Assembly: GCA_937870585.1 (NCBI GenBank)
Contig: CALMZE010000092.1
Coordinates: 1 to 55,499, forward strand
Direction: 5' to 3'
DNA from: an uncultured Sphingomonadales bacterium
GTDB lineage: Bacteria > Pseudomonadota > Alphaproteobacteria > Sphingomonadales > Sphingomonadaceae
Length of the DNA: 55,499 nt
A program made the translations under genes and the position numbers. Positions 1 to 55,499 of the stretch are shown one piece after another. Below the pieces are notes generated by a model. That model was given only the letters and a program-made list of their open reading frames with translations. It did no database searches and had not been told where the DNA came from. How positions within the stretch are numbered: position 1 is the stretch's first letter; the number at the start of each line of letters is the position of its first letter.

Positions 1-459
1 ATAATAGCGCGTTTCTTCGGTCGAGATCGCAAAGCGCGTCTTGTCGATAATCTGGCGCAGCGTAGCGGCAGGCAGATCAAAACGCGTCGGCAGATCGCCT
101 TCGGCAATAACCGGAAAATCATCACGCGGCAGCGTTTGCAGGTTGAAGCGCGAGCGCGCAGCGACGACCTGCATCTTGCCATCCGACGCCGTCAGCGACA
201 CTTGCGAGCCTTCGGGCAGCTTGCGGGCAATGTCGAACAGGGTGTGCGCGGAGACGGTAGTCGCCCCAGCCTGCTCCACCTGCGCTTCAACCGTTTCATT
301 GATCTGCAAATCAAGGTCCGTCGCCATCAGCCGCAAGCCATCGCCAGAGGCTTCGATCAGCACGTTGGAGAGGATCGGAATCGTGTTCCGCCGCTCCACC
401 ACCGATTGAACATGGCCCAGGCTCCGCAACAAAGCAGCCCGTTCGATTACAGCCTTCAT
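1..459 (-). CDS. dnaN: DNA polymerase III beta subunit (sliding clamp), N-terminal part
   Basis: This is the 5' part of the gene for the ring-shaped processivity clamp that holds the replicative polymerase on DNA; the rest lies beyond the left edge. The visible 153 residues begin MKAVIERAALLRSLGHVQ and continue with VVERRNTIPILSNVL, the hallmark of clamp domain 1. Further conserved pieces follow: LRLMATDLDLQINETV, FDIARKLPEGS and DFPVI. The ATG is the complement of 457-459 and matches the usual clamp N-terminus. It is divergent from the histidine phosphatase, with about 130 bp between them. The region shown has no frameshift or unusual feature. Confidence 0.95.
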   Translation of the reverse strand, partial: MKAVIERAALLRSLGHVQSVVERRNTIPILSNVLIEASGDGLRLMATDLDLQINETVEAQVEQAGATTVSAHTLFDIARKLPEGSQVSLTASDGKMQVVAARSRFNLQTLPRDDFPVIAEGDLPTRFDLPAATLRQIIDKTRFAISTEETRYY

Positions 460-593
460 GTCCAACCCCCGGTCTTGATCATGGTTGAGCGCACGCGCGC
501 GATGTTTGGGGGACGGTCATGGAGAAGAATCCAATTTCCCGCAAGGCTGCTGAACGCTGGACAAACCAGAAAATTGGGGAGAAAAGCCCCGCC

Positions 594-1223
594 ATGAGCA
601 TTCAAGGACGTATTTTCATCGCCCGTCACGGCGAAACCGTGTTCAACGTGGCCCGGCGGATGCAGGGCAACGCTGTAGACACCCCCCTTACCCGCCTGGG
701 ATTCGCGCAAGCGGACACGATGGGATCAGCACTCGCCAACTTTCTTGGCACGCATCAGGCGCTGCATCTTTTCTCCTCGCCCGCTGGCCGCGCGCTTCAG
801 ACGATGGCAATTGTAGCCGAACATATCGGCGCAAACTGGCACGACACGGTGCATGACAAGCGGCTTGAGGAGATCAATGTCGGATCGTGGGAAAAGCGCT
901 ATTACGCGGATGTGATGGCGGAACAGGGCGACATATTGGATATGGGCTCCGGCCTGTTCAGCGTGCGTCCGCCCGGCGGCGAATGGTATGATGAGATTGC
1001 CGCGCGGTTGCAGAACTGGATTGATGAGACCGCGCATATTCGCGGCGACCGGCTGGTGATCATGCACGGCATTTCCGCCCGCGTTTTGCGCGGCGTTCTG
1101 CTCGGTCTGGAGACGGACCCGCGCTGGGGCGCTCCGATTGCGCCCAATCTGCCGCAGGGCAGCATGGTGATGATTGGCGGCGGCGAGGAAAAGATCATCC
1201 ACCTCGCTGGGGCTGAGGAGTGA
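594..1223 (+). CDS. histidine phosphatase family protein (phosphoglycerate mutase-like)
   Basis: A 209-aa member of the histidine phosphatase superfamily. The catalytic RHGET motif is at residues 11-15, with His12 the expected phospho-acceptor, and a second conserved His is in the VIMHGISARVLRG stretch near the C-terminus. Such enzymes remove phosphate from sugars, small metabolites or proteins; the substrate here cannot be read from sequence. The ATG at 594 is preferred over an upstream ATG at 519 because a purine-rich GGGGAGAAAAG lies just before it and the RHGE motif then sits at its usual distance from the N-terminus. Its stop overlaps the start of the next gene by 4 bp, so the two are probably translationally coupled. 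Confidence 0.85.
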   Translation: MSIQGRIFIARHGETVFNVARRMQGNAVDTPLTRLGFAQADTMGSALANFLGTHQALHLFSSPAGRALQTMAIVAEHIGANWHDTVHDKRLEEINVGSWEKRYYADVMAEQGDILDMGSGLFSVRPPGGEWYDEIAARLQNWIDETAHIRGDRLVIMHGISARVLRGVLLGLETDPRWGAPIAPNLPQGSMVMIGGGEEKIIHLAGAEE

Positions 1224-1705
1224 GATGGGGATGGGCCGTACTGACTTTGGCCCTCACCTCCCCCGCACAAGCCCGCGATTCACTGGGTGTTTTTGAAGGC
1301 TGGGGCGCGTTTCGCGATGCCAGCCCTGCGCGCTGCTATGCCATTGCCGAACCCGATGAAGGCGAAAGCGGCGGCACGCACCGGCCCTTTGCCGCCATCA
1401 GTTGGTGGCCCAAGGACGGCGTGAAGGGGCAGATCCATTTCCGCCTCCGCTATGATCGCGGCGATGGGCGCGATGTCATGCTCTATGTCGGCAGCAAGCG
1501 CTGGCGCCTTTCCCCCGGCAAGGGCGACGCTTGGGCACCGAGCGCCCAGCATGATGCCTATATCATTGCAAAAATGCGCCAATCCACGTCGATGTCGATC
1601 AGCACGACCGGCCCCAAAGGCGGCAAATTCACCGATGTCTACACGCTGCAAGGGGCAGCCAGCGCGATGGATGCCGCAGCATTGGGCTGCGCAAAAGCCC
1701 GTTAA
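1220..1705 (+). CDS. secreted IalB-like protein (invasion-associated locus B family)
   Basis: A small 161-aa exported protein. The N-terminus MRWGWAVLTLALTSPAQA is a signal peptide ending in an AQA cleavage site. The mature part is beta-rich with two cysteines (SPARCYAI and ALGCAKAR), a WWP patch and a RLRYDRG segment, resembling the IalB/invasion-associated locus B family of periplasmic proteins in alphaproteobacteria, whose molecular function is not settled. The start is a GTG that overlaps the stop of the phosphatase gene; no ATG lies nearby in frame. Family assignment is from pattern memory and is moderate. About 220 bp of non-coding DNA follow before carD. Confidence 0.6.
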   Translation: MRWGWAVLTLALTSPAQARDSLGVFEGWGAFRDASPARCYAIAEPDEGESGGTHRPFAAISWWPKDGVKGQIHFRLRYDRGDGRDVMLYVGSKRWRLSPGKGDAWAPSAQHDAYIIAKMRQSTSMSISTTGPKGGKFTDVYTLQGAASAMDAAALGCAKAR

Positions 1706-1760
1706 CGACCTTGATTTGCGCGCGCATTTGGAGCGCCCCTTCTCAAATCGGTCAAATTAT

Positions 1761-1782
1761 GGTAACAACTGAGTCAGTTACC
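1761..1782. promoter_or_regulatory. inverted repeat with a central GANTC site upstream of carD
   Basis: GGTAAC (1761-1766) and GTTACC (1777-1782) form a 6-bp inverted repeat around a 10-bp spacer that contains GAGTC (1771-1775), a CcrM methylation target. It lies about 150 bp before the carD start. It could be an operator or a methylation-sensitive site; neither is shown. Confidence 0.25.
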
Positions 1783-1928
1783 GTTCCTTGAGCGGCAAGT
1801 GACCAAGACAGGAGCCGTCCTTCACGCATGGGAAAACGCCCGCACCTGCGATGTATCGCGCAGGAGGGGATGCTTTTCGCTGCTGGCCGACTCGCCCTGC
1901 GCGGTCAAGAACAGAAAGGTCTGCATTG

Positions 1929-2465
1929 ATGGCTTCCACAGCGCCCAGTTTTGATGTTGGTGATTATGTTGTGTATCCCAAACACGGCGTTGGCCGGGTG
2001 ATCGAACTGCAAAAGCAGGAAATCGCCGGTATGCATCTGGAGCTTTATGTGCTCCGCTTCGAAAAGGAAAAAATGACCCTCCGCGTGCCGACCAACAAGG
2101 TTGAATCGGTGGGGATGCGCAAGCTTTCTTCAGACAAGAAGATGCTGGAAGCGATGATCACCCTGAAGGGCAAGCCCAAGGTGAAGCGCACCATGTGGTC
2201 GCGCCGCGCGCAGGAATATGAAGCCAAGATCAACTCGGGCGATCTCGTTTCCATCGCAGAAGTGGTGCGAGACCTGTTCCGCGCCGAAGACCAGCCCGAA
2301 CAAAGCTATTCCGAACGCCAGATTTTCGAAGCGGCGATCAGCCGTCTGGCGCGCGAACTGGCGGCTGTTGAGCAGATTGACGAGCCCGCAGCCATTGAAA
2401 AGCTGCTAGACGTGCTGCGCAAGGCGGCAGCGGCACTCGCCAAGACGAACGCGGTCGCCGAGTAA
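1929..2465 (+). CDS. carD: CarD/CdnL family RNA polymerase-binding regulator
   Basis: A 178-aa CarD/CdnL protein. The N-terminal Tudor-like RNA-polymerase interaction domain is clear (FDVGDYVVYPKHGVGRVI, then ELYVLRFEKEKMTLRVP), followed by the helical DNA-contacting domain (KRTMWSRRAQEYEAKINSGDL, EVVRDLFR). Members stabilise the open complex at rRNA and housekeeping promoters, and are usually essential or growth-critical. The ATG at 1929 gives the standard MASTAPSFDVGDYV beginning; an in-frame extension to 1851 has no conserved content. The C-terminus is alanine-rich. It is followed after 4 bp by the GIN-domain gene, so the two may share a transcript. Confidence 0.93.
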   Translation: MASTAPSFDVGDYVVYPKHGVGRVIELQKQEIAGMHLELYVLRFEKEKMTLRVPTNKVESVGMRKLSSDKKMLEAMITLKGKPKVKRTMWSRRAQEYEAKINSGDLVSIAEVVRDLFRAEDQPEQSYSERQIFEAAISRLARELAAVEQIDEPAAIEKLLDVLRKAAAALAKTNAVAE

Positions 2466-2469
2466 GGCC

Positions 2470-3174
2470 ATGCTTCGCCCTGCCCTGCTGGCTGGAGCCG
2501 CCCTGCTGGCGGCACCCCCCGCATGGGCGGGCGAACGCGGATATACGGTGACCGAATTTGACCGTGTGGACGTGATCGGCCCGGTCTCGGTCATTGTTAC
2601 CACCGGCAAAGGGCCATCCGCGCGCGCCACAGGAGCCACAGGCGCGCTCGACCGGGTGAGTGTGGAGGTGCGCAGCCGCCGCCTTGTCGTGCGGCCGCTC
2701 AAGAATGTCTGGGGCGGCAATGCAGCAGACGCGAACAGTCCCGTTACGATCCGCGTCACCACCTTTGCCGTGAAGGATGTGTTCGTTTCGGGCGTGGCCT
2801 CGGTCTCGGTTGATCGCATGAAGGCGCAGTCCCTGACCATCTGGGCGAGCGGCGCGGCCACAGCGACTGTTTCAGCGGTGGAAACCGACCGGCTGGGCCT
2901 CAATCAGGATGGCAGCGGGCTCATCAAGGTTTCGGGCAAGGCGCTGATGGCCAATATCAGCAACAAGGGCACCGGCCAGATCGACGCGCGGACCCTGTCC
3001 ACCAACGATCTGACACTCACCTCGACCAGTTCGGGGCCGACCGCCGCGATGGCATTGCGCACGGCAAAGGTCGCTTCATTCGGGCAGGGGCCGGTTGCGA
3101 TTGCGGGCGCTGCCAGCTGCACCGTCAATGCACCGGGCGGCGGGGCCGTGAGCTGCGGACGCGCGCGCCCGTGA
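2470..3174 (+). CDS. exported GIN-domain (DUF2807) protein
   Basis: A 234-aa protein with an N-terminal signal peptide (MLRPALLAGAALLAAPPAWA) and a repetitive beta-strand body typical of the putative auto-transporter adhesin head GIN domain (DUF2807): FDRVDVIGPVSVIVTTGKG, then strand repeats such as VFVSGVASVSVDRM and LNQDGSGLIKVSGKA that predict a beta-helix. The family is envelope-associated and of unknown role. It ends with a Cys pair region (AASCTVNAPGGGAVSCG) that may form a disulfide. Its stop overlaps the GTG start of pgeF by 4 bp, which suggests translational coupling. Confidence 0.75.
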   Translation: MLRPALLAGAALLAAPPAWAGERGYTVTEFDRVDVIGPVSVIVTTGKGPSARATGATGALDRVSVEVRSRRLVVRPLKNVWGGNAADANSPVTIRVTTFAVKDVFVSGVASVSVDRMKAQSLTIWASGAATATVSAVETDRLGLNQDGSGLIKVSGKALMANISNKGTGQIDARTLSTNDLTLTSTSSGPTAAMALRTAKVASFGQGPVAIAGAASCTVNAPGGGAVSCGRARP

Positions 3175-3935
3175 CATCCTCTCCTGACATCAGTCGCGCC
3201 GCCGCGCTGGCGGGCGTTGCGCACGGCTTTTTCGGGCGTGCGGGCGGATTTTCGACCGGGGCGCAGGCAGGGCTCAACGCTGGGCTGGGTTCGGGTGACG
3301 AACCCGAAGCGGTCGCCCGCAATCGCCGCCTCGCAACCGATGCCATCATCCCCGGCGCTGAACTGGTGAGCGTGTATCAGGTCCACTCCGCCATCGCCAT
3401 CGAAGCGCAGGCGGGCATCGCCGATGCGGATCGTCCGCACGCCGACGCGCTGGTAACGAACCGGCCCGGCCTCGTGCTCGGCATCGTGACCGCCGATTGC
3501 GCGCCGTTACTGTTTGCAGACCAGGAAGCCGGCGTGATCGGCGCGGCGCACGCTGGATGGAAGGGCGCGCTGGGCGGCGTGACGGACGCGACCATCGCAC
3601 TGATGGAAAGGCTTGGCGCAGAGCGCAGCCGCATCCACGCCGCCATCGGCCCGTGCATCGCGCGCGTCTCCTACGAAGTGGATGATGGCTTTGCCCGCCG
3701 CTTTGAAGAGCATGACCCGGCCAATGCCCGTTTCTTCTCGCCGGGCCGCGAAGGCCATCGCCAGTTCGATCTGGAAGCCTATGTCGGCGCACGGCTGACC
3801 GACGCAGGCATCGCCAGCGTCGAACCCATGGCCATCGACACCTATTCGCAGGCCGAACGCTATTACAGCTTCCGCCGCTCCACTCATCTGGGTGAGGCGA
3901 CCTATGGGCGGCAGATTTCGCTGATCGGGCTCTAG
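3171..3935 (+). CDS. pgeF: peptidoglycan editing factor / polyphenol oxidase family (YfiH)
   Basis: A 254-aa YfiH/PgeF-type protein (Cu-oxidase_4 fold). Conserved motifs in order are FFGRAGGFSTG, QVHSA, TADCAPLL, GAAHAGWKG, AAIGPCI and YYSFRRS; the His and Cys residues of the VHS, ADC and AHAGW motifs form the metal site. In E. coli PgeF removes mis-incorporated amino acids from peptidoglycan precursors; older annotations call the family laccase-like. The start is GTG, overlapping the upstream stop by 4 bp. Length is typical for the family. Confidence 0.9.
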   Translation: MTSSPDISRAAALAGVAHGFFGRAGGFSTGAQAGLNAGLGSGDEPEAVARNRRLATDAIIPGAELVSVYQVHSAIAIEAQAGIADADRPHADALVTNRPGLVLGIVTADCAPLLFADQEAGVIGAAHAGWKGALGGVTDATIALMERLGAERSRIHAAIGPCIARVSYEVDDGFARRFEEHDPANARFFSPGREGHRQFDLEAYVGARLTDAGIASVEPMAIDTYSQAERYYSFRRSTHLGEATYGRQISLIGL

Positions 3936-4012
3936 GGCTGATCCACAGAACGTCGCCCCTGCCTTGTCGAGCGCGAGGACATGAGGGTGGAAAGAGCGAC
4001 CTGACAAACCTT

Positions 4013-4098
4013 GTGCTCCGGCGAAGGCCGGAGCCTTGCGACATTGCAAAACCATGTGCGGCAGACCCCCGCATGGCTCCGGCTCAAGGCCGGAGCAC
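4013..4098. repeat. interspersed inverted repeat (GTGCTCCGGC family)
   Basis: The outer arms GTGCTCCGGC (4013-4022) and GCCGGAGCAC (4089-4098) are perfect inverted repeats, and each arm also contains its own small palindrome (CTCCGG...CCGGAG). It fills the 275-bp gap between pgeF and the thiolase gene. It looks like a short REP/MITE-type palindromic unit of the kind dispersed in sphingomonad genomes. Confidence 0.7.
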
Positions 4099-4174
4099 GA
4101 GGCAACTCCGCCAAGGCTCATCCAACTCCCACACCACTTTCCCTCTTGTGACTCGCAGCGCACCGGCATAGGGA

Positions 4175-4192
4175 CTTTACGTTATCGTAAAG
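4175..4192. promoter_or_regulatory. perfect 7-bp-arm dyad before the thiolase gene (putative operator)
   Basis: CTTTACG (4175-4181), TTAT, CGTAAAG (4186-4192) is a perfect dyad ending 18 bp before the thiolase start codon. The TTTACG...CGTAAA form is like operators of MerR-type regulators of acyl-CoA and branched-chain amino acid breakdown (LiuR-like), recalled from memory. It could act as a repressor site for the thiolase gene. Confidence 0.4.
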
Positions 4193-4210
4193 CAAGAAGG
4201 ATTCCTGACC

Positions 4211-5458
4211 ATGGCAGACGCCTATATCATCGACGCTGTGCGCACACCGCGCGGCATCGGCAAGCCCGGCAAGGGCGCGCTTTCGCACCTGCATCCGCAG
4301 CACCTCGCCGCCACCGTGCTGAAGGCGATCAAGGAACGCAACAATCTGGACACAGAGACGGTGGACGATATCGTCTGGTCCACCTCCACCCAGAAGGGCA
4401 AGCAGGGCGGCGATCTCGGCCGTATGGCGGCGCTCGCTGCGGGCTATGACGTGAAAGCGTCGGGCACCACGCTCGACCGTTTCTGCGGCGGCGGCATCTC
4501 TTCAGTCAACTTTGCCACGGCCTCGATCATGTCGGGCATGGAAGATTGCGTGATCGCAGGCGGCACCGAAATGATGAGCTACACCGCCACCGTGGGTGCG
4601 GAAGAAGCCAATGCCGGCATCAAGCCGCTGGGCATGGGCTCGGGCAACAAGGCGCTCGACGCGATCCACCCCCAGTCGCATCAGGGCGTGTGCGGTGACG
4701 CGATTGCCGCAATCGAAGGCATTGATCGCGCCGCGCTCGACGCGCTCGCACTTGAAAGCCAGCGCCGCGCAGACATTGCCATCAAGGAAGGCCGCTTCAA
4801 CAAGTCGGTCGTGCCGGTTCTCAACGAAGATGGCTCGGTCGCGCTCGATCATGAAGAATTCCCGCGTCCGGAAACGACCGCTGAAGGGCTCGCCAGCCTG
4901 AAGGCCTCGTTCGACGGCATTGCCGATTTCGATCTGGGCGGCTCCACCTTCCGCCAGCAGATCCTGCGCAAATATCCGGGTCTGGAATTCAAGGGCGTCC
5001 ACCATGCGGGCAACAGCTCGGGCGTGGTCGATGGCGCAGCGGCAATCCTGCTCGCCTCCAAGAATTATGTCGAAAAGAACGGCCTGAAGCCGCGCGGTCG
5101 CATCGTGGCCTATGCCAACCAGGGCGATTGCCCCACGCTGATGCTCAACGCGCCGGTTCCTGCCGCCAAGAAGGTGCTGGAAAAGGCCGGGCTGAAGAAG
5201 GAAGACATCGACGTTTGGGAAATCAACGAAGCCTTCGCGGTTGTCGCTGAAAAGTTCATGCGCGATCTCGATCTGGATCGCTCCAAGGTGAACCCGAACG
5301 GCGGCGCCTGCGCGCTGGGCCACCCGATCGGCGCGACCGGCTCGATGCTGATCGGCACCGCGCTTGACGAACTGGAACGCACTGGTGGCCGCTATGGCCT
5401 GATCACCATGTGCGCCGCTGGCGGCATGGCTCCGGCGATCATCATCGAACGCCTCTAA
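4211..5458 (+). CDS. acetyl-CoA acyltransferase (thiolase)
   Basis: A 415-aa thiolase that catalyses reversible CoA-dependent cleavage of 3-ketoacyl-CoA, in fatty acid breakdown or acetoacetyl-CoA metabolism. The nucleophile Cys92 is in LDRFCGGG; the second half carries INEAFAVV, the catalytic His motif GHPIGATG and the acid/base Cys motif CAAGGMAP. The loop after Cys92 reads GGG rather than the more common SSG, so it is not a textbook FadA/PhaA. The ATG is preceded by an AGAAGGA ribosome binding site and, 18 bp upstream, by a dyad that may be an operator. It stands alone between non-coding regions and is followed by a good terminator. The exact substrate is uncertain. Confidence 0.9.
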   Translation: MADAYIIDAVRTPRGIGKPGKGALSHLHPQHLAATVLKAIKERNNLDTETVDDIVWSTSTQKGKQGGDLGRMAALAAGYDVKASGTTLDRFCGGGISSVNFATASIMSGMEDCVIAGGTEMMSYTATVGAEEANAGIKPLGMGSGNKALDAIHPQSHQGVCGDAIAAIEGIDRAALDALALESQRRADIAIKEGRFNKSVVPVLNEDGSVALDHEEFPRPETTAEGLASLKASFDGIADFDLGGSTFRQQILRKYPGLEFKGVHHAGNSSGVVDGAAAILLASKNYVEKNGLKPRGRIVAYANQGDCPTLMLNAPVPAAKKVLEKAGLKKEDIDVWEINEAFAVVAEKFMRDLDLDRSKVNPNGGACALGHPIGATGSMLIGTALDELERTGGRYGLITMCAAGGMAPAIIIERL

Positions 5459-5482
5459 GCGCTTCGCTGACGACTTAAAAAG

Positions 5483-5514
5483 GGGCATTCCGGGAAACCG
5501 GAGTGCCCTTTTTT
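5483..5514 (+). terminator. rho-independent terminator after the thiolase gene
   Basis: GGGCATTCCGG (5483-5493), loop GAAA, CCGGAGTGCCC (5498-5508), then six T. The 11-bp stem has one G-T pair and a GNRA-like tetraloop. Confidence 0.9.
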
Positions 5515-5578
5515 CATGCGCGCGGTTGCGTTCGCCAACGCCTGCTTCACTATGCGGCAAAATCAAGAGGAGCCCCGC

Positions 5579-6493
5579 ATGACCGATCTGCTGCTGCATC
5601 ATTATGACAATTCCCCTTTTTCCGAAAAGGTGCGCGTTTGCCTGGGGATCAAGGGTTTGAGCTGGGGTGCTGTCGATCAACCCGTGATCATGCCCAAGCC
5701 CGATCTGCTGCCGCTGACCGGCGGCTATCGCAAAATTCCGGTGATGCAGATCGGTGCGGACATTTATTGCGACAGCGTGCTGATCGTGCGCGAGCTGGAG
5801 CGCCGCTTTCCCGAACCCACATTGTTCCCGGATGGCAATCGCGGCCTTGCGGCGGCCCTCGCGCTCTGGACTGACCGTTCCATGTTTCAGGCAGCGGTTG
5901 CGGTGATCTTCGGCAATCTGGGCGAGCATGTTGCGCCCGAATTCATCAAGGACCGCGAAGCGCTGAGCGGCGCGCCCTTCGATCTCGCCAAAATGAAAAT
6001 GGCCATCCCGCACATGACAGACCAGTTGCGTGCGCATGGTGCGCTGATCGACGAGCAGCTGGCCGATGGCCGCACCTTCCTGACCGGGGAGACGCCCGGG
6101 CTCGCTGATGCCAACGTCTGGTACAATCTCTGGTTCATCGAAAACGCCTTCCCGCCCGCCGCGCCAATTCTGACCGATTATCCCCGCATCGCCGCCTGGT
6201 CAGAGCGCGTGCGCGGCATCGGCCATGGGACGCGTTCGGAGGTGACGCCTGCCGCCGCGCTGGAGCAGGCCAAGACTGCGACCCCAGCCCGCGGCAGCGT
6301 CTCCCCCGAACATGCCGATCTGGCCGGGAAGCCCGTCACGGTGTTTGCCGATGATTATGGCCGCGATCCGGTCAGCGGCACACTCTGGAGTTCCTCCGCC
6401 TTCCACTATGGCGTCGCGCGCACGGACCCGGCGCTGGGCGACATTGTGGTGCATGTACCGCGCATCGGCTTTGGGTTGCAGGCGGGAGCCTAA
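5579..6493 (+). CDS. glutathione S-transferase family protein
   Basis: A 304-aa protein with an N-terminal thioredoxin-like GST domain: LLHHYDNSPFSEKVRVCLG is the glutathione-site helix region with Ser13 likely at the active site, and YRKIPVMQIG carries the cis-proline. An all-helical GST C-domain follows (FLTGETPGLADANVWYNLWF). About 90 extra C-terminal residues (from roughly 215) are beta-like and not part of a standard GST, so the protein is longer than the usual 200-230 aa. Substrate is unknown. The ATG at 5579 follows an AAGAGGAG ribosome binding site; the upstream in-frame start at 5516 lies inside the terminator tail and is rejected. Confidence 0.85.
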   Translation: MTDLLLHHYDNSPFSEKVRVCLGIKGLSWGAVDQPVIMPKPDLLPLTGGYRKIPVMQIGADIYCDSVLIVRELERRFPEPTLFPDGNRGLAAALALWTDRSMFQAAVAVIFGNLGEHVAPEFIKDREALSGAPFDLAKMKMAIPHMTDQLRAHGALIDEQLADGRTFLTGETPGLADANVWYNLWFIENAFPPAAPILTDYPRIAAWSERVRGIGHGTRSEVTPAAALEQAKTATPARGSVSPEHADLAGKPVTVFADDYGRDPVSGTLWSSSAFHYGVARTDPALGDIVVHVPRIGFGLQAGA

Positions 6494-6556
6494 GTTCTCG
6501 CCCTGTGAGCCATGTCACTGGCCAGCCCGGGTCAGTGTGATAGACAGGCTTCAAGA

Positions 6557-6571
6557 CCGGGACCGTCCCGG
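6557..6571. promoter_or_regulatory. perfect dyad upstream of the peptide gene (candidate operator)
   Basis: CCGGGAC C GTCCCGG is a perfect interrupted palindrome whose last base is 21 bp before the peptide ATG. A second, weaker dyad (CACTG 6516-6520 and CAGTG 6533-6537) lies just upstream. Together they suggest a regulated promoter or a leader-RNA hairpin for the peptide/ATP-grasp unit. Confidence 0.4.
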
Positions 6572-6592
6572 ATGCAAGACAGGATGAACGCC

Positions 6593-6790
6593 ATGAGCAA
6601 AACACCCGAACAGCCCGCAATCGAACTCAATGCAGACGAACTTGATCTCGCCGTGGGTGGCACGGTGAGCGTTGGCTCGGCCAGCGCGGCCCGGTCTGAA
6701 GTGATGCAGAAGGGTGGCTCTCCGGGCGTGCGCGAGGAAGACAAGAAATCCATTCTCGCCCCCGGCGCGACGGTCAGCCAGCCGTCCTGA
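6593..6790 (+). CDS. small peptide with double-glycine-type leader, candidate RiPP precursor
   Basis: A 65-aa peptide. Residues 1-23 look like a class of RiPP/bacteriocin leaders: a short polar start, then IELNADELDLAVGG, the L-x-x-x-E-L-x-x-x-x-G-G pattern recognised by leader-binding enzymes and double-glycine peptidases. The predicted core, residues 24-65, has no Cys and no aromatic residues, is rich in Ser, Thr, Ala, Gly and Val, and holds a charged stretch (GVREEDKKS) with both acidic and Lys/Ser/Thr side chains, as needed for ester or amide cross-links by ATP-grasp ligases. The start at 6593 is chosen for an AGGA 6 bp upstream; ATGs at 6572 and 6584 are also in frame. It ends 16 bp before the ATP-grasp gene, so the two almost certainly form an operon. 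The function as a precursor is inference. Confidence 0.6.
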   Translation: MSKTPEQPAIELNADELDLAVGGTVSVGSASAARSEVMQKGGSPGVREEDKKSILAPGATVSQPS

Positions 6791-6806
6791 TCCAGCAGTC
6801 GACCGG

Positions 6807-7607
6807 ATGCAGTTTGCGCTCGTCTCCCGGCTTGAGCTTGATCATCTGAACAGCCTGTTTGAGGCGGCCTGTGCGGCGCGCGCCATTCCTTTTGCGATGA
6901 TATGCGCCGGGCAAGCCGCCCTCGCCCCGCTGGCCCCGGCTTCGGCGGGCCGCATGCTCTATTGCGCAGCGGCAGACCGGGCTTCGGTCCTGCTCGAAAA
7001 ACTGCTCTTTACAGATGGAACAGCGGCGCTCCACGATCCGCATTTCATCTGCGATCATCCCGAAATCCTCTTCCGCCAGCGCGGCCTGCCCACACCCCGC
7101 ACCGTTTTTGCGCCTGCGCCGGATGATGCGGGGCTGCTTCGTCAGGTCGAATGGCTTGGGGGGTGGCCGGTTGTCGTCAAACAACCGGGACTGGAGGGCG
7201 GGCGCGGTGTGGCGCTGGCGCACACGCTGACCGCGCTGAAAAGCATCCCACCGGGCGCGCTCATCCAGGCCTTCATACCGCATCAGCGAAGCTGGCGCGT
7301 CACAGTACTGGGCGATCAGGCCCTGGCCAGCACCGCAATGCGCCCGCCCACCGGAGATTTCCGCGCCAACGCGCCCGGTTTCTCGATTGATGCGGCGGCT
7401 GCGGTGCCCGCCGGGCTGGAGGCTTTGGCCATTTCCGCCGTTGCCGCACTGCGGCTGGACTTTGGCGGCGTGGACATCATCGAGCGCGAAGACGGCGCGC
7501 TTGCACTGTGCGAAGTCAATTTTCCCTGCGCTTTTGATTTTCAGCAGCAGGCCAATGGTGTCGATATCGCCGGAGCGATTGTTGAATATCTCGCAAGAAA
7601 GCTCTGA
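6807..7607 (+). CDS. RimK-like ATP-grasp ligase, candidate RiPP-modifying enzyme
   Basis: A 266-aa ATP-grasp protein of the RimK type. Visible motifs: WPVVVKQPGLEGGRGVALA (nucleotide-binding Lys and glycine-rich loop), GALIQAFIP, then DFRAN, LDFGGVDIIE and CEVNFPC (Mg/ATP ligands), and ANGVDIAGAIVEYL, which matches the end of RimK proteins. The family joins a carboxylate to an amine or hydroxyl at the cost of ATP: RimK adds Glu to ribosomal protein S6, and relatives cyclise graspetide precursors. The N-terminal domain is short and divergent. It starts 16 bp after the small peptide with a double-glycine leader, which makes that peptide the likely substrate. No transporter or protease gene follows. 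An upstream in-frame start at 6714 would overlap the peptide gene and has no conserved content. Confidence 0.8.
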   Translation: MQFALVSRLELDHLNSLFEAACAARAIPFAMICAGQAALAPLAPASAGRMLYCAAADRASVLLEKLLFTDGTAALHDPHFICDHPEILFRQRGLPTPRTVFAPAPDDAGLLRQVEWLGGWPVVVKQPGLEGGRGVALAHTLTALKSIPPGALIQAFIPHQRSWRVTVLGDQALASTAMRPPTGDFRANAPGFSIDAAAAVPAGLEALAISAVAALRLDFGGVDIIEREDGALALCEVNFPCAFDFQQQANGVDIAGAIVEYLARKL

Positions 7608-7627
7608 AGTCGGAGCATGTCCAACCA

Positions 7628-8813
<1,186 letters not shown>

Positions 8814-8830
8814 TCACGAAATCCCCTGCT

Positions 8831-8953
8831 GAGTCATCAGGAGTCTCGCGTCAAGTCAGATGGTTAACGCAAAAGGTTAAGAAATTAGTAAAGGCTGGTA
8901 GGAACGAAGCGAGTCCCCCACATCATATGGGGGCTGGCGATTCCAGGCGACTC
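8831..8953. promoter_or_regulatory. GANTC sites and TTAA pair upstream of ccrM
   Basis: GAGTC at 8831, 8841 and 8911 and GACTC at 8949 are CcrM targets in the upstream region of ccrM. Between them TTAA (8864-8867) and TTAA (8877-8880) are separated by 9 bp; a consensus CtrA site is TTAA-N7-TTAA, so this is an imperfect match. Confidence 0.4.
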
Positions 8954-9115
8954 AAAGGCTGGTGGTGGGGTCGTTCCGCTGGTGAGGCGAAAAAAATTTG
9001 CGGGGAAGCGCAGATTGTCCGCCCGAACAGAGCGTCACGATGAAAGACGCCCAAATCGTCGCCATCATGAAGGCGCGGGCGACGCCGCGTGAAAGACTCT
9101 CCCCATGAAGCGAAT

Positions 9116-9187
9116 GGCCCCCGCTCCGGGGGCGTGGAGCGGGGGCCAAGCCATGCGTTTTCACGCTGGACCGACTGCGGCGTGAAA
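9116..9187. other. two strong hairpins in a gene-poor stretch
   Basis: The 654 bp between ccrM and the LolA-like gene (8796-9449) hold no convincing conserved gene. Inside, GGCCCCCGCTCC (9116-9127) pairs perfectly with 9136-9147 around an 8-nt loop, and TTTCACGC (9159-9166) pairs perfectly with GCGTGAAA (9180-9187). A 22-codon open frame (9040-9108, starting MKDAQIVAIMKAR) ends 8 bp before the first hairpin. This could be a structured small RNA, a short peptide gene with its terminator, or a remnant. Confidence 0.35.
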
Positions 9188-9340
9188 GGCGAGCAACAGG
9201 GGGGAATCTCGCATTGGGCACCGCAGCCTCAAGAGAAGGGCTATGCCATCTTACCTGTCTTGAACCTGAATGGATTGTGTCAGCATTGTGAATTTCAACG
9301 CCCTGACTGATGCGAAAGTCCAACGATGTGAAGCTATTGA

Positions 9341-9402
9341 GTCATTGCGAGCGAAGCGCCGCAATCCATCCTCCGTATTGCCGCGCTTCGCTTGCAATGA
9401 CG
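9341..9402. repeat. interspersed inverted repeat (TCATTGCGAGCGAAGCG family)
   Basis: The left arm GTCATTGCGAGCGAAGCG (9341-9358) and the right arm GCGCTTCGCTTGCAATGAC (9383-9401) are near-perfect inverted repeats with a spacer of about 24 bp. It lies upstream of the 3' end of the LolA-like gene. The arm sequence is a common dispersed palindrome in alphaproteobacteria. Confidence 0.75.
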
Positions 9403-9449
9403 ATCAGTCTGAGTTGCGATTCCCGACTAAGGTCGAGCCGTGCAGCGGC

Positions 9450-10058
9450 CTACTTCAACCGCCCTCTGGGGCGCGGATCGGTCCAGGCGAACGCATTGGC
9501 GGCCACAGGGCCGTTGAACTGCTGATTGGCCAGACGCACCGACGTGCGGTTGTTCTGGCTATCCAGCTGGCTCCAGCCCGCCAGCATCAGTCCGCCGGGC
9601 GCTGAGGGAGCCTTGTTGAACGCCAGCGTCACAATGCCATATTCAGGATGCTTGGGGTCTTTCGCCTCCAGCAGCACGATGCGGGCATCCGCCGTGGGGA
9701 TCAGCCGGGCATAGCGCGTCAAATCATGCTTGGGGTCCAGCAGCACACCCAAGGGCGAATTGCCGATGGGCCAGCGCTGCACCTGCTTCACCGAATAATC
9801 GATGAAGGTCAGCGCCTTGCCATCCGCCACGATCAGGATCGGCACGCCCTTTTCATACTGAAACCGGATCTTGCCGGGCCGCCGGAGCGTCAGCACGCCA
9901 TTCACCGTCTTGCCCGAGCGATCGGTCTGCGCGAACGTCGCTGTCATGGTCTGCACCGCCTGCAAATGCGCCGAGATGGCCGCCAGATTGGTGGTCTGCG
10001 CCGGAGCCGATGCAGAGGCCGCGAGCAGGATCGGCGCGACAAAGACGAACTTGTTCAT
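9450..10058 (-). CDS. LolA-like outer-membrane lipoprotein carrier protein
   Basis: A 202-aa periplasmic protein with signal peptide (MNKFVFVAPILLAASASAPAQ) and a LolA-type fold: TMTATFAQTDRSGKTVNGVLTLRRPGKIRFQYE is the conserved first part of LolA, followed by ILIVADGKALTFIDY and PLGVLLDP. LolA shuttles lipoproteins from LolCDE to the outer membrane. The start codon fits the signal peptide. The gene sits downstream of ftsK in the same orientation with about 70 bp between, a common order in sphingomonads. The distinction between true LolA and LolA-like paralogues cannot be settled here. Confidence 0.85.
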   Translation of the reverse strand: MNKFVFVAPILLAASASAPAQTTNLAAISAHLQAVQTMTATFAQTDRSGKTVNGVLTLRRPGKIRFQYEKGVPILIVADGKALTFIDYSVKQVQRWPIGNSPLGVLLDPKHDLTRYARLIPTADARIVLLEAKDPKHPEYGIVTLAFNKAPSAPGGLMLAGWSQLDSQNNRTSVRLANQQFNGPVAANAFAWTDPRPRGRLK

Positions 10059-10129
10059 TCAGACACCTTGATGAGTAAAGCTGGCCGCCTATGGCGAAGC
10101 GCATTTGAACGGCGCGTGAATCCGCAGGC

Positions 10130-12460
10130 CTATTTCGGGTTTCCGTCCCTGTCGATCAGCACTTCGCGCCGCCCAACATGGTCAGGCCGCGAAACGACAC
10201 CCTCCTCCTCCATCCGCTCGATCAGGCGCGCCGCGCTGTTATAGCCGATGCGGAGCTGACGCTGGATGTAGGACGTGGACGCCTTCTGGCTTTCTGCTAC
10301 CACCTGCACCGCGCGGCGATAGCCCTGTTCTTCTGCGCTATCTTCACCGGTTGGCTCGCCATCGATAGACCAGCTGCCTTCAGCGGGCTCTTCCGTGACG
10401 GCGGAGATATAATCGGGCGCGCCTTGAGACCGCCAGTGATCGGCCACCGCGCGCACTTCATCATCAGACACGAACGGGCCATGGACGCGGGTGATCTGCT
10501 TGCCGCCGGGCATATAGAGCATATCGCCCTTGCCCAGCAGTTGCTCTGCCCCCTGCTCACCCAGGATTGTGCGGCTGTCGATCTTGCTCGTCACCGAGAA
10601 GCTGATGCGCGTCGGCAGGTTCGCCTTGATGACGCCAGTGATGACATCAACCGAAGGCCGCTGCGTCGCCATGATCAGATGAATGCCCGCCGCACGCGCC
10701 TTTTGCGCCAGACGCTGGATCAGGAATTCCACTTCCTTGCCCGCGGTCATCATCAGGTCGGCGAGTTCGTCGACCACCACCACGATCTGCGGCAGCGGCT
10801 GATAATCCAGCACTTCTTCCTCATAAATGGGTTGGCCATTGACCGCATCATAGCCGGTCTGCACCTTGCGCCCAAGCGGCTGGCCCTTGGCACGCGCGGT
10901 GCGCACCTTGTCATTATAGCTGGCGAGCGACCGCACCGAGAGCGATGCCATCATCCGGTAACGATCTTCCATTTGCTCAACGGCCCAGCGCAGCGCGCGG
11001 ATCGCCTTGGCAGGCTCCGTCACAACCGGGGAGAGCAGGTGCGGAATATCGTCATAAATGCTGAGTTCCAGCATCTTGGGGTCGATCATGATCATGCGGC
11101 ACTGATCGGGCGTGAGCCGGTAGAGCAGCGAGAGGATCATGGCATTGAGCCCCACCGATTTACCCGAACCGGTGGTGCCCGCCACCAGCAGATGCGGCAT
11201 GGGCGCAAGGTCTGCAATCACAGGATCGCCCGCGATATTCTTGCCAAGGATGATCGGCAGTTGCGCGTTCTGATCGGCAAAGGCCTGGCTGCCCATCAGT
11301 TCATGCAGCACGACCGATTCCCGCTTCACATTGGGCAGTTCGATGCCGATCACGGTGCGGCCCGGAATGGTCGCCACGCGCGCGGAAAGGGCCGACATGT
11401 TGCGCGCAATATCATCTGCCAGCTGGATGACGCGGCTCGCCTTGATGCCGCTTGCGGGCTCCAGTTCGTACATGGTGACGACCGGGCCGGGACGCACTTC
11501 GACGATCTGGCCCTTCACATGAAAATCATCGAGCACAGTTTCGAGCAGGCGGGCGTTGCGTTCCAGCCCGGCCTTGTCGAGCGTCTGCACCATGCTGGGG
11601 GGTGCTGCCGCCAACAGATCAAGCGGCGGGAGCACGAACCGGTCCTTGAGGTCAAACGCAGCTTGACGCGGCGGCTGCGCCGGGCGTGCGGCAGCGGCCG
11701 GAGCCGGATCAGCAATTTTGGGCGGCGTGCGCTGATCGGGCTGGACCGCCGGGCGCGGCGCAGGTTCGGGCAGCGGCTCGCGCTCTTCGCGCAGATCTTC
11801 GATCTGGGGAATCGCGCCCTCCGCCTTCGTGCGGCGCGGCAGACGCAAACGGCTGGAGCGTTGCAGAAGCCATGCCCGTTCATCAGCATCAAGGCCCAGA
11901 CTGCGACTCCAGATGATGACGCCCGCCAGTCCGAACGCTGCAATTGAAAGCCAGCGCACGAGCGTTTCCGCACCCTCCATCGGAATCAGATTGATCAGCC
12001 AACCCGCAATCGACGCACCGACAAAGCCGACAATCCCGCCCAGACCACCCGGCAAGCCGGGATAGGCAGCTGGCCGAAACAGAGCGAGCGCAATGCCGAT
12101 CAACGCAATGCCAAACAGCGAGCCCGCAACGCGCGCGCCTGCGCCCGAGAGCGAGACCCCACGCCACAGACGCACAGCTGCAACCAGCGCCAGCGGCACG
12201 AGCAAGAAGATCGTCGGGCCGAAGGATGAAAGCAGAATATCAGCCATCCAGGCGCCGAAATCGCCCAGCCAATTGCCTGATGCAGTGGCCGCAGATGTGT
12301 TCAGTGCGCGGTCCGATGGCTTGTAGGAAGCGAGCGCCAACACCAAGGCAAGGGCACACAGGCCCAGCCCAAGACCGCCCAGCATGGCACCCGAGCGCGC
12401 GGCCCCGCGCCGCACCGATGCGCTCCAGCTTCCCGGCATTGACTCTGGTCTTGTGGCCAT
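10130..12460 (-). CDS. ftsK: DNA translocase FtsK
   Basis: A 776-aa FtsK/SpoIIIE-type translocase that pumps DNA through the closing septum and activates dif recombination. The N-terminal 200 residues hold four membrane segments, followed by a Pro/Ala-rich linker (around 250-290). The motor domain carries Walker A GTTGSGKS (Lys434) and Walker B IVVVVDELADLMM; the C-terminal winged-helix gamma domain includes STSYIQRQLRIGYNSAARLIERMEEEGVV in two conserved pieces and would read KOPS-type sites. The ATG at 12458-12460 follows AGGGAG; an in-frame ATG at 12508 would add 16 residues. The upstream region is rich in GANTC sites. Confidence 0.95.
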   Translation of the reverse strand: MATRPESMPGSWSASVRRGAARSGAMLGGLGLGLCALALVLALASYKPSDRALNTSAATASGNWLGDFGAWMADILLSSFGPTIFLLVPLALVAAVRLWRGVSLSGAGARVAGSLFGIALIGIALALFRPAAYPGLPGGLGGIVGFVGASIAGWLINLIPMEGAETLVRWLSIAAFGLAGVIIWSRSLGLDADERAWLLQRSSRLRLPRRTKAEGAIPQIEDLREEREPLPEPAPRPAVQPDQRTPPKIADPAPAAAARPAQPPRQAAFDLKDRFVLPPLDLLAAAPPSMVQTLDKAGLERNARLLETVLDDFHVKGQIVEVRPGPVVTMYELEPASGIKASRVIQLADDIARNMSALSARVATIPGRTVIGIELPNVKRESVVLHELMGSQAFADQNAQLPIILGKNIAGDPVIADLAPMPHLLVAGTTGSGKSVGLNAMILSLLYRLTPDQCRMIMIDPKMLELSIYDDIPHLLSPVVTEPAKAIRALRWAVEQMEDRYRMMASLSVRSLASYNDKVRTARAKGQPLGRKVQTGYDAVNGQPIYEEEVLDYQPLPQIVVVVDELADLMMTAGKEVEFLIQRLAQKARAAGIHLIMATQRPSVDVITGVIKANLPTRISFSVTSKIDSRTILGEQGAEQLLGKGDMLYMPGGKQITRVHGPFVSDDEVRAVADHWRSQGAPDYISAVTEEPAEGSWSIDGEPTGEDSAEEQGYRRAVQVVAESQKASTSYIQRQLRIGYNSAARLIERMEEEGVVSRPDHVGRREVLIDRDGNPK

Positions 12461-12520
12461 GCTGCAAACTCCCTGGCGTCGCGCCGCATAATATCCCAAG
12501 TTAACCATGCGCCTGCTTGG

Positions 12521-12598
12521 GACTCGCCGTCAAGAGTCTGGCACTTTTCTGCCGAGTCGCAGGCTGGGTTTTGCGTGAGCGATGCGATAAGGCGAGTC
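12521..12598. promoter_or_regulatory. cluster of four GANTC methylation sites in the ftsK / hydroxylase divergent region
   Basis: GACTC at 12521 and GAGTC at 12534, 12554 and 12594, with another GACTC at 12441 inside the start of ftsK. About one site per 300 bp is expected at this base composition, so four in 78 bp is a clear excess. The last one lies between the ribosome binding site and the ATG of the hydroxylase. Confidence 0.6.
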
Positions 12599-12599
12599 C

Positions 12600-13808
12600 A
12601 TGGAACGCTATGATGTGATCATCCTTGGCGGCGGGCTGGTTGGCCTGACGCTCGCTCTCGCTCTCGATCAAGGCGGCCTTTCGGTCGCGGTGGTCGATCC
12701 CCAGCCCATTACCATTGCGCTTGACGAACGCTTTGATGGCCGCGCCAGCGCCATTGCCAGCGCGTCATGGCGCATGTTTGAGCAATTAGGCTTTGCCGAC
12801 ATGCTGGAGCCGCATGGCTGCGCCATCCGCCGTATCGAAGTGCGCGATGGCCCTTCGCCCGAAGCGCTTGATTTCACCGTGGGCAGTGAGGAAGAACCGC
12901 TCGGCTTCATGCTGGAAAACCGCCAGTTGCGCGTCGCTCTGGCCAAGGCGAGCGAGGGGAAGCCGGGCATCCGCCAGTTCGTGCCGGACCGCGCGGTAGA
13001 GACGGTGCGCGACGAGCACGGCGTGCGCGTGACGCTGGCTTCGGGTGCTGTTCTGGAAGGCGCGCTGCTGGTCGCGGCTGAAGGGCGGCAATCGCCCACG
13101 CGTGAGGCCAATGGCTTCAAGCTCGCCAAATGGGATTACAAGCATATCGCGATCATCTCCGCGTTCGACCATGAGCGCGATCACGGCAATGTTGCGCATG
13201 AAATCTTCTATCCAGCGGGACCGTTTGCCCTGCTGCCGCTCAATCCCGGCACGCGATCGGCGCTGGTCTGGTCGGTCAGCCCGGAAACGGCGAAGGGCGT
13301 GCTCGCTCTGTCTGATCGCGCCTTCCTTGCCGAAGTGCAGAAGCGCGCGGGCAGCCTGCTCGGCACGCTCGGCAATATCGCGCCGCGCTCCTCCTATCCG
13401 CTCACATTCCTGCATACCGCCAAGATGGTGGCGGACCGGCTCGCGCTGATCGGCGATGCCGCGCACGGGATGCACCCGATTGCGGGTCAGGGCCTGAATC
13501 TGGGCCTGCGCGACGTGGCAGCGCTCGCCGAAGTGCTGATTGAAGGTGCGCGGACCGGCATGGACATGGGCGATGCACAGTTGCTCAAACGTTACGAGAC
13601 ATGGCGCAGTTTTGATGCGCTGACGGTGATGGCAGCAACCGACAGCATCAACCGGCTGTTCGGCGTGGAGGGCAAAGCCGCGCGTTCGGTGCGTCGTATT
13701 GGCCTCGCAGCGGTGCAGCGCTTCTCCCCGCTCAAATCCTTCTTCATGGCCGAAGCGCGCGGTCAGGGTGGGGATATGCCCCGTCTGCTGCAAGGCCTGC
13801 CGGTATGA
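12600..13808 (+). CDS. FAD-dependent UbiH/UbiF/Coq6 family hydroxylase
   Basis: A 402-aa class A flavoprotein monooxygenase of the ubiquinone-biosynthesis family. The FAD-binding Rossmann motif IILGGGLVGLTLALAL is at the N-terminus, and the second FAD motif reads IGDAAHGMHPIAGQGLNLGLRD near residue 285. Such enzymes hydroxylate the ring of ubiquinone precursors; which ring position cannot be told from sequence alone. The ATG follows AAGG by 7 bp. Its stop overlaps the start of the next gene (ATGA), so the next product is co-translated. The promoter region, shared with ftsK, is rich in GANTC. Confidence 0.9.
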   Translation: MERYDVIILGGGLVGLTLALALDQGGLSVAVVDPQPITIALDERFDGRASAIASASWRMFEQLGFADMLEPHGCAIRRIEVRDGPSPEALDFTVGSEEEPLGFMLENRQLRVALAKASEGKPGIRQFVPDRAVETVRDEHGVRVTLASGAVLEGALLVAAEGRQSPTREANGFKLAKWDYKHIAIISAFDHERDHGNVAHEIFYPAGPFALLPLNPGTRSALVWSVSPETAKGVLALSDRAFLAEVQKRAGSLLGTLGNIAPRSSYPLTFLHTAKMVADRLALIGDAAHGMHPIAGQGLNLGLRDVAALAEVLIEGARTGMDMGDAQLLKRYETWRSFDALTVMAATDSINRLFGVEGKAARSVRRIGLAAVQRFSPLKSFFMAEARGQGGDMPRLLQGLPV

Positions 13809-14482
13809 AGCGGCTGCTGACCTTGGCGCTGGCTCTCGCTTGCGCTCCGGCCGTGGCGCAGAGCGAGCCGGACTGGCTGGACAGCGCGCAACTGATGCGT
13901 GTGACGGCTCCGGCCAAAAGCTTTTTCCATGATCGCGATACGGATCGCTGCACTGGCTTCTGCCCGCGCAAGGCGTTTGTGCTCAAGGGTGATGCCGTGA
14001 TCGTGCATGAGCGTGCGTCAGGCTTTGTCGATGCCGAGTATATCAACGCCAAGGGCGTGGCGACGCGTGGCTGGCTGCGCACGGCGGACCTGATGGCGGA
14101 CCCGGGGCCGAAACAAGCGCCGTCTTTCTGGGTCGGCGACTGGAAGCGGATCGAGGCCGATATTGCGATCCGCGCCGGGACGAAGGCGGGGACGCTGTCC
14201 ATCACTGGCGACGCGATGTGGGGCAGCCTTGACCCGGAGCGGGTGAAGCGCGGCGCGGTCAATATTGGCGAGATTGAAGGCGTAGTGGCCCCCAAGGGGT
14301 TCAGCCTGTCATTCGCAATGGGCGAGAATGGCACCCTGCCCTTTGCCGAGGTCGATGAATATGGCTGTGCGGTGCGGATGCGCCTGTTGCCGCCCTATCT
14401 TCTGGTGGAAGATAATTATCGCTGCGGCGGGATGAATGTGTCCTTCACTGGCACTTATGTCCGGAAGGCTGCGCGGAAATAG
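13805..14482 (+). CDS. exported protein of unknown function
   Basis: A 225-aa protein with signal peptide MKRLLTLALALACAPAVAQ. The first half, with FVLKGDAVIVHERASGFVDAEY and GWLRTADLM, looks like an SH3-type fold; the second half (FWVGDWKRIEADIAI onward) is beta-rich and lipocalin-like, ending with a Cys-containing segment (YRCGGMNVSFTGTY). Four cysteines are present, including RCTGFCPRK, so disulfides are likely in the periplasm. No family name is recognised. It overlaps the hydroxylase stop by 4 bp, so the two are probably one operon, though a functional tie is not evident. Confidence 0.65.
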   Translation: MKRLLTLALALACAPAVAQSEPDWLDSAQLMRVTAPAKSFFHDRDTDRCTGFCPRKAFVLKGDAVIVHERASGFVDAEYINAKGVATRGWLRTADLMADPGPKQAPSFWVGDWKRIEADIAIRAGTKAGTLSITGDAMWGSLDPERVKRGAVNIGEIEGVVAPKGFSLSFAMGENGTLPFAEVDEYGCAVRMRLLPPYLLVEDNYRCGGMNVSFTGTYVRKAARK

Positions 14483-14505
14483 GCTGCGCCACACACCCCA
14501 CGCAA

Positions 14506-14535
14506 AAAGGCCCGCCTTGGGGGAGACGGGCCTTT
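14506..14535 (-). terminator. terminator downstream of recA
   Basis: AAAGGCCCG (14506-14514) pairs with CGGGCCTTT (14527-14535). Read on the minus strand the stem is followed by a run of five T, fitting termination of recA; on the plus strand it may also serve the opposing operon. Confidence 0.75.
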
Positions 14536-14581
14536 CCGGAGTTTGAAGCGATGAGGATTGGGGGCGCTCCCTTCTGGGGGA

Positions 14582-15661
14582 TCAGAGAGCATCCTCCGCT
14601 TCGGATTCAGGTTCGCCCATCAGGGCATCGCTGACGGCATCGGTCTTGCCGCGAATGGCGTTTTCGATGCGCAGTGCGATATCGGGATTTTCCTTGAGGA
14701 AGACCTTGGCATTCTCACGCCCCTGACCAACGCGGATCGAATCGTAGGAGAACCAGCTGCCAGCCTTTTCCACAATCCCGGCCTTCACGCCGAGATCGAG
14801 GATTTCACCGGTCTTGGAAATGCCTTCGCCATACATGATATCGAATTCGACCTGCCGGAACGGCGGAGCCACCTTGTTCTTGACGACCTTCACGCGCGTC
14901 GCGTTGCCGACAATATCCTCGCGGTCCTTGATCTGACCGGTGCGACGGATGTCGAGGCGGACCGAGGCATAGAATTTCAGCGCATTGCCGCCCGTGGTGG
15001 TTTCAGGCGAGCCATACATCACACCGATCTTCATGCGGATCTGGTTGATGAAGATGACGACGCAGTTGGATCGCGCGATCGAGCCGGTGATCTTGCGCAG
15101 CGCCTGGCTCATCAGGCGCGCTTGCAGGCCAACATGGCTGTCACCCATTTCGCCTTCGATTTCAGCGCGCGGCACAAGCGCGGCCACCGAGTCGATCACC
15201 AGCACGTCAATCGCGTTCGAGCGCACCAGCGTGTCGGTGATTTCGAGCGCCTGCTCACCCGTATCGGGCTGCGAGACGATCAGTTCATCAATGTTCACGC
15301 CCAGCTTCTTGGCATAAACCGGGTCGAGCGCATGTTCCGCGTCCACAAACGCAGCCGTGCCGCCCGCTTTCTGCGCTTCCGCAATCACATGCAGCGCCAG
15401 CGTGGTCTTGCCCGAGCTTTCCGGGCCGAAAATTTCAATCACGCGGCCTTTGGGCAGGCCGCCAATGCCGAGCGCGATATCGAGCCCCAGCGAGCCGGTG
15501 GAGACGGCTTCGATCTGGATCGCCTCGCGCTGGCCCAGTTTCATCGCGGAGCCCTTGCCAAAGGCACGGTCAATCTGGGCAAGCGCGGCGTCCAGCGCCT
15601 TTTGACGGTCGGAATTCACGGCAGTCCTTTCGGAATCAATCAGCTTCAACTGGGCTGTCAT
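14582..15661 (-). CDS. recA: recombinase RecA
   Basis: A 359-aa RecA, the strand-exchange and SOS-coprotease ATPase. Walker [10 protein letters not shown] is at residues 79-87; [27 protein letters not shown] and [23 protein letters not shown] follow as in all RecA proteins, and the acidic tail [10 protein letters not shown] closes the protein. The ATG (complement of 15659-15661) gives the usual short N-terminus; an in-frame ATG 24 bp upstream is less likely. A GTTC-N7-GTTC SOS box lies about 100 bp upstream, and a terminator follows. Confidence 0.98.
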
Positions 15662-15761
15662 GGCCTGTCCTTCCCTTCCCCGCAATCCCTGCCCCCGAAT
15701 CGGGCATGGACATCATGTATGCGATTTGTTCCATTGGAACAAGAAGGATACGGAATTTTTT

Positions 15762-15776
15762 GTTCTTTTTGTGTTC
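15762..15776. promoter_or_regulatory. alphaproteobacterial SOS box (LexA site) of recA
   Basis: GTTC TTTTTGT GTTC matches the GTTC-N7-GTTC direct-repeat LexA site of alphaproteobacteria exactly. It is about 100 bp upstream of the recA start. A separate perfect dyad, TTGTTCCA T TGGAACAA (15726-15742), lies between it and the gene. Confidence 0.85.
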
Positions 15777-15790
15777 AAGGGCGCGTTTGG

Positions 15791-15948
15791 CCTCACACCA
15801 AGACGCGAAGACACCAAGACTTTCAGTCGGTTACAGCCGTTCTCGCTCAAGCATATGGTTCGCGCGGAGACGCAAAGACGCGAAGGGGTTGTTCCTTCTT
15901 CGTGCACATTCGATCAGCACAGAGCTTGCTTTGTGTCTTGGTGTGAGG
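15791..15948. repeat. inverted repeat with 14-bp perfect arms between recA and cckA
   Basis: CCTCACACCAAGAC (15791-15804) and GTCTTGGTGTGAGG (15935-15948) are perfect inverted arms. Between them are short GACGC/AAGAC direct repeats (15800-15890). Apart from this element and the recA promoter, the 343-bp gap holds nothing else that is recognisable. Confidence 0.65.
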
Positions 15949-16004
15949 AATAATTCTGGAACACGCACCCCGCCTGCGCGGCGCGACGGGCCGATCCACA
16001 CGCC

Positions 16005-18383
16005 CTACCCTTTGGCCAGCGTGTCCCGCACGGCCTGAGAGAGTTGCTGCACCGAAAAGGGTTTGGGCAGGAACGCCACATTGGCCACGTCGATGCTCTT
16101 GCGGAGCTGCTCTTCGGCATAGCCGGACATGAACAGCACGGGGATATCAGGCAGAGCCTTGCGGGCTTCCTTCACCATGGCGGGGCCATCCATCACCGGC
16201 ATCACCACGTCCGACACGATCATGTCGAAATCCTGCCGTTCTTCGAGGATTTCGAGGCCTTCCTCACCATTGGCCGCCGCCACCACGCTATAGCCGTTGC
16301 GGCTGAGCGCGCGTTCAGCAACGGCGCGCACCATGTCTTCATCTTCGACCAGCAGGATGGTGCCACTGCCCCAGCTTTCCTGCACGGATTCGACCGGTTT
16401 GGGCGCGGCAACCGCGGCCTCTGCCCCCTCTCCATTGACGGGCAGATAAATGACAAAGCGCGTCCCCTGCCCCGGCGTGGAATCGGCGAAAATGAAGCCA
16501 CCGGACTGTTTGACGATGCCGTAAACCGTCGAGAGCCCCAGCCCGGTGCCCTTCCCCACATCCTTGGTGGTGAAGAAGGGTTCAAAAATCTTGGTGAGCA
16601 ATTCGGGCGGAATGCCCGTGCCCGTGTCACTCACAGAAAAGGCGGAATAATCGGCGACGGGCATGATATCGCTGCCCATCTCACGCACGTCTGCCTTGGT
16701 GACGGAAAAGGTCTGGATCGTCACGGTGCCGCCCTTGGGCATGGCATCGCGCGCGTTGACGGCGAGGTTGACGATCACTTGTTCCAGTTGGCCGGGGTCT
16801 GCACGCACCGCGCCCAGCCCGCGCCCATGCTTCACCTCCAGCACCACCGTTTCGCCCAGCAACCGCTTGAGCAGGTTGGAGATTTCAGACACCACATCAG
16901 GCAGTTGCAGCATTTGCGGGCGCAGTGTCTGCTGGCGTGAGAAGGCGAGCAATTGCCGCGTCAGCGCCGCTGCACGATTGGCGTTGCTGCGGATCTGCTG
17001 GATATCGTCATAATCGCTCTCGCCCGGCGTGTGGCGCATCAGCATCAGATCGCAATGGCCGAGAATGCCGGTCAGGATATTGTTGAAATCATGCGCCACA
17101 CCGCCCGCCAGCTGGCCGATGGCCTGCATCTTGCTGGCCTGTGCAATCTGGCGCTTGAGCTTTGATTCCTCGCTATTATCCTTGAGGCTGAGCAGAACGG
17201 CGGCGTCGCCCATGCCGCGCAGGCCCGCAATGGTGAGCGCCACTGGCTCTTCGGGCTGATCGCGCAGGCGGATGGCAATATCGCTGGAGACGGCCTGACC
17301 ATTGGCAAAGCGCCGCACCGCGTCTGCCACCGGCCCCTTATCCTCCCGCACCACCAGATCGCCGGGATAGATGGGGCGCGAGCCGGAGGGCAGGCGCACT
17401 GCGCGGCAAAAGGCATCGTTGAGGAAGATGAAGCGCCCGTCCCGGTCTGCGAGCGCGAGGCCGAGCGGCAATTCTCCCAGCAAATTCTGAATTTGCGAGA
17501 CGAGCGGCGCGCTGTTGCCGCCGCCTTCGGCTTCATCGAGCAACACGATGATGACCGGCGCGGACGGATTATCCGGATCAAGCTGGACCTGCATCAGCCG
17601 CAAGGGCGGCTGGCGCGTGCTGCCATGCACGAAGCGCACCTGACCATGCTGATCGCGTTCGAGGAAGGACACGAATTCGCGCCCCACACACGCGCCATCG
17701 GTCTGCCCGGTCGCCCTCAGCGCGAAGGCGGTGTTGCATTCGAGCAGACGCCCGCCTTCATCGAGCATCACGAGCATGATGCCCGCCTGCCCCATGCCCT
17801 GCCCGGTCTGCCCGGACACCAGATCGCGCACATCCTGCACCAGATCGGCATTGACCGCAGGGCGGAAGCGCCAGAGCAGATGATCTTCATTGCGGCCAGA
17901 GCGCACCACATCCGCCTCATAGCCCTGCGCACCGCGCATCAGACCGGTTGCCCGCGCGCGACCATCGCGCCAGGCCGCCTTGCCTGATGCACTGAGCTGC
18001 GCCGTGTCCGCATCGCAAAAGCCGAGAGCAGGCGGGGCAACAGGGCCGCCAAACCAGTTCTCATGCAGCATATTGGCGCAAACCAGTCTCCCGGTCCGGT
18101 CTGTAATTGCAATCGCCATGCCATCATTATCGGCAGCCGCGCGGACCATGGACCAATCCTGCTCCACCACTTGCCCCGGCTTGTCTGGCACAAAGCGCCG
18201 TGCAAGCCAGCCCAGCCCGCCAATGGCGAACACCGCCGCGCCAAAGCCGCCCGCCAGCGCCCAATCCTGAACGGCCCACAGCAGAAGGCCAGCACAGGCC
18301 AAGGCCAACAGGCCCACCAGAGCGAGCAAAACGCCATCCGGCAATCGGGCCAGTGGTGACCGGCGGAGCGATGCCTCAGCCAT
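16005..18383 (-). CDS. cckA: hybrid sensor histidine kinase CckA
   Basis: A 792-aa hybrid kinase. Two membrane segments lie near residues 17-62, followed by PAS-like sensor domains, a HisKA/HATPase core and a C-terminal receiver. The phospho-accepting His431 is in GGVAHDFNNILTG, the ATPase motifs are VNLAVNARDAMP, SDTGTGIPPE and GKGTGLGLSTVYG, and the receiver Asp725 is in IVSDVVMP. This layout matches CckA, which sits at the top of the CckA-ChpT-CtrA phosphorelay that controls cell cycle, motility and division in alphaproteobacteria. The start overlaps the end of the DUF2062 gene by 8 bp. Conservation is high across the kinase core. Confidence 0.93.
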   Translation of the reverse strand: MAEASLRRSPLARLPDGVLLALVGLLALACAGLLLWAVQDWALAGGFGAAVFAIGGLGWLARRFVPDKPGQVVEQDWSMVRAAADNDGMAIAITDRTGRLVCANMLHENWFGGPVAPPALGFCDADTAQLSASGKAAWRDGRARATGLMRGAQGYEADVVRSGRNEDHLLWRFRPAVNADLVQDVRDLVSGQTGQGMGQAGIMLVMLDEGGRLLECNTAFALRATGQTDGACVGREFVSFLERDQHGQVRFVHGSTRQPPLRLMQVQLDPDNPSAPVIIVLLDEAEGGGNSAPLVSQIQNLLGELPLGLALADRDGRFIFLNDAFCRAVRLPSGSRPIYPGDLVVREDKGPVADAVRRFANGQAVSSDIAIRLRDQPEEPVALTIAGLRGMGDAAVLLSLKDNSEESKLKRQIAQASKMQAIGQLAGGVAHDFNNILTGILGHCDLMLMRHTPGESDYDDIQQIRSNANRAAALTRQLLAFSRQQTLRPQMLQLPDVVSEISNLLKRLLGETVVLEVKHGRGLGAVRADPGQLEQVIVNLAVNARDAMPKGGTVTIQTFSVTKADVREMGSDIMPVADYSAFSVSDTGTGIPPELLTKIFEPFFTTKDVGKGTGLGLSTVYGIVKQSGGFIFADSTPGQGTRFVIYLPVNGEGAEAAVAAPKPVESVQESWGSGTILLVEDEDMVRAVAERALSRNGYSVVAAANGEEGLEILEERQDFDMIVSDVVMPVMDGPAMVKEARKALPDIPVLFMSGYAEEQLRKSIDVANVAFLPKPFSVQQLSQAVRDTLAKG

Positions 18384-18951
18384 GGCTCACACTCTTTTGC
18401 GCCGCAGGGCGACGACGCCATTTGCGCACCAGCCACCAGCGCCAGCCAAAGCTCGCAATCAGATAACCAATCGCCGCCAGAATGACCGAGATGACCGCAA
18501 GCCCGACAAGCAGGGCCGGAGCCGCACTCGACAGGAACCAGTCAAACCAGACCTGCATCGAAGCACCACTATCCAGCAATATCATGAAATGGCCGACATC
18601 GGCGTGCATCCCGAACATGCGGTTCCCCACCCATACTGAGGCCAGCAGAATGAAGGGCGTGGTGGCCGGCATCGACAGAAATGTCATCGCCGCGCCAATC
18701 GGAATATTGGCTCGTACCGGCAGCGCCAGCAGCGCGACACCGATGATCTGGATGCCGGGGATCAGCAGGAAAATGCCGACCAGCAGCCCCAGCGCCACGC
18801 CGCGCGGCACGGAGCGACGGGTAAAGCGCCACAGCTCGGGGCTCATCACGCGGGCGGCAAAGGGCTTCATCCAGGGATGCGCGCCAATTGCCTCACGCGT
18901 CAGCCCGTGCCGTGCCATGAAATCATGAAGCGAACCGCGATCCTCAGCCAT
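18376..18951 (-). CDS. DUF2062 membrane protein
   Basis: A 191-aa inner-membrane protein of the DUF2062 family: the conserved [31 protein letters not shown] and [19 protein letters not shown] segments are all present, with three or four membrane helices and a basic C-terminus. The role of the family is unknown. The ATG (complement of 18949-18951) overlaps the end of smpB by 8 bp, and its stop overlaps the cckA start by 8 bp, so smpB, this gene and cckA are translationally linked. Confidence 0.85.
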
Positions 18952-19423
18952 GTTGACGCAGCAATCTGGCTTTGTCGCGCTGCCAATCGCGCTCCTTGAT
19001 CGCTTCCCGCTTGTCATGCGCCTTCTTGCCCTTGGCCAGCGCCAGTTCCACCTTGGCGCGCCCGCGCGGATTGAAATAGATTGAAAGCGGAACCAGCGTC
19101 ATCCCTTCGCGATTGACGGCCCCGTGCAGCTTGTTGATCTCCCGCGCGTTGAGCAGCAGCTTGCGCGCGCGGCGCGGCTCATGGTTGAAGCGGTTGCCGT
19201 GGCTGAATTCCGGGATATTGGCGTTGATCAGCCAGATCTCATGATCCTTCACCTCGGCATAGCTTTCCGCGATATTGCCCTCGCCAAAGCGCAACGATTT
19301 CACTTCGGTTCCGGTGAGCGCAATGCCCGCTTCGTAGACAGTGTCGATCGAATAATCGAACCGCGCCCGCCGGTTTTCAGCAACCGTCTTGACCTTGTCT
19401 GATGATGCACGCGGGCGGGCCAT
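18944..19423 (-). CDS. smpB: SsrA-binding protein SmpB
   Basis: A 159-aa tmRNA-binding protein that brings tmRNA to stalled ribosomes for trans-translation. Conserved segments are [40 protein letters not shown] and [16 protein letters not shown]; the basic, unstructured tail [20 protein letters not shown] is the part that enters the mRNA channel. Its ATG shares one base with the dapA stop, so it is coupled to dapA. No tmRNA gene is seen in this window. Confidence 0.97.
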
Positions 19424-20298
19424 CAGGCGAGCCCTGCAAAATCCAGAGCCGCATCAACCGCGTTGCGCGATGCCTCCGAAGGGCCAGTCATTGGCAGACG
19501 CACCTCATCGGTCATCCAGTCATGCAGCCGCGACAGCGCATATTTGGTCGGCCCCGGAGAGGCATCGCTGAACAGCGCCTTGTGCAGCGGGTGAAGCCGG
19601 TCATTGAGCGCCCGCGCCTTGGCAAAATCGCCCGCAAGTGTTGCGGCCTGCACATCAGCAAAGGCGCGCGGCGCGACGTTCGCCGTCACCGAAATGCAGC
19701 CTACGCCGCCCGCCGCGTTGAACGGCACCGCCATATCGTCATTGCCCGAAAGCTGGCAGAAATCGAGCCCACAGCCCAACCTGTGATCCGCCACACGCAC
19801 CAGATTGCCGCTGGCATCCTTCACGCCAACAATCGAAGGCAGCTTGGCCAGAACAGCCAGCGTGTCGGGCTGAATGTCCGTCACGGTGCGGCCCGGCACA
19901 TTGTAGACGATGATCGGCAGATCATTCTGCGCGGCCAGATGCGTGAAATGCGCGATGATCCCGGCCTGACTAGGCCGGTTGTAATAGGGCGCAACGACCA
20001 GCGCGGCAGCCGCTCCAGCCTCTTTGGCAAAGGCCATATGACGCACGGCCACTGCCGTATCATTGGAGCCGCACCCTGCAATAACCGGCACGCGCCCGGC
20101 GGCCTGTTCGATGCAGAGTTCGATCACGCGATAATGCTCGTCGTATGACAAAGTCGCGCTCTCTCCGGTGGTGCCGCAAGGGACCAGCGCGGACGAACCG
20201 TTCTCAATCTGCCAGTCCACCAGTTTCCTGAAGGCCGCTTCATCAATCAATCCGTCGCGGAAAGGAGTCACCAGAGCCGGAATTGAGCCGGTAAACAT
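19423..20298 (-). CDS. dapA: 4-hydroxy-tetrahydrodipicolinate synthase
   Basis: A 291-aa DapA, which condenses pyruvate and aspartate semialdehyde at the start of lysine and diaminopimelate synthesis. The pyruvate-binding GTTGES motif, the catalytic Tyr of [10 protein letters not shown] and the Schiff-base Lys in [10 protein letters not shown] are all present, giving a complete active site. It heads the dapA-smpB-DUF2062-cckA group. Only 45 bp separate it from the divergent lytic transglycosylase gene. dapD, later in the pathway, is also in this window. Confidence 0.96.
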
Positions 20299-20343
20299 TC
20301 AAAAGTCCTTCACCTGAGCCGTAACACGCGCAATAGGGGGAGC

Positions 20344-22392
20344 ATGACGCTCCATCCTGCCTTGAATTCCGCAAATAGGGCCAGTTTACCCGACTTGTCC
20401 AGCATCGCCCGCTGGCATTTCTCGGCGCTTGGCACCATCGCCCTGATGATGGCGCTGCCCGCCTGTGCGCAGCCCGCCCCTATCCCGTCTGCGCCGCAAC
20501 CCTTTGTCTCATCTGGCACAGTTGATCCGCTCGCCTCCACCATCGGCCTGTGGAAGTCGATTTCGCAGCTGAATGGCGCGGGCTTTGCGACCTATGCCAA
20601 TTTCATGATCAACCATCCCGGTTGGCCCGGCGAAGCCGATATGCGCAACAAGGCGGAAGGCGCCCTGCGCCCGGATGGGGAATCACCGTCTCAAGTCGTG
20701 ACCTTTTTCCGCATGTTCCCGCCGCAGAACGCCACGGCGCAACTGCGTTATGCCGATGCGCTCTCTGCTCTGGGCGACACGACTGGAGCGCTCGCCGCAG
20801 CGCGCGCTGCCTGGTTGGCCGGGGCTCTGGTTCCTGATGATGAGACGCGCATTCTCACGCGCTATGCCGCCGCCTTCCAGCCCGGCGATCATGACAAGCG
20901 CATGGACCGGCTGCTCTGGAGCCGTTCCACCTCCGCCGCGACGCGCCACATGTCGCTCGTCAGCCCGGAGCGCCGCACCCAGTTCAGCGCTCGGCTTGCC
21001 TATCTCAATCGCGCGATGAACGCGGGGGAGCTGGAGCATCTGGTGCCGCCTGAACAGCGAAGCGATGCCGGTTTCGTCGCGGATCAGATCTCATGGATGC
21101 GCGGCAGCAACCGCCCGGACGCTGCGCGCGCGGTGCTGACCAGCCTGCCGCCGCTTCAGGTCAAGCCGCTCGATCCGCTCAAATGGCTGGAGATGCTGGA
21201 TGGCACCACCCGCCAGTCCGCCGCAAGGGAAGACTGGATGGGCGTCACGCAAATGGCGCGGCAGATCACGCAGACCTACCCTGCCGAAAAATCTCCGCGC
21301 GACCGCTCTGCGTCCGAGCGCAATCTCTATACAGACATCACCTGGCGCGCCGGCATGGCCGCGCTGGACAAGACCGCCCGTCCCGATGAAGCGCTTTATT
21401 TCTTCGATCTTTACTCCAAGGCTGCCCGCTCTCCGCAAACACGGGTGAAGGGGCTGTTCTGGGCGGCACGCGCGGCACTGCGCGGCGGCAAGCGCGATGT
21501 GGCCAATGCCTATTATGCACAGGCTGCAGAGTTTTACGATCAGTTCCATGGCCAGTTGGCCGCCGAACAGATCGGGCGAAAAATCTCTGTCCCCACCGAA
21601 TTTGCGACAGTCGAAGTGTCCGGCAGCGAACGCAACGCGTTTGACCGCAGCGAAGTGGTGCGCGCTGCCGAATATCTGGGGCGCACCGGCCAGTGGCAGG
21701 ATCAGACGCGCTTTGTCCGCACACTTGCCGCCCGCGCCAGCACGCCAGCGGATCATGCCCTTGCTGCTGAGCTTTCCAAGAAGCTCAACCGCCCCGATCT
21801 TGCGGTGCTGATCGGGCGGAGTGCGCGCGAAAAGGGGCTTCCGGGCTATGTCCGCTTCTCCTTCCCCACCATCCGCGTGCCCGATGAGCATATGGCGAGC
21901 TGGACGATCATCCACGCCATCACCCGGCAGGAAAGCCAGTTTGACCAGCAGGCCCAGAGCCGGGTTGGCGCGCGCGGGCTGATGCAACTCATGCCGGGCA
22001 CCGCAAGAATGACTGCACCGGCAGCGGGCGTGTCTTACGATCTGTCCAGCCTCACGCTTGATCCGCAGCATAATATGCGGCTGGGCGCGACCTATTTCGG
22101 CCAGTTGATGACGCGCTTTGACGGCAGCTACATCCTCTCGGTCGCGGCCTATAATGCCGGGCCGGGCAATGTGAGCAAATGGATTGCCGCCAATGGCGAC
22201 CCGCGCCAGCCCGGCGTGGACCCGCTGCGCTGGATAGAGGCGATCCCCTTCACCGAAACGCGCGGCTATGTGCAGCGCGTGCTGGAAAATTATGTGGTCT
22301 ATGATCAGCTGAGTCCGCGCAATCCCAAGGGTGGCACATGGCTGACCGCGCTGCTCGCGCCCAAGGGCCAGATTGCAGGCGGCTCGCGCTGA
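20344..22392 (+). CDS. soluble lytic murein transglycosylase (Slt70-like)
   Basis: A 682-aa periplasmic enzyme that cleaves peptidoglycan glycan strands with formation of 1,6-anhydro ends. The N-terminus carries a late signal region (ALGTIALMMALPACAQPAP, residues about 30-48, possibly a lipobox at LPAC). A long helical superhelix domain follows, then the SLT domain with catalytic Glu530 in AITRQESQFD and the GARGLMQLMPGTA, NMRLGATYF and AAYNAGPGNV motifs. The ATG at 20344 gives a long N-region before the hydrophobic stretch, so a later start is possible. Its 3' end overlaps greB. Confidence 0.93.
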   Translation: MTLHPALNSANRASLPDLSSIARWHFSALGTIALMMALPACAQPAPIPSAPQPFVSSGTVDPLASTIGLWKSISQLNGAGFATYANFMINHPGWPGEADMRNKAEGALRPDGESPSQVVTFFRMFPPQNATAQLRYADALSALGDTTGALAAARAAWLAGALVPDDETRILTRYAAAFQPGDHDKRMDRLLWSRSTSAATRHMSLVSPERRTQFSARLAYLNRAMNAGELEHLVPPEQRSDAGFVADQISWMRGSNRPDAARAVLTSLPPLQVKPLDPLKWLEMLDGTTRQSAAREDWMGVTQMARQITQTYPAEKSPRDRSASERNLYTDITWRAGMAALDKTARPDEALYFFDLYSKAARSPQTRVKGLFWAARAALRGGKRDVANAYYAQAAEFYDQFHGQLAAEQIGRKISVPTEFATVEVSGSERNAFDRSEVVRAAEYLGRTGQWQDQTRFVRTLAARASTPADHALAAELSKKLNRPDLAVLIGRSAREKGLPGYVRFSFPTIRVPDEHMASWTIIHAITRQESQFDQQAQSRVGARGLMQLMPGTARMTAPAAGVSYDLSSLTLDPQHNMRLGATYFGQLMTRFDGSYILSVAAYNAGPGNVSKWIAANGDPRQPGVDPLRWIEAIPFTETRGYVQRVLENYVVYDQLSPRNPKGGTWLTALLAPKGQIAGGSR

Positions 22393-22874
22393 CACCGCCC
22401 GAACGCACCAATCCCATTTCCCCTGCAGGCATGGCGGCGCTCCGCGCGCGCTATGATCATCTGCTGGGGGATGAACGCCCCAAGCTGGTCGAAGTGATCA
22501 GCTGGGCAGCGGGCAATGGCGACCGCTCCGAAAATGGCGATTACATCTACGGCCGCAAGAAACTGCGCGAGATTGACCGCGAGCTGGGGCAGCTTGCGAA
22601 GAAGATGAAGTCCGCGCGCGTGATTGATCCGGCCGAGGCCGGAGATCGCAGCCGCGTGCGTTTTGGCGCGACAGTCACCATCGCTGATGAGCAGGACCGG
22701 CACCGCACGCTCACCATCGTCGGCGATGATGAGGCCGATGCGGGCCAGGGACTGGTCGGCTGGAACGCGCCTCTCGCGCGTGCGTTGCGCGGTGCGGCGG
22801 TAGGCGATGTCCGCCGCGTCCGCCTGCCTGCGGGCGAGGTGGAGTATGAAGTGATGGCTATCCGCTATCCGTGA
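22338..22874 (+). CDS. greB: transcription elongation factor GreB
   Basis: A Gre-factor that rescues backtracked RNA polymerase by stimulating transcript cleavage. The coiled-coil tip region (VISWAAGNGDRSENGDYIYGRKK in two parts) with the acidic Asp-Arg-Ser-Glu-Asn-Gly-Asp set and the C-terminal FKBP-like domain are typical. The first in-frame ATG (22338) would overlap the transglycosylase gene by 55 bp and add a non-conserved 17-residue head. Homologues begin near TPPERTNPISPAG, which here follows a CTG at 22389 that overlaps the upstream stop; a rare CTG start is therefore a real possibility. Confidence 0.9.
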   Translation: MADRAARAQGPDCRRLALTPPERTNPISPAGMAALRARYDHLLGDERPKLVEVISWAAGNGDRSENGDYIYGRKKLREIDRELGQLAKKMKSARVIDPAEAGDRSRVRFGATVTIADEQDRHRTLTIVGDDEADAGQGLVGWNAPLARALRGAAVGDVRRVRLPAGEVEYEVMAIRYP

Positions 22875-23168
22875 TCAATGCCCCGCGTTCAGCTTCAAAC
22901 TCGCATCCATCCGCGCCATTTGCTCAGGCGTCGCCTCACTCTGATGCGCGGCTTTCCAGTCGGCATAGGGCATTCCGTACACAGCCTCGCGCCCCACGGC
23001 CTTGTCGATCCCGGCCGCCTCTGCCACCCAATCGCCCAGGCAATTGCGGCAAAATCCCGCCAGCCCCATCAGGTCTATATTCTGTGCATCGGTGCGATGC
23101 TGGAGGTGGCGGACAAGACGACGGAACGCGGCTGCCGCCGCTATGTCATCAATTTGCTCTATGCTCAT
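22875..23168 (-). CDS. DUF1244 family protein
   Basis: A 97-aa helical protein of the DUF1244 family, recognisable from AFRRLVRHLQHRTDAQNIDLMGLAGFCRNCLGDW (in two blocks) and YADWKAAHQ. The Cys pair in FCRNC could bind metal. Function is unknown. It converges with greB with almost no gap, and is divergent from pyruvate kinase. Confidence 0.88.
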   Translation of the reverse strand: MSIEQIDDIAAAAAFRRLVRHLQHRTDAQNIDLMGLAGFCRNCLGDWVAEAAGIDKAVGREAVYGMPYADWKAAHQSEATPEQMARMDASLKLNAGH

Positions 23169-23246
23169 GGACGAAAGTCCTCCTGCGCAGGGGTTTCATG
23201 GCTTTCATCTAATCGCTAAAGCGGCGGCGAAACAGAGGAATTCCAA

Positions 23247-24704
23247 GTGTATCATTCGATGAAGCCCCGCCAGCGCAAGGTTCGCGTGCTGGCCACGCTC
23301 GGCCCGGCCAGCCGCGCGCCGGAAACGATTGCCAAGCTGTTCCGGTCTGGCGCCGATGCCTTCCGCATCAATATGAGCCACGGCACCCATCCCGAAAAGG
23401 CAGAGCTGATCGCCGCCATCCGCAAGCAGGAGAAGGATTTCGCCCGGCCGATGACGATCCTAGTAGATCTTCAGGGGCCGAAGCTGCGCATTGGCAGCTT
23501 TGCCGACGGCAAGGTCGAACTGGCCGAGGGCGCAACCTTTCGGCTCGACCGAGATCCCACGCCCGGCGATGCCACGCGCGTCTGCCTGCCGCATAAGGAG
23601 GTGTTCACTGCACTTGTCCCCGGCACGCGCCTGATGCTCGATGATGGCAAGGTGCTGTTGCGCGTCGTTTCGAAGGATGATGACGCCATCACCACGCGCG
23701 TGGAAGTGCCGGGGCCGCTCTCTGACAAGAAGGGCCTGAACGTCCCCGATGTTGTGGTGCCGATGGCGGCGCTCACTGAAAAAGACCGCGCAGATCTCGC
23801 CTTCGCGCTGGAGCAGAAGGTGGATTGGGTCGCGCTTTCCTTCGTCCAGCGGCCTGAAGATCTCGCCGAAGCGCGCAAGCTGATCGGGGGCAAGGCCGCC
23901 TTGCTCGCCAAGATTGAAAAGCCGCTCGCGCTCGAACGGCTCGATGAGATTATCGAGATGGCGGATGCCGTGATGGTCGCGCGCGGTGATCTTGGCGTGG
24001 AACTGCCGCCTGAAGCCGTGCCGCCTGCACAGAAGCGCATCGTGGAGGCCGCACGCCGCGCGGGCAAGCCGGTTGTTGTCGCCACGCAGATGCTCGAATC
24101 GATGATCGTCGCCCCCACGCCAACGCGCGCCGAAGTGTCAGACGTTGCGACGGCCATTTATGATGGGGCCGATGCCGTGATGCTTTCAGCAGAAAGCGCT
24201 GCGGGATCGTGGCCGGTGGAATCGGTTGCGATGATGGACCGGATCGGCGTCAGCGTTGAGGCAGACCCCAGCCATGGCGCGCGCATCCAGTTCACAGAAA
24301 CCCGCGCCGACCCCACCACGGCAGACGCGCTTTCCGAAGCGGCCTATGATATTGCCAAGACGGTGTCTGCCAAGGCCATTGTCTGCTTTACCGAATCAGG
24401 ATCAACCGCGCGCCGCGTCTCGCGCGAACGGCCGTTGGTGCCGATCCTTGTGCTGACCCCCAAAATGGATACCGCGCGCCGCCTCGGCCTGCTCTGGGGC
24501 GTTCATGCTGTGAAGACACAGGATGTCGCCTCGTTCGAGGAGATGGTTGAGAAATCGAAGCGCATGGCGTTGCGCCATAATGTCGCCCAAGCCGGAGATC
24601 GCATCATCGTGATGGCAGGCGTTCCGTTCGGCACGCCCGGCTCCACCAATGTGCTGCATGTCGTGCGGTTGACCGGGGATGAGTTGAAGCCCAAGCGGGG
24701 GTGA
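23247..24704 (+). CDS. pyk: pyruvate kinase
   Basis: A 485-aa pyruvate kinase, the ATP-forming last step of glycolysis. Conserved blocks are RVLATLGPASRAPETI, FRINMSHGT, VDLQGPKLRIG, the active-site segment AKIEKPLALERLDEI, MVARGDLGVELP and VVATQMLESMI, MLSAESAAGSWPVE. The start is taken as GTG 23247 because AGAGGA lies 7 bp upstream; an ATG at 23259 is 19 bp from it. The window also holds pyruvate phosphate dikinase (50450-53098), which runs the reaction in the other direction. Confidence 0.95.
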   Translation: MYHSMKPRQRKVRVLATLGPASRAPETIAKLFRSGADAFRINMSHGTHPEKAELIAAIRKQEKDFARPMTILVDLQGPKLRIGSFADGKVELAEGATFRLDRDPTPGDATRVCLPHKEVFTALVPGTRLMLDDGKVLLRVVSKDDDAITTRVEVPGPLSDKKGLNVPDVVVPMAALTEKDRADLAFALEQKVDWVALSFVQRPEDLAEARKLIGGKAALLAKIEKPLALERLDEIIEMADAVMVARGDLGVELPPEAVPPAQKRIVEAARRAGKPVVVATQMLESMIVAPTPTRAEVSDVATAIYDGADAVMLSAESAAGSWPVESVAMMDRIGVSVEADPSHGARIQFTETRADPTTADALSEAAYDIAKTVSAKAIVCFTESGSTARRVSRERPLVPILVLTPKMDTARRLGLLWGVHAVKTQDVASFEEMVEKSKRMALRHNVAQAGDRIIVMAGVPFGTPGSTNVLHVVRLTGDELKPKRG

Positions 24705-24736
24705 AATTTGGATTGGCCACCCTTGCCCTCTTTCGT

Positions 24737-24819
24737 TCGTGCTGAGCTTGTCGAAGCACTGTCCTTCCTTTCGCCTGTCTGTGCAAAGAAAAGACGGTGC
24801 TTCGACAAGCTCAGCACGA
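24737..24819. repeat. inverted repeat with 23-bp perfect arms (GCTTCGACAAGCTCAGCAC family)
   Basis: Arms at 24737-24759 and 24797-24819 are perfect inverted repeats of 23 bp with a 37-bp spacer; the right arm includes GCTTCGACAAGCTCAGCAC. It lies between the convergent pyk and GDT1-like genes. The arm is one of the commonest dispersed palindromes in sphingomonads and may act as a bidirectional terminator. Confidence 0.85.
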
Positions 24820-24849
24820 GCGGTGTTTGAATACGATAAAGGCCAGTAC

Positions 24850-25404
24850 TTACACGATCCGCAGCGCGTTGATCACGCTCCACAGTCCGCCGAGCGTGAG
24901 CAAAAGGCCAGCCCCGCGCCTCACCAGCACCAGCGGAAACGCACCCGGCCAGTCTGCTCCAAGACCAGCCGGAATCAGCGCCTGCACCAGAACCGCGACG
25001 ATTGCTGCCGAAGCCGCGAGCGCCGGGGATGCGGTGTAGGCGGCAGCGGCCAGCACGATAAACGGCCCCGCATCGGTCGCCATCTGGATCGCAAGGCGCG
25101 GAATGGCCGCCCATGGCGCACGATCCGGCACGGAGAGTGTTGCCCTTTGCCAGAGCATCGGAACACCGGCGAACAGCAAGGATAGTGCGAAAAACAGCCT
25201 GCGCCCATCGGGCGGCATGAAGCCCGCCATCAGCACGCCAGCGCCGGCAGAAACACCAAAGACGATCAGCGCAATCACGGCAATCATGGCGAGCACGCGC
25301 CCCAGGCTCAACCCGGCCAGCGCCATGCCATGCGCCATGGCCTGCATTTTGCCACCTGCCTCCGCCAGCATTATGGCGAGGAAAACCGGGACCAATGCGT
25401 TCAT
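24850..25404 (-). CDS. membrane protein, degenerate GDT1/TMEM165-like
   Basis: A 184-aa protein with about six hydrophobic segments in two similar halves, like the GDT1/UPF0016 family of cation (Ca, Mn)/H+ exchangers. The first half starts VPVFLAIMLAEAGGKMQAMA, where the family has E-x-G-D-K/R-T/S: the Asp is lost (Gly) and Thr is Met. The second half has QMATDAGPFIVLAA, where a second E-x-G-D motif would be. So the transport motif is not intact. The start is set at the ATG after AAAGG; the longer in-frame extension upstream overlaps the divergent gene. Assignment rests on fold and motif position only. Confidence 0.5.
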   Translation of the reverse strand: MNALVPVFLAIMLAEAGGKMQAMAHGMALAGLSLGRVLAMIAVIALIVFGVSAGAGVLMAGFMPPDGRRLFFALSLLFAGVPMLWQRATLSVPDRAPWAAIPRLAIQMATDAGPFIVLAAAAYTASPALAASAAIVAVLVQALIPAGLGADWPGAFPLVLVRRGAGLLLTLGGLWSVINALRIV

Positions 25405-25510
25405 CTTTAACCTTTCTCGCCGCTCCTGCCGCCTCAGATAACGCGACGGCCCTAACACCTCGTTAACCAAGCGAGCGTATCTAGGGGTGTTCCTAGCGTA
25501 AGGGTGAAGC

Positions 25511-26476
25511 ATGACCGGACCGTTCCAGATGATCGTTGATCGCGTTGCGCAGGCGCGCAGCATCGCGCCAGAAGATATTGCTGCCCTGCGCGGCCTAGTA
25601 TGGGGCAAGCCCGATTTGATCGACACAGACATGCGGATGCTGTCTGAAATCAACCGCCACATCAAATTCCCCAGCCCCGAATTTACGGACTTTTTTGCCG
25701 AAGCCATCGTGCATTTCACGCTGCGCCAGACCGATCCCAAAAATATGCTGAAAGACCATCTGGCTGACTGGCTGGAGGAGCGACTGATCCATGATGGTCG
25801 ATTGGGCAGCTATACCGAGCTTGAAACGCTGGTGCGCATTTTGGAACAGGCGGAAAATGCGCCCGACCGGTTCAAACGCTGGACGCTCGCTGAAATCGAG
25901 CGCTCGATCCTGACCGGGCAAGGCCCGACGCGGCTGGGGGGCAACATCTCGCCCGGCGTTGTCGATACCGACGATGCCAAATATCTGCGTCGTGCGCTGT
26001 TTGCCCGCGCAGGCTTTGGCGCGCTCGCCGTTACTGTGGAAGAGGCGGAGATGCTGTTCCGCATCAAGGATACCACCAAGGATTCGCTCAACGCACCCGA
26101 ATGGAATACGCTTTTCGTTCAGGCGGCGGCGAACTTCATTCAGGCGCATGTGGGCAAAGCGATGCTCACCGAAGCCGACAAATCCCGCCTTGAGCGCGTG
26201 ATGGATGACAACCGCCCGCATATCGGCCGCTTTCTGGGCCGCATGGGCGATATGAGCAATCTGGCGCAAACGCTGGGTTTTGGACGGAAAGAGCGCGATC
26301 TGGACGCCGAAATCGCCGCCGCGCAAGAAATTACAGCTTCCGAAGCGGGATGGCTGCGCGTGCAGATTGCGGCGGATGGGCGGACGGACCGCTATGAAAA
26401 AGCGCTACTTACCTTCCTGTCGGATGAAGCGGGTGGTTTGCCGCAGGCGCTGGAGCATTTGCGGCAGGCGGCTTGA
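25511..26476 (+). CDS. conserved hypothetical protein, 321 aa
   Basis: A soluble, mostly helical 321-aa protein without signal peptide or membrane segment. Regular helices and acidic/aromatic patches (DFFAEAIVHFTLRQTDP, LADWLEERLIHDG, WNTLFVQAAANFIQAHV) suggest a repeat-like helical scaffold. No catalytic motif is visible and no family name is recognised. The ATG follows AGGG by 7 bp. It is divergent from the GDT1-like gene, with a GTTAACC box and a CTAGG...CCTAG dyad between them. Confidence 0.7.
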   Translation: MTGPFQMIVDRVAQARSIAPEDIAALRGLVWGKPDLIDTDMRMLSEINRHIKFPSPEFTDFFAEAIVHFTLRQTDPKNMLKDHLADWLEERLIHDGRLGSYTELETLVRILEQAENAPDRFKRWTLAEIERSILTGQGPTRLGGNISPGVVDTDDAKYLRRALFARAGFGALAVTVEEAEMLFRIKDTTKDSLNAPEWNTLFVQAAANFIQAHVGKAMLTEADKSRLERVMDDNRPHIGRFLGRMGDMSNLAQTLGFGRKERDLDAEIAAAQEITASEAGWLRVQIAADGRTDRYEKALLTFLSDEAGGLPQALEHLRQAA

Positions 26477-26484
26477 GAATAATA

Positions 26485-26564
26485 CGTCGCCCCCGCGCAG
26501 GCGGGGCCGGTTGGACCATGTAGTGCAAGCCTTCAACCCGGTCGCTGCCTGCGCGGGGGCGACG
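26485..26564. repeat. inverted repeat with 17-bp perfect arms (CGTCGCCCCCGCGCAGG family)
   Basis: CGTCGCCCCCGCGCAGG (26485-26501) and its perfect complement CCTGCGCGGGGGCGACG (26548-26564) flank a 46-bp spacer between the convergent 321-aa gene and gpsA. The same arm sequence recurs at 50362-50435 and, as a variant, at 49998-50023. Confidence 0.85.
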
Positions 26565-26581
26565 GTATGAAGATGCGATCC

Positions 26582-27559
26582 CTACCCTTCACCCCTTAAC
26601 GGGCGAGACAGCAGCGCCTTCACCACATCCCCTACCCCCGCTTTACCTTCCAGCAATGTGCAGACGGCTTCCACGACTGGCATCTCCACGCCCGCCTTGC
26701 GCGCTTCTTCACGCAGAACAGGCGCGGTTGAAGCCCCTTCTGCCACGGTGACGCGGTTGGAGAGCAGGTCTGCCGCGCTCTTCCCTTCTCCCAGCCCCTT
26801 GCCGAGCGAGAAGTTGCGCGAGGCGGTGGAGGAGCATGTCAGCACCAGATCGCCCAGACCCGACAAGCCGGAGAGCGTCTCCGCCCGCGCACCCTTGGCG
26901 AGGCCAAAGCGCGTCATTTCCGCAAAGCCGCGCGCGATCAGCGCCGCACGCGCATTCTGGCCGAGCCCCGCGCCTTCCACCACGCCGCAGGCAATGGCGA
27001 GAACATTCTTGACCGCCCCGCCAATCTCCGCACCCGCCACATCTGTGGAGACATAAGGCCGGAATGTCGGCCGCGCGATCAGTGCGGCGAGCCGCTGCGC
27101 CAGTTCTGTATCTGCGGCTGCCAGCGTGACAGCGGTGGGCTTGCCGCTCGCCACTTCATGCGCAAAGGTTGGGCCAGAGACGACCGCGATGCCCCCGCCG
27201 GTATGCGCTTCTTCCGCAATTTCATGCATGAAACGCCCGCTGCCCTGTTCGATGCCCTTGGTACACAGCACCAGATCCTGCCCGGTCTTGGGCAGATCGG
27301 CGATGACGCTGCGCAGGAATTGCGCCGGGGCGACCACCAGACTGACCGGGCACGGACCGAGCGCAGCCAGATCGCTGGTCGCCTCGATCTTATCGGAAAG
27401 CGGAATGCCCGGCAGATAGACCGGGTTTTCATGCGTTGCATTGATGGCGGCAGACACGTCCGCCTCGCGCGCCCAAAGCAGCACGTTGGAGCCATCGCTC
27501 GCCAGCATCTGCGCGAGCGCCGTGCCCCATGCGCCTGCCCCGATCACGCCAATCGTCAT
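26582..27559 (-). CDS. gpsA: NAD(P)-dependent glycerol-3-phosphate dehydrogenase
   Basis: A 325-aa GpsA, which makes sn-glycerol 3-phosphate from dihydroxyacetone phosphate for phospholipid synthesis. The Rossmann motif [16 protein letters not shown] opens the protein; [41 protein letters not shown] (with the catalytic Lys) and [12 protein letters not shown] follow. Its ATG overlaps the tsaD stop by 4 bp, so tsaD-gpsA is one unit. Confidence 0.96.
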
Positions 27560-28590
27560 GCCTTCACTCCTGCCCCGCGCACCGCCTCTGCCGAAGGATC
27601 GAGCGGCCAGCGCGCGCGCGCCTGCACCTCCATGCCATCAACCAGCCCGGCGGCAAAGCGTTCCGCCCCGGCCCATGCAATCATCGCCGCATTGTCTGTG
27701 CACAGCCAGAGCGGCGGCGCAAAGAAAGGCAGACCATGCTTTGAAGCCAGCCCTTCCAGCCCCGCGCGCACCGCACCATTGGCCGCCACGCCGCCAGCTA
27801 CAACCAATGCGGTTACATGGGGCGCTTTCGTGATTGCCCTTTTGGTTCGATCCAGCAAGCAGTCCACAACCGCCTGCTGGAAAGACGCCGCAATATCTTC
27901 CGCGCTGTAAAGCCCCGCATCGCGCGCGCGCAGCACAGCACTTTTCAGCCCGGCGAAGGAGAAATGCGGCTCGGCATGGCCCTTCATCGGGCGCGGCAGC
28001 GGAACCGCCTTGGGATTGCCCAAAAGCGCGGCGCGCTCCACGGCAGGCCCGCCGGGAAATCCGAGACCGAGCAGCTTGGCCGACTTGTCAAACGCCTCGC
28101 CCGCTGCGTCGTCAATCGTCGTCGCGAGGCGCTTGTAGCGCCCGACGCCCTCCACCAGCAACAACTGACAATGCCCGCCTGAAACGAGCAGCAACAGATA
28201 GGGGAAGGCCAGCGCCGGATTGGCCAGACGCGGAGAGAGTGCATGGCCTTCCAGATGATTGACCGCGATCAGCGGCTTGTTCGCCGCGTGCGCCAACGCC
28301 TTGGCCGTCACCAGCCCCACCATCACGCCGCCGATAAGTCCCGGCCCAGCCGTGACCGCGATAGCATCAACATCAGCCAGCGCCACGCCCGCATCCTTGA
28401 GCGCGCCTTCCACAAGAGGACTCAGCACCTCCACATGCGCGCGCGCGGCGATCTCAGGCACCACGCCGCCAAAGGGGGCATGGTGCTTTTCCTGCGTGGC
28501 CAGCCGGTGCGCCAATATGGTGCGGTCAGACCGCACCAGCGCCGCGCCGGTTTCATCGCAACTCGATTCGATGCCGAGGATCAGGGACAT
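27556..28590 (-). CDS. tsaD: tRNA N6-adenosine threonylcarbamoyltransferase TsaD
   Basis: A 344-aa TsaD (Kae1/YgjD), the catalytic subunit that transfers threonylcarbamoyl to A37 of ANN-decoding tRNAs. Diagnostic parts are [31 protein letters not shown], the metal-binding NHLEGH and the ATP-site [14 protein letters not shown]. The ATG (complement of 28588-28590) gives the standard N-terminus; the longer open frame upstream overlaps the hemC promoter. It is divergent from hemC with 43 bp between. Confidence 0.96.
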
Positions 28591-28633
28591 GGGGCTTTCC
28601 TCTAGAGCAGGCGGGCAGTAGAGCAACCCCGCT

Positions 28634-29554
28634 ATGTCCATGCCCCAACGCCCCTTGCGCCTTGGCACGCGCGCGTCCCCGCTTGCAATGGCGCAGGCTT
28701 ATCTTGTGCGCGATGCGCTGTGCGCGGCCCATGGATGGGCTCAGGAGGCCATCACGCTGTGCCCCGTCACCGCGAGTGGAGACAAGATTCTGGATCGCGC
28801 ACTCGCCGAAGTGGGCGGCAAGGCGCTGTGGACCAAGGAACTCGATGAATGGCTGTTTGAAGGCCATGTCGATTTCTCGGTTCATTCGATGAAGGATGTG
28901 GAAACGATCCGCCCGGCCGAACTTCTCATCGCCGCGATGCTGCCGCGCGCTGATGTGCGGGATAAGTTGGTGGGCGCGGAGTCGCTTGATGCGCTGCCGC
29001 AGGGCGCACGCATCGGCACATCCTCCCCGCGCAGGCAGGCGCAAGTGCTGGCGATGCGCCCCGATTTCCAGATTTCGCTGTTTCGCGGCAATGTGAACAC
29101 GCGCCTTGCCAAACTTGCTGCCGGAGAGGTGGATGCGACCCTTCTGGCGGCGGCAGGGCTCGACCGGCTGGACATGAGCGATGTCGGCGTCGCGCTGGAG
29201 CAGGACGTGCTGCTGCCCGCGCCCTCGCAAGGGGCGATCGGCATCGAATGCCGCAGCGATGATGCCGAAACGCGCGCGCTGCTCGCCACCATTGCCGATG
29301 CGCCGACGATGCAGGCCGTTGCTGCCGAGCGGGCGTTTCTGGCCGCGCTCACAGCCGATTGCCGCTCTCCCGTGGCAGCACAGGCGCGCATCACAGAAGG
29401 TGGTATCGCGCTCAAGGGGCAAATCCTTTTGCCCGACGGCAGCGAGACACAGGCCGGAGAGGCGCTACTTGCCGCGCCGGAAGACGGGGCGACACTTGCC
29501 GCCACATTGCTCGACCGCGCCTCGCCTGCTTTGCGGGCCTATTTCGGGCAGTGA
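28634..29554 (+). CDS. hemC: hydroxymethylbilane synthase (porphobilinogen deaminase)
   Basis: A 306-aa HemC that polymerises four porphobilinogens into hydroxymethylbilane for haem. Conserved features are [42 protein letters not shown] and the dipyrromethane-cofactor cysteine, Cys243, in [11 protein letters not shown]. Its stop overlaps the GTG of hemD by 4 bp. It starts the hemC-hemD-mitofilin operon. Confidence 0.97.
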
Positions 29555-30243
29555 GCCGCCCGCTGCTCGTGATCCGGCCAGAGCCGGGGAACCGGGCGAC
29601 CCTCTCCCGCGCGCGCGCCTTGGGGCTGGAGGCAATTGGCCTGCCGTTGTTCGAAGCGCGCGCCCGCGACTGGGTGCAGCCCTATTCAGTATTTGATGCG
29701 CTGCTCATCACCAGCGCCGCCGCCATCCGCTTGGCCAGAACGGTGCTGGGGGCTGTCCGCGCCTTGCCCGTATGGGCCGTGGGAGAGCCGAGCGCGACCG
29801 CCGCGCGCGAAGCCGGATTCACTGTGGAGCGCACCGGCACAGCAGGGGTCGCTGAACTGCTCGCAGATGCCCCGCCTGCCCGGCTGCTTCATCTCTGCGG
29901 GGCAGACCGGATCGCGCCACCCGACGCTTATCGCGGAACTATCACAGCCGTTCCGGTCTACGAAAGCGTCGCGCTGGAACCTGTCGCGGCGCTGATGGAG
30001 GCGCTGAGAGCCGCGCCCGTTATCCTGCTTCATTCCCCCCGCGCCGCACGCCATCTCGCGGCGTTGGTCGACCAGTGCGGCATGGATCGTGGGGCTATCG
30101 CCCTCGTCGCGATCAGTGCGGCAACCGCCGATGCCGCAGGGTCAGGCTGGGAAAAACTTGCGATTGCAGGGCAAACCAGCGATGAGGCGATGCTCGATGC
30201 GGCCCGCCTCTGGTGCGGTGCGCAACCGGAAACGTCAAAATAG
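29551..30243 (+). CDS. hemD: uroporphyrinogen-III synthase
   Basis: A 230-aa HemD, which closes and flips ring D of hydroxymethylbilane. Sequence conservation is low, as in all HemD proteins, but LLVIRPEPGNRATLSRA at the N-terminus, the FDALLITSAAAIRLA segment, WAVGEPSATAAREAGF and LLHSPRAARHLA fit the family. The start is GTG 29551, overlapping hemC by 4 bp; position right after hemC supports the call. Confidence 0.9.
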   Translation: MSRPLLVIRPEPGNRATLSRARALGLEAIGLPLFEARARDWVQPYSVFDALLITSAAAIRLARTVLGAVRALPVWAVGEPSATAAREAGFTVERTGTAGVAELLADAPPARLLHLCGADRIAPPDAYRGTITAVPVYESVALEPVAALMEALRAAPVILLHSPRAARHLAALVDQCGMDRGAIALVAISAATADAAGSGWEKLAIAGQTSDEAMLDAARLWCGAQPETSK

Positions 30244-30252
30244 GGTCTTGTG

Positions 30253-31134
30253 ATGAACGAAACGGATCAACCCCGCCCTTCGCGCGGTCGCGGCACAATT
30301 GCTGCGCTGTTCGGGACGTTCATACTGGGCGTGCTGGCAATGGGCTGGCTGCTCACCAGCACCGATATGGGGCGCGACATGGTCGGGCAAGAGCAAGCCC
30401 CCGCCACCAAGCCACAGGCCCTTGCCCAAACCCAGCCCGCAGCCCCCTCTGCCATGGTTCCGGCCCCCCTCCCGCAAATTCAAGGAGACATGACATTCCG
30501 GCTGGCCACACTGGAAGGCCGCGTCGCGTCGCTCGAAGCGCGGCCCATGGGCGGAGCCAGCGTTTCGGCTCCCAAAGCAGAGGCGCTGTTCCTTGTACTG
30601 GCGAGCGCACGCAAATTTGAACGCGGCCAGCCGCTCGGCACGCTGGAGCGTGAAATCACGGCCCGGTTCGGATTGAGTCAGGCCGGAGCCGTCGCAGCCC
30701 TCTCCCGCTGGACGCGCCAGCCCGTCACCGCCGCGCAAGTCCGCCGGGATTTTGAAACGCTGGTGCCGACTTCCGCCTCAGGCAGTGGCAGCTGGTGGGA
30801 CCGCTTCACCAACGGCATCGGATCGCTGATGACCGTCCGCGATCAATCCAGCCCGTCCACCGCGCCCGCGCACCTTGTGACCCAAGCGCGCGCGCTGCTC
30901 GACGCTGATGATGTGACCGGGGCCATAGCCTTGGCACGGCAATTGCCGCAAAGCGATGGCGTGAAGGGATGGATGGCAGAAGCCGTGCGTTACACACAGG
31001 CGCGTCAGGCGCTCGATCAGCTGGAAGAGCAAGCCTTGAGCGGCGAGCCGACGACAGCCGCACCGCCCAAACCCGTTCCTGCTCCAACGCCCGCGCCAGC
31101 AGCTGTGACGGAGCCGGCGCTGACGATGGATTGA
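30253..31134 (+). CDS. mitofilin/HemX-like inner-membrane protein
   Basis: A 293-aa membrane-anchored protein: one N-terminal helix (IAALFGTFILGVLAMGWLL), a Pro/Ala-rich linker, a short coiled coil (FRLATLEGRVASLEAR), then a helical C-terminal domain with RALLDADDVTGAIALARQL and a Pro/Ala tail. The layout is that of alphaproteobacterial mitofilin-like proteins, which sit next to hemC/hemD and are tied to membrane organisation. ATG 30253 is chosen over a GTG three bases earlier because TAGGG is well spaced. Confidence 0.75.
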   Translation: MNETDQPRPSRGRGTIAALFGTFILGVLAMGWLLTSTDMGRDMVGQEQAPATKPQALAQTQPAAPSAMVPAPLPQIQGDMTFRLATLEGRVASLEARPMGGASVSAPKAEALFLVLASARKFERGQPLGTLEREITARFGLSQAGAVAALSRWTRQPVTAAQVRRDFETLVPTSASGSGSWWDRFTNGIGSLMTVRDQSSPSTAPAHLVTQARALLDADDVTGAIALARQLPQSDGVKGWMAEAVRYTQARQALDQLEEQALSGEPTTAAPPKPVPAPTPAPAAVTEPALTMD

Positions 31135-31168
31135 CGCTTCTCTGAGCTCACCCCGAAATAGAAGGCGT

Positions 31169-31272
31169 CCGTCATTCCCGCGAAGGCGGGAATCCATGAA
31201 CACTACGCTGATCGGACCTTCCCATTCCGGAAACAAGGAGAGCATGGATTCCCGCCTTCGCGGGAATGACGG
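31169..31272. repeat. inverted repeat with 30-bp perfect arms (GTCATTCCCGCGAAGGCGGG family)
   Basis: Arms at 31169-31198 and 31243-31272 are perfect 30-bp inverted repeats (core GTCATTCCCGCGAAGGCGGG) around a 44-bp spacer. Each arm also folds on itself (CCCGC...GCGGG). It lies between the convergent mitofilin-like and DksA-like genes. Confidence 0.9.
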
Positions 31273-31302
31273 CATGTTGGCGTCTCCAAGTGCCGCTCAA
31301 AC

Positions 31303-31623
31303 TCAACCCGTTGCGCAGTTGATGCAGCGCGTGGCGGTGGGCATGGCTTCCAGACGGGCAGGCGCAATATCCTCGCCGGATTTGGCGCACACGCCATAAT
31401 GGCCGCTTTCGGGGCGCGCCCAAGCGCCGCGAATCTGCTCCCTTTCCTGAAGCGCCGCCTCTTCCAAGGCTTCCATCGTTTCTTCGCCTTCGCGCGCGAT
31501 GGCCTGTTCTTCGGAGTCGGCCTCAAGCGGTTTGCTGAGTTCGGCTTCCAGCGAGTCGGCGCGGCTGGCCAGTTCGGCCAGCCTTGCGTTCAGCTTTTCG
31601 CGGATTTGCGCATTGTTGCTCAT
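31303..31623 (-). CDS. DksA/TraR-type zinc-finger protein, lacking one cysteine
   Basis: A 106-aa protein: an N-terminal coiled coil rich in Glu (AELASRADSLEAELSKPLEADS) and a C-terminal zinc-ribbon-like part, YGVCAKSGEDIAPARLEAMP followed by CINC. DksA proteins bind the RNA polymerase secondary channel with ppGpp. The canonical CxxC-x17-CxxC has lost its second Cys (CAKS), leaving three, so zinc binding may be absent or altered. The ATG follows a ribosome binding site of AGGAGC. It lies 13 bp after the DUF465 gene and is probably co-transcribed with it from the hairpin leader. Confidence 0.8.
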   Translation of the reverse strand: MSNNAQIREKLNARLAELASRADSLEAELSKPLEADSEEQAIAREGEETMEALEEAALQEREQIRGAWARPESGHYGVCAKSGEDIAPARLEAMPTATRCINCATG

Positions 31624-31636
31624 AGCGGCTCCTGAC

Positions 31637-31882
31637 CTATGCCTTCGCCTTGGCGACGATACCGGCGATTTCATCAACCAGATGCAAGCGGGTTTTCTTC
31701 AGAGTTTCAAGCCGTTCGTCAGAGGCGGCTTCAACTTCGCTCTCGATGCGGTGAATCTCGCGATTGGTTTCGTGATATTGATCCGCAAGTTTGACGAAAT
31801 GGGCATCCTTCATCTTCAGATCGTGCAGGATGGCGGCATCGCCGGGGAATTCGTCATGCAGTTCGTGCGGTGTGTGGGACAT
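31637..31882 (-). CDS. YdcH family protein (DUF465)
   Basis: An 81-aa small helical protein of the DUF465/YdcH family: HELHDEFPGDAAILHDLKMKDAHF is close to the conserved start, followed by a long charged helix (NREIHRIESEVEAASDERLETLKKTRLHL in two parts). Function is unknown. Its Shine-Dalgarno lies inside a perfect 12-bp hairpin upstream. It is followed by the DksA-like gene after 13 bp. Confidence 0.88.
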   Translation of the reverse strand: MSHTPHELHDEFPGDAAILHDLKMKDAHFVKLADQYHETNREIHRIESEVEAASDERLETLKKTRLHLVDEIAGIVAKAKA

Positions 31883-31886
31883 GGTG

Positions 31887-31928
31887 GGCTCCTCCTGTTG
31901 GACTGTCCATTGGGTTACAGGAGGAGCC
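31887..31928 (-). promoter_or_regulatory. 5' leader hairpin burying the Shine-Dalgarno of the DUF465/DksA-like operon
   Basis: On the minus strand, GGCTCCTCCTGT (31928-31917) pairs perfectly with ACAGGAGGAGCC (31898-31887) across an 18-nt loop. The second arm contains AGGAGGAG, the Shine-Dalgarno, 6 nt before the ATG at 31882. The loop has its own small palindrome (TGGACTGTCCA as read on the plus strand). Such a fold would block translation until it opens, as in an RNA thermometer or a ligand- or protein-controlled switch. Confidence 0.6.
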
Positions 31929-31987
31929 TAAAGCCGCCAAAATGCGGTGCATTGCGCCAGATCAAATCGACCTGACGCAATTGCGAA

Positions 31988-32833
31988 TCAATCGCGCAAC
32001 AGCTCGTTGATGCCGGTTTTGCTGCGCGTCTGCGCATCGACCGTTTTGACGATGACGGCGCAATAGAGCGAGGGGCTGGGTGCGGCTGAACCGGCCGGGT
32101 CAACCTTGCCCGGCATCGCGCCCGGAACCACAACGGCATAAGGCGGCACGCGCCCGATATGGACTTCGCCCGTCGCACGATCGACGATCTTGGTCGACGC
32201 GCCCAGATAGACGCCCATGGAGAGCACGGCGCCCTCACCCACAATCACGCCTTCGGCCACTTCGGACCGCGCGCCGATGAAGCAGCCATCTTCGATGATG
32301 ACCGGCCCCGCCTGAAGCGGCTCCAGCACGCCGCCAATGCCTGCGCCGCCAGAGATATGCACATTCTTGCCAATCTGCGCGCAGCTGCCGACCGTCGCCC
32401 AGGTGTCAACCATCGTGCCTTCATCGACATAAGCCCCAATGTTGACGAAGCTCGGCATCAGCACCACGCCCTTGGCAATGTGCGCGCCCGCGCGCGCCAC
32501 GGCACCAGGCACAACACGGAATCCGGCTTCGCGGAAGCGGTTCTCGCCCCAGCCCGCAAATTTGCTCGGCACCTTGTCAAACGCAGGTGCGCCGCCCGAT
32601 CCGGCTTCGATCAAGGCATTATCGTTCAGGCGGAAGGAGAGCAGCACGGCTTTCTTGAGCCACTGGTTGACAACCCAATCGCCATCCTTCTTCTCGGCCA
32701 CACGCAACTGGCCCGCGTCCAGCGCGGACAGCGCAGCGTTCACGGCGTCGCGCACTTCACCCTGCGTCCCCGAATTCACGCCGTCGCGGGCCTCCCATGC
32801 GGCGTCGATCACCTGCTGCAATGCGTCACTCAT
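31988..32833 (-). CDS. dapD: tetrahydrodipicolinate N-succinyltransferase
   Basis: A 281-aa DapD of the succinylase lysine/diaminopimelate branch. The C-terminal two thirds is a left-handed beta-helix of hexapeptide repeats ([22 protein letters not shown], then [21 protein letters not shown]), and the N-terminal helical part is typical. The start codon follows the HAD gene by 16 bp, so the two are likely one operon. With dapA in this window it belongs to the same pathway, though not in one operon. Confidence 0.96.
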
Positions 32834-32849
32834 CTGTTCAAACCTTCCT

Positions 32850-33506
32850 TCAATTGCCGGTCAGCCAGTCGCTGACATCGCTGATTTCGAGATCGATAAA
32901 GCTGGGGCACGCCTCTGCATGGCCATGCTCCGATCCATTATTCACCCAGACGGTCGCCATGCCCAATTGCTTGGCAGGCTTCAAGTTGCGCGCCATGTCT
33001 TCCACCATCAGTGCCGATGCCGGGTCCACATCATAGCGCTGGCAGAGCCCTTCATAGCCCGCCAGTTCGGGCTTGGGCCGATAGACGCAATCATGAATGT
33101 CGAATACCGCTTCGAAACAGTCCGCCAGCCCGCGCTTGTCCAGCACGCGCCGGGCATAAACGGCATCGGCATTGGTGAAGATCAGCTTGCGCCCCGGCAG
33201 TGCTGCAATCGCATCGGCAAGTGCCGGGTCCGGCCCGATCCGGTCCAGCGTGATGTCATGCACATAATCGAGGAAGGGCGTGGGATCGACGCCATGGTCC
33301 AGCATCAGCCCGTTGAGCGTGGTGCCATGATCGACAAACCATTGCTTCTGCAAACGCCGCGCCTCCACGGCATCCACATCCAGCAAATCGGCAATAAACT
33401 GCCCCATCCGCACGTCGATCAGCGCAAACAGATTGGCGCTCGCGGGGTAGAGCGTGTTGTCCAGATCGAAGATCCAGGTGCGAACATGATTAAAGGCCGG
33501 GGGCAT
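32850..33506 (-). CDS. HAD-family pyrimidine 5'-nucleotidase-like phosphatase
   Basis: A 218-aa haloacid-dehalogenase-type phosphatase: the nucleophile motif [10 protein letters not shown] near the N-terminus, [11 protein letters not shown] (motif II Thr region), KPELAGYE (motif III Lys) and [17 protein letters not shown] (motif IV acidic residues). The set is like the SDT1/pyrimidine 5'-nucleotidase subgroup. Substrate is not proven. It is followed by dapD after 16 bp. Confidence 0.85.
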
Positions 33507-33605
33507 GGCGCGCCTTAACCCTGAATCGCGATTGCGCCTAGTGCGTCTCTCCTGCTGATTGAACGGTGAACGATTGGGTAATCATATTTCGCCGGAGATC
33601 ATGCG

Positions 33606-35936
33606 ATGCGCATCAACCGCACCATCTGGAAACGAGGCTGCGCGCTGCTCGCGCTGACGAGCCTGTCGGCCTGTGGCGGCGGAACGACTGCGGGCAGCGG
33701 CGGCGGCGTCGCCTCACCCCCCACGCCCGTGGCAGCCCCCACAACACCCGCGCCCGCCCCGGCTGCAGCTCCGGTGACGCCCAGCAATTCGGTCAACTAT
33801 GAAACGGCTGAATATCAACGATCAAATTCCGCGATCCAATCGAAAGCGCTGACCGCCTATCAGCAGGGTGCGACCGGTGCGGGCGTGATTGCAGCCATTA
33901 TTGATGGCGGCATCGCCCAGACCAACAGTGAATTTGCCGGGCGCATCCACTCAGCCTCCACCGATATCGTCAGCACACGCGGCATTGGTGATGAAAGCGG
34001 ACATGGCACGTCGGTCGCAGCGGTGCTGGCAGGAGCGAAGAATGACAATGGCGCACATGGTATTGCCTTTGACGCAACTCTGCTGATCGCCCGCACCGAC
34101 AAGCCGGGCAGCTGCGCCGATACCAGCGCAGACGGCGGCTGTTCTCATGATGACAATGCCATTGCGCGCGGGGTCGATCTGGCGGTGAGCAACGGCGCGC
34201 GTGTCATCAACATTTCGCTCGGTGGCTCTACAGCCAATGCCACGCTGCGCAGCGCAGTGGATCGCGCCACAGCGGCGGGCGTGGTGATCGTCATTTCGGC
34301 AGGCAATGCCTATGATGATGATCCCGTCAAAGGCTCCAACCCCGATCCGCTGGCGATGCTCGCGCTTGAGGGCATAGCGCGGAAATCGGTGATCATCGCG
34401 GGCGGCCTTGATGCCAGCAACGCGGCACTGACCGACTTTTCCAACCGCGCTGGCACCGGCTCTTCGGCCTATCTGGGCGCGCTCGCCTATCGCGTCCGCT
34501 CGATTGACGAGAATGGCACGGCCTATCTCTACAACGGAACCAGCTATGCCGCTCCGGCGATTTCGGGTGCGGTGGCGCTGCTGGCACAGGCCTTCCCCAA
34601 TTTGAGCGGCGCGCAAATTGTGGACCTGCTGCTCAGCTCGGCCACTGATCTTGGACAAACGGGCGTGGACAATCAGTTCGGCCATGGCGCACTCAACATT
34701 GAAAACGCCTTCAAGCCAAAGGGGCAAACATCTCTGGCCGGCAGCGCGATTGCCGTGCCGATCACCAGTGATGGCGGCCTCTCTGCGCCGATGGGCGATG
34801 CCCGCCCGGCTGGTCTGACGGCCACCTTCCTTGATAGCTATGGCCGCGCCTATTCGGCTGATCTGGGCGAAACCATCGGTCGCAGCCGCCTGAGCCCGCG
34901 CCTGTTCAACGCGCTTGATACCGGCTTGTCTGCGATGCGGATGGGCGCTGGCCCCGCGACCCTGTCCATGTCGATCCGCCAGAATGGCAGCGAGGCAATC
35001 GTGGAACGCACATTGCTCGCCCCGCATGACAATGTTCAGGCGCGCGCGCTGGCCGGTCATGGCTTTGCCCAGCTTTCGGCAAAGACCGCCATCGCCTTTG
35101 GCATCGCAACGGGCAGCAGCAGCCTGCAACGCAGTCTCAGCAATGCGGCAAGCGCACCGTTCCTCATCGCGAATGAAAGCGATAGCGGCTGGGGCTTTGA
35201 TTATGCCGCCCGCACCTCGATGCTGATGGCTCACCGCTCGGGCGCGTGGCGCTTCTTTGGCGGCGGCGAAAAGGGCGATGCCCGCCGTTGGGATCCCGAC
35301 GCACTGACCGGCGGACGACAGGCGCGGCAGAGCTATGGCGTGCAGTCCGGCACCATCGGCGCGGAATGGAGCAAGGGCCGCGTGACGCTCTCCAGCCGCG
35401 CGACCATCCTGTCTGAAGACCGAACCGTGCTGGGCGCGCGTTTCTCCACCTTCCTCGGCTCGCACGGCTCACGCACGCTGTTTGCGGATATGGGCGCACG
35501 GCTGACTCTCCCCAGCGGCTGGAGCGCAAGCGGTCAGCTACGCACCGGCTGGACGCGGGTGAAGGCAGGCGGCGCGCGTGACGGGACGGACCGGCTCCGC
35601 ACACAGGCCTGGTCTCTCGATCTGGAAAAGGCCAGATTGCTGATGGCGGGCGACCGGTTCGGCCTGCGTATCGCCCAGCCCCTCCGCGTCAGCCGAGGCA
35701 GCTTCGCGCTCACCCTGCCCGACAGCTATGATTATGCGAGTGGGGCCGTCACGCTGGCCTCTCGCCGCATGAATCTGGCTCCGGCCGGGCGCGAGATTGA
35801 TCTCGAAAGCGGCTGGTCCATGCCGATTGGCAAAGGCAGCCTCGGAACCAATATCTTCTGGCGTCGCCAGCCTGGCAACATCGCCACCCTGCCCGCAGAC
35901 AAGGGCGCTGCGGTGCGGTTTGATTGGCGGTTCTGA
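33606..35936 (+). CDS. lipid-anchored autotransporter subtilase (S8 protease)
   Basis: A 776-aa protein. The signal peptide ends in a lipobox (ALTSLSACGGG), so Cys24 or so would be lipidated. A Pro/Ala-rich linker leads to a subtilisin domain with the catalytic Asp100 (AAIIDGGIA), His133 (DESGHGTSVAAV) and Ser313 (NGTSYAAP). From about residue 500 the sequence is alternating beta strands ending in RFDWRF with a terminal Phe, the outer-membrane barrel of an autotransporter. This recalls NalP of Neisseria, a lipid-modified self-cleaving protease. Targets are unknown. It stands alone; the start follows GGAGATC. Confidence 0.9.
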   Translation: MRINRTIWKRGCALLALTSLSACGGGTTAGSGGGVASPPTPVAAPTTPAPAPAAAPVTPSNSVNYETAEYQRSNSAIQSKALTAYQQGATGAGVIAAIIDGGIAQTNSEFAGRIHSASTDIVSTRGIGDESGHGTSVAAVLAGAKNDNGAHGIAFDATLLIARTDKPGSCADTSADGGCSHDDNAIARGVDLAVSNGARVINISLGGSTANATLRSAVDRATAAGVVIVISAGNAYDDDPVKGSNPDPLAMLALEGIARKSVIIAGGLDASNAALTDFSNRAGTGSSAYLGALAYRVRSIDENGTAYLYNGTSYAAPAISGAVALLAQAFPNLSGAQIVDLLLSSATDLGQTGVDNQFGHGALNIENAFKPKGQTSLAGSAIAVPITSDGGLSAPMGDARPAGLTATFLDSYGRAYSADLGETIGRSRLSPRLFNALDTGLSAMRMGAGPATLSMSIRQNGSEAIVERTLLAPHDNVQARALAGHGFAQLSAKTAIAFGIATGSSSLQRSLSNAASAPFLIANESDSGWGFDYAARTSMLMAHRSGAWRFFGGGEKGDARRWDPDALTGGRQARQSYGVQSGTIGAEWSKGRVTLSSRATILSEDRTVLGARFSTFLGSHGSRTLFADMGARLTLPSGWSASGQLRTGWTRVKAGGARDGTDRLRTQAWSLDLEKARLLMAGDRFGLRIAQPLRVSRGSFALTLPDSYDYASGAVTLASRRMNLAPAGREIDLESGWSMPIGKGSLGTNIFWRRQPGNIATLPADKGAAVRFDWRF

Positions 35937-35975
35937 ACCAGACCCGAATCGAGCGGGTGACAACCGATTGAATCA

Positions 35976-36118
35976 ATCCGCTCATGGTGAGGAGGGACTG
36001 AGCTAGTCGAAGGCCCGTCTCGAACCACGGTCGGGAACACGGCGCACCGTGTTGCATTCTGCCCTGTCCTTCGAGACGCCGCTTCGACAGGCTCAGCGGC
36101 TCCTCAGGATGAGCGGAT
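35976..36118. repeat. imperfect inverted repeat, long element downstream of the protease gene
   Basis: TCCGCTCATGGTGAGGAG (near 35977) and its inverse CTCCTCAGGATGAGCGGA (near 36099) match except for two central bases. Inside are GCTTCGACAGGCTCAGCGG and a second palindromic tract (TCGAACCACGG...CGGCGCACCGTG). It looks like a composite of two dispersed palindrome families. Confidence 0.7.
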
Positions 36119-36138
36119 CAGCAAAAGGTCATAAAAGC

Positions 36139-36783
36139 TTAGCGCGTGGCGTTATACTGCAACTGCGCGTCGGTCAGCTGGAAGCCCACCAGCAACTCAA
36201 AGCTGGCGCGCTGCACCGCTTCGCGCACGGCGGGGTTGGCCAGGGGATCGATGGCAGCATCCTCATCGCCCGCCTTGCGCTTGCGGGTGATGCGTTCGCG
36301 GACATCGGCGGGCAGTGTGGCTGCTGCGCGATTGATCGAGGCACCGGCGGCGCCGGTCGTGCCCGCCCGGGTTTCGCCACCGGCAACGCCCGCCGCCACC
36401 CCGCTCACACTCTTGGACACAACGATGCGACCGCCACGAATGACTGAAGCGAAATAGGGCAGGATCACTTCGCGTGCGCCTTGCGGATTGGCACGCCGCG
36501 CCTGCACCACGAAATTGGCCTGAACATTCACGAGATTGCCCGAATCATCGCAGGTCGAACGCAAATTGGTGAGGTTGGCCACCACATCGATCGCGCGGGA
36601 ATCGGTGCTGCCGGGCGGATCGAACAAGGTCACGTCTCCGGTATGCGCCGGAACCGCAACCGCCGGGCAAGCAGACCGGGTGACGCTGACCCCGCCGGTC
36701 GCGTCAATTTCCCCGTTCCGAGAACAGCCGGACGCGAGCAGCGCCACGGCGGTCAGGGGAAGGAGCGTGATCATTCGGGCCAC
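36139..36783 (-). CDS. putative lipoprotein of unknown function
   Basis: A 214-aa protein with a lipoprotein signal (TAVALLASGCSRNGE, lipobox ASGC). The mature part contains beta-strand-like segments (GDVTLFDPPGSTDSRAIDVV, VQANFVVQARRANPQGAREVILPYF) and an Ala/Thr-rich linker before a helical C-terminus. No family is recognised; the layout hints at an outer-membrane-attached protein. The GTG at 36783 is preferred because AAGGA lies 7 bp upstream; an ATG at 36774 is possible. It is divergent from ispH. Confidence 0.7.
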   Translation of the reverse strand: MARMITLLPLTAVALLASGCSRNGEIDATGGVSVTRSACPAVAVPAHTGDVTLFDPPGSTDSRAIDVVANLTNLRSTCDDSGNLVNVQANFVVQARRANPQGAREVILPYFASVIRGGRIVVSKSVSGVAAGVAGGETRAGTTGAAGASINRAAATLPADVRERITRKRKAGDEDAAIDPLANPAVREAVQRASFELLVGFQLTDAQLQYNATR

Positions 36784-36870
36784 AAGCCGATCCTTTTTCT
36801 GGCAAAGCAAGGAGGCCCGTATAGGAAGGCGCTTTGACCGCTGCAAGCAATCGCGTAAGGGCGGCGGGCA

Positions 36871-37815
36871 ATGAGCGAGAAACCAGCCCTTCATGTCCTG
36901 ATCGCCGCACCGCGCGGATTTTGCGCCGGGGTGGATCGGGCCATCCGCATCGTCGAACTGGCCATCGAGAAATTCGGCGCGCCCGTCTATGTCCGTCATG
37001 AGATCGTCCACAACCGTTTCGTCGTGGATTCTCTGAAGGCCAAGGGCGCGATTTTCGTGGAAGAACTGGATGCCGTGCCCGATGGCGTGCCGGTGATCTT
37101 CTCTGCCCATGGTGTGCCCAAGGCCGTTCCTGCCGCTGCCGATGCGCGCGGACTCAACTGGCTAGACGCCACCTGCCCGCTGGTTTCCAAAGTCCATCGT
37201 CAGGCCGAACGGCTGGTGGAAGCAGGCAAGCACATTATCTTTGTCGGCCATCACGGCCATCCCGAAGTGATCGGAACCTATGGGCAGGTGCCCGAAGGGA
37301 CGATGACGGTGATCGAATCGGCAGAGGATGTGGCCAGCCTGCCCGATGCCTCGCCGGGCAGCTTGGGCTATCTGACACAGACCACGCTTTCGGTGGACGA
37401 CACGCAGCAGATTATCGCAGCGCTGACAGCACGTTTCCCTGACATTCAGGGGCCGAAAGGCGAAGACATTTGTTACGCCACGTCCAATCGGCAGGATGCG
37501 GTCAAGGCGGTGGTGACGCAGGCGGAGCGGCTGATCGTGATCGGCGCGCCCAATTCATCCAACTCGCTGCGGCTCGCTGAAGTGGCCGAGCGGCGCGGCG
37601 TGCCCGCCCGGCTGATCGAGCGCGCCACCGATCTGGATTTTGACTGGCTGGGTACGCCTGCCACCATCGGGCTGACGGCGGGGGCTTCTGCGCCTGAACA
37701 ACTGGTGCGCGAAGTGATGGATGCGCTCTCCGCACGCTTCACCGTCACCGAAGATGTGGTGGAAACCGCAACCGAAAACATGATCTTCAAATTGCCGCGC
37801 CAGATTGCGGATTGA
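36871..37815 (+). CDS. ispH: 4-hydroxy-3-methylbut-2-enyl diphosphate reductase
   Basis: A 314-aa IspH, the iron-sulphur enzyme of the last non-mevalonate isoprenoid step. The three cluster cysteines are visible: Cys18 in [21 protein letters not shown] and the ICYATSNRQ cysteine; the substrate-binding HHGHPE is also present. It begins the ispH-thrB-rnhA-YegP series. Confidence 0.97.
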
Positions 37816-37822
37816 GGCAGGC

Positions 37823-38761
37823 ATGGCCGTTTATACCCATATCGATTCAGACGACATGACCATGCTGGTCCACCGCTTCAATGCGGGCACGCTCATCTCT
37901 GCCAAGGGCATTGCTGAGGGCGTGGAGAACAGCAATTATCTGGTGGAGACAGACAAGGGCCGCTTCATCTTCACTGTGTATGAAAAGCGCGTCGATCTGG
38001 ACGATCTGCCCTTTTTCTTTGCGATGATCGATCATCTGGTCGCACGCGGATGCCCGGTGCCCGGCGCATTGATGACGGCGGAAGGCGCGCACATCGTCCA
38101 CTGGCAGGGCAAGGCGATGGCGATGATGGAATTCATGCCCGGCCTGTCCGTCACCCACCCCACGCCCGCGCAGGCTCATGCTGTGGGCGTCGCGCTCGGG
38201 CAGGCGCACGCCGCCCTTGCCGATTTTGATCGCATCCGCCCCAACGCGCTTGGACCGCAAGGCTGGTTTGATCTGGCCAAACGCTGTGGCGACGATCTTG
38301 ATCAAATCCGCCCCGGCCTGAAAGCGCGGGTTGAAGCCGAATGCGCGCATATCCGCGCGCATTGGCCCGAAGGCCTGCCCGTCAACGCCATCCACGCCGA
38401 TCTGTTTCCAGACAATGTGCTGATGAGCGGCGATCATGTCTCTGCACTGATCGATTTCTACTTCGCCTGCACTGAAGTCCGGGCCTGGGATGTCGCCGTC
38501 ACGCACGCCGCCTGGTGCTTTGAGCCCGATGGCACCGGTTACAACGCTGCCATCGGCGATGCGTTGCTGGCAGGCTATGATGAGAGTTTCGGAATGAGCG
38601 ATGCCGAACGCGCGGCCTTCCCCGTGCTCGCGCGCGGGGCCTGTTTGCGTTTCCTACTCACCCGCGCTTGGGACTGGCTCAACACGCCTGCTGACGCGAT
38701 GGTGACGCGCAAAGACCCAATCGCCTTCCTCAACCGGCTAGAGCATTACGCCGCCTTATGA
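37823..38761 (+). CDS. thrB: homoserine kinase (APH-fold, type II)
   Basis: A 312-aa homoserine kinase of the aminoglycoside-phosphotransferase fold, which makes O-phosphohomoserine for threonine. The catalytic loop reads [13 protein letters not shown] and the Mg-binding Asp follows in [30 protein letters not shown] is the nucleotide-binding N-lobe. The ATG at 37823 fits the family's MAVYTHI start. Its stop overlaps the rnhA ATG by 4 bp. Confidence 0.94.
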
Positions 38762-39213
38762 GCGATTTGCCCCGCGTGATCATGGCGACCGATGGCGCCT
38801 GCAAGGGCAATCCCGGCCCCGGCGGCTGGGGCGTCGTGCTGCGCATGGGTGAGCGCGAGAAAGACCTGTCCGGCGGCGAGAAAGACACCACCAACAACCG
38901 CATGGAACTGACCGCAGCGATTCGCGGATTGCAGGCGTTGAAGCGCCCCTGTCATGTCATTCTCACCACAGACAGTGTCTATGTTCGGGACGGCATCACG
39001 AAATGGGTGAAAGGCTGGATGAAGAATGGCTGGCGCACCGCTGACAAAAAGCCAGTCAAAAATGTGGATTTGTGGCAGGAATTAGTGGAAATCTGCAAGA
39101 TTCATCGCATCGAATGGCATTGGGTCAAAGGTCATGCCGGTGATCCCGATAATGAACGCGCTGATCAACTGGCGAGCAGTGCGGCCTTGATTGCTGCGCG
39201 AAGCGGTGCATAA
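38758..39213 (+). CDS. rnhA: ribonuclease HI
   Basis: A 151-aa RNase HI that removes RNA from RNA-DNA hybrids. The metal-binding acids are in [15 protein letters not shown] (Asp), NRMELTAAI (Glu), TTDSVYV (Asp) and DNERADQLA (Asp), and [10 protein letters not shown] holds the flexible-loop His. It overlaps thrB by 4 bp. Confidence 0.97.
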
Positions 39214-39250
39214 TCCCGCGCTTCCGTAAAGGAAGGGTGGGAGAAGAACG

Positions 39251-39424
39251 ATGCAGTTCGAACTCTACAAGGACAAGAAGGGAGAGTTCCGCTGGCGGCT
39301 GCGCCATGCCAACGGCAACATCCTCGCCACGGCCAGTGAAGGCTACAAGGCCAAGGCATCTGCGGTGAAGTGTATTGACGCGGTCAAGGCGTCAACCGAG
39401 GCACCGGTCAAGGAATTCAAATAA
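39251..39424 (+). CDS. YegP family protein (DUF1508)
   Basis: A 57-aa protein: MQFELYKDKKGEFRWRLR, then ANGNILATASEGYKAKASA and a short tail, the YegP/DUF1508 repeat. The role of the family is unknown. It follows rnhA by 37 bp behind a GGAAGGGTGG-type site. Its last codons overlap the 3' end of the convergent oxidoreductase gene by 8 bp. Confidence 0.88.
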   Translation: MQFELYKDKKGEFRWRLRHANGNILATASEGYKAKASAVKCIDAVKASTEAPVKEFK

Positions 39425-40502
39425 GGCGCGCAGGGGCGTAGGCCGGGGCATCAACACCGGCCATCCAGAGGGGCAGTTTCTCATTGCGGATCAGACTGGC
39501 GCATAAGTGTGCGGCGGCAGGGGCTGTCTGTATGCCAAAGCCGCCCTGCCCGGCGCACCACCACAGGCCCGCCACGTCCGGATCAGCTCCGAACACAGGC
39601 AGGCGATCCGGCGCAAAGCTGCGCAGTCCCGCCCAGCTCCGTTCGACCTTGCGAATGGACCAGTCCATCACCGACTGGAACCTGTCTATGGCGATGGCAA
39701 TGTCCATCTCTTCCGGCGCGGCATCGCAGGCGGGAGACGGGGTTTCATCATGCGGGCTCAGCCACAACCGGTGCGCGCCTTCGGGCTTGAAATAGAAGCT
39801 GCCGCGCACATCAATCACCATAGGACCATGCGGATCAATGGCGGTGTCCAGCTCCAGCTGGATGATCGTGCGCCGATAGGGCTGGATGCCGAGCGGACGC
39901 GCGCCCGCCAAAACGGCGATCTCATCGGCCCAGGCTCCGGCCGCATTGACCAGCTGCGCCGCTTCAAAATTGCCCGCGCTGGTTTCGATCTGCCAGGCCC
40001 AGTCGCGTCGCGCCAGCCCGCTCACCCGCGCGCGCGTCACCAGAGTGCCGCCAGAGTGACGCGCCTGTTTCAGGCAGAAGGCGTGGTAGCCCGCTACATC
40101 AATATCAAAGCCCTCCGCTTCCAACAGACCATCGCACCATTCACCGCGTAGCCCCGGCAAGAGTGGCCGCAGGCCGTTACGATCCAGCGTGGTGAAGGCG
40201 ATGCCCAAGCCTTGGTATGACGCCTCCATCTCGCGCAGATCAGCCGCCGTATCATGATGGGAAAGCGTCACCACGCTGCGCGCCGTCAGAAAATCGCGCA
40301 GCGGCTCCAGAGAGGCGAGCGTGAGCGGCGCGATCTGCGGCCCACCATAGGTCGCGTGCCAATAGGCGTTCGAGCGACCTGTCGTGTGATAGCCGGGATG
40401 ATCCTCCGCTTCGAGGATGAGCACGCGCAGCCCCGGCCCCAGCGCAGCGGCCAGACTCGCCCCCGCAATCCCGGCCCCGATAATGGCAACGTCATAGGTC
40501 AT
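39417..40502 (-). CDS. FAD-dependent oxidoreductase of the DAO family
   Basis: A 361-aa D-amino-acid/glycine-oxidase-type flavoprotein. The Rossmann motif is VAIIGAGIAGASLAAALGP at the N-terminus; AQLVNAAGAWADEIA is the second FAD motif, and GLWWCAGQGGFGIQTAPAAA the C-terminal one. It likely oxidises an amine or hydroxy acid; substrate is unknown. The ATG overlaps the hydrolase stop by 4 bp, so the two are translated together. Confidence 0.9.
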   Translation of the reverse strand: MTYDVAIIGAGIAGASLAAALGPGLRVLILEAEDHPGYHTTGRSNAYWHATYGGPQIAPLTLASLEPLRDFLTARSVVTLSHHDTAADLREMEASYQGLGIAFTTLDRNGLRPLLPGLRGEWCDGLLEAEGFDIDVAGYHAFCLKQARHSGGTLVTRARVSGLARRDWAWQIETSAGNFEAAQLVNAAGAWADEIAVLAGARPLGIQPYRRTIIQLELDTAIDPHGPMVIDVRGSFYFKPEGAHRLWLSPHDETPSPACDAAPEEMDIAIAIDRFQSVMDWSIRKVERSWAGLRSFAPDRLPVFGADPDVAGLWWCAGQGGFGIQTAPAAAHLCASLIRNEKLPLWMAGVDAPAYAPARLI

Positions 40503-41446
40503 CGCACTGGCGCCACTTCATCCAGAAACGCATCCACCCGCGCCAGTGCATCGGCCTGCACCGCATCGACTTCACGCAGAAGCTCATGCGCTACATCCTT
40601 GTCATAAAGATGCAGCTGCGCCTGTGGCAGCAGCCCCGCCACGCGCGCAATCGCAGATGGGGAAACAAGGCCATCGCCTTGTGTGGCCAGAATGAGCAGC
40701 GGAGTCATATCTTTCACCTGACCGGCCAGCGCCTCAATGGCAAGGCAGGAGTCATAGGCTTGCGACAACCAGTTGAGACTGGGCGGCCCCAACACCAGTG
40801 CGGGGTTCTGTTCGCGCCACCATTGCTCATCGGCATAGCGCTCCGCATCATGCGTTAGGAGAGACTGGCGAGAGGCCAGCGTGCCCGGCTTCTCATTGCC
40901 GGACCAAGCCTTGGCGGTCGGCCAACGGCGTGCGGCCCATCGCACGACGGCCGCCACCCAGCCAATCGGAAGCGGCACGTCAAAGCCCAGCATCGGCGCA
41001 CTCAGCACCACAGCGTCTGGCTTCACCTGCCCTTCGAGCAGCGCGCGCAGCAGCAAATGCCCGCCCATGCTGTGCCCCATCATCACGACCGGGCCGGGTG
41101 CAGCGGGCTGCCAGCCGCGCACAAATTCGGCCAGATCATCGGTCCAGTGCGAGAACTGGTCGATATGGCCAATCTTCGGATCGGCCAGCAGACGCCCGGA
41201 CCCGCCCTGCCCGCGCCAGTCAAAGCCCGAAATCGCCCAGCCCTGAGCGTGCCAATGGGCCAGCGCCTCCAGATATTTTTCCGGCATGTCGCCCCGCCCG
41301 GTCTGGAACAACAGGCTGCCGCGCACGGGAGCACCCGCAGGCTGTGGCCAGTCATAGCGGCGCATTACCCAGCCATCAGGCGCGGTCCAACCAGAAAAGG
41401 TCCAGCCTTCTGGGATCATGCGGGCGATGGCGCGGCCATGGTTCAT
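40499..41446 (-). CDS. alpha/beta hydrolase, lysophospholipase-like
   Basis: A 315-aa alpha/beta hydrolase with the nucleophile elbow GHSMGGH, a DWRGQGGSG oxyanion region and a C-terminal catalytic His near KDVAHELLREVDA. The set fits the monoglyceride lipase / lysophospholipase group. The start is uncertain: ATG at 41446 (MNHGRAIARMIPEGW) is chosen because the conserved part begins just after; an ATG at 41473 adds nine residues. It is in an operon with the DAO oxidoreductase. Confidence 0.85.
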   Translation of the reverse strand: MNHGRAIARMIPEGWTFSGWTAPDGWVMRRYDWPQPAGAPVRGSLLFQTGRGDMPEKYLEALAHWHAQGWAISGFDWRGQGGSGRLLADPKIGHIDQFSHWTDDLAEFVRGWQPAAPGPVVMMGHSMGGHLLLRALLEGQVKPDAVVLSAPMLGFDVPLPIGWVAAVVRWAARRWPTAKAWSGNEKPGTLASRQSLLTHDAERYADEQWWREQNPALVLGPPSLNWLSQAYDSCLAIEALAGQVKDMTPLLILATQGDGLVSPSAIARVAGLLPQAQLHLYDKDVAHELLREVDAVQADALARVDAFLDEVAPVR

Positions 41447-41494
41447 CGGATTGGTTACTCTTTGGTAAGGCATAGTGCGTATTGATGCTGTCCC

Positions 41495-41968
41495 ATGAGC
41501 ATAACCTCTCTTGAAACAGCCTGCGCGGGGATTCTCACCTTGGGCTTGCTGATTGCAGCAGGGACCGACCTGAAGGCAAGGACCATTCCCCAGTGGCTGG
41601 TCATTGCCATTGCGTGCGGCGCGCCCGTCTGGTGGTGGGCCAGAGACCTGACACTTTGGCCCGATGTGGCGTGGCAGATCGGCCTTGCGCTCGCCGTGAT
41701 GACTGTCTTCACCGCTCTTTTTTCCTTCGGGCAGATGGGCGGCGGGGATGTGAAGCTGCTTGGAGCGCTCGCTTTGTGGTTTCCACCGATCCCCATGCTC
41801 CAGCTGTTTATCATCATGTCGCTGGCAGGCGGTGTGCTCACACTCTTTCTTTTGGTGCTCCACAAAGCACTGAAACGCGAGGGTATTCCAGAAATTCCTT
41901 ACGGTGTCGCGATCTCGATCGGGGCGTTGTGGGTGCTTTACCAACGAAATCTTAACCAATTTGCGTGA
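41495..41968 (+). CDS. cpaA: A24-type prepilin peptidase CpaA/TadV
   Basis: A 157-aa membrane aspartic protease that matures Flp pilin. The two catalytic Asp motifs are AAGTDLKARTIP near the N-terminus and GQMGGGDVKLLGAL near residue 85, with several membrane helices. It is the first gene of the Tad pilus operon, but no pilin gene lies beside it. Confidence 0.93.
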   Translation: MSITSLETACAGILTLGLLIAAGTDLKARTIPQWLVIAIACGAPVWWWARDLTLWPDVAWQIGLALAVMTVFTALFSFGQMGGGDVKLLGALALWFPPIPMLQLFIIMSLAGGVLTLFLLVLHKALKREGIPEIPYGVAISIGALWVLYQRNLNQFA

Positions 41969-42015
41969 AGGCTGCGCAATCTAACGTTTCAGCCATGTGA
42001 CAGGGAATTCACGAC

Positions 42016-43077
42016 ATGGATCCAAAGAAAATGGCCTTGCTGGTCGCGGCGCTCATGGTAGCGGGTGTTACGGCGTTTGCGGCAAAGAGCATGTTCTCGG
42101 CCGAACAGACGGCTTCACCGGCTGCTCAGGCGGCAACAGTACCGGAAAATCTCCCGGAAATTCTGGTGGCGACCCGGTCCCTGCCCATTGGCACGATCAT
42201 CGAGAAGGACAGCTTCCGGTATCAGCCCTGGCCCAAGGAGCTGATCGACAACGCCTATTACAAGAAGGGCGAAGCCGATCCGGCCTCTCTGGCAGGCACA
42301 GTTGTGCGCACGGCCATTACGGCGGGCCAGCCGGTCACCAAGGGGGCGCTCGTCTCCCCGGATGATCGCGGCTTCCTCGCCGCGGCCCTAGGGCCGGGGA
42401 TGCGCGCTGTCTCCATCCCTGTGACGGCTCAGGCCGGCGTAGCGGGCTTCATCTTCCCGGGTGACCGGGTGGACGTGGTGCTGACACAAACCGTCGAATC
42501 GCGCGGCGAAGAAGATGGCCCGCCGCTGCGCGCCTCAGAAACCATCGTCCGCAACGTCCGCGTGCTCGCCACCGACCAGCGCACCGTGCCTGAAGATGAA
42601 AAGGGCGATCGCGTCGTCCAGACCTTCGCCACGATCACGCTCGAAGTGACGCCGCGCATCGCCGAAAAGATCGCGGTTGCCCAGTCCATCGGTCAGCTCA
42701 GCCTCGCGCTGCGCTCGATCGCAGACAACACCGCCGAGCTCGAACGCGCCATTGCCTCGGGTGAGGTCAAGGTGCCGAACAATGGCGATCCCAAGGCTGA
42801 AAAGCGGATGATGATCCAGGTCGCATCGCGCCCGATTGATACCGACACCACTTATGTGGTGGGGGCTGACGTGTCGCGCTTCTCGCGCCGCTCCATCCCC
42901 GCACAGAGCAAGCCGAAGCAGCAGATGCAAGGCCCCAGCGCCTTTGCACCGCCGAGCTATAATTCGGCTCCGCCTTCGACGCCGATGATGCCGGGTGCAA
43001 AGCCTGCCGCTTCAGAGCCGACCGTGCGCGTGGCACGCGGCAAAACCATCACCGATGTTCCGGTGGGAGGAAACTGA
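42016..43077 (+). CDS. cpaB: Flp pilus assembly protein CpaB/RcpC
   Basis: A 353-aa periplasmic/outer-membrane-linked component of the Tad pilus. A single N-terminal membrane segment (KKMALLVAALMVAGVTAFAAKS) precedes a SAF domain (PENLPEILVATRSLPIGTIIEKDSFRYQP), then the RcpC-type domain (GMRAVSIPVTAQAGVAGFIFPGDRVDVVLTQTV in two parts). The C-terminal 80 residues are Pro/Ser-rich. It follows cpaA by 47 bp and precedes the secretin by 1 bp. Confidence 0.93.
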   Translation: MDPKKMALLVAALMVAGVTAFAAKSMFSAEQTASPAAQAATVPENLPEILVATRSLPIGTIIEKDSFRYQPWPKELIDNAYYKKGEADPASLAGTVVRTAITAGQPVTKGALVSPDDRGFLAAALGPGMRAVSIPVTAQAGVAGFIFPGDRVDVVLTQTVESRGEEDGPPLRASETIVRNVRVLATDQRTVPEDEKGDRVVQTFATITLEVTPRIAEKIAVAQSIGQLSLALRSIADNTAELERAIASGEVKVPNNGDPKAEKRMMIQVASRPIDTDTTYVVGADVSRFSRRSIPAQSKPKQQMQGPSAFAPPSYNSAPPSTPMMPGAKPAASEPTVRVARGKTITDVPVGGN

Positions 43078-43078
43078 G

Positions 43079-44878
43079 ATGACCCTGATGAAATCACTCC
43101 TCCGCCAGCCCGCGAGCGGCGCTCTGGCCGTAGCCCTGAGCCTGACCGCAGGCATGGTGCTTGCCAGCCGCGCTGCTGATGCCGCCCCGGCGACGACGCA
43201 GAAGCCCGCGAGCGAGCTGACGCTTTCGGTTGGTCGTGGCCAGTTGATCACGCTCTCTCAGCCGATGACAGACGTGTTCGTGGCCAATGAGCTGGTTGCC
43301 GATGTGCAGGTTCGCTCTCCCACGCAGCTTTATGTCTTTGCCAAGGGTGCAGGTGAAACCTCCATCTACGCAACGACCAAATCGGGCACGGTGGTCTTTT
43401 CGGCCAACGTCAAGGTGGGCAACAATGTGTCCACCATTGATCAGATGATCCGCGTGGCGATGCCCGAAGCCAACATCCAGACGACGACGATGAACGGCAT
43501 GGTCCTTCTGACCGGCACTGTGAAATCGCCGGGCGACAGCGATGAGGCTGAACGGCTGGTGCAGGCCTATGTGGGTGACACGACCAAGGTTGTCAGCCGC
43601 CTGCGCACCGCAACGCCGCTTCAGGTCAATCTTCAGGTGAAGATCGCCGAAGTGAACCGCACGCTGGTGAAAGAAATCGGCGCGAACCTGCTGACCCGCG
43701 ACATGACGAATGGCTTCCAGTTCGGCATTGCGCAAGGCCGCAACTTCGGCACGATCGGCAATACCGATCTGTCTGCCCTGCCCAAGCTTGACGCGTCCAA
43801 CGTGTTTGGCCTTCCGGCGGGCACGTTGAGCCTGCCCTTCGATCCGAAGAGCGGCCAGTTCGTGACGGCAGGCACGGCGTTTGATTTCAAGAACCTCGCA
43901 CAGGGTTCGGGCAAAACCTCGATTGCGCTCGCCAGCCGCCTGTTTGGTCTGGATGTGGCCTCTGCTATCGACCTTGCCGAACAGGAAGGGCTCGTTTCGA
44001 CGCTCGCCCAGCCGAACCTCACCGCGCTGTCGGGTGAAACCGCCAGCTTCTTGGCTGGTGGTGAATTCCCGATCCCGATCTCGCAGCAGCAGGGTCAGGT
44101 GACAGTCGAGTATAAGCAATATGGTGTCAGCCTGGCGTTCACGCCGACCGTGCTGGACAATGGCCGCATTTCGATGCGCGTCCGTCCGGAAGTGTCGGAA
44201 CTGACGTCTGAAGGCACTGTGCGGCTCAACGGCTTCGACATTCCGGGCGTGGCGACGCGCCGGGCGGAAACGACTGTAGAACTGGGCTCCGGCCAGTCCT
44301 TCATGATTGGCGGCCTGCTCCGCAACTCGAACAACAACGTGATCGACCGCACCCCGGGCGCAGGCAATGTGCCGGTTCTGGGCGCGCTGTTCCGCTCGAC
44401 CCGCTTCCGCAAGAGCGAGACCGAGCTGGTCATCATCGTGACGCCGTATCTGGTGAAGCCGGTCTCTGCGAACGACATCGCGCTGCCGACCGACAACTAC
44501 AAGACGCCGAGCGATATCGAGCGCGTGCTGTTGGGCAAGACCCATTCCAGCACGGATGCGCCGCGCCCCAAACCGACGATGGAAGGCGCTTCGGGCAATG
44601 CCCAGCCGCAATTCGGCGCAAACACAGCCACGCCTGCGGCGGGTCCGTTTGCCGCCGCTCCGGTCGAAGAGCCCAAGCGCAAGAAGCGCAAGGACAAGGG
44701 CAATGGCGATCAGCTCGCCATGGCTTCGGCTCCGGCACCCTCAGCAGACGACAAGGCTGCCGCCCGCGCCGCTGAAAAGGCCGCCCGCAATCAGGCCAAG
44801 GCAGACCGCAAGGCGCGTGATGCCGCTGGCGACGCCACAGCCGACCCGGCCGCCATTCCCGGCTTCTCGGGCCTTTGA
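43079..44878 (+). CDS. cpaC: Tad secretin CpaC/RcpA
   Basis: A 599-aa outer-membrane secretin through which the pilus passes. Signal peptide about residues 1-36; LTLSVGRGQLITLSQPMTDVFVANELVADV is the T2SS-type N-terminal domain, then a BON-like region (MVLLTGTVKSPGDSDEAERLV) and the secretin core (ISQQQGQVTVEYKQYGVSLAFTPTV in two parts, VPVLGALFRSTRFRKSETELVIIVTPYLV). The last about 60 residues are Lys/Ala-rich with a KRKKRKDKG block, unusual for a secretin. The ATG follows GGGAGG. Confidence 0.94.
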   Translation: MTLMKSLLRQPASGALAVALSLTAGMVLASRAADAAPATTQKPASELTLSVGRGQLITLSQPMTDVFVANELVADVQVRSPTQLYVFAKGAGETSIYATTKSGTVVFSANVKVGNNVSTIDQMIRVAMPEANIQTTTMNGMVLLTGTVKSPGDSDEAERLVQAYVGDTTKVVSRLRTATPLQVNLQVKIAEVNRTLVKEIGANLLTRDMTNGFQFGIAQGRNFGTIGNTDLSALPKLDASNVFGLPAGTLSLPFDPKSGQFVTAGTAFDFKNLAQGSGKTSIALASRLFGLDVASAIDLAEQEGLVSTLAQPNLTALSGETASFLAGGEFPIPISQQQGQVTVEYKQYGVSLAFTPTVLDNGRISMRVRPEVSELTSEGTVRLNGFDIPGVATRRAETTVELGSGQSFMIGGLLRNSNNNVIDRTPGAGNVPVLGALFRSTRFRKSETELVIIVTPYLVKPVSANDIALPTDNYKTPSDIERVLLGKTHSSTDAPRPKPTMEGASGNAQPQFGANTATPAAGPFAAAPVEEPKRKKRKDKGNGDQLAMASAPAPSADDKAAARAAEKAARNQAKADRKARDAAGDATADPAAIPGFSGL

Positions 44879-44898
44879 ACCGATCAGGAGGCAAGACG

Positions 44899-45528
44899 AT
44901 GAACTTGACGAAACTCTCAGTCCTTCTCGCCCTCGGCCTGACGGTCAGCGCCTGCGGGAGCAGCAATCGCGGTCTTGAATCTGTGCACCAGCCGGTGGTG
45001 TCGCGCGCGGATTATGCGTTCGACGTCTATGGCGGTCAGGGGGGGCTGGCTCCGGCCGACGAATCCCGCCTGCGCGGCTGGTTCGATTCGCTTCAGCTTG
45101 GTTATGGTGACAAGGTTTCGGTCGATACCGGCGGGGCCTATGGGGGTGACGAAGCCCGTCGCGCCGTGGGTCAGGTCGCCGCGCGCTATGGCATTCTCCT
45201 TCAGGAGGCTGCGCCCTCCACGCCGGGTGAAATTGCACCCGGCACGGTCCGGGTTGTGGTCAGCCGCCTGAAGGCGGGCGTTCCGTCCTGCCCGGACTGG
45301 TCAGGCTCTGCCAGCCGCAGCTTCGGCAACAGCAGCATGTCCAACTATGGCTGCGCCACCAACACCAATCTGGCGGCCATGGTTGCCGATCCGGAAGATC
45401 TGGTGCGCGGCAAGACCGGCGACCCTCAGGTGGATGCCGCGCTCTCGGGCAAGGCCATCAAGGCCTATCGCGAAGCGCCGACCACCGGAACCAAGGGCCT
45501 GAAGGTCGAAACCACGGGAGGTAATTGA
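44899..45528 (+). CDS. cpaD: Tad pilus lipoprotein CpaD
   Basis: A 209-aa lipoprotein of the CpaD family, likely a secretin pilotin. The signal peptide ends in VSACGSS (lipobox). Family segments are YGDKVSVDTGG, RVVVSRLKAGVPSCPDWS and NYGCATNTNLAAMVADPEDLV. The ATG follows CAGGAGG; a longer in-frame start lies inside cpaC. Confidence 0.92.
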   Translation: MNLTKLSVLLALGLTVSACGSSNRGLESVHQPVVSRADYAFDVYGGQGGLAPADESRLRGWFDSLQLGYGDKVSVDTGGAYGGDEARRAVGQVAARYGILLQEAAPSTPGEIAPGTVRVVVSRLKAGVPSCPDWSGSASRSFGNSSMSNYGCATNTNLAAMVADPEDLVRGKTGDPQVDAALSGKAIKAYREAPTTGTKGLKVETTGGN

Positions 45529-45530
45529 TC

Positions 45531-46844
45531 ATGAACGCGCCTTGGACAGCAGGACGCCCGGGAGCCCGGGATCCGTTCGCAGCCTTTGTTTGCGATGAAA
45601 TGACGCTGGGCACGCTCAAGGTCGTCTGCAACGATCTGGGATGGCCCGCCGAAAAGGTGAACAAGGGCGGGCTGCGCAATGCCGTGCAGACGCTCTCTGT
45701 GTCGGCAAGCCCGACCATCCTGTTCGTCGATCTTTCGGAAAGCGGCGATCCGCTCAACGACATCAACGCGCTCGCCGAAGTGTGCGAGCCCGGAACGGTC
45801 GTGATTGCAGCGGGCGAAATCAACGATGTGCGCCTCTATCGCGATCTGATTGCAAGCGGTCTTCAGGATTATCTCCTCAAGCCGTTCAGCCCTGATCAGT
45901 TCCGGGACGCGGTGGCCCATGCTCAGGCCGTACTGGCTGCGCCCAAGGCCGCCGAAGCCGCTGGCAATCAGCGTCCACACTTCACCATGGGTGTCATTGG
46001 CACGCGCGGTGGCGTTGGGGCGTCCACCATTGCGACATCTCTCGCCTGGGCGTTCAGCGAACGCGAGAAGCGGTCGAGCGCGCTGCTTGATCTGGACGTG
46101 CATTTTGGCACCGGCGCATTGACGATGGATCTGGAACCGGGCCGCGGCCTGACCGACGCGATCGACAATCCGGCGCGTATCGACGGTCTCTTCATCGAAC
46201 GCGCCATGGTGCGGGCGAATGAAAAGCTTTCGATCCTCTCAGCTGAAGCCCCGATGAGCCAGCCGACCCTTTCGGATGGCACGGCCTTCTTCCAGCTAAC
46301 CGAGGAAATGCGCTCTGCCTTTGAAGCGACGGTGATTGATTTGCCGCGCCACATGGTTGTGCAATATCCGCACCTTGTGGCCGATCTTCAGTCGATCGTG
46401 GTGGTTTCGGAACTGACGCTGGCCGGTGCCCGCGACATGATCCGCATCCTCTCCTGGCTCAAGTCGAACGCACCGCAGGCTCAGGTCATCGCCGCGATCA
46501 ACTCCGCAGGTGCGTCGAGCACGCCGGAAATCAGCCAGCGCGACTTTGAATCATCGATCGAGCGCAAGGCCGACCTCATCCTGCCCTACGACGCCAAGGC
46601 CACCAGCACAGCCGCGAAGCTCGGCAAGACCATTGTCGATGCGGCGCCCTCCAGCAAGCTGGGCTCCACGCTCATTGATCTGTCCGGGATGATCCTGGGC
46701 CGTATCGAAGCGGGCGCAGAGGGGGCCGCGCCGGTCAAGGCTGGCAAGTCCGGCTCGCTGATGGACAAGGTCACTAACCTGAAGTCGATGCTCAAGCCCA
46801 AGTCCAAGGCGGCCCCAGCAGCAGAGCCTGAATCCATCAACTGA
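45531..46844 (+). CDS. cpaE: Tad pilus assembly ATPase-like protein CpaE
   Basis: A 437-aa CpaE: an N-terminal pseudo-receiver domain (FVDLSESGDPLNDINALAEV, LLKPFSPDQFRDAV) followed by a MinD/ParA-like fold whose P-loop is GTRGGVGAST, the deviant form usual for CpaE. It positions or assembles the pilus machine. The ATG at 45531 follows GGGAGG; TTG at 45525 is in frame too. The C-terminal end is Lys/Ala-rich. In most Tad operons the motor ATPase gene cpaF comes next, but here tadB follows after 38 bp. Confidence 0.93.
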   Translation: MNAPWTAGRPGARDPFAAFVCDEMTLGTLKVVCNDLGWPAEKVNKGGLRNAVQTLSVSASPTILFVDLSESGDPLNDINALAEVCEPGTVVIAAGEINDVRLYRDLIASGLQDYLLKPFSPDQFRDAVAHAQAVLAAPKAAEAAGNQRPHFTMGVIGTRGGVGASTIATSLAWAFSEREKRSSALLDLDVHFGTGALTMDLEPGRGLTDAIDNPARIDGLFIERAMVRANEKLSILSAEAPMSQPTLSDGTAFFQLTEEMRSAFEATVIDLPRHMVVQYPHLVADLQSIVVVSELTLAGARDMIRILSWLKSNAPQAQVIAAINSAGASSTPEISQRDFESSIERKADLILPYDAKATSTAAKLGKTIVDAAPSSKLGSTLIDLSGMILGRIEAGAEGAAPVKAGKSGSLMDKVTNLKSMLKPKSKAAPAAEPESIN

Positions 46845-46882
46845 GTTCAGGCACGACCGAAGAAAGAACAGGCTTACCAGCT

Positions 46883-47857
46883 ATGGATAACATCCAGATC
46901 ATGATCCTGATGGGCGGCAGCATGACCACGCTCATCATCATTCTGCTTGCTTTTGCCGGCCCGGCCACGGGCAAGGCGCAGAAGCGGCGTCTGGAATCCA
47001 TCAAGGAACGCCATGGCCAGAATGGCAATGTGATCGAGCAGCATCTGAAGCGGATCACAGCCAATCGCCAGTCCACGGCGAGCGAGGCGACCGCCAGCCG
47101 GTTCATCCCGAACCCGGCTTTGCTGCGCCTGCGCCTGGAAAAGACCGGCAAGAACTGGACGCTGCCGCGTTATACCCAGACCGTCGCTGGCATCGCCGTT
47201 GGCGTGGCGGGTGTCGGGATCACTCTGGGCGCTCCGCCGTTGCTCGCCCTGCTCGTCGGACTTGTTCTGGGACTCGGCCTGCCGCACATGGTTGTGAACT
47301 TCTTCATCGGCCGCCGGCTCAACAAGTTTAACCAGCGTTTCCCCGATTCGATCGAACTGATGGTGCGCGGCCTTCGCTCTGGTCTGCCCATCACGGAAAC
47401 GCTGGGCGTGGTCGGCACCGAAGTGCCCGGCCCGACTGGCGAGGAATTCCGCGCCATTGGCGACCGCATCAAGATCGGCAAGACCATGGAAGCCGCGTTG
47501 CAGGAAACAGCCGACAAGCTTGGCACGCCGGAATTCCAGTTCTTCTGCATCACGCTCCAGATCCAGCGCGAAACGGGCGGCAACCTGGCAGAAACATTGT
47601 CCAACCTGTCAGAAGTGCTGCGCAAGCGCGCGCAGATGAAGCTGAAGGTTGCGGCCATGTCTTCGGAATCGAAGGCGTCCGCCTACATCATCGGTTCGTT
47701 GCCCTTCCTGGTGTTCGGCATGATCCTCTACATCAACCCGCATTATATGGAGGGCTTCTTTTCCGAACCCCGGCTGATGATGGCTGGTGGTGGCGGTCTG
47801 TGCTGGATGGGCATTGGTGCCTTCATCATGTCCCGCATGATCAGCTTCGAAATCTGA
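46883..47857 (+). CDS. tadB: Tad pilus inner-membrane protein TadB (T2SS F family)
   Basis: A 324-aa membrane protein with a helix at the start, a cytoplasmic T2SSF domain (NKFNQRFPDSIELMVRGLRSGLPITETL in two parts, LQIQRETGGNLAETLSNLSEVLRKR) and two C-terminal helices. It forms the platform of the Tad machine with TadC. Confidence 0.93.
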   Translation: MDNIQIMILMGGSMTTLIIILLAFAGPATGKAQKRRLESIKERHGQNGNVIEQHLKRITANRQSTASEATASRFIPNPALLRLRLEKTGKNWTLPRYTQTVAGIAVGVAGVGITLGAPPLLALLVGLVLGLGLPHMVVNFFIGRRLNKFNQRFPDSIELMVRGLRSGLPITETLGVVGTEVPGPTGEEFRAIGDRIKIGKTMEAALQETADKLGTPEFQFFCITLQIQRETGGNLAETLSNLSEVLRKRAQMKLKVAAMSSESKASAYIIGSLPFLVFGMILYINPHYMEGFFSEPRLMMAGGGGLCWMGIGAFIMSRMISFEI

Positions 47858-47884
47858 CGAGGAACGGAAAGGCATTTTTCAGCC

Positions 47885-48874
47885 ATGAAACAGATCGAAT
47901 CCCTCCTCGGAATCGACGTCATCTGGGTGGCGACGCTGATGGCCGCACTCGCCGTCTTCTCGCTGCTGTTCGCGCTCTACACGGCAACGACCGTGCGTGA
48001 TCCGATGGCCAAGCGCGTCAAGGCGCTCAATGAACGCCGCGAGCAGCTCAAAGCCGGTATCGTTGTCCAGTCGGGCAAGCGTCGCGCCAAGCTGACGCAG
48101 CAGAATGATACGGCGGACAAGGTCAAATCCTTCCTGTCCTCGCTGCGTGTGTTGCAGGACGAACAGATCAAGACAGCGCAGCTCAAGCTGATGCAGGCCG
48201 GTATCCGGAACCGCGAATTTGGCGTGATCGTGATCTTCAGCCGGTTGATCCTGCCAATCCTGTTCGGCGGTGCTGCGGTGATCTACGTCTATGCGATGAA
48301 CAGCTTCCCGGACTGGACGCCCATCAAGCGTTCCGGCACCGTCGCGGCAGCGCTCATCCTCGGCTACAAAGCGGCTGACCTTTACCTCTCCAACACGATC
48401 AAGAAGCGCACCGATGCGATCCGCAAGGGCCTGCCAGACGCGCTCGATCTGCTCGTGATCTGCGCCGAAGCCGGCCTGACCGTGGACGCCTCATTTGCCC
48501 GCGTCTCGCGTGAACTGGGCAAGGCCTATCCCGAACTGGGCGACGAATTTGCGCTTACCTCGATCGAACTCGGCTTCTTGACCGACCGCCGTCAGGCGTT
48601 TGACAATCTGGCCACGCGTGTTCCGCTCGATTCGATCAAGGGCGTGGTCACGACCATGATCCAGACCGAGAAATATGGTACGCCGCTTGCCTCCGCGCTG
48701 CGTGTGCTCTCCGCCGAATTCCGCAACGAACGCATGATGCGCGCCGAAGAAAAAGCGGCCCGTCTGCCTGCGATCATGACGGTGCCGCTGATTCTTTTCA
48801 TTCTTCCGGTGCTGTTCATCGTCATCCTTGGCCCGGCGGCTTGTGCCATCGGCGACACCTTCGACAAGATGTAA
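47885..48874 (+). CDS. tadC: Tad pilus inner-membrane protein TadC (T2SS F family)
   Basis: A 329-aa partner of TadB: N-terminal helix (WVATLMAALAVFSLLFALY), two middle helices, and the F domain KGLPDALDLLVICAEAGLTVDASF with MIQTEKYGTPLASALRVLS, then a final helix. It is the last gene of the operon; TadD, TadE/F/G-type genes do not follow. A 14-bp hairpin lies just after its stop. Confidence 0.93.
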   Translation: MKQIESLLGIDVIWVATLMAALAVFSLLFALYTATTVRDPMAKRVKALNERREQLKAGIVVQSGKRRAKLTQQNDTADKVKSFLSSLRVLQDEQIKTAQLKLMQAGIRNREFGVIVIFSRLILPILFGGAAVIYVYAMNSFPDWTPIKRSGTVAAALILGYKAADLYLSNTIKKRTDAIRKGLPDALDLLVICAEAGLTVDASFARVSRELGKAYPELGDEFALTSIELGFLTDRRQAFDNLATRVPLDSIKGVVTTMIQTEKYGTPLASALRVLSAEFRNERMMRAEEKAARLPAIMTVPLILFILPVLFIVILGPAACAIGDTFDKM

Positions 48875-48882
48875 CCCATAGA

Positions 48883-48916
48883 GCGGGCCGGTATCGTTAT
48901 CGCGATACCGGCCCGC
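48883..48916. terminator. strong hairpin between tadC and the convergent DUF1254 gene
   Basis: GCGGGCCGGTATCG (48883-48896) pairs perfectly with CGATACCGGCCCGC (48903-48916) across a 6-nt loop. It overlaps the last codons of the minus-strand gene. No T-run follows on either strand. Confidence 0.65.
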
Positions 48917-49421
48917 ACCGGGATTGCTGCCGCACCGCTTCCAGCCCCGGCAATTCGGATGGGTTGGCCAACAACAGCCGGATCAGCGCAACGCCGCGAT
49001 CATCCCCGACGCGAACAACTTCGGCCCCCGGCGGCGTCATTTGCCCGTCCTTGGCAATCACCACGGCATAGGGCTTGCCCCCGGCCTGCGCATCATTGCG
49101 CACAAACACCACATCGGTGTTCGCATCAAAGATGCTGAGCGAGGAATAGCGCCCCGCCACCGGAACCACATCCACCCGCACCGGACCCTTGGAGAGATCA
49201 AAGGGGCAGGTTGAATAAGCAAGATCGGGGCTGGGCCGCACGACGAACTGGTTCGTCGGGCTCGCCAATGCGCCATGCGCCATGGCGTTGAAGCTGCCAC
49301 GCTTGGCCATGCCCTCCACCGCCTTGCCCATGATCATGCCGGGGATCAGATGCGTGCCCCCGAACAGGCCGATTCCAGCTGCCAGTGCGCCCGCCAGCAG
49401 GGGCTTGGTCCACCCGCTCAT
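48897..49421 (-). CDS. DUF1254 domain protein (membrane-anchored)
   Basis: A 174-aa protein with an N-terminal helix (TKPLLAGALAAGIGLFGGTHL) and a DUF1254-type beta domain: SPDLAYSTCPFDLSKGPVRVDV, YSSLSIFDANTDVVFVRN. It overlaps the DUF1214 gene by 4 bp. In many bacteria the two domains are parts of one longer protein or of neighbours; function is unknown. Confidence 0.8.
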   Translation of the reverse strand: MSGWTKPLLAGALAAGIGLFGGTHLIPGMIMGKAVEGMAKRGSFNAMAHGALASPTNQFVVRPSPDLAYSTCPFDLSKGPVRVDVVPVAGRYSSLSIFDANTDVVFVRNDAQAGGKPYAVVIAKDGQMTPPGAEVVRVGDDRGVALIRLLLANPSELPGLEAVRQQSRCGPVSR

Positions 49422-49996
49422 GCGCAGCCCTCCTTCTTCAAAACAGGCAAGGCCGATTTGGACGGGTCCGCTATGAAGCCCTTGCCGGGATTGTACATGC
49501 GCAGCGTCAGATGGAAGGGCTTGCCCGCTGTGGTGGGCAGCCAATGGCCGCCTGCGGGCTGTTTCGGCCCGATTTCAACGCGCCAGCCGCCTTTTTCCGC
49601 TTCAGAGATTGCTGCCCCATTGAACGACCAGGCATTGAGCGCATTGGGCATCAGATAGCCCGCTGTGTCATAGACGGTCACGCTCCACCACCGCGCATCC
49701 AGCGCCGCACCAGTCATCGCATAGCGGCACGATCCATCCAGTGCCTTGCCCTCTGAATCGACCGCCCCCTGCCAATAGACGGTCTCCGTGGCGGGCAAGG
49801 CCAATAGCCCCCGCCGCGCCACACCCGCGCGCGTGAAGGGATCGGTCGATTTGGTGCCATAGCCCAACGAGGTCGTCCACGACCCGTTGACGATGTCCGC
49901 CTTGCCCAGCCCCCGCCCCGCAAGCGCCCATGCCCCGCCTGTGCCGAGTGCGAGCCCGGCGAGGATGGTGATGGTGTAGCGCAATCCCGCTCTCAC
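49418..49996 (-). CDS. DUF1214 domain protein
   Basis: A 192-aa protein with an N-terminal membrane helix (ITILAGLALGTGGAWALAG) and a DUF1214 beta domain (WWSVTVYDTAGYLMPNALNAWS, WRVEIGPKQPAGGHWLPT, KPFHLTLRMYNPGKG). It is translated before the DUF1254 gene with a 4-bp overlap, so the two products probably act together at the membrane. Confidence 0.82.
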   Translation of the reverse strand: MRAGLRYTITILAGLALGTGGAWALAGRGLGKADIVNGSWTTSLGYGTKSTDPFTRAGVARRGLLALPATETVYWQGAVDSEGKALDGSCRYAMTGAALDARWWSVTVYDTAGYLMPNALNAWSFNGAAISEAEKGGWRVEIGPKQPAGGHWLPTTAGKPFHLTLRMYNPGKGFIADPSKSALPVLKKEGCA

Positions 49997-49997
49997 A

Positions 49998-50023
49998 ACG
50001 TCGCCCCCGCGAAGGCGGGGGCC
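49998..50023. repeat. GC-rich palindromic repeat (CGTCGCCCCCGCG family, variant)
   Basis: The stretch starts ACGTCGCCCCCGCGAAGG and ends CGGGGGCC, a shorter variant of the arm found at 26485 and 50408. It lies between the DUF1214 start and the GIY-YIG pseudogene. Confidence 0.7.
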
Positions 50024-50032
50024 GCTGTCCGA

Positions 50033-50326
50033 CTAGGCATTGATCGTTTCATACAAATCCCTCCAATCCGGATTCTGCTCCGTGATAAGGCGCAGTTTCC
50101 AGTCCCGGTTCCATTTTTTCAAGGCTTTTTCGCGCGCGACGGCGAACTCGATGCTGGAATGAGGTTCGATCAGCACGAGCCGCGTCAAAGCCCATTTACG
50201 GCAGAAGGACTATCCCCGTCCTTCCCTGTGCGCTATGACACGCGCAGCAAGATCCGCCGTTACGCCGACATAGAGGATGCCGTTCGGCTTGTTGGTCATG
50301 ATGTAGGTGTAACCGCCAAAGCGCAT
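50033..50326 (-). pseudogene. GIY-YIG nuclease family gene with an in-frame amber stop
   Basis: Read on the minus strand from 50326, 38 codons give GGYTYIMTNKPNGILYVGVT and so on, the GIY-YIG start of small UPF0213/YhbQ-like proteins, then a TAG (50210-50212), then the same frame goes on with FCRKWALTRLVLIEPH, AREKALKKWNRDWKLRL and NPDWRDLYETINA to a TAG at 50033. The frame is intact over 97 codons apart from the one stop, where relatives usually have Ser. It lies between GC-rich repeats. A sequencing error or a recent mutation are both possible. Confidence 0.8.
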
Positions 50327-50361
50327 GGGCTGACGGTAACACGGGAGAGATCGTAGGCAAA

Positions 50362-50435
50362 CCGGCCTCCGCCTGCGCGGGGGCGACGTTACTTACTCTG
50401 ATACAACACGTCGCCCCCGCGCAGGCGGGGGCCGG
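50362..50435. repeat. inverted repeat with 28-bp arms, one mismatch (CGTCGCCCCCGCGCAGG family)
   Basis: Arms 50362-50389 and 50408-50435 are inverted copies with one mismatch around an 18-bp AT-richer spacer. The core arm ACGTCGCCCCCGCGCAGG is the same as at 26485. With 49998-50023 it brackets the GIY-YIG pseudogene. Outside these repeats and the pseudogene, the 49997-50449 gap holds nothing else recognisable. Confidence 0.85.
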
Positions 50436-50449
50436 CATCCGGAAAATCG

Positions 50450-53098
50450 CTACCCCTTCAGCGCGGCCTGCGCCGCCGCCAGCCGTGCAATCGGCACCCG
50501 GAAGGGCGAGGCGGAAACATAATCGAGCCCCACGCTCTCACAGAAATGGATGCTCGCCGGATCGCCGCCATGTTCGCCGCATATGCCGAGCTTGATGTCT
50601 GGTCGCGTCGCGCGACCGCGTTCGGCGGCGAGCTTCACCAGTTCGCCCACGCCTTCCACATCGATCGAGACGAACGGATCGCGCTCATAAATGCCCTTGC
50701 CGACATATTGGGTGAGGAAGCGCGCAGCATCATCGCGCGAGACGCCGAGCGTCGTCTGTGTAAGATCGTTCGTGCCAAAGCTGAAGAACGCGCCCGCTTC
50801 CGCAATCTCGCCCGCCCGCAGCGCCGCACGCGGCAGCTCGATCATCGTGCCGACAAGATAGTCTACGCGCTTGCCCGTCTCGGCAAACACCGCCTGCGCA
50901 GCGGCATCCACCACATCTTTCATCAGCTCCAGCTCGCGCTTGGTGGCGACGAGCGGGATCATGATTTCAGGCACCGGAGCGACATCGAGCGAACAGGCCG
51001 CTTCAAAAATCGCGCGCGCCTGCATCTCGTAAATTTCCGGATAGGTCACGCCCAGGCGACACCCGCGATGGCCGAGCATCGGGTTGAACTCATGCAGTTC
51101 ATTCGCGCGCTGCTTGAGCACATCGACGCTGACACCAGCAGCCGCAGCCACTTCGGCAAACTCCGCCTCTTCATGCGGCAGGAATTCGTGCAGCGGCGGA
51201 TCGAGCAGACGGATCGTGACAGGAAGTCCTGCCATCACTTTGAAAATAGCTGCAAAATCGCTGCGCTGTTCGGGCAGCAGCTTGTCGAGCGCGGCGCGAC
51301 GCCCGGCTTCATCATCCGCCAAAATCATTTGTCGCACCGCCGTGATGCGCGCGGCATCGAAGAACATGTGTTCGGTGCGGCAGAGACCAATGCCTTCCGC
51401 GCCGAAATCGCGTGCGACCTGTGCGTCGTGCGGCGTTTCCGCATTGGCGCGCACCTTCATGCGGCGCACTTCATCCGCCCACACCATCAGCGTGCCGAAA
51501 TCGCCCGCGAGTTCGGGCTGCACAGTGGGCACTGCGCCCGCCATCACTTCGCCCGATGCGCCATCGAGCGTGAGGATATCCCCCTCACCCAGATCGCGCC
51601 CACCGACCTTCAGCGTCTTGGCCTTGGCGTCGATCACCAGCGCGCCCGCGCCCGACACGCAGGGCCGCCCCATGCCGCGCGCGACAACCGCCGCATGGCT
51701 CGTCATCCCGCCGCGCGCCGTGAGGATACCCTTCGCTGCGTGCATTCCGTGAATATCTTCGGGCGAGGTTTCGATGCGGACCAGGATCACCGCCTCGCCC
51801 TTTTCCGCCCATTTCTCCGCCGTATCGGCGTCAAACACGATCTTGCCAGACGCCGCACCCGGAGACGCCGGAAGCCCCTTGGTCAGCACATCGCGTTCCG
51901 CCGCCGGATCGAGCGTGGGGTGGAGCAATTGATCCAGCCCGCTTGCATCCACACGCGCCACAGCCTCGCCGCGCGTGATCAGGCCTTCATTGGCCATATC
52001 AACAGCGATGCGCAGCGCCGCCTTGCTGGTCCGCTTGCCAGAGCGCGTTTGCAGCATCCACAGCTTGCCGCGTTCCACGGTGAATTCGATATCCTGCATG
52101 TCGCGATAATGCCGCTCCAGCAAGTCAAACACACCCGCCAGCTCGGCATAGGTTTCGGGCATCGCCTCTTCCATGCTGAGCGGCTTGGCATTGGCACGCT
52201 CGCGCGCCTGCTTGGTGAGATATTGCGGCGTGCGAATGCCCGCGACGACATCTTCGCCCTGCGCGTTGATCAGATATTCGCCATAATAGGCGTTCTCGCC
52301 CGTCGCCGGATCGCGCGTGAACGCCACACCCGTCGCGGAGGTTTCGCCCATATTGCCGAACACCATGGCCTGCACGTTCACCGCAGTGCCCCAGTCTGCC
52401 GGGATGTGATTGAGGCGACGATAGACCTTCGCGCGCTCACTCTCCCACGATCCAAACACCGCGCCAACCGCGCCCCAAAGCTGCGCGTTCACATCTTGCG
52501 GGAAGGGCTGGCCCCATTGTTTCTCAACCAGCGCTTTGTACTCGCCCACCAGCGCGCGCCAATCCTCAGCCTCCATCTCGGTATCGAGCCAGATGCCCTT
52601 GTCTTCCTTGGCAACTTCGAGCGCTTCCTCAAAACTGTCATGGTCGAGACGCAGCACCACATCGGCATACATCTGGATGAAGCGGCGATAGCTGTCCCAC
52701 GCGAACCGCGCATCTCCGGAAGAGGCCACGAGCCCTTCAACGGTGGCATCATTCAGCCCCAGATTGAGAACGGTATCCATCATGCCCGGCATCGAAACCC
52801 GCGCGCCGGAGCGGACGGAAACGAGCAGCGGATTGGCAGGATCACCAAAGGTCCGCCCTGTCACGCCTTCAATATGCGCGACGCCCTGCGCCACCTGTTC
52901 GGCGAGTTCGGCGGGATATTGCTCGCCATTGGCATAATAAGCGGTGCAGACCTCGGTCGTCAGCGTAAAGCCCGGCGGCACCGGCAGGCCAATCGCCGCC
53001 ATGCCATCGAGATTCGCGCCCTTGCCGCCGAGCAGGTTCTTGTCCCCCTGCCCGCCATCCTGCGCGCCGCCGCCGAACCGGTACATATATTTTGTCAT
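50450..53098 (-). CDS. ppdK: pyruvate, phosphate dikinase
   Basis: An 882-aa PPDK that interconverts pyruvate, ATP and phosphate with phosphoenolpyruvate, AMP and pyrophosphate. The N-terminal ATP-grasp domain begins [21 protein letters not shown]; the central swivelling domain has the phospho-His468 in [15 protein letters not shown]; the C-terminal PEP-binding barrel carries [29 protein letters not shown] and the catalytic Cys in LGICGEHGG. Length is normal. With pyruvate kinase in the same window it could set gluconeogenic versus glycolytic flow at PEP. It lies about 120 bp downstream of glyS in the same direction. Confidence 0.97.
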
Positions 53099-53103
53099 GA
53101 AAT

Positions 53104-53164
53104 CTCCCCCTCCCCAGTTCGGGGAAAGGGCCGGGAAGAGGGGAAGGCCCGCCTCTCCACGGCC
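53104..53164. repeat. CCCCTCCCC-type palindromic repeat fragment between glyS and ppdK
   Basis: TCCCC (53111-53115) AGTTC GGGGA (53121-53125) and nearby CCGGGAAGAGGGG runs have the character of the CTCCCC/GGGGAG elements inside glyS. It fills most of the 121-bp gap upstream of ppdK. Confidence 0.45.
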
Positions 53165-53219
53165 CCCAATTGCCGCATGAGAAACAACCCCTCACCCCAA
53201 CCGGAGCGGATGTGAAGGG

Positions 53220-55499
53220 CTACCCCTCGATCTTCGAAAAGTCCGCTACATTGTGCACTGCAACACGAAAACGGTCAAGCAGGCCAAGACGGAATGCCCG
53301 TTTTTTATCATCAGGATCATTCACCATAACCCCTTCAAAAAACGCATCAATCGGCGCGCGGAGCGAGGCGAGCGCGGACATGGCGGCTTCAAAATTTTCA
53401 GCTTCGATGGCGGCTTGCGCGGTGGGTTCGGCCGCGTTGAGGGCCTGCTCCAAAGCCAATTCCTCCCCGCTCCGGGGAGGGGGACCGTCCGAAGGATGGT
53501 GGAGGGGCGCGGGTGCAACCCGCGTGTCGGCCTCCCCGCTCCCTGCGGTCGCGGCCCCTCCGTCGCTTCGCGCCACCTCCCCCAAGGGGGAGGATTTAAG
53601 AATATTCGCCGCGCGCTTATACCCAGCGAGCAAATTGGCCCCATCCTCAGTGCCCATAAACGCCTGCAACGCCTTCACCCGCGCGAGCAGGCGGACGAGA
53701 TCATCCTCCCCACCGAGCGCAAACACGGCGTCGATCAGGTCGTGGCGCACACCCGCTTCCCGCTGCTGGACTTTGAGGCGGTCGGCGAAGAAGGCTAAAA
53801 TATCATTTGGGGATGTCTTCAATTCAACCATTTCAAATATCATTTTCGCCGTCACGTCTTCAAATTTTACTGCAGTTTCAGGCCTTCCAGTCAATTGAAC
53901 AAAGCCATCCTCTAAATCCCAACGGCTATCATATATACCGATCTTGTCAGTTCTAAATTGCACATCTCCGACTGTTAGTGTCGCCTCATCTACTGCCCAC
54001 ATTTCTCGACCAAAGAATGTTTCTGCAACGACCATAGCCTTTGGAAAGTAATTCAAAATTTCCGTCAATTTTAGGCGAATTCTGTTTGTACTTATCAGTT
54101 CGATCACGCCAATCGCAGCGCGTCGAAGTGCAAACGGGTCTTTTGAACCTGTCGGCTTTGCGTTTATCGCGAAGAACGTCGCCAAAGTATCCAGCTTATC
54201 CGCCAAACTCACTGCCACCGTCACCGGGGCGGTTGGCACGTCATCGCCCTGACCGACCGGCTTGTAATGATCGCGGATCGCATCGGCGACCTCATCCGCC
54301 TCGCTCTGCGCGCGCGCGTAATATCCGCCCATCACGCCCTGCAGTTCAGGGAATTCACCCACCATGCCGGTTACGAGATCGGCCTTGCACAGGCGCGCGG
54401 CGCGTTCGGCGAGGGCAGCCAGATGCTCCCTCTCCCCTTCAGGGGAGAGGGCTGGGGAGAGGGGCTGTGTGGAGGCAGACTCCCCCTCTCCCAACCCTCT
54501 CCCCTGAAGGGGGGAGGGCTTTATGATCCCCTCTTCACACAACCACCGCGCCAGCTTCGCCACGCGCTCCACCTTGTCGGCCACCGTGCCCAGTTTCTCA
54601 TGGAACACGATCTGCGAAAGCTTCTTCGCCTGCTCTTCCAGCGGGATTTTCAGATCCTGTTCCCAGAAGAATTTCGCATCGGAAAGCCGCGCCGCGAGCA
54701 CTTTTTCATTGCCCGCGACAATCGCCGCACCGCCATCATTCGCCACGATGTTCGCGGTGCAAACGAACGCGTTGGCGAGCTTGCCCGCTGAATCGTGGCA
54801 CACGAAATATTTCTGGTTCACCCGCGCCGTCAGCTGGATCACCTCTTCGGGCACCTCCAGAAACGCCGGATCGAACCGCCCCAGCATCGGCACCGGCCAT
54901 TCGGTGAGGCCGCTATTTTCGTTGACCAGCCCCTCATCGGGCACCAGCACCAGCCCGGCCTCGCGCGCGGCCTTGTCTGCCCCTTCGCGGATGATGCGGC
55001 GGCGTTCGTCCTGATCGATGATGACATGCGCGGCGCGCAGCTTCATCGCATAATCAGCGGCATTGCCAATCGTCACCTCGCCGCTGTGGTGGAAGCGGTG
55101 GCCCATCGTTGCGGAGCCGGAGACGATCCCGTCAATCGCGCACGGCACCACATCGTCCCCCAGCAGCGCGACAATGCCCTGCAACGGGCGCACCCAGCGC
55201 AGGCTCTCTGTGGAAGCAGAGGCCGCGCCCCAACGCTGGCTCTTGGGCCAGGGGAAGGCGCGGATGATCGCGGGGATCGCTTCGGCCAGCACATCCGCCG
55301 TCTTGCGGCCCGGCTTGTTGACCACCGCGAAATACACGCCGCCGCGCTCTTCCAGTTGATCCTGCGTCAGCCCGGTCTTGCGCAGAAAGCCTTCGAGCGC
55401 CTGTGGCGGTGCACCGACCTTTGGCCCCTTGGTTTCTTCGGAAACGGCCGCTGGTTCGAGCGGCCGGCCCCTGGCGGTCCGCGCCCGGCGACGCCGCGG
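53220..55499 (-). CDS. glyS: glycine-tRNA ligase beta subunit, start beyond right edge
   Basis: The 759 visible residues cover all but the N-terminus of the GlyS subunit, which with GlyQ charges tRNA-Gly. Family parts: GPKVGAPPQALEGFLRKTGL, ESLRWVRPLQGIVALLG, GHRFHHSGEVTI, VNQKYFVCHD, FFWEQDLKIPLEEQ, FHEKLGTVADKVERV, the LVTGMVGEFPELQGVMGGYYA stretch and RHDLIDAVFALGG. Two palindromic repeats are translated in frame (53461-53594 and 54427-54518), and an AT-rich block (about 53800-54120) encodes roughly 100 residues between RRAAIGVIELI and DILAFFADRLKV, much longer than expected there. The frame is open throughout, so the gene appears functional but mosaic. Confidence 0.93.
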   Translation of the reverse strand, partial: PRRRRARTARGRPLEPAAVSEETKGPKVGAPPQALEGFLRKTGLTQDQLEERGGVYFAVVNKPGRKTADVLAEAIPAIIRAFPWPKSQRWGAASASTESLRWVRPLQGIVALLGDDVVPCAIDGIVSGSATMGHRFHHSGEVTIGNAADYAMKLRAAHVIIDQDERRRIIREGADKAAREAGLVLVPDEGLVNENSGLTEWPVPMLGRFDPAFLEVPEEVIQLTARVNQKYFVCHDSAGKLANAFVCTANIVANDGGAAIVAGNEKVLAARLSDAKFFWEQDLKIPLEEQAKKLSQIVFHEKLGTVADKVERVAKLARWLCEEGIIKPSPLQGRGLGEGESASTQPLSPALSPEGEREHLAALAERAARLCKADLVTGMVGEFPELQGVMGGYYARAQSEADEVADAIRDHYKPVGQGDDVPTAPVTVAVSLADKLDTLATFFAINAKPTGSKDPFALRRAAIGVIELISTNRIRLKLTEILNYFPKAMVVAETFFGREMWAVDEATLTVGDVQFRTDKIGIYDSRWDLEDGFVQLTGRPETAVKFEDVTAKMIFEMVELKTSPNDILAFFADRLKVQQREAGVRHDLIDAVFALGGEDDLVRLLARVKALQAFMGTEDGANLLAGYKRAANILKSSPLGEVARSDGGAATAGSGEADTRVAPAPLHHPSDGPPPRSGEELALEQALNAAEPTAQAAIEAENFEAAMSALASLRAPIDAFFEGVMVNDPDDKKRAFRLGLLDRFRVAVHNVADFSKIEG
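53461..53594. repeat. palindromic repeat translated in frame inside glyS, copy 1
   Basis: About 134 bp with terminal palindromes CTCCCCGCTCCGGGGAG and CCTCCCCC AA GGGGGAGG (53576-53593). It adds roughly 44 residues of low-complexity sequence (SSPLGEVARSDGG, then RVAPAPLHHPSDGPPPRSGE) to GlyS near its C-terminal anticodon-binding part without breaking the frame. Confidence 0.8.
53821..54120. other. AT-rich block inside glyS
   Basis: Hand count gives 123 G+C in 300 bp, 41%, against 62% in the flanking line 54181-54240 and mid-60s elsewhere. The block uses A/T-ending codons and encodes LNYFPKAMVVAETFFGRE, TLTVGDVQFRTDKIGIYD and so on. The frame stays open. It looks acquired or very divergent compared with the rest of the gene. 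Confidence 0.75.
54427..54518. repeat. palindromic repeat translated in frame inside glyS, copy 2
   Basis: CCTCTCCCC TTCA GGGGAGAGG and, after a short spacer, CCCTCTCCCAACCCTCTCCCC TGAA GGGG-type palindromes form a paired element of about 92 bp. It adds about 31 residues (PSPLQGRGLGEGESAS, TQPLSPALSPEGERE) to GlyS between CEEGIIK and HLAALAERAARL. Confidence 0.8.

Follow-up and report, generated by a model that had tools for sequence, protein, structure and literature searches.

The window, the whole 55,499-nucleotide stretch of DNA from an uncultured Sphingomonadales bacterium that was analyzed here, probably carries a two-gene RiPP cassette made up of a precursor peptide and an ATP-grasp maturase, with export of the product in trans. 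The peptide gene lies beside a ligase gene in a genome that also has an exporter, which indicates that the pair is probably a factory for a modified peptide, and its position leads us to infer that this peptide is the substrate of the ligase. A first-pass annotation of the window had proposed a new RiPP system. The minimal cassette of leader peptide and ATP-grasp enzyme in this proposal is strengthened by the NHLP exporter of the same genome and by the similar leaders that lie beside that exporter in relatives, whereas the novelty of the pairing does not hold.

The peptide gene and its double-glycine leader

The gene layout was borne out as first annotated, with a 65-aa peptide at 6593-6790 and a 266-aa ligase at 6807-7607, both on the forward strand and separated by 16 bp (Table 1). 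The stop codon of the peptide gene is at 6788-6790, and an AGGA 8 nt ahead of its ATG is the likely ribosome-binding site. No clear AGGA-type site precedes the ATG of the ligase gene, and a promoter and terminator scan found no promoter-like site on the forward strand ahead of the peptide. The upstream neighbor is a glutathione-S-transferase-like gene with its stop at 6493, and a convergent DNA-methyltransferase-like gene (7677-8795, named by eye) lies downstream.

Table 1. Positions of the features discussed, in the window or in loci (L numbers) of the same or related genomes
Feature	Position	Strand	Basis or remark
AGGA, likely ribosome-binding site of the peptide gene	6581..6584	+	sequence
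Precursor-like peptide, 65 aa plus stop	6593..6790	+	sequence, codon score, leader pattern
Double-glycine leader MSKTPEQPAIELNADELDLAVGG	6593..6661	+	alignment with 25 NHLP-locus leaders; leader model
Putative core, 42 aa	6662..6787	+	nucleophiles 8 S, 2 T, 3 K; carboxylates 3 E, 1 D
RimK-like ATP-grasp ligase, 266 aa, shortened N-terminal domain	6807..7607	+	profile, structure-database, and alignment searches
ATP-grasp domain, residues 89-262	7071..7592	+	Pfam PF08443, E 2.5e-17
Lys125	7179..7181	+	invariant in alignment with RimK-type proteins
E236-V-N238, E-x-N motif	7512..7520	+	alignment; RimK's following SSPGLEG absent
Leader-peptide array (10)	L103:13749-16077		beside NHLP exporter
Leader-peptide array (11)	L104:3009-5490		beside NHLP exporter
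Leader-peptide array (6)	L105:14065-15944		beside NHLP exporter, G446
Leader-like peptide, then methyltransferase gene (MethyTransf_Reg domain)	L105:4027-5647		far end of G446 exporter locus
Lone leader peptide, then radical SAM/SPASM gene	L130:5130-6520		G446; 35-bp gap
Lone leader peptide, 46 aa (58-aa frame), contig C146	L132:4764-4904		own genome; leader model E 0.003
Lone leader peptide, 65 aa, contig C7	L133:4838-5035		own genome; leader model E 0.08

The peptide frame has a codon score of 0.343 bits/codon, compared with a reference median of 0.366 bits/codon for 201 true-frame 65-codon pieces from 35 window ORFs, which were chosen by length and include at least one (4502-6037) that looks antisense, and none of the 402 off-frame pieces outscored it. 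On the basis of codon use and the rarity of its leader pattern, the 65-aa peptide is judged to be a real coding frame. The alternative that the small ORF is untranslated, which would fit the lack of any relative found for the whole peptide, is very unlikely in view of a codon score within the range of the reference ORFs, the ribosome-binding site, and the rare leader pattern.

Double-glycine leaders follow the pattern L-12, E-8, L-7, G-2, and G-1. The window leader has Leu at -12 and -7, Glu at -8, and Gly at -2 and -1, with Ala at -4. When a strict pattern, L-x3-[EDQ][LM]-x2-[VILMA]-x-GG, was searched in ORFs of 35-130 aa, it gave 5 matches in 100 block-shuffled windows (76,238 ORFs), or 0.05 expected per window, an expectation that disregards adjacency to an ATP-grasp gene. 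Outside the chosen NHLP loci, the same pattern gave eight matches among 6,321 small ORFs from 165 sequences (719 kb, a set that takes in the window and overlapping loci), seven of which fall on overlapping copies of the window peptide and the other on another peptide of its genome (L132). Over an alignment of 25 columns, 25 leaders of the NHLP exporter loci are 30-45% identical to the window leader, and a leader model built without it placed the window peptide at the top of 588 window ORFs with a modest score (E 0.044). The double-glycine leader of NHLP/NHLM-exported peptides is thus present.

The leader is followed by the core TVSVGSASAARSEVMQKGGSPGVREEDKKSILAPGATVSQPS, which contains no C, F, W, Y, or H, in agreement with the earlier description of a core free of Cys and aromatics. 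Inspection by eye likewise found no usual graspetide acceptor pattern in the core, as had been noted, though suitable residues occur. The whole peptide matched no Pfam family, and its one NCBIfam match, to CTB bacteriocin, covers residues 1-29 only and scores 13.9 bits against a cut-off of 32. A search at E up to 10 gave matches in 74 of 149 family genomes, the best beyond the peptide's own copy (E 0.004) lying inside a 342-aa frame, and no convincing relative was found in the 148 other family genomes. Three of the four weak matches in the window's own genome (C41, C137, and C136) are not leader peptides on reading, and the fourth is on C73 with an E value of 9.84. A defence library gave no match.

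The ATP-grasp ligase and its relatives

The ligase matched Pfam RimK (PF08443) at 63.5 bits, over the cut-off of 21. Its top NCBIfam family was rimK_fam (TIGR00768), at 74.3 bits and under the cut-off of 143.4, and it also scored below the cut-offs of NF007764 (60.2 bits, cut-off 331), TIGR02144 of the LysX/ArgX type (58.2 bits, cut-off 275.6), GRASP_SAV_5884 (TIGR04187; 37.6 bits, cut-off 350), MvdD (TIGR04184; 20.7 bits, cut-off 475), and MvdC (TIGR04185; 17 bits, cut-off 425). The best sequence match in the PDB, RimK 5zct (E 3.9e-17), was confined to residues 87-264. K125, R164, D223, E236, and N238 are invariant when the ligase is aligned to one closer relative and 26 RimK-type proteins, which confirms that the ATP and Mg motifs are intact as first annotated. 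Lys125 presumably corresponds to the ATP-binding lysine position of RimK, and E236-V-N238 is taken here to be the Mg-binding E-x-N motif. Compared with the 26 RimK-type proteins, the RimK stretches PRIGAS, FRSNLHRGG, and EVNSSPGLEG are replaced in the ligase.

A structure model of the ligase from 28 sequences had a mean pLDDT of 64.5 and was unreliable at residues 36-95, so the fold search was used for the ATP-grasp part only; a model from two sequences (mean pLDDT 37.5) was unusable. RimK ranked first among the best 50 fold matches, with ArgX, PsnB, and D-Ala ligases first appearing at ranks 4, 13, and 28, respectively, and MdnC at 48; LysX was also among them. Because the ATP and Mg residues are kept, the RimK stretches are lost, and RimK leads the fold matches, the protein is predicted to be an ATP-grasp carboxylate ligase that is near RimK in fold and is no RimK orthologue.

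This relationship bears on two alternatives for the function of the pair. The ligase may extend the C-terminus of the peptide by at least one amino acid, as RimK does on ribosomal protein S6, and RimK is indeed the nearest family by profile (TIGR00768 compared with GRASP_SAV_5884, MvdD, and MvdC) and provides the nearest solved structures by both sequence and fold. This alternative is nevertheless unlikely: the replaced stretches are near-invariant in RimK, so that glutamate binding is unlikely to be conserved, and the C-terminus of the peptide, SQPS, is unlike the acidic C-terminal tail of ribosomal protein S6. An amino-group carrier pair of the LysW/LysX or ArgX type, in which the peptide would bear the growing amino acid, agrees with the presence of ArgX and LysX among the fold matches and with the TIGR02144 score, but that score is far below the family cut-off. 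LysW has zinc-binding Cys and a Glu-rich acidic C-terminus, whereas the window peptide, which carries an export leader, lacks a Cys to bind zinc as well as a Glu-rich tail, and the pair does not qualify as LysX/ArgX with a LysW carrier. This is the least probable of the alternatives and very unlikely.

Full-length relatives of the ligase are rare in the genomes searched. The ligase had matches in 44 of 149 family genomes at E 1e-10, and only in the window's own genome and in Sandarakinorhabdus cyanobacteriorum TH057 (G020; Sphingomonadales in the NCBI taxonomy) did the match reach ahead of residue 88, the latter at 31% identity over query residues 20-263. At 1e-13, a threshold too strict to catch this relative, 25 of 396 order genomes matched, the window's own genome alone ahead of residue 86. 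A two-sequence alignment of the window ligase and the S. cyanobacteriorum relative was used as a further query and matched 155 of 397 family genomes at 1e-22; among the matches listed, only those of the two query genomes were full length, and the others began at a column of at least 103. A scan of genome contigs found no relative with the ligase sequence (P0002) as the query and, with the two-sequence alignment, one match, the S. cyanobacteriorum protein already in that alignment. The plasmid search with the ligase gave 43 records, all below 60% identity, and the best 20 of the 43, most of them annotated rimK, align over 64-73% of the query. One candidate relative of the pair, H11 (L034), was rejected as a longer, 472-aa RimK-domain protein. 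By eye, the other two RimK-domain matches of the window's own genome resemble glutathione synthetase (C188) and carbamoyl-phosphate synthase (C111).

The S. cyanobacteriorum relative (loci L012/L183 and L076) lies on a short contig of 4,844 bases. The row at L076:80-3448 comprises genes for a GNAT-like protein (a call below the cut-off), for the short ATP-grasp relative, for two unknown proteins, and for a class A beta-lactamase-like protein (50.8 bits, cut-off 200), and the contig continues with an EamA-like transporter gene (named by eye). No leader peptide was seen on this contig, and none was found in the genome with a leader model. The peptide-ligase pair was not seen in any relative, with 148 other family genomes covered for the peptide and the full-length ligase occurring in S. 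cyanobacteriorum only.

Within the genus, the ligase matched 1 of 13 genomes at E 0.001, the window's own. The 12 other genomes have no match at this threshold, while 44 of 149 family genomes have matches that are mostly RimK-like, suggesting that RimK may have been lost in this genus. Seven genus members have no peptide, ligase, or glutathione-S-transferase match in the 5.6 to 6.6 kb beside the methyltransferase gene, which places the cassette at a synteny break.

The NHLP exporter and other leader peptides

The only C39 peptidase match of the window's genome at a threshold of E 0.001 is on contig C133, in a row of genes with the NCBIfam names NHLP/NHLM that encode an HlyD subunit (282.6 bits, cut-off 156.2), the peptidase/permease ABC1 (900.1 bits, cut-off 853.3), and ABC2 (663.3 bits, just under the cut-off of 709.4). 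The genome therefore has the C39 peptidase-containing exporter of NHLP/NHLM systems. The precursor and the exporter are on different contigs, and no leader peptide was seen in the 19-kb exporter stretch of C133. Window and exporter contig have a tetranucleotide correlation (r) of 0.975, compared with 0.939-0.976 for contigs of the same genome and 0.756-0.914 for loci of eight other genomes, and a GC content of 0.625 in both; this matching composition speaks against contamination. In the genus, ABC1 is over the cut-off in 1 of 13 genomes, the same one that has the ligase, so that the co-occurrence rests on one genome, and six other members have lower-scoring ABC1 relatives (457.6-463.8 bits). 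In the family, 5 of 397 genomes have an exporter match at 1e-200, four of them over the cut-off. S. cyanobacteriorum, which may or may not be within the 397 genomes searched, is absent from these five.

Three same-family genomes contain arrays of leader peptides on the exporter side, with 10 peptides in G439, 11 in G576, and 6 in G446. Their leaders include MTDKKTEELNEAELDQVAGG, and similar leaders have the form ELNExELDQVTGG. The cores within these arrays are very different, with some C-terminal tails in common (GMERVFEDE and VASGGGNGI), and in L104 a PAD_porph-like protein (16.7 bits, cut-off 25) lies in between. Some cores resemble pieces of unrelated families at scores above the Pfam cut-offs, one (L126:5032-5202) matching DUF1559 over its first 25 positions (E 1.1e-7) and another (L104:4420-4644) the end of eCIS_core (E 9.5e-5), and further leader peptides end in what we take to be a motif recalling Hcp. 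The cores may mimic short stretches of bigger proteins.

A model of 26 leaders, the window leader included, had matches at E up to 1 in 14 of 18 genomes. The 12 matches in G439, 15 in G446, and 13 in G576 consist mostly of array members, of which many went into the model, and six matches far from the arrays and outside the model (five in G446 and one in G576) have E values of 5.8e-9 to 0.002. The window's own genome has five matches, comprising the window peptide, which is part of the model, two lone leader peptides on C146 and C7 (Table 1), and two weaker matches in frames of 154 and 189 aa. Among the 12 other genus members, nine have one match each, at columns 12-21 and in frames of 332 to 966 aa, which are not small peptides, and three have none. 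In G027, an exporter genome, the only two matches are weak and in longer frames, and its exporter locus (L106) has a leader-like stretch opening a long frame. Short leader peptides were therefore found by this search in four of the five exporter genomes, a count in which the window's own genome has its place partly by construction (its leader is in the model), and in none of the 13 others.

One lone peptide of G446 (L130; leader-model E 0.0017) is followed by a radical SAM/SPASM gene, forming a candidate RiPP pair. A second combination, with a methyltransferase gene directly after the peptide, lies in the exporter locus of the same genome (L105), where the peptide fits a looser pattern only and is not lone. 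By analogy, these two pairs appear to repeat the window's arrangement with enzymes of other classes. The radical SAM case aside, no obvious maturase was recognized by eye next to the lone peptides of G446 and G576.

These lone peptides and arrays also bear on the alternative that peptide and ligase are coincidental neighbors, the peptide being an unmodified, NHLP-exported product (microcin- or signal-like) and the ligase having another role, such as joining an amino acid to a small molecule or another protein. Beside the C146 and C7 peptides, no evident RiPP enzyme was recognized by eye among the neighbors, indicating that NHLP-exported peptides may need no maturase here; the arrays of 6 to 11 peptides have no ligase match in the stretches read (L103-L105); and the only full-length relative of the ligase lies in another gene setting. 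The codirectional spacing of 16 bp and the occurrence of ligase and exporter in the same single genome of the genus argue against coincidence, which is a possible reading but clearly the less probable one.

Proposed route and comparison with known systems

In the favored two-gene cassette, the leader peptide would be synthesized first, and the adjoining ATP-grasp ligase would phosphorylate, and thereby activate, a carboxylate of the core, which would then be joined to a side-chain nucleophile or an added amine. The C39 domain of the NHLP exporter encoded on C133 would cleave after GG, and the product would be exported in trans; both this export and the type of bond are what we infer from the gene content. 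For bond formation, the core has 10 Ser/Thr and 3 Lys as well as 4 Asp/Glu, and its C-terminus is free. If the cassette is real, a side-chain cross-link in the form of a graspetide-like ester or amide ranks first, with about an even chance; the RimK-like addition of an amino acid or amine to the C-terminus ranks second and is considerably less likely; and other chemistry ranks third.

More speculatively, the ligase might represent a compact ATP-grasp subfamily, apart from RimK and the known graspetide synthetases, that matures lone peptides with NHLP leaders scattered over genomes of the family. Each peptide would have its own maturase (ATP-grasp here; in a relative, radical SAM and perhaps a methyltransferase), a single exporter would serve them all in trans, and the bond could be one unseen so far; this broader reading is doubtful. 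The cassette, if real, would provide chemistry with a small peptide ligase of 266 aa and would show that different maturases in scattered cassettes share one exporter. Cluster searches would then also overlook RiPP cassettes in this group, since the precursor and maturase genes are distant from those of the exporter and the ligase resembles the housekeeping RimK.

A literature search, with most subscription papers outside its range, found no publication title on this system. The statement in the first-pass annotation that no described family has this pairing was, however, too strong. In the parts of the sources that were available, GG motifs and C39 transporters are described in ATP-grasp loci (PMC8939145), C39/NHLM transporters are common in graspetide loci (PMC8939145 and PMC13097080), and NHLM transporters co-occur with eight graspetide groups, 2, 8, 14, 16, 18, 20, 21, and 23 (PMC13097080). 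On this partial view of the literature, the pairing of a GG-leader precursor with an ATP-grasp enzyme is as such already known from graspetides.

Compared with RimK, the ribosomal protein S6 glutamate ligase, the window ligase shares the ATP-grasp domain, at about 30-35% identity from residue 86-90 on, and the catalytic Lys, Arg, Asp, Glu, and Asn. It differs in its length (266 aa versus about 300 aa), in the residues before about 86, which are unaligned by sequence search, and in the absence of the RimK substrate signatures; the Pfam domain is over its cut-off, and the RimK family cut-off is not reached. The S. cyanobacteriorum ATP-grasp protein has a similarly short N-terminal domain and is alike over its full length, but it has other gene neighbors. 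With the NHLP/NHLM export systems, the window shares the double-glycine leader and the exporter genes of its genome, whereas the leader is short and matched no nitrile-hydratase-like or Nif11 model. The layout resembles that of the graspetides (microviridin, plesiocin, and others), in which a small GG-leader precursor adjoins an ATP-grasp enzyme: a ligase with intact ATP and Mg residues and a leader precursor encoded beside it are both found here, and PsnB and MdnC are among the fold matches. The differences from graspetides are that the ligase is small and scores far under the MvdC, MvdD, and GRASP_SAV_5884 cut-offs, that the core has no usual acceptor pattern, and that the exporter is encoded outside the cluster. 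The cassette is probably a rare variant of a known peptide-modifying system.
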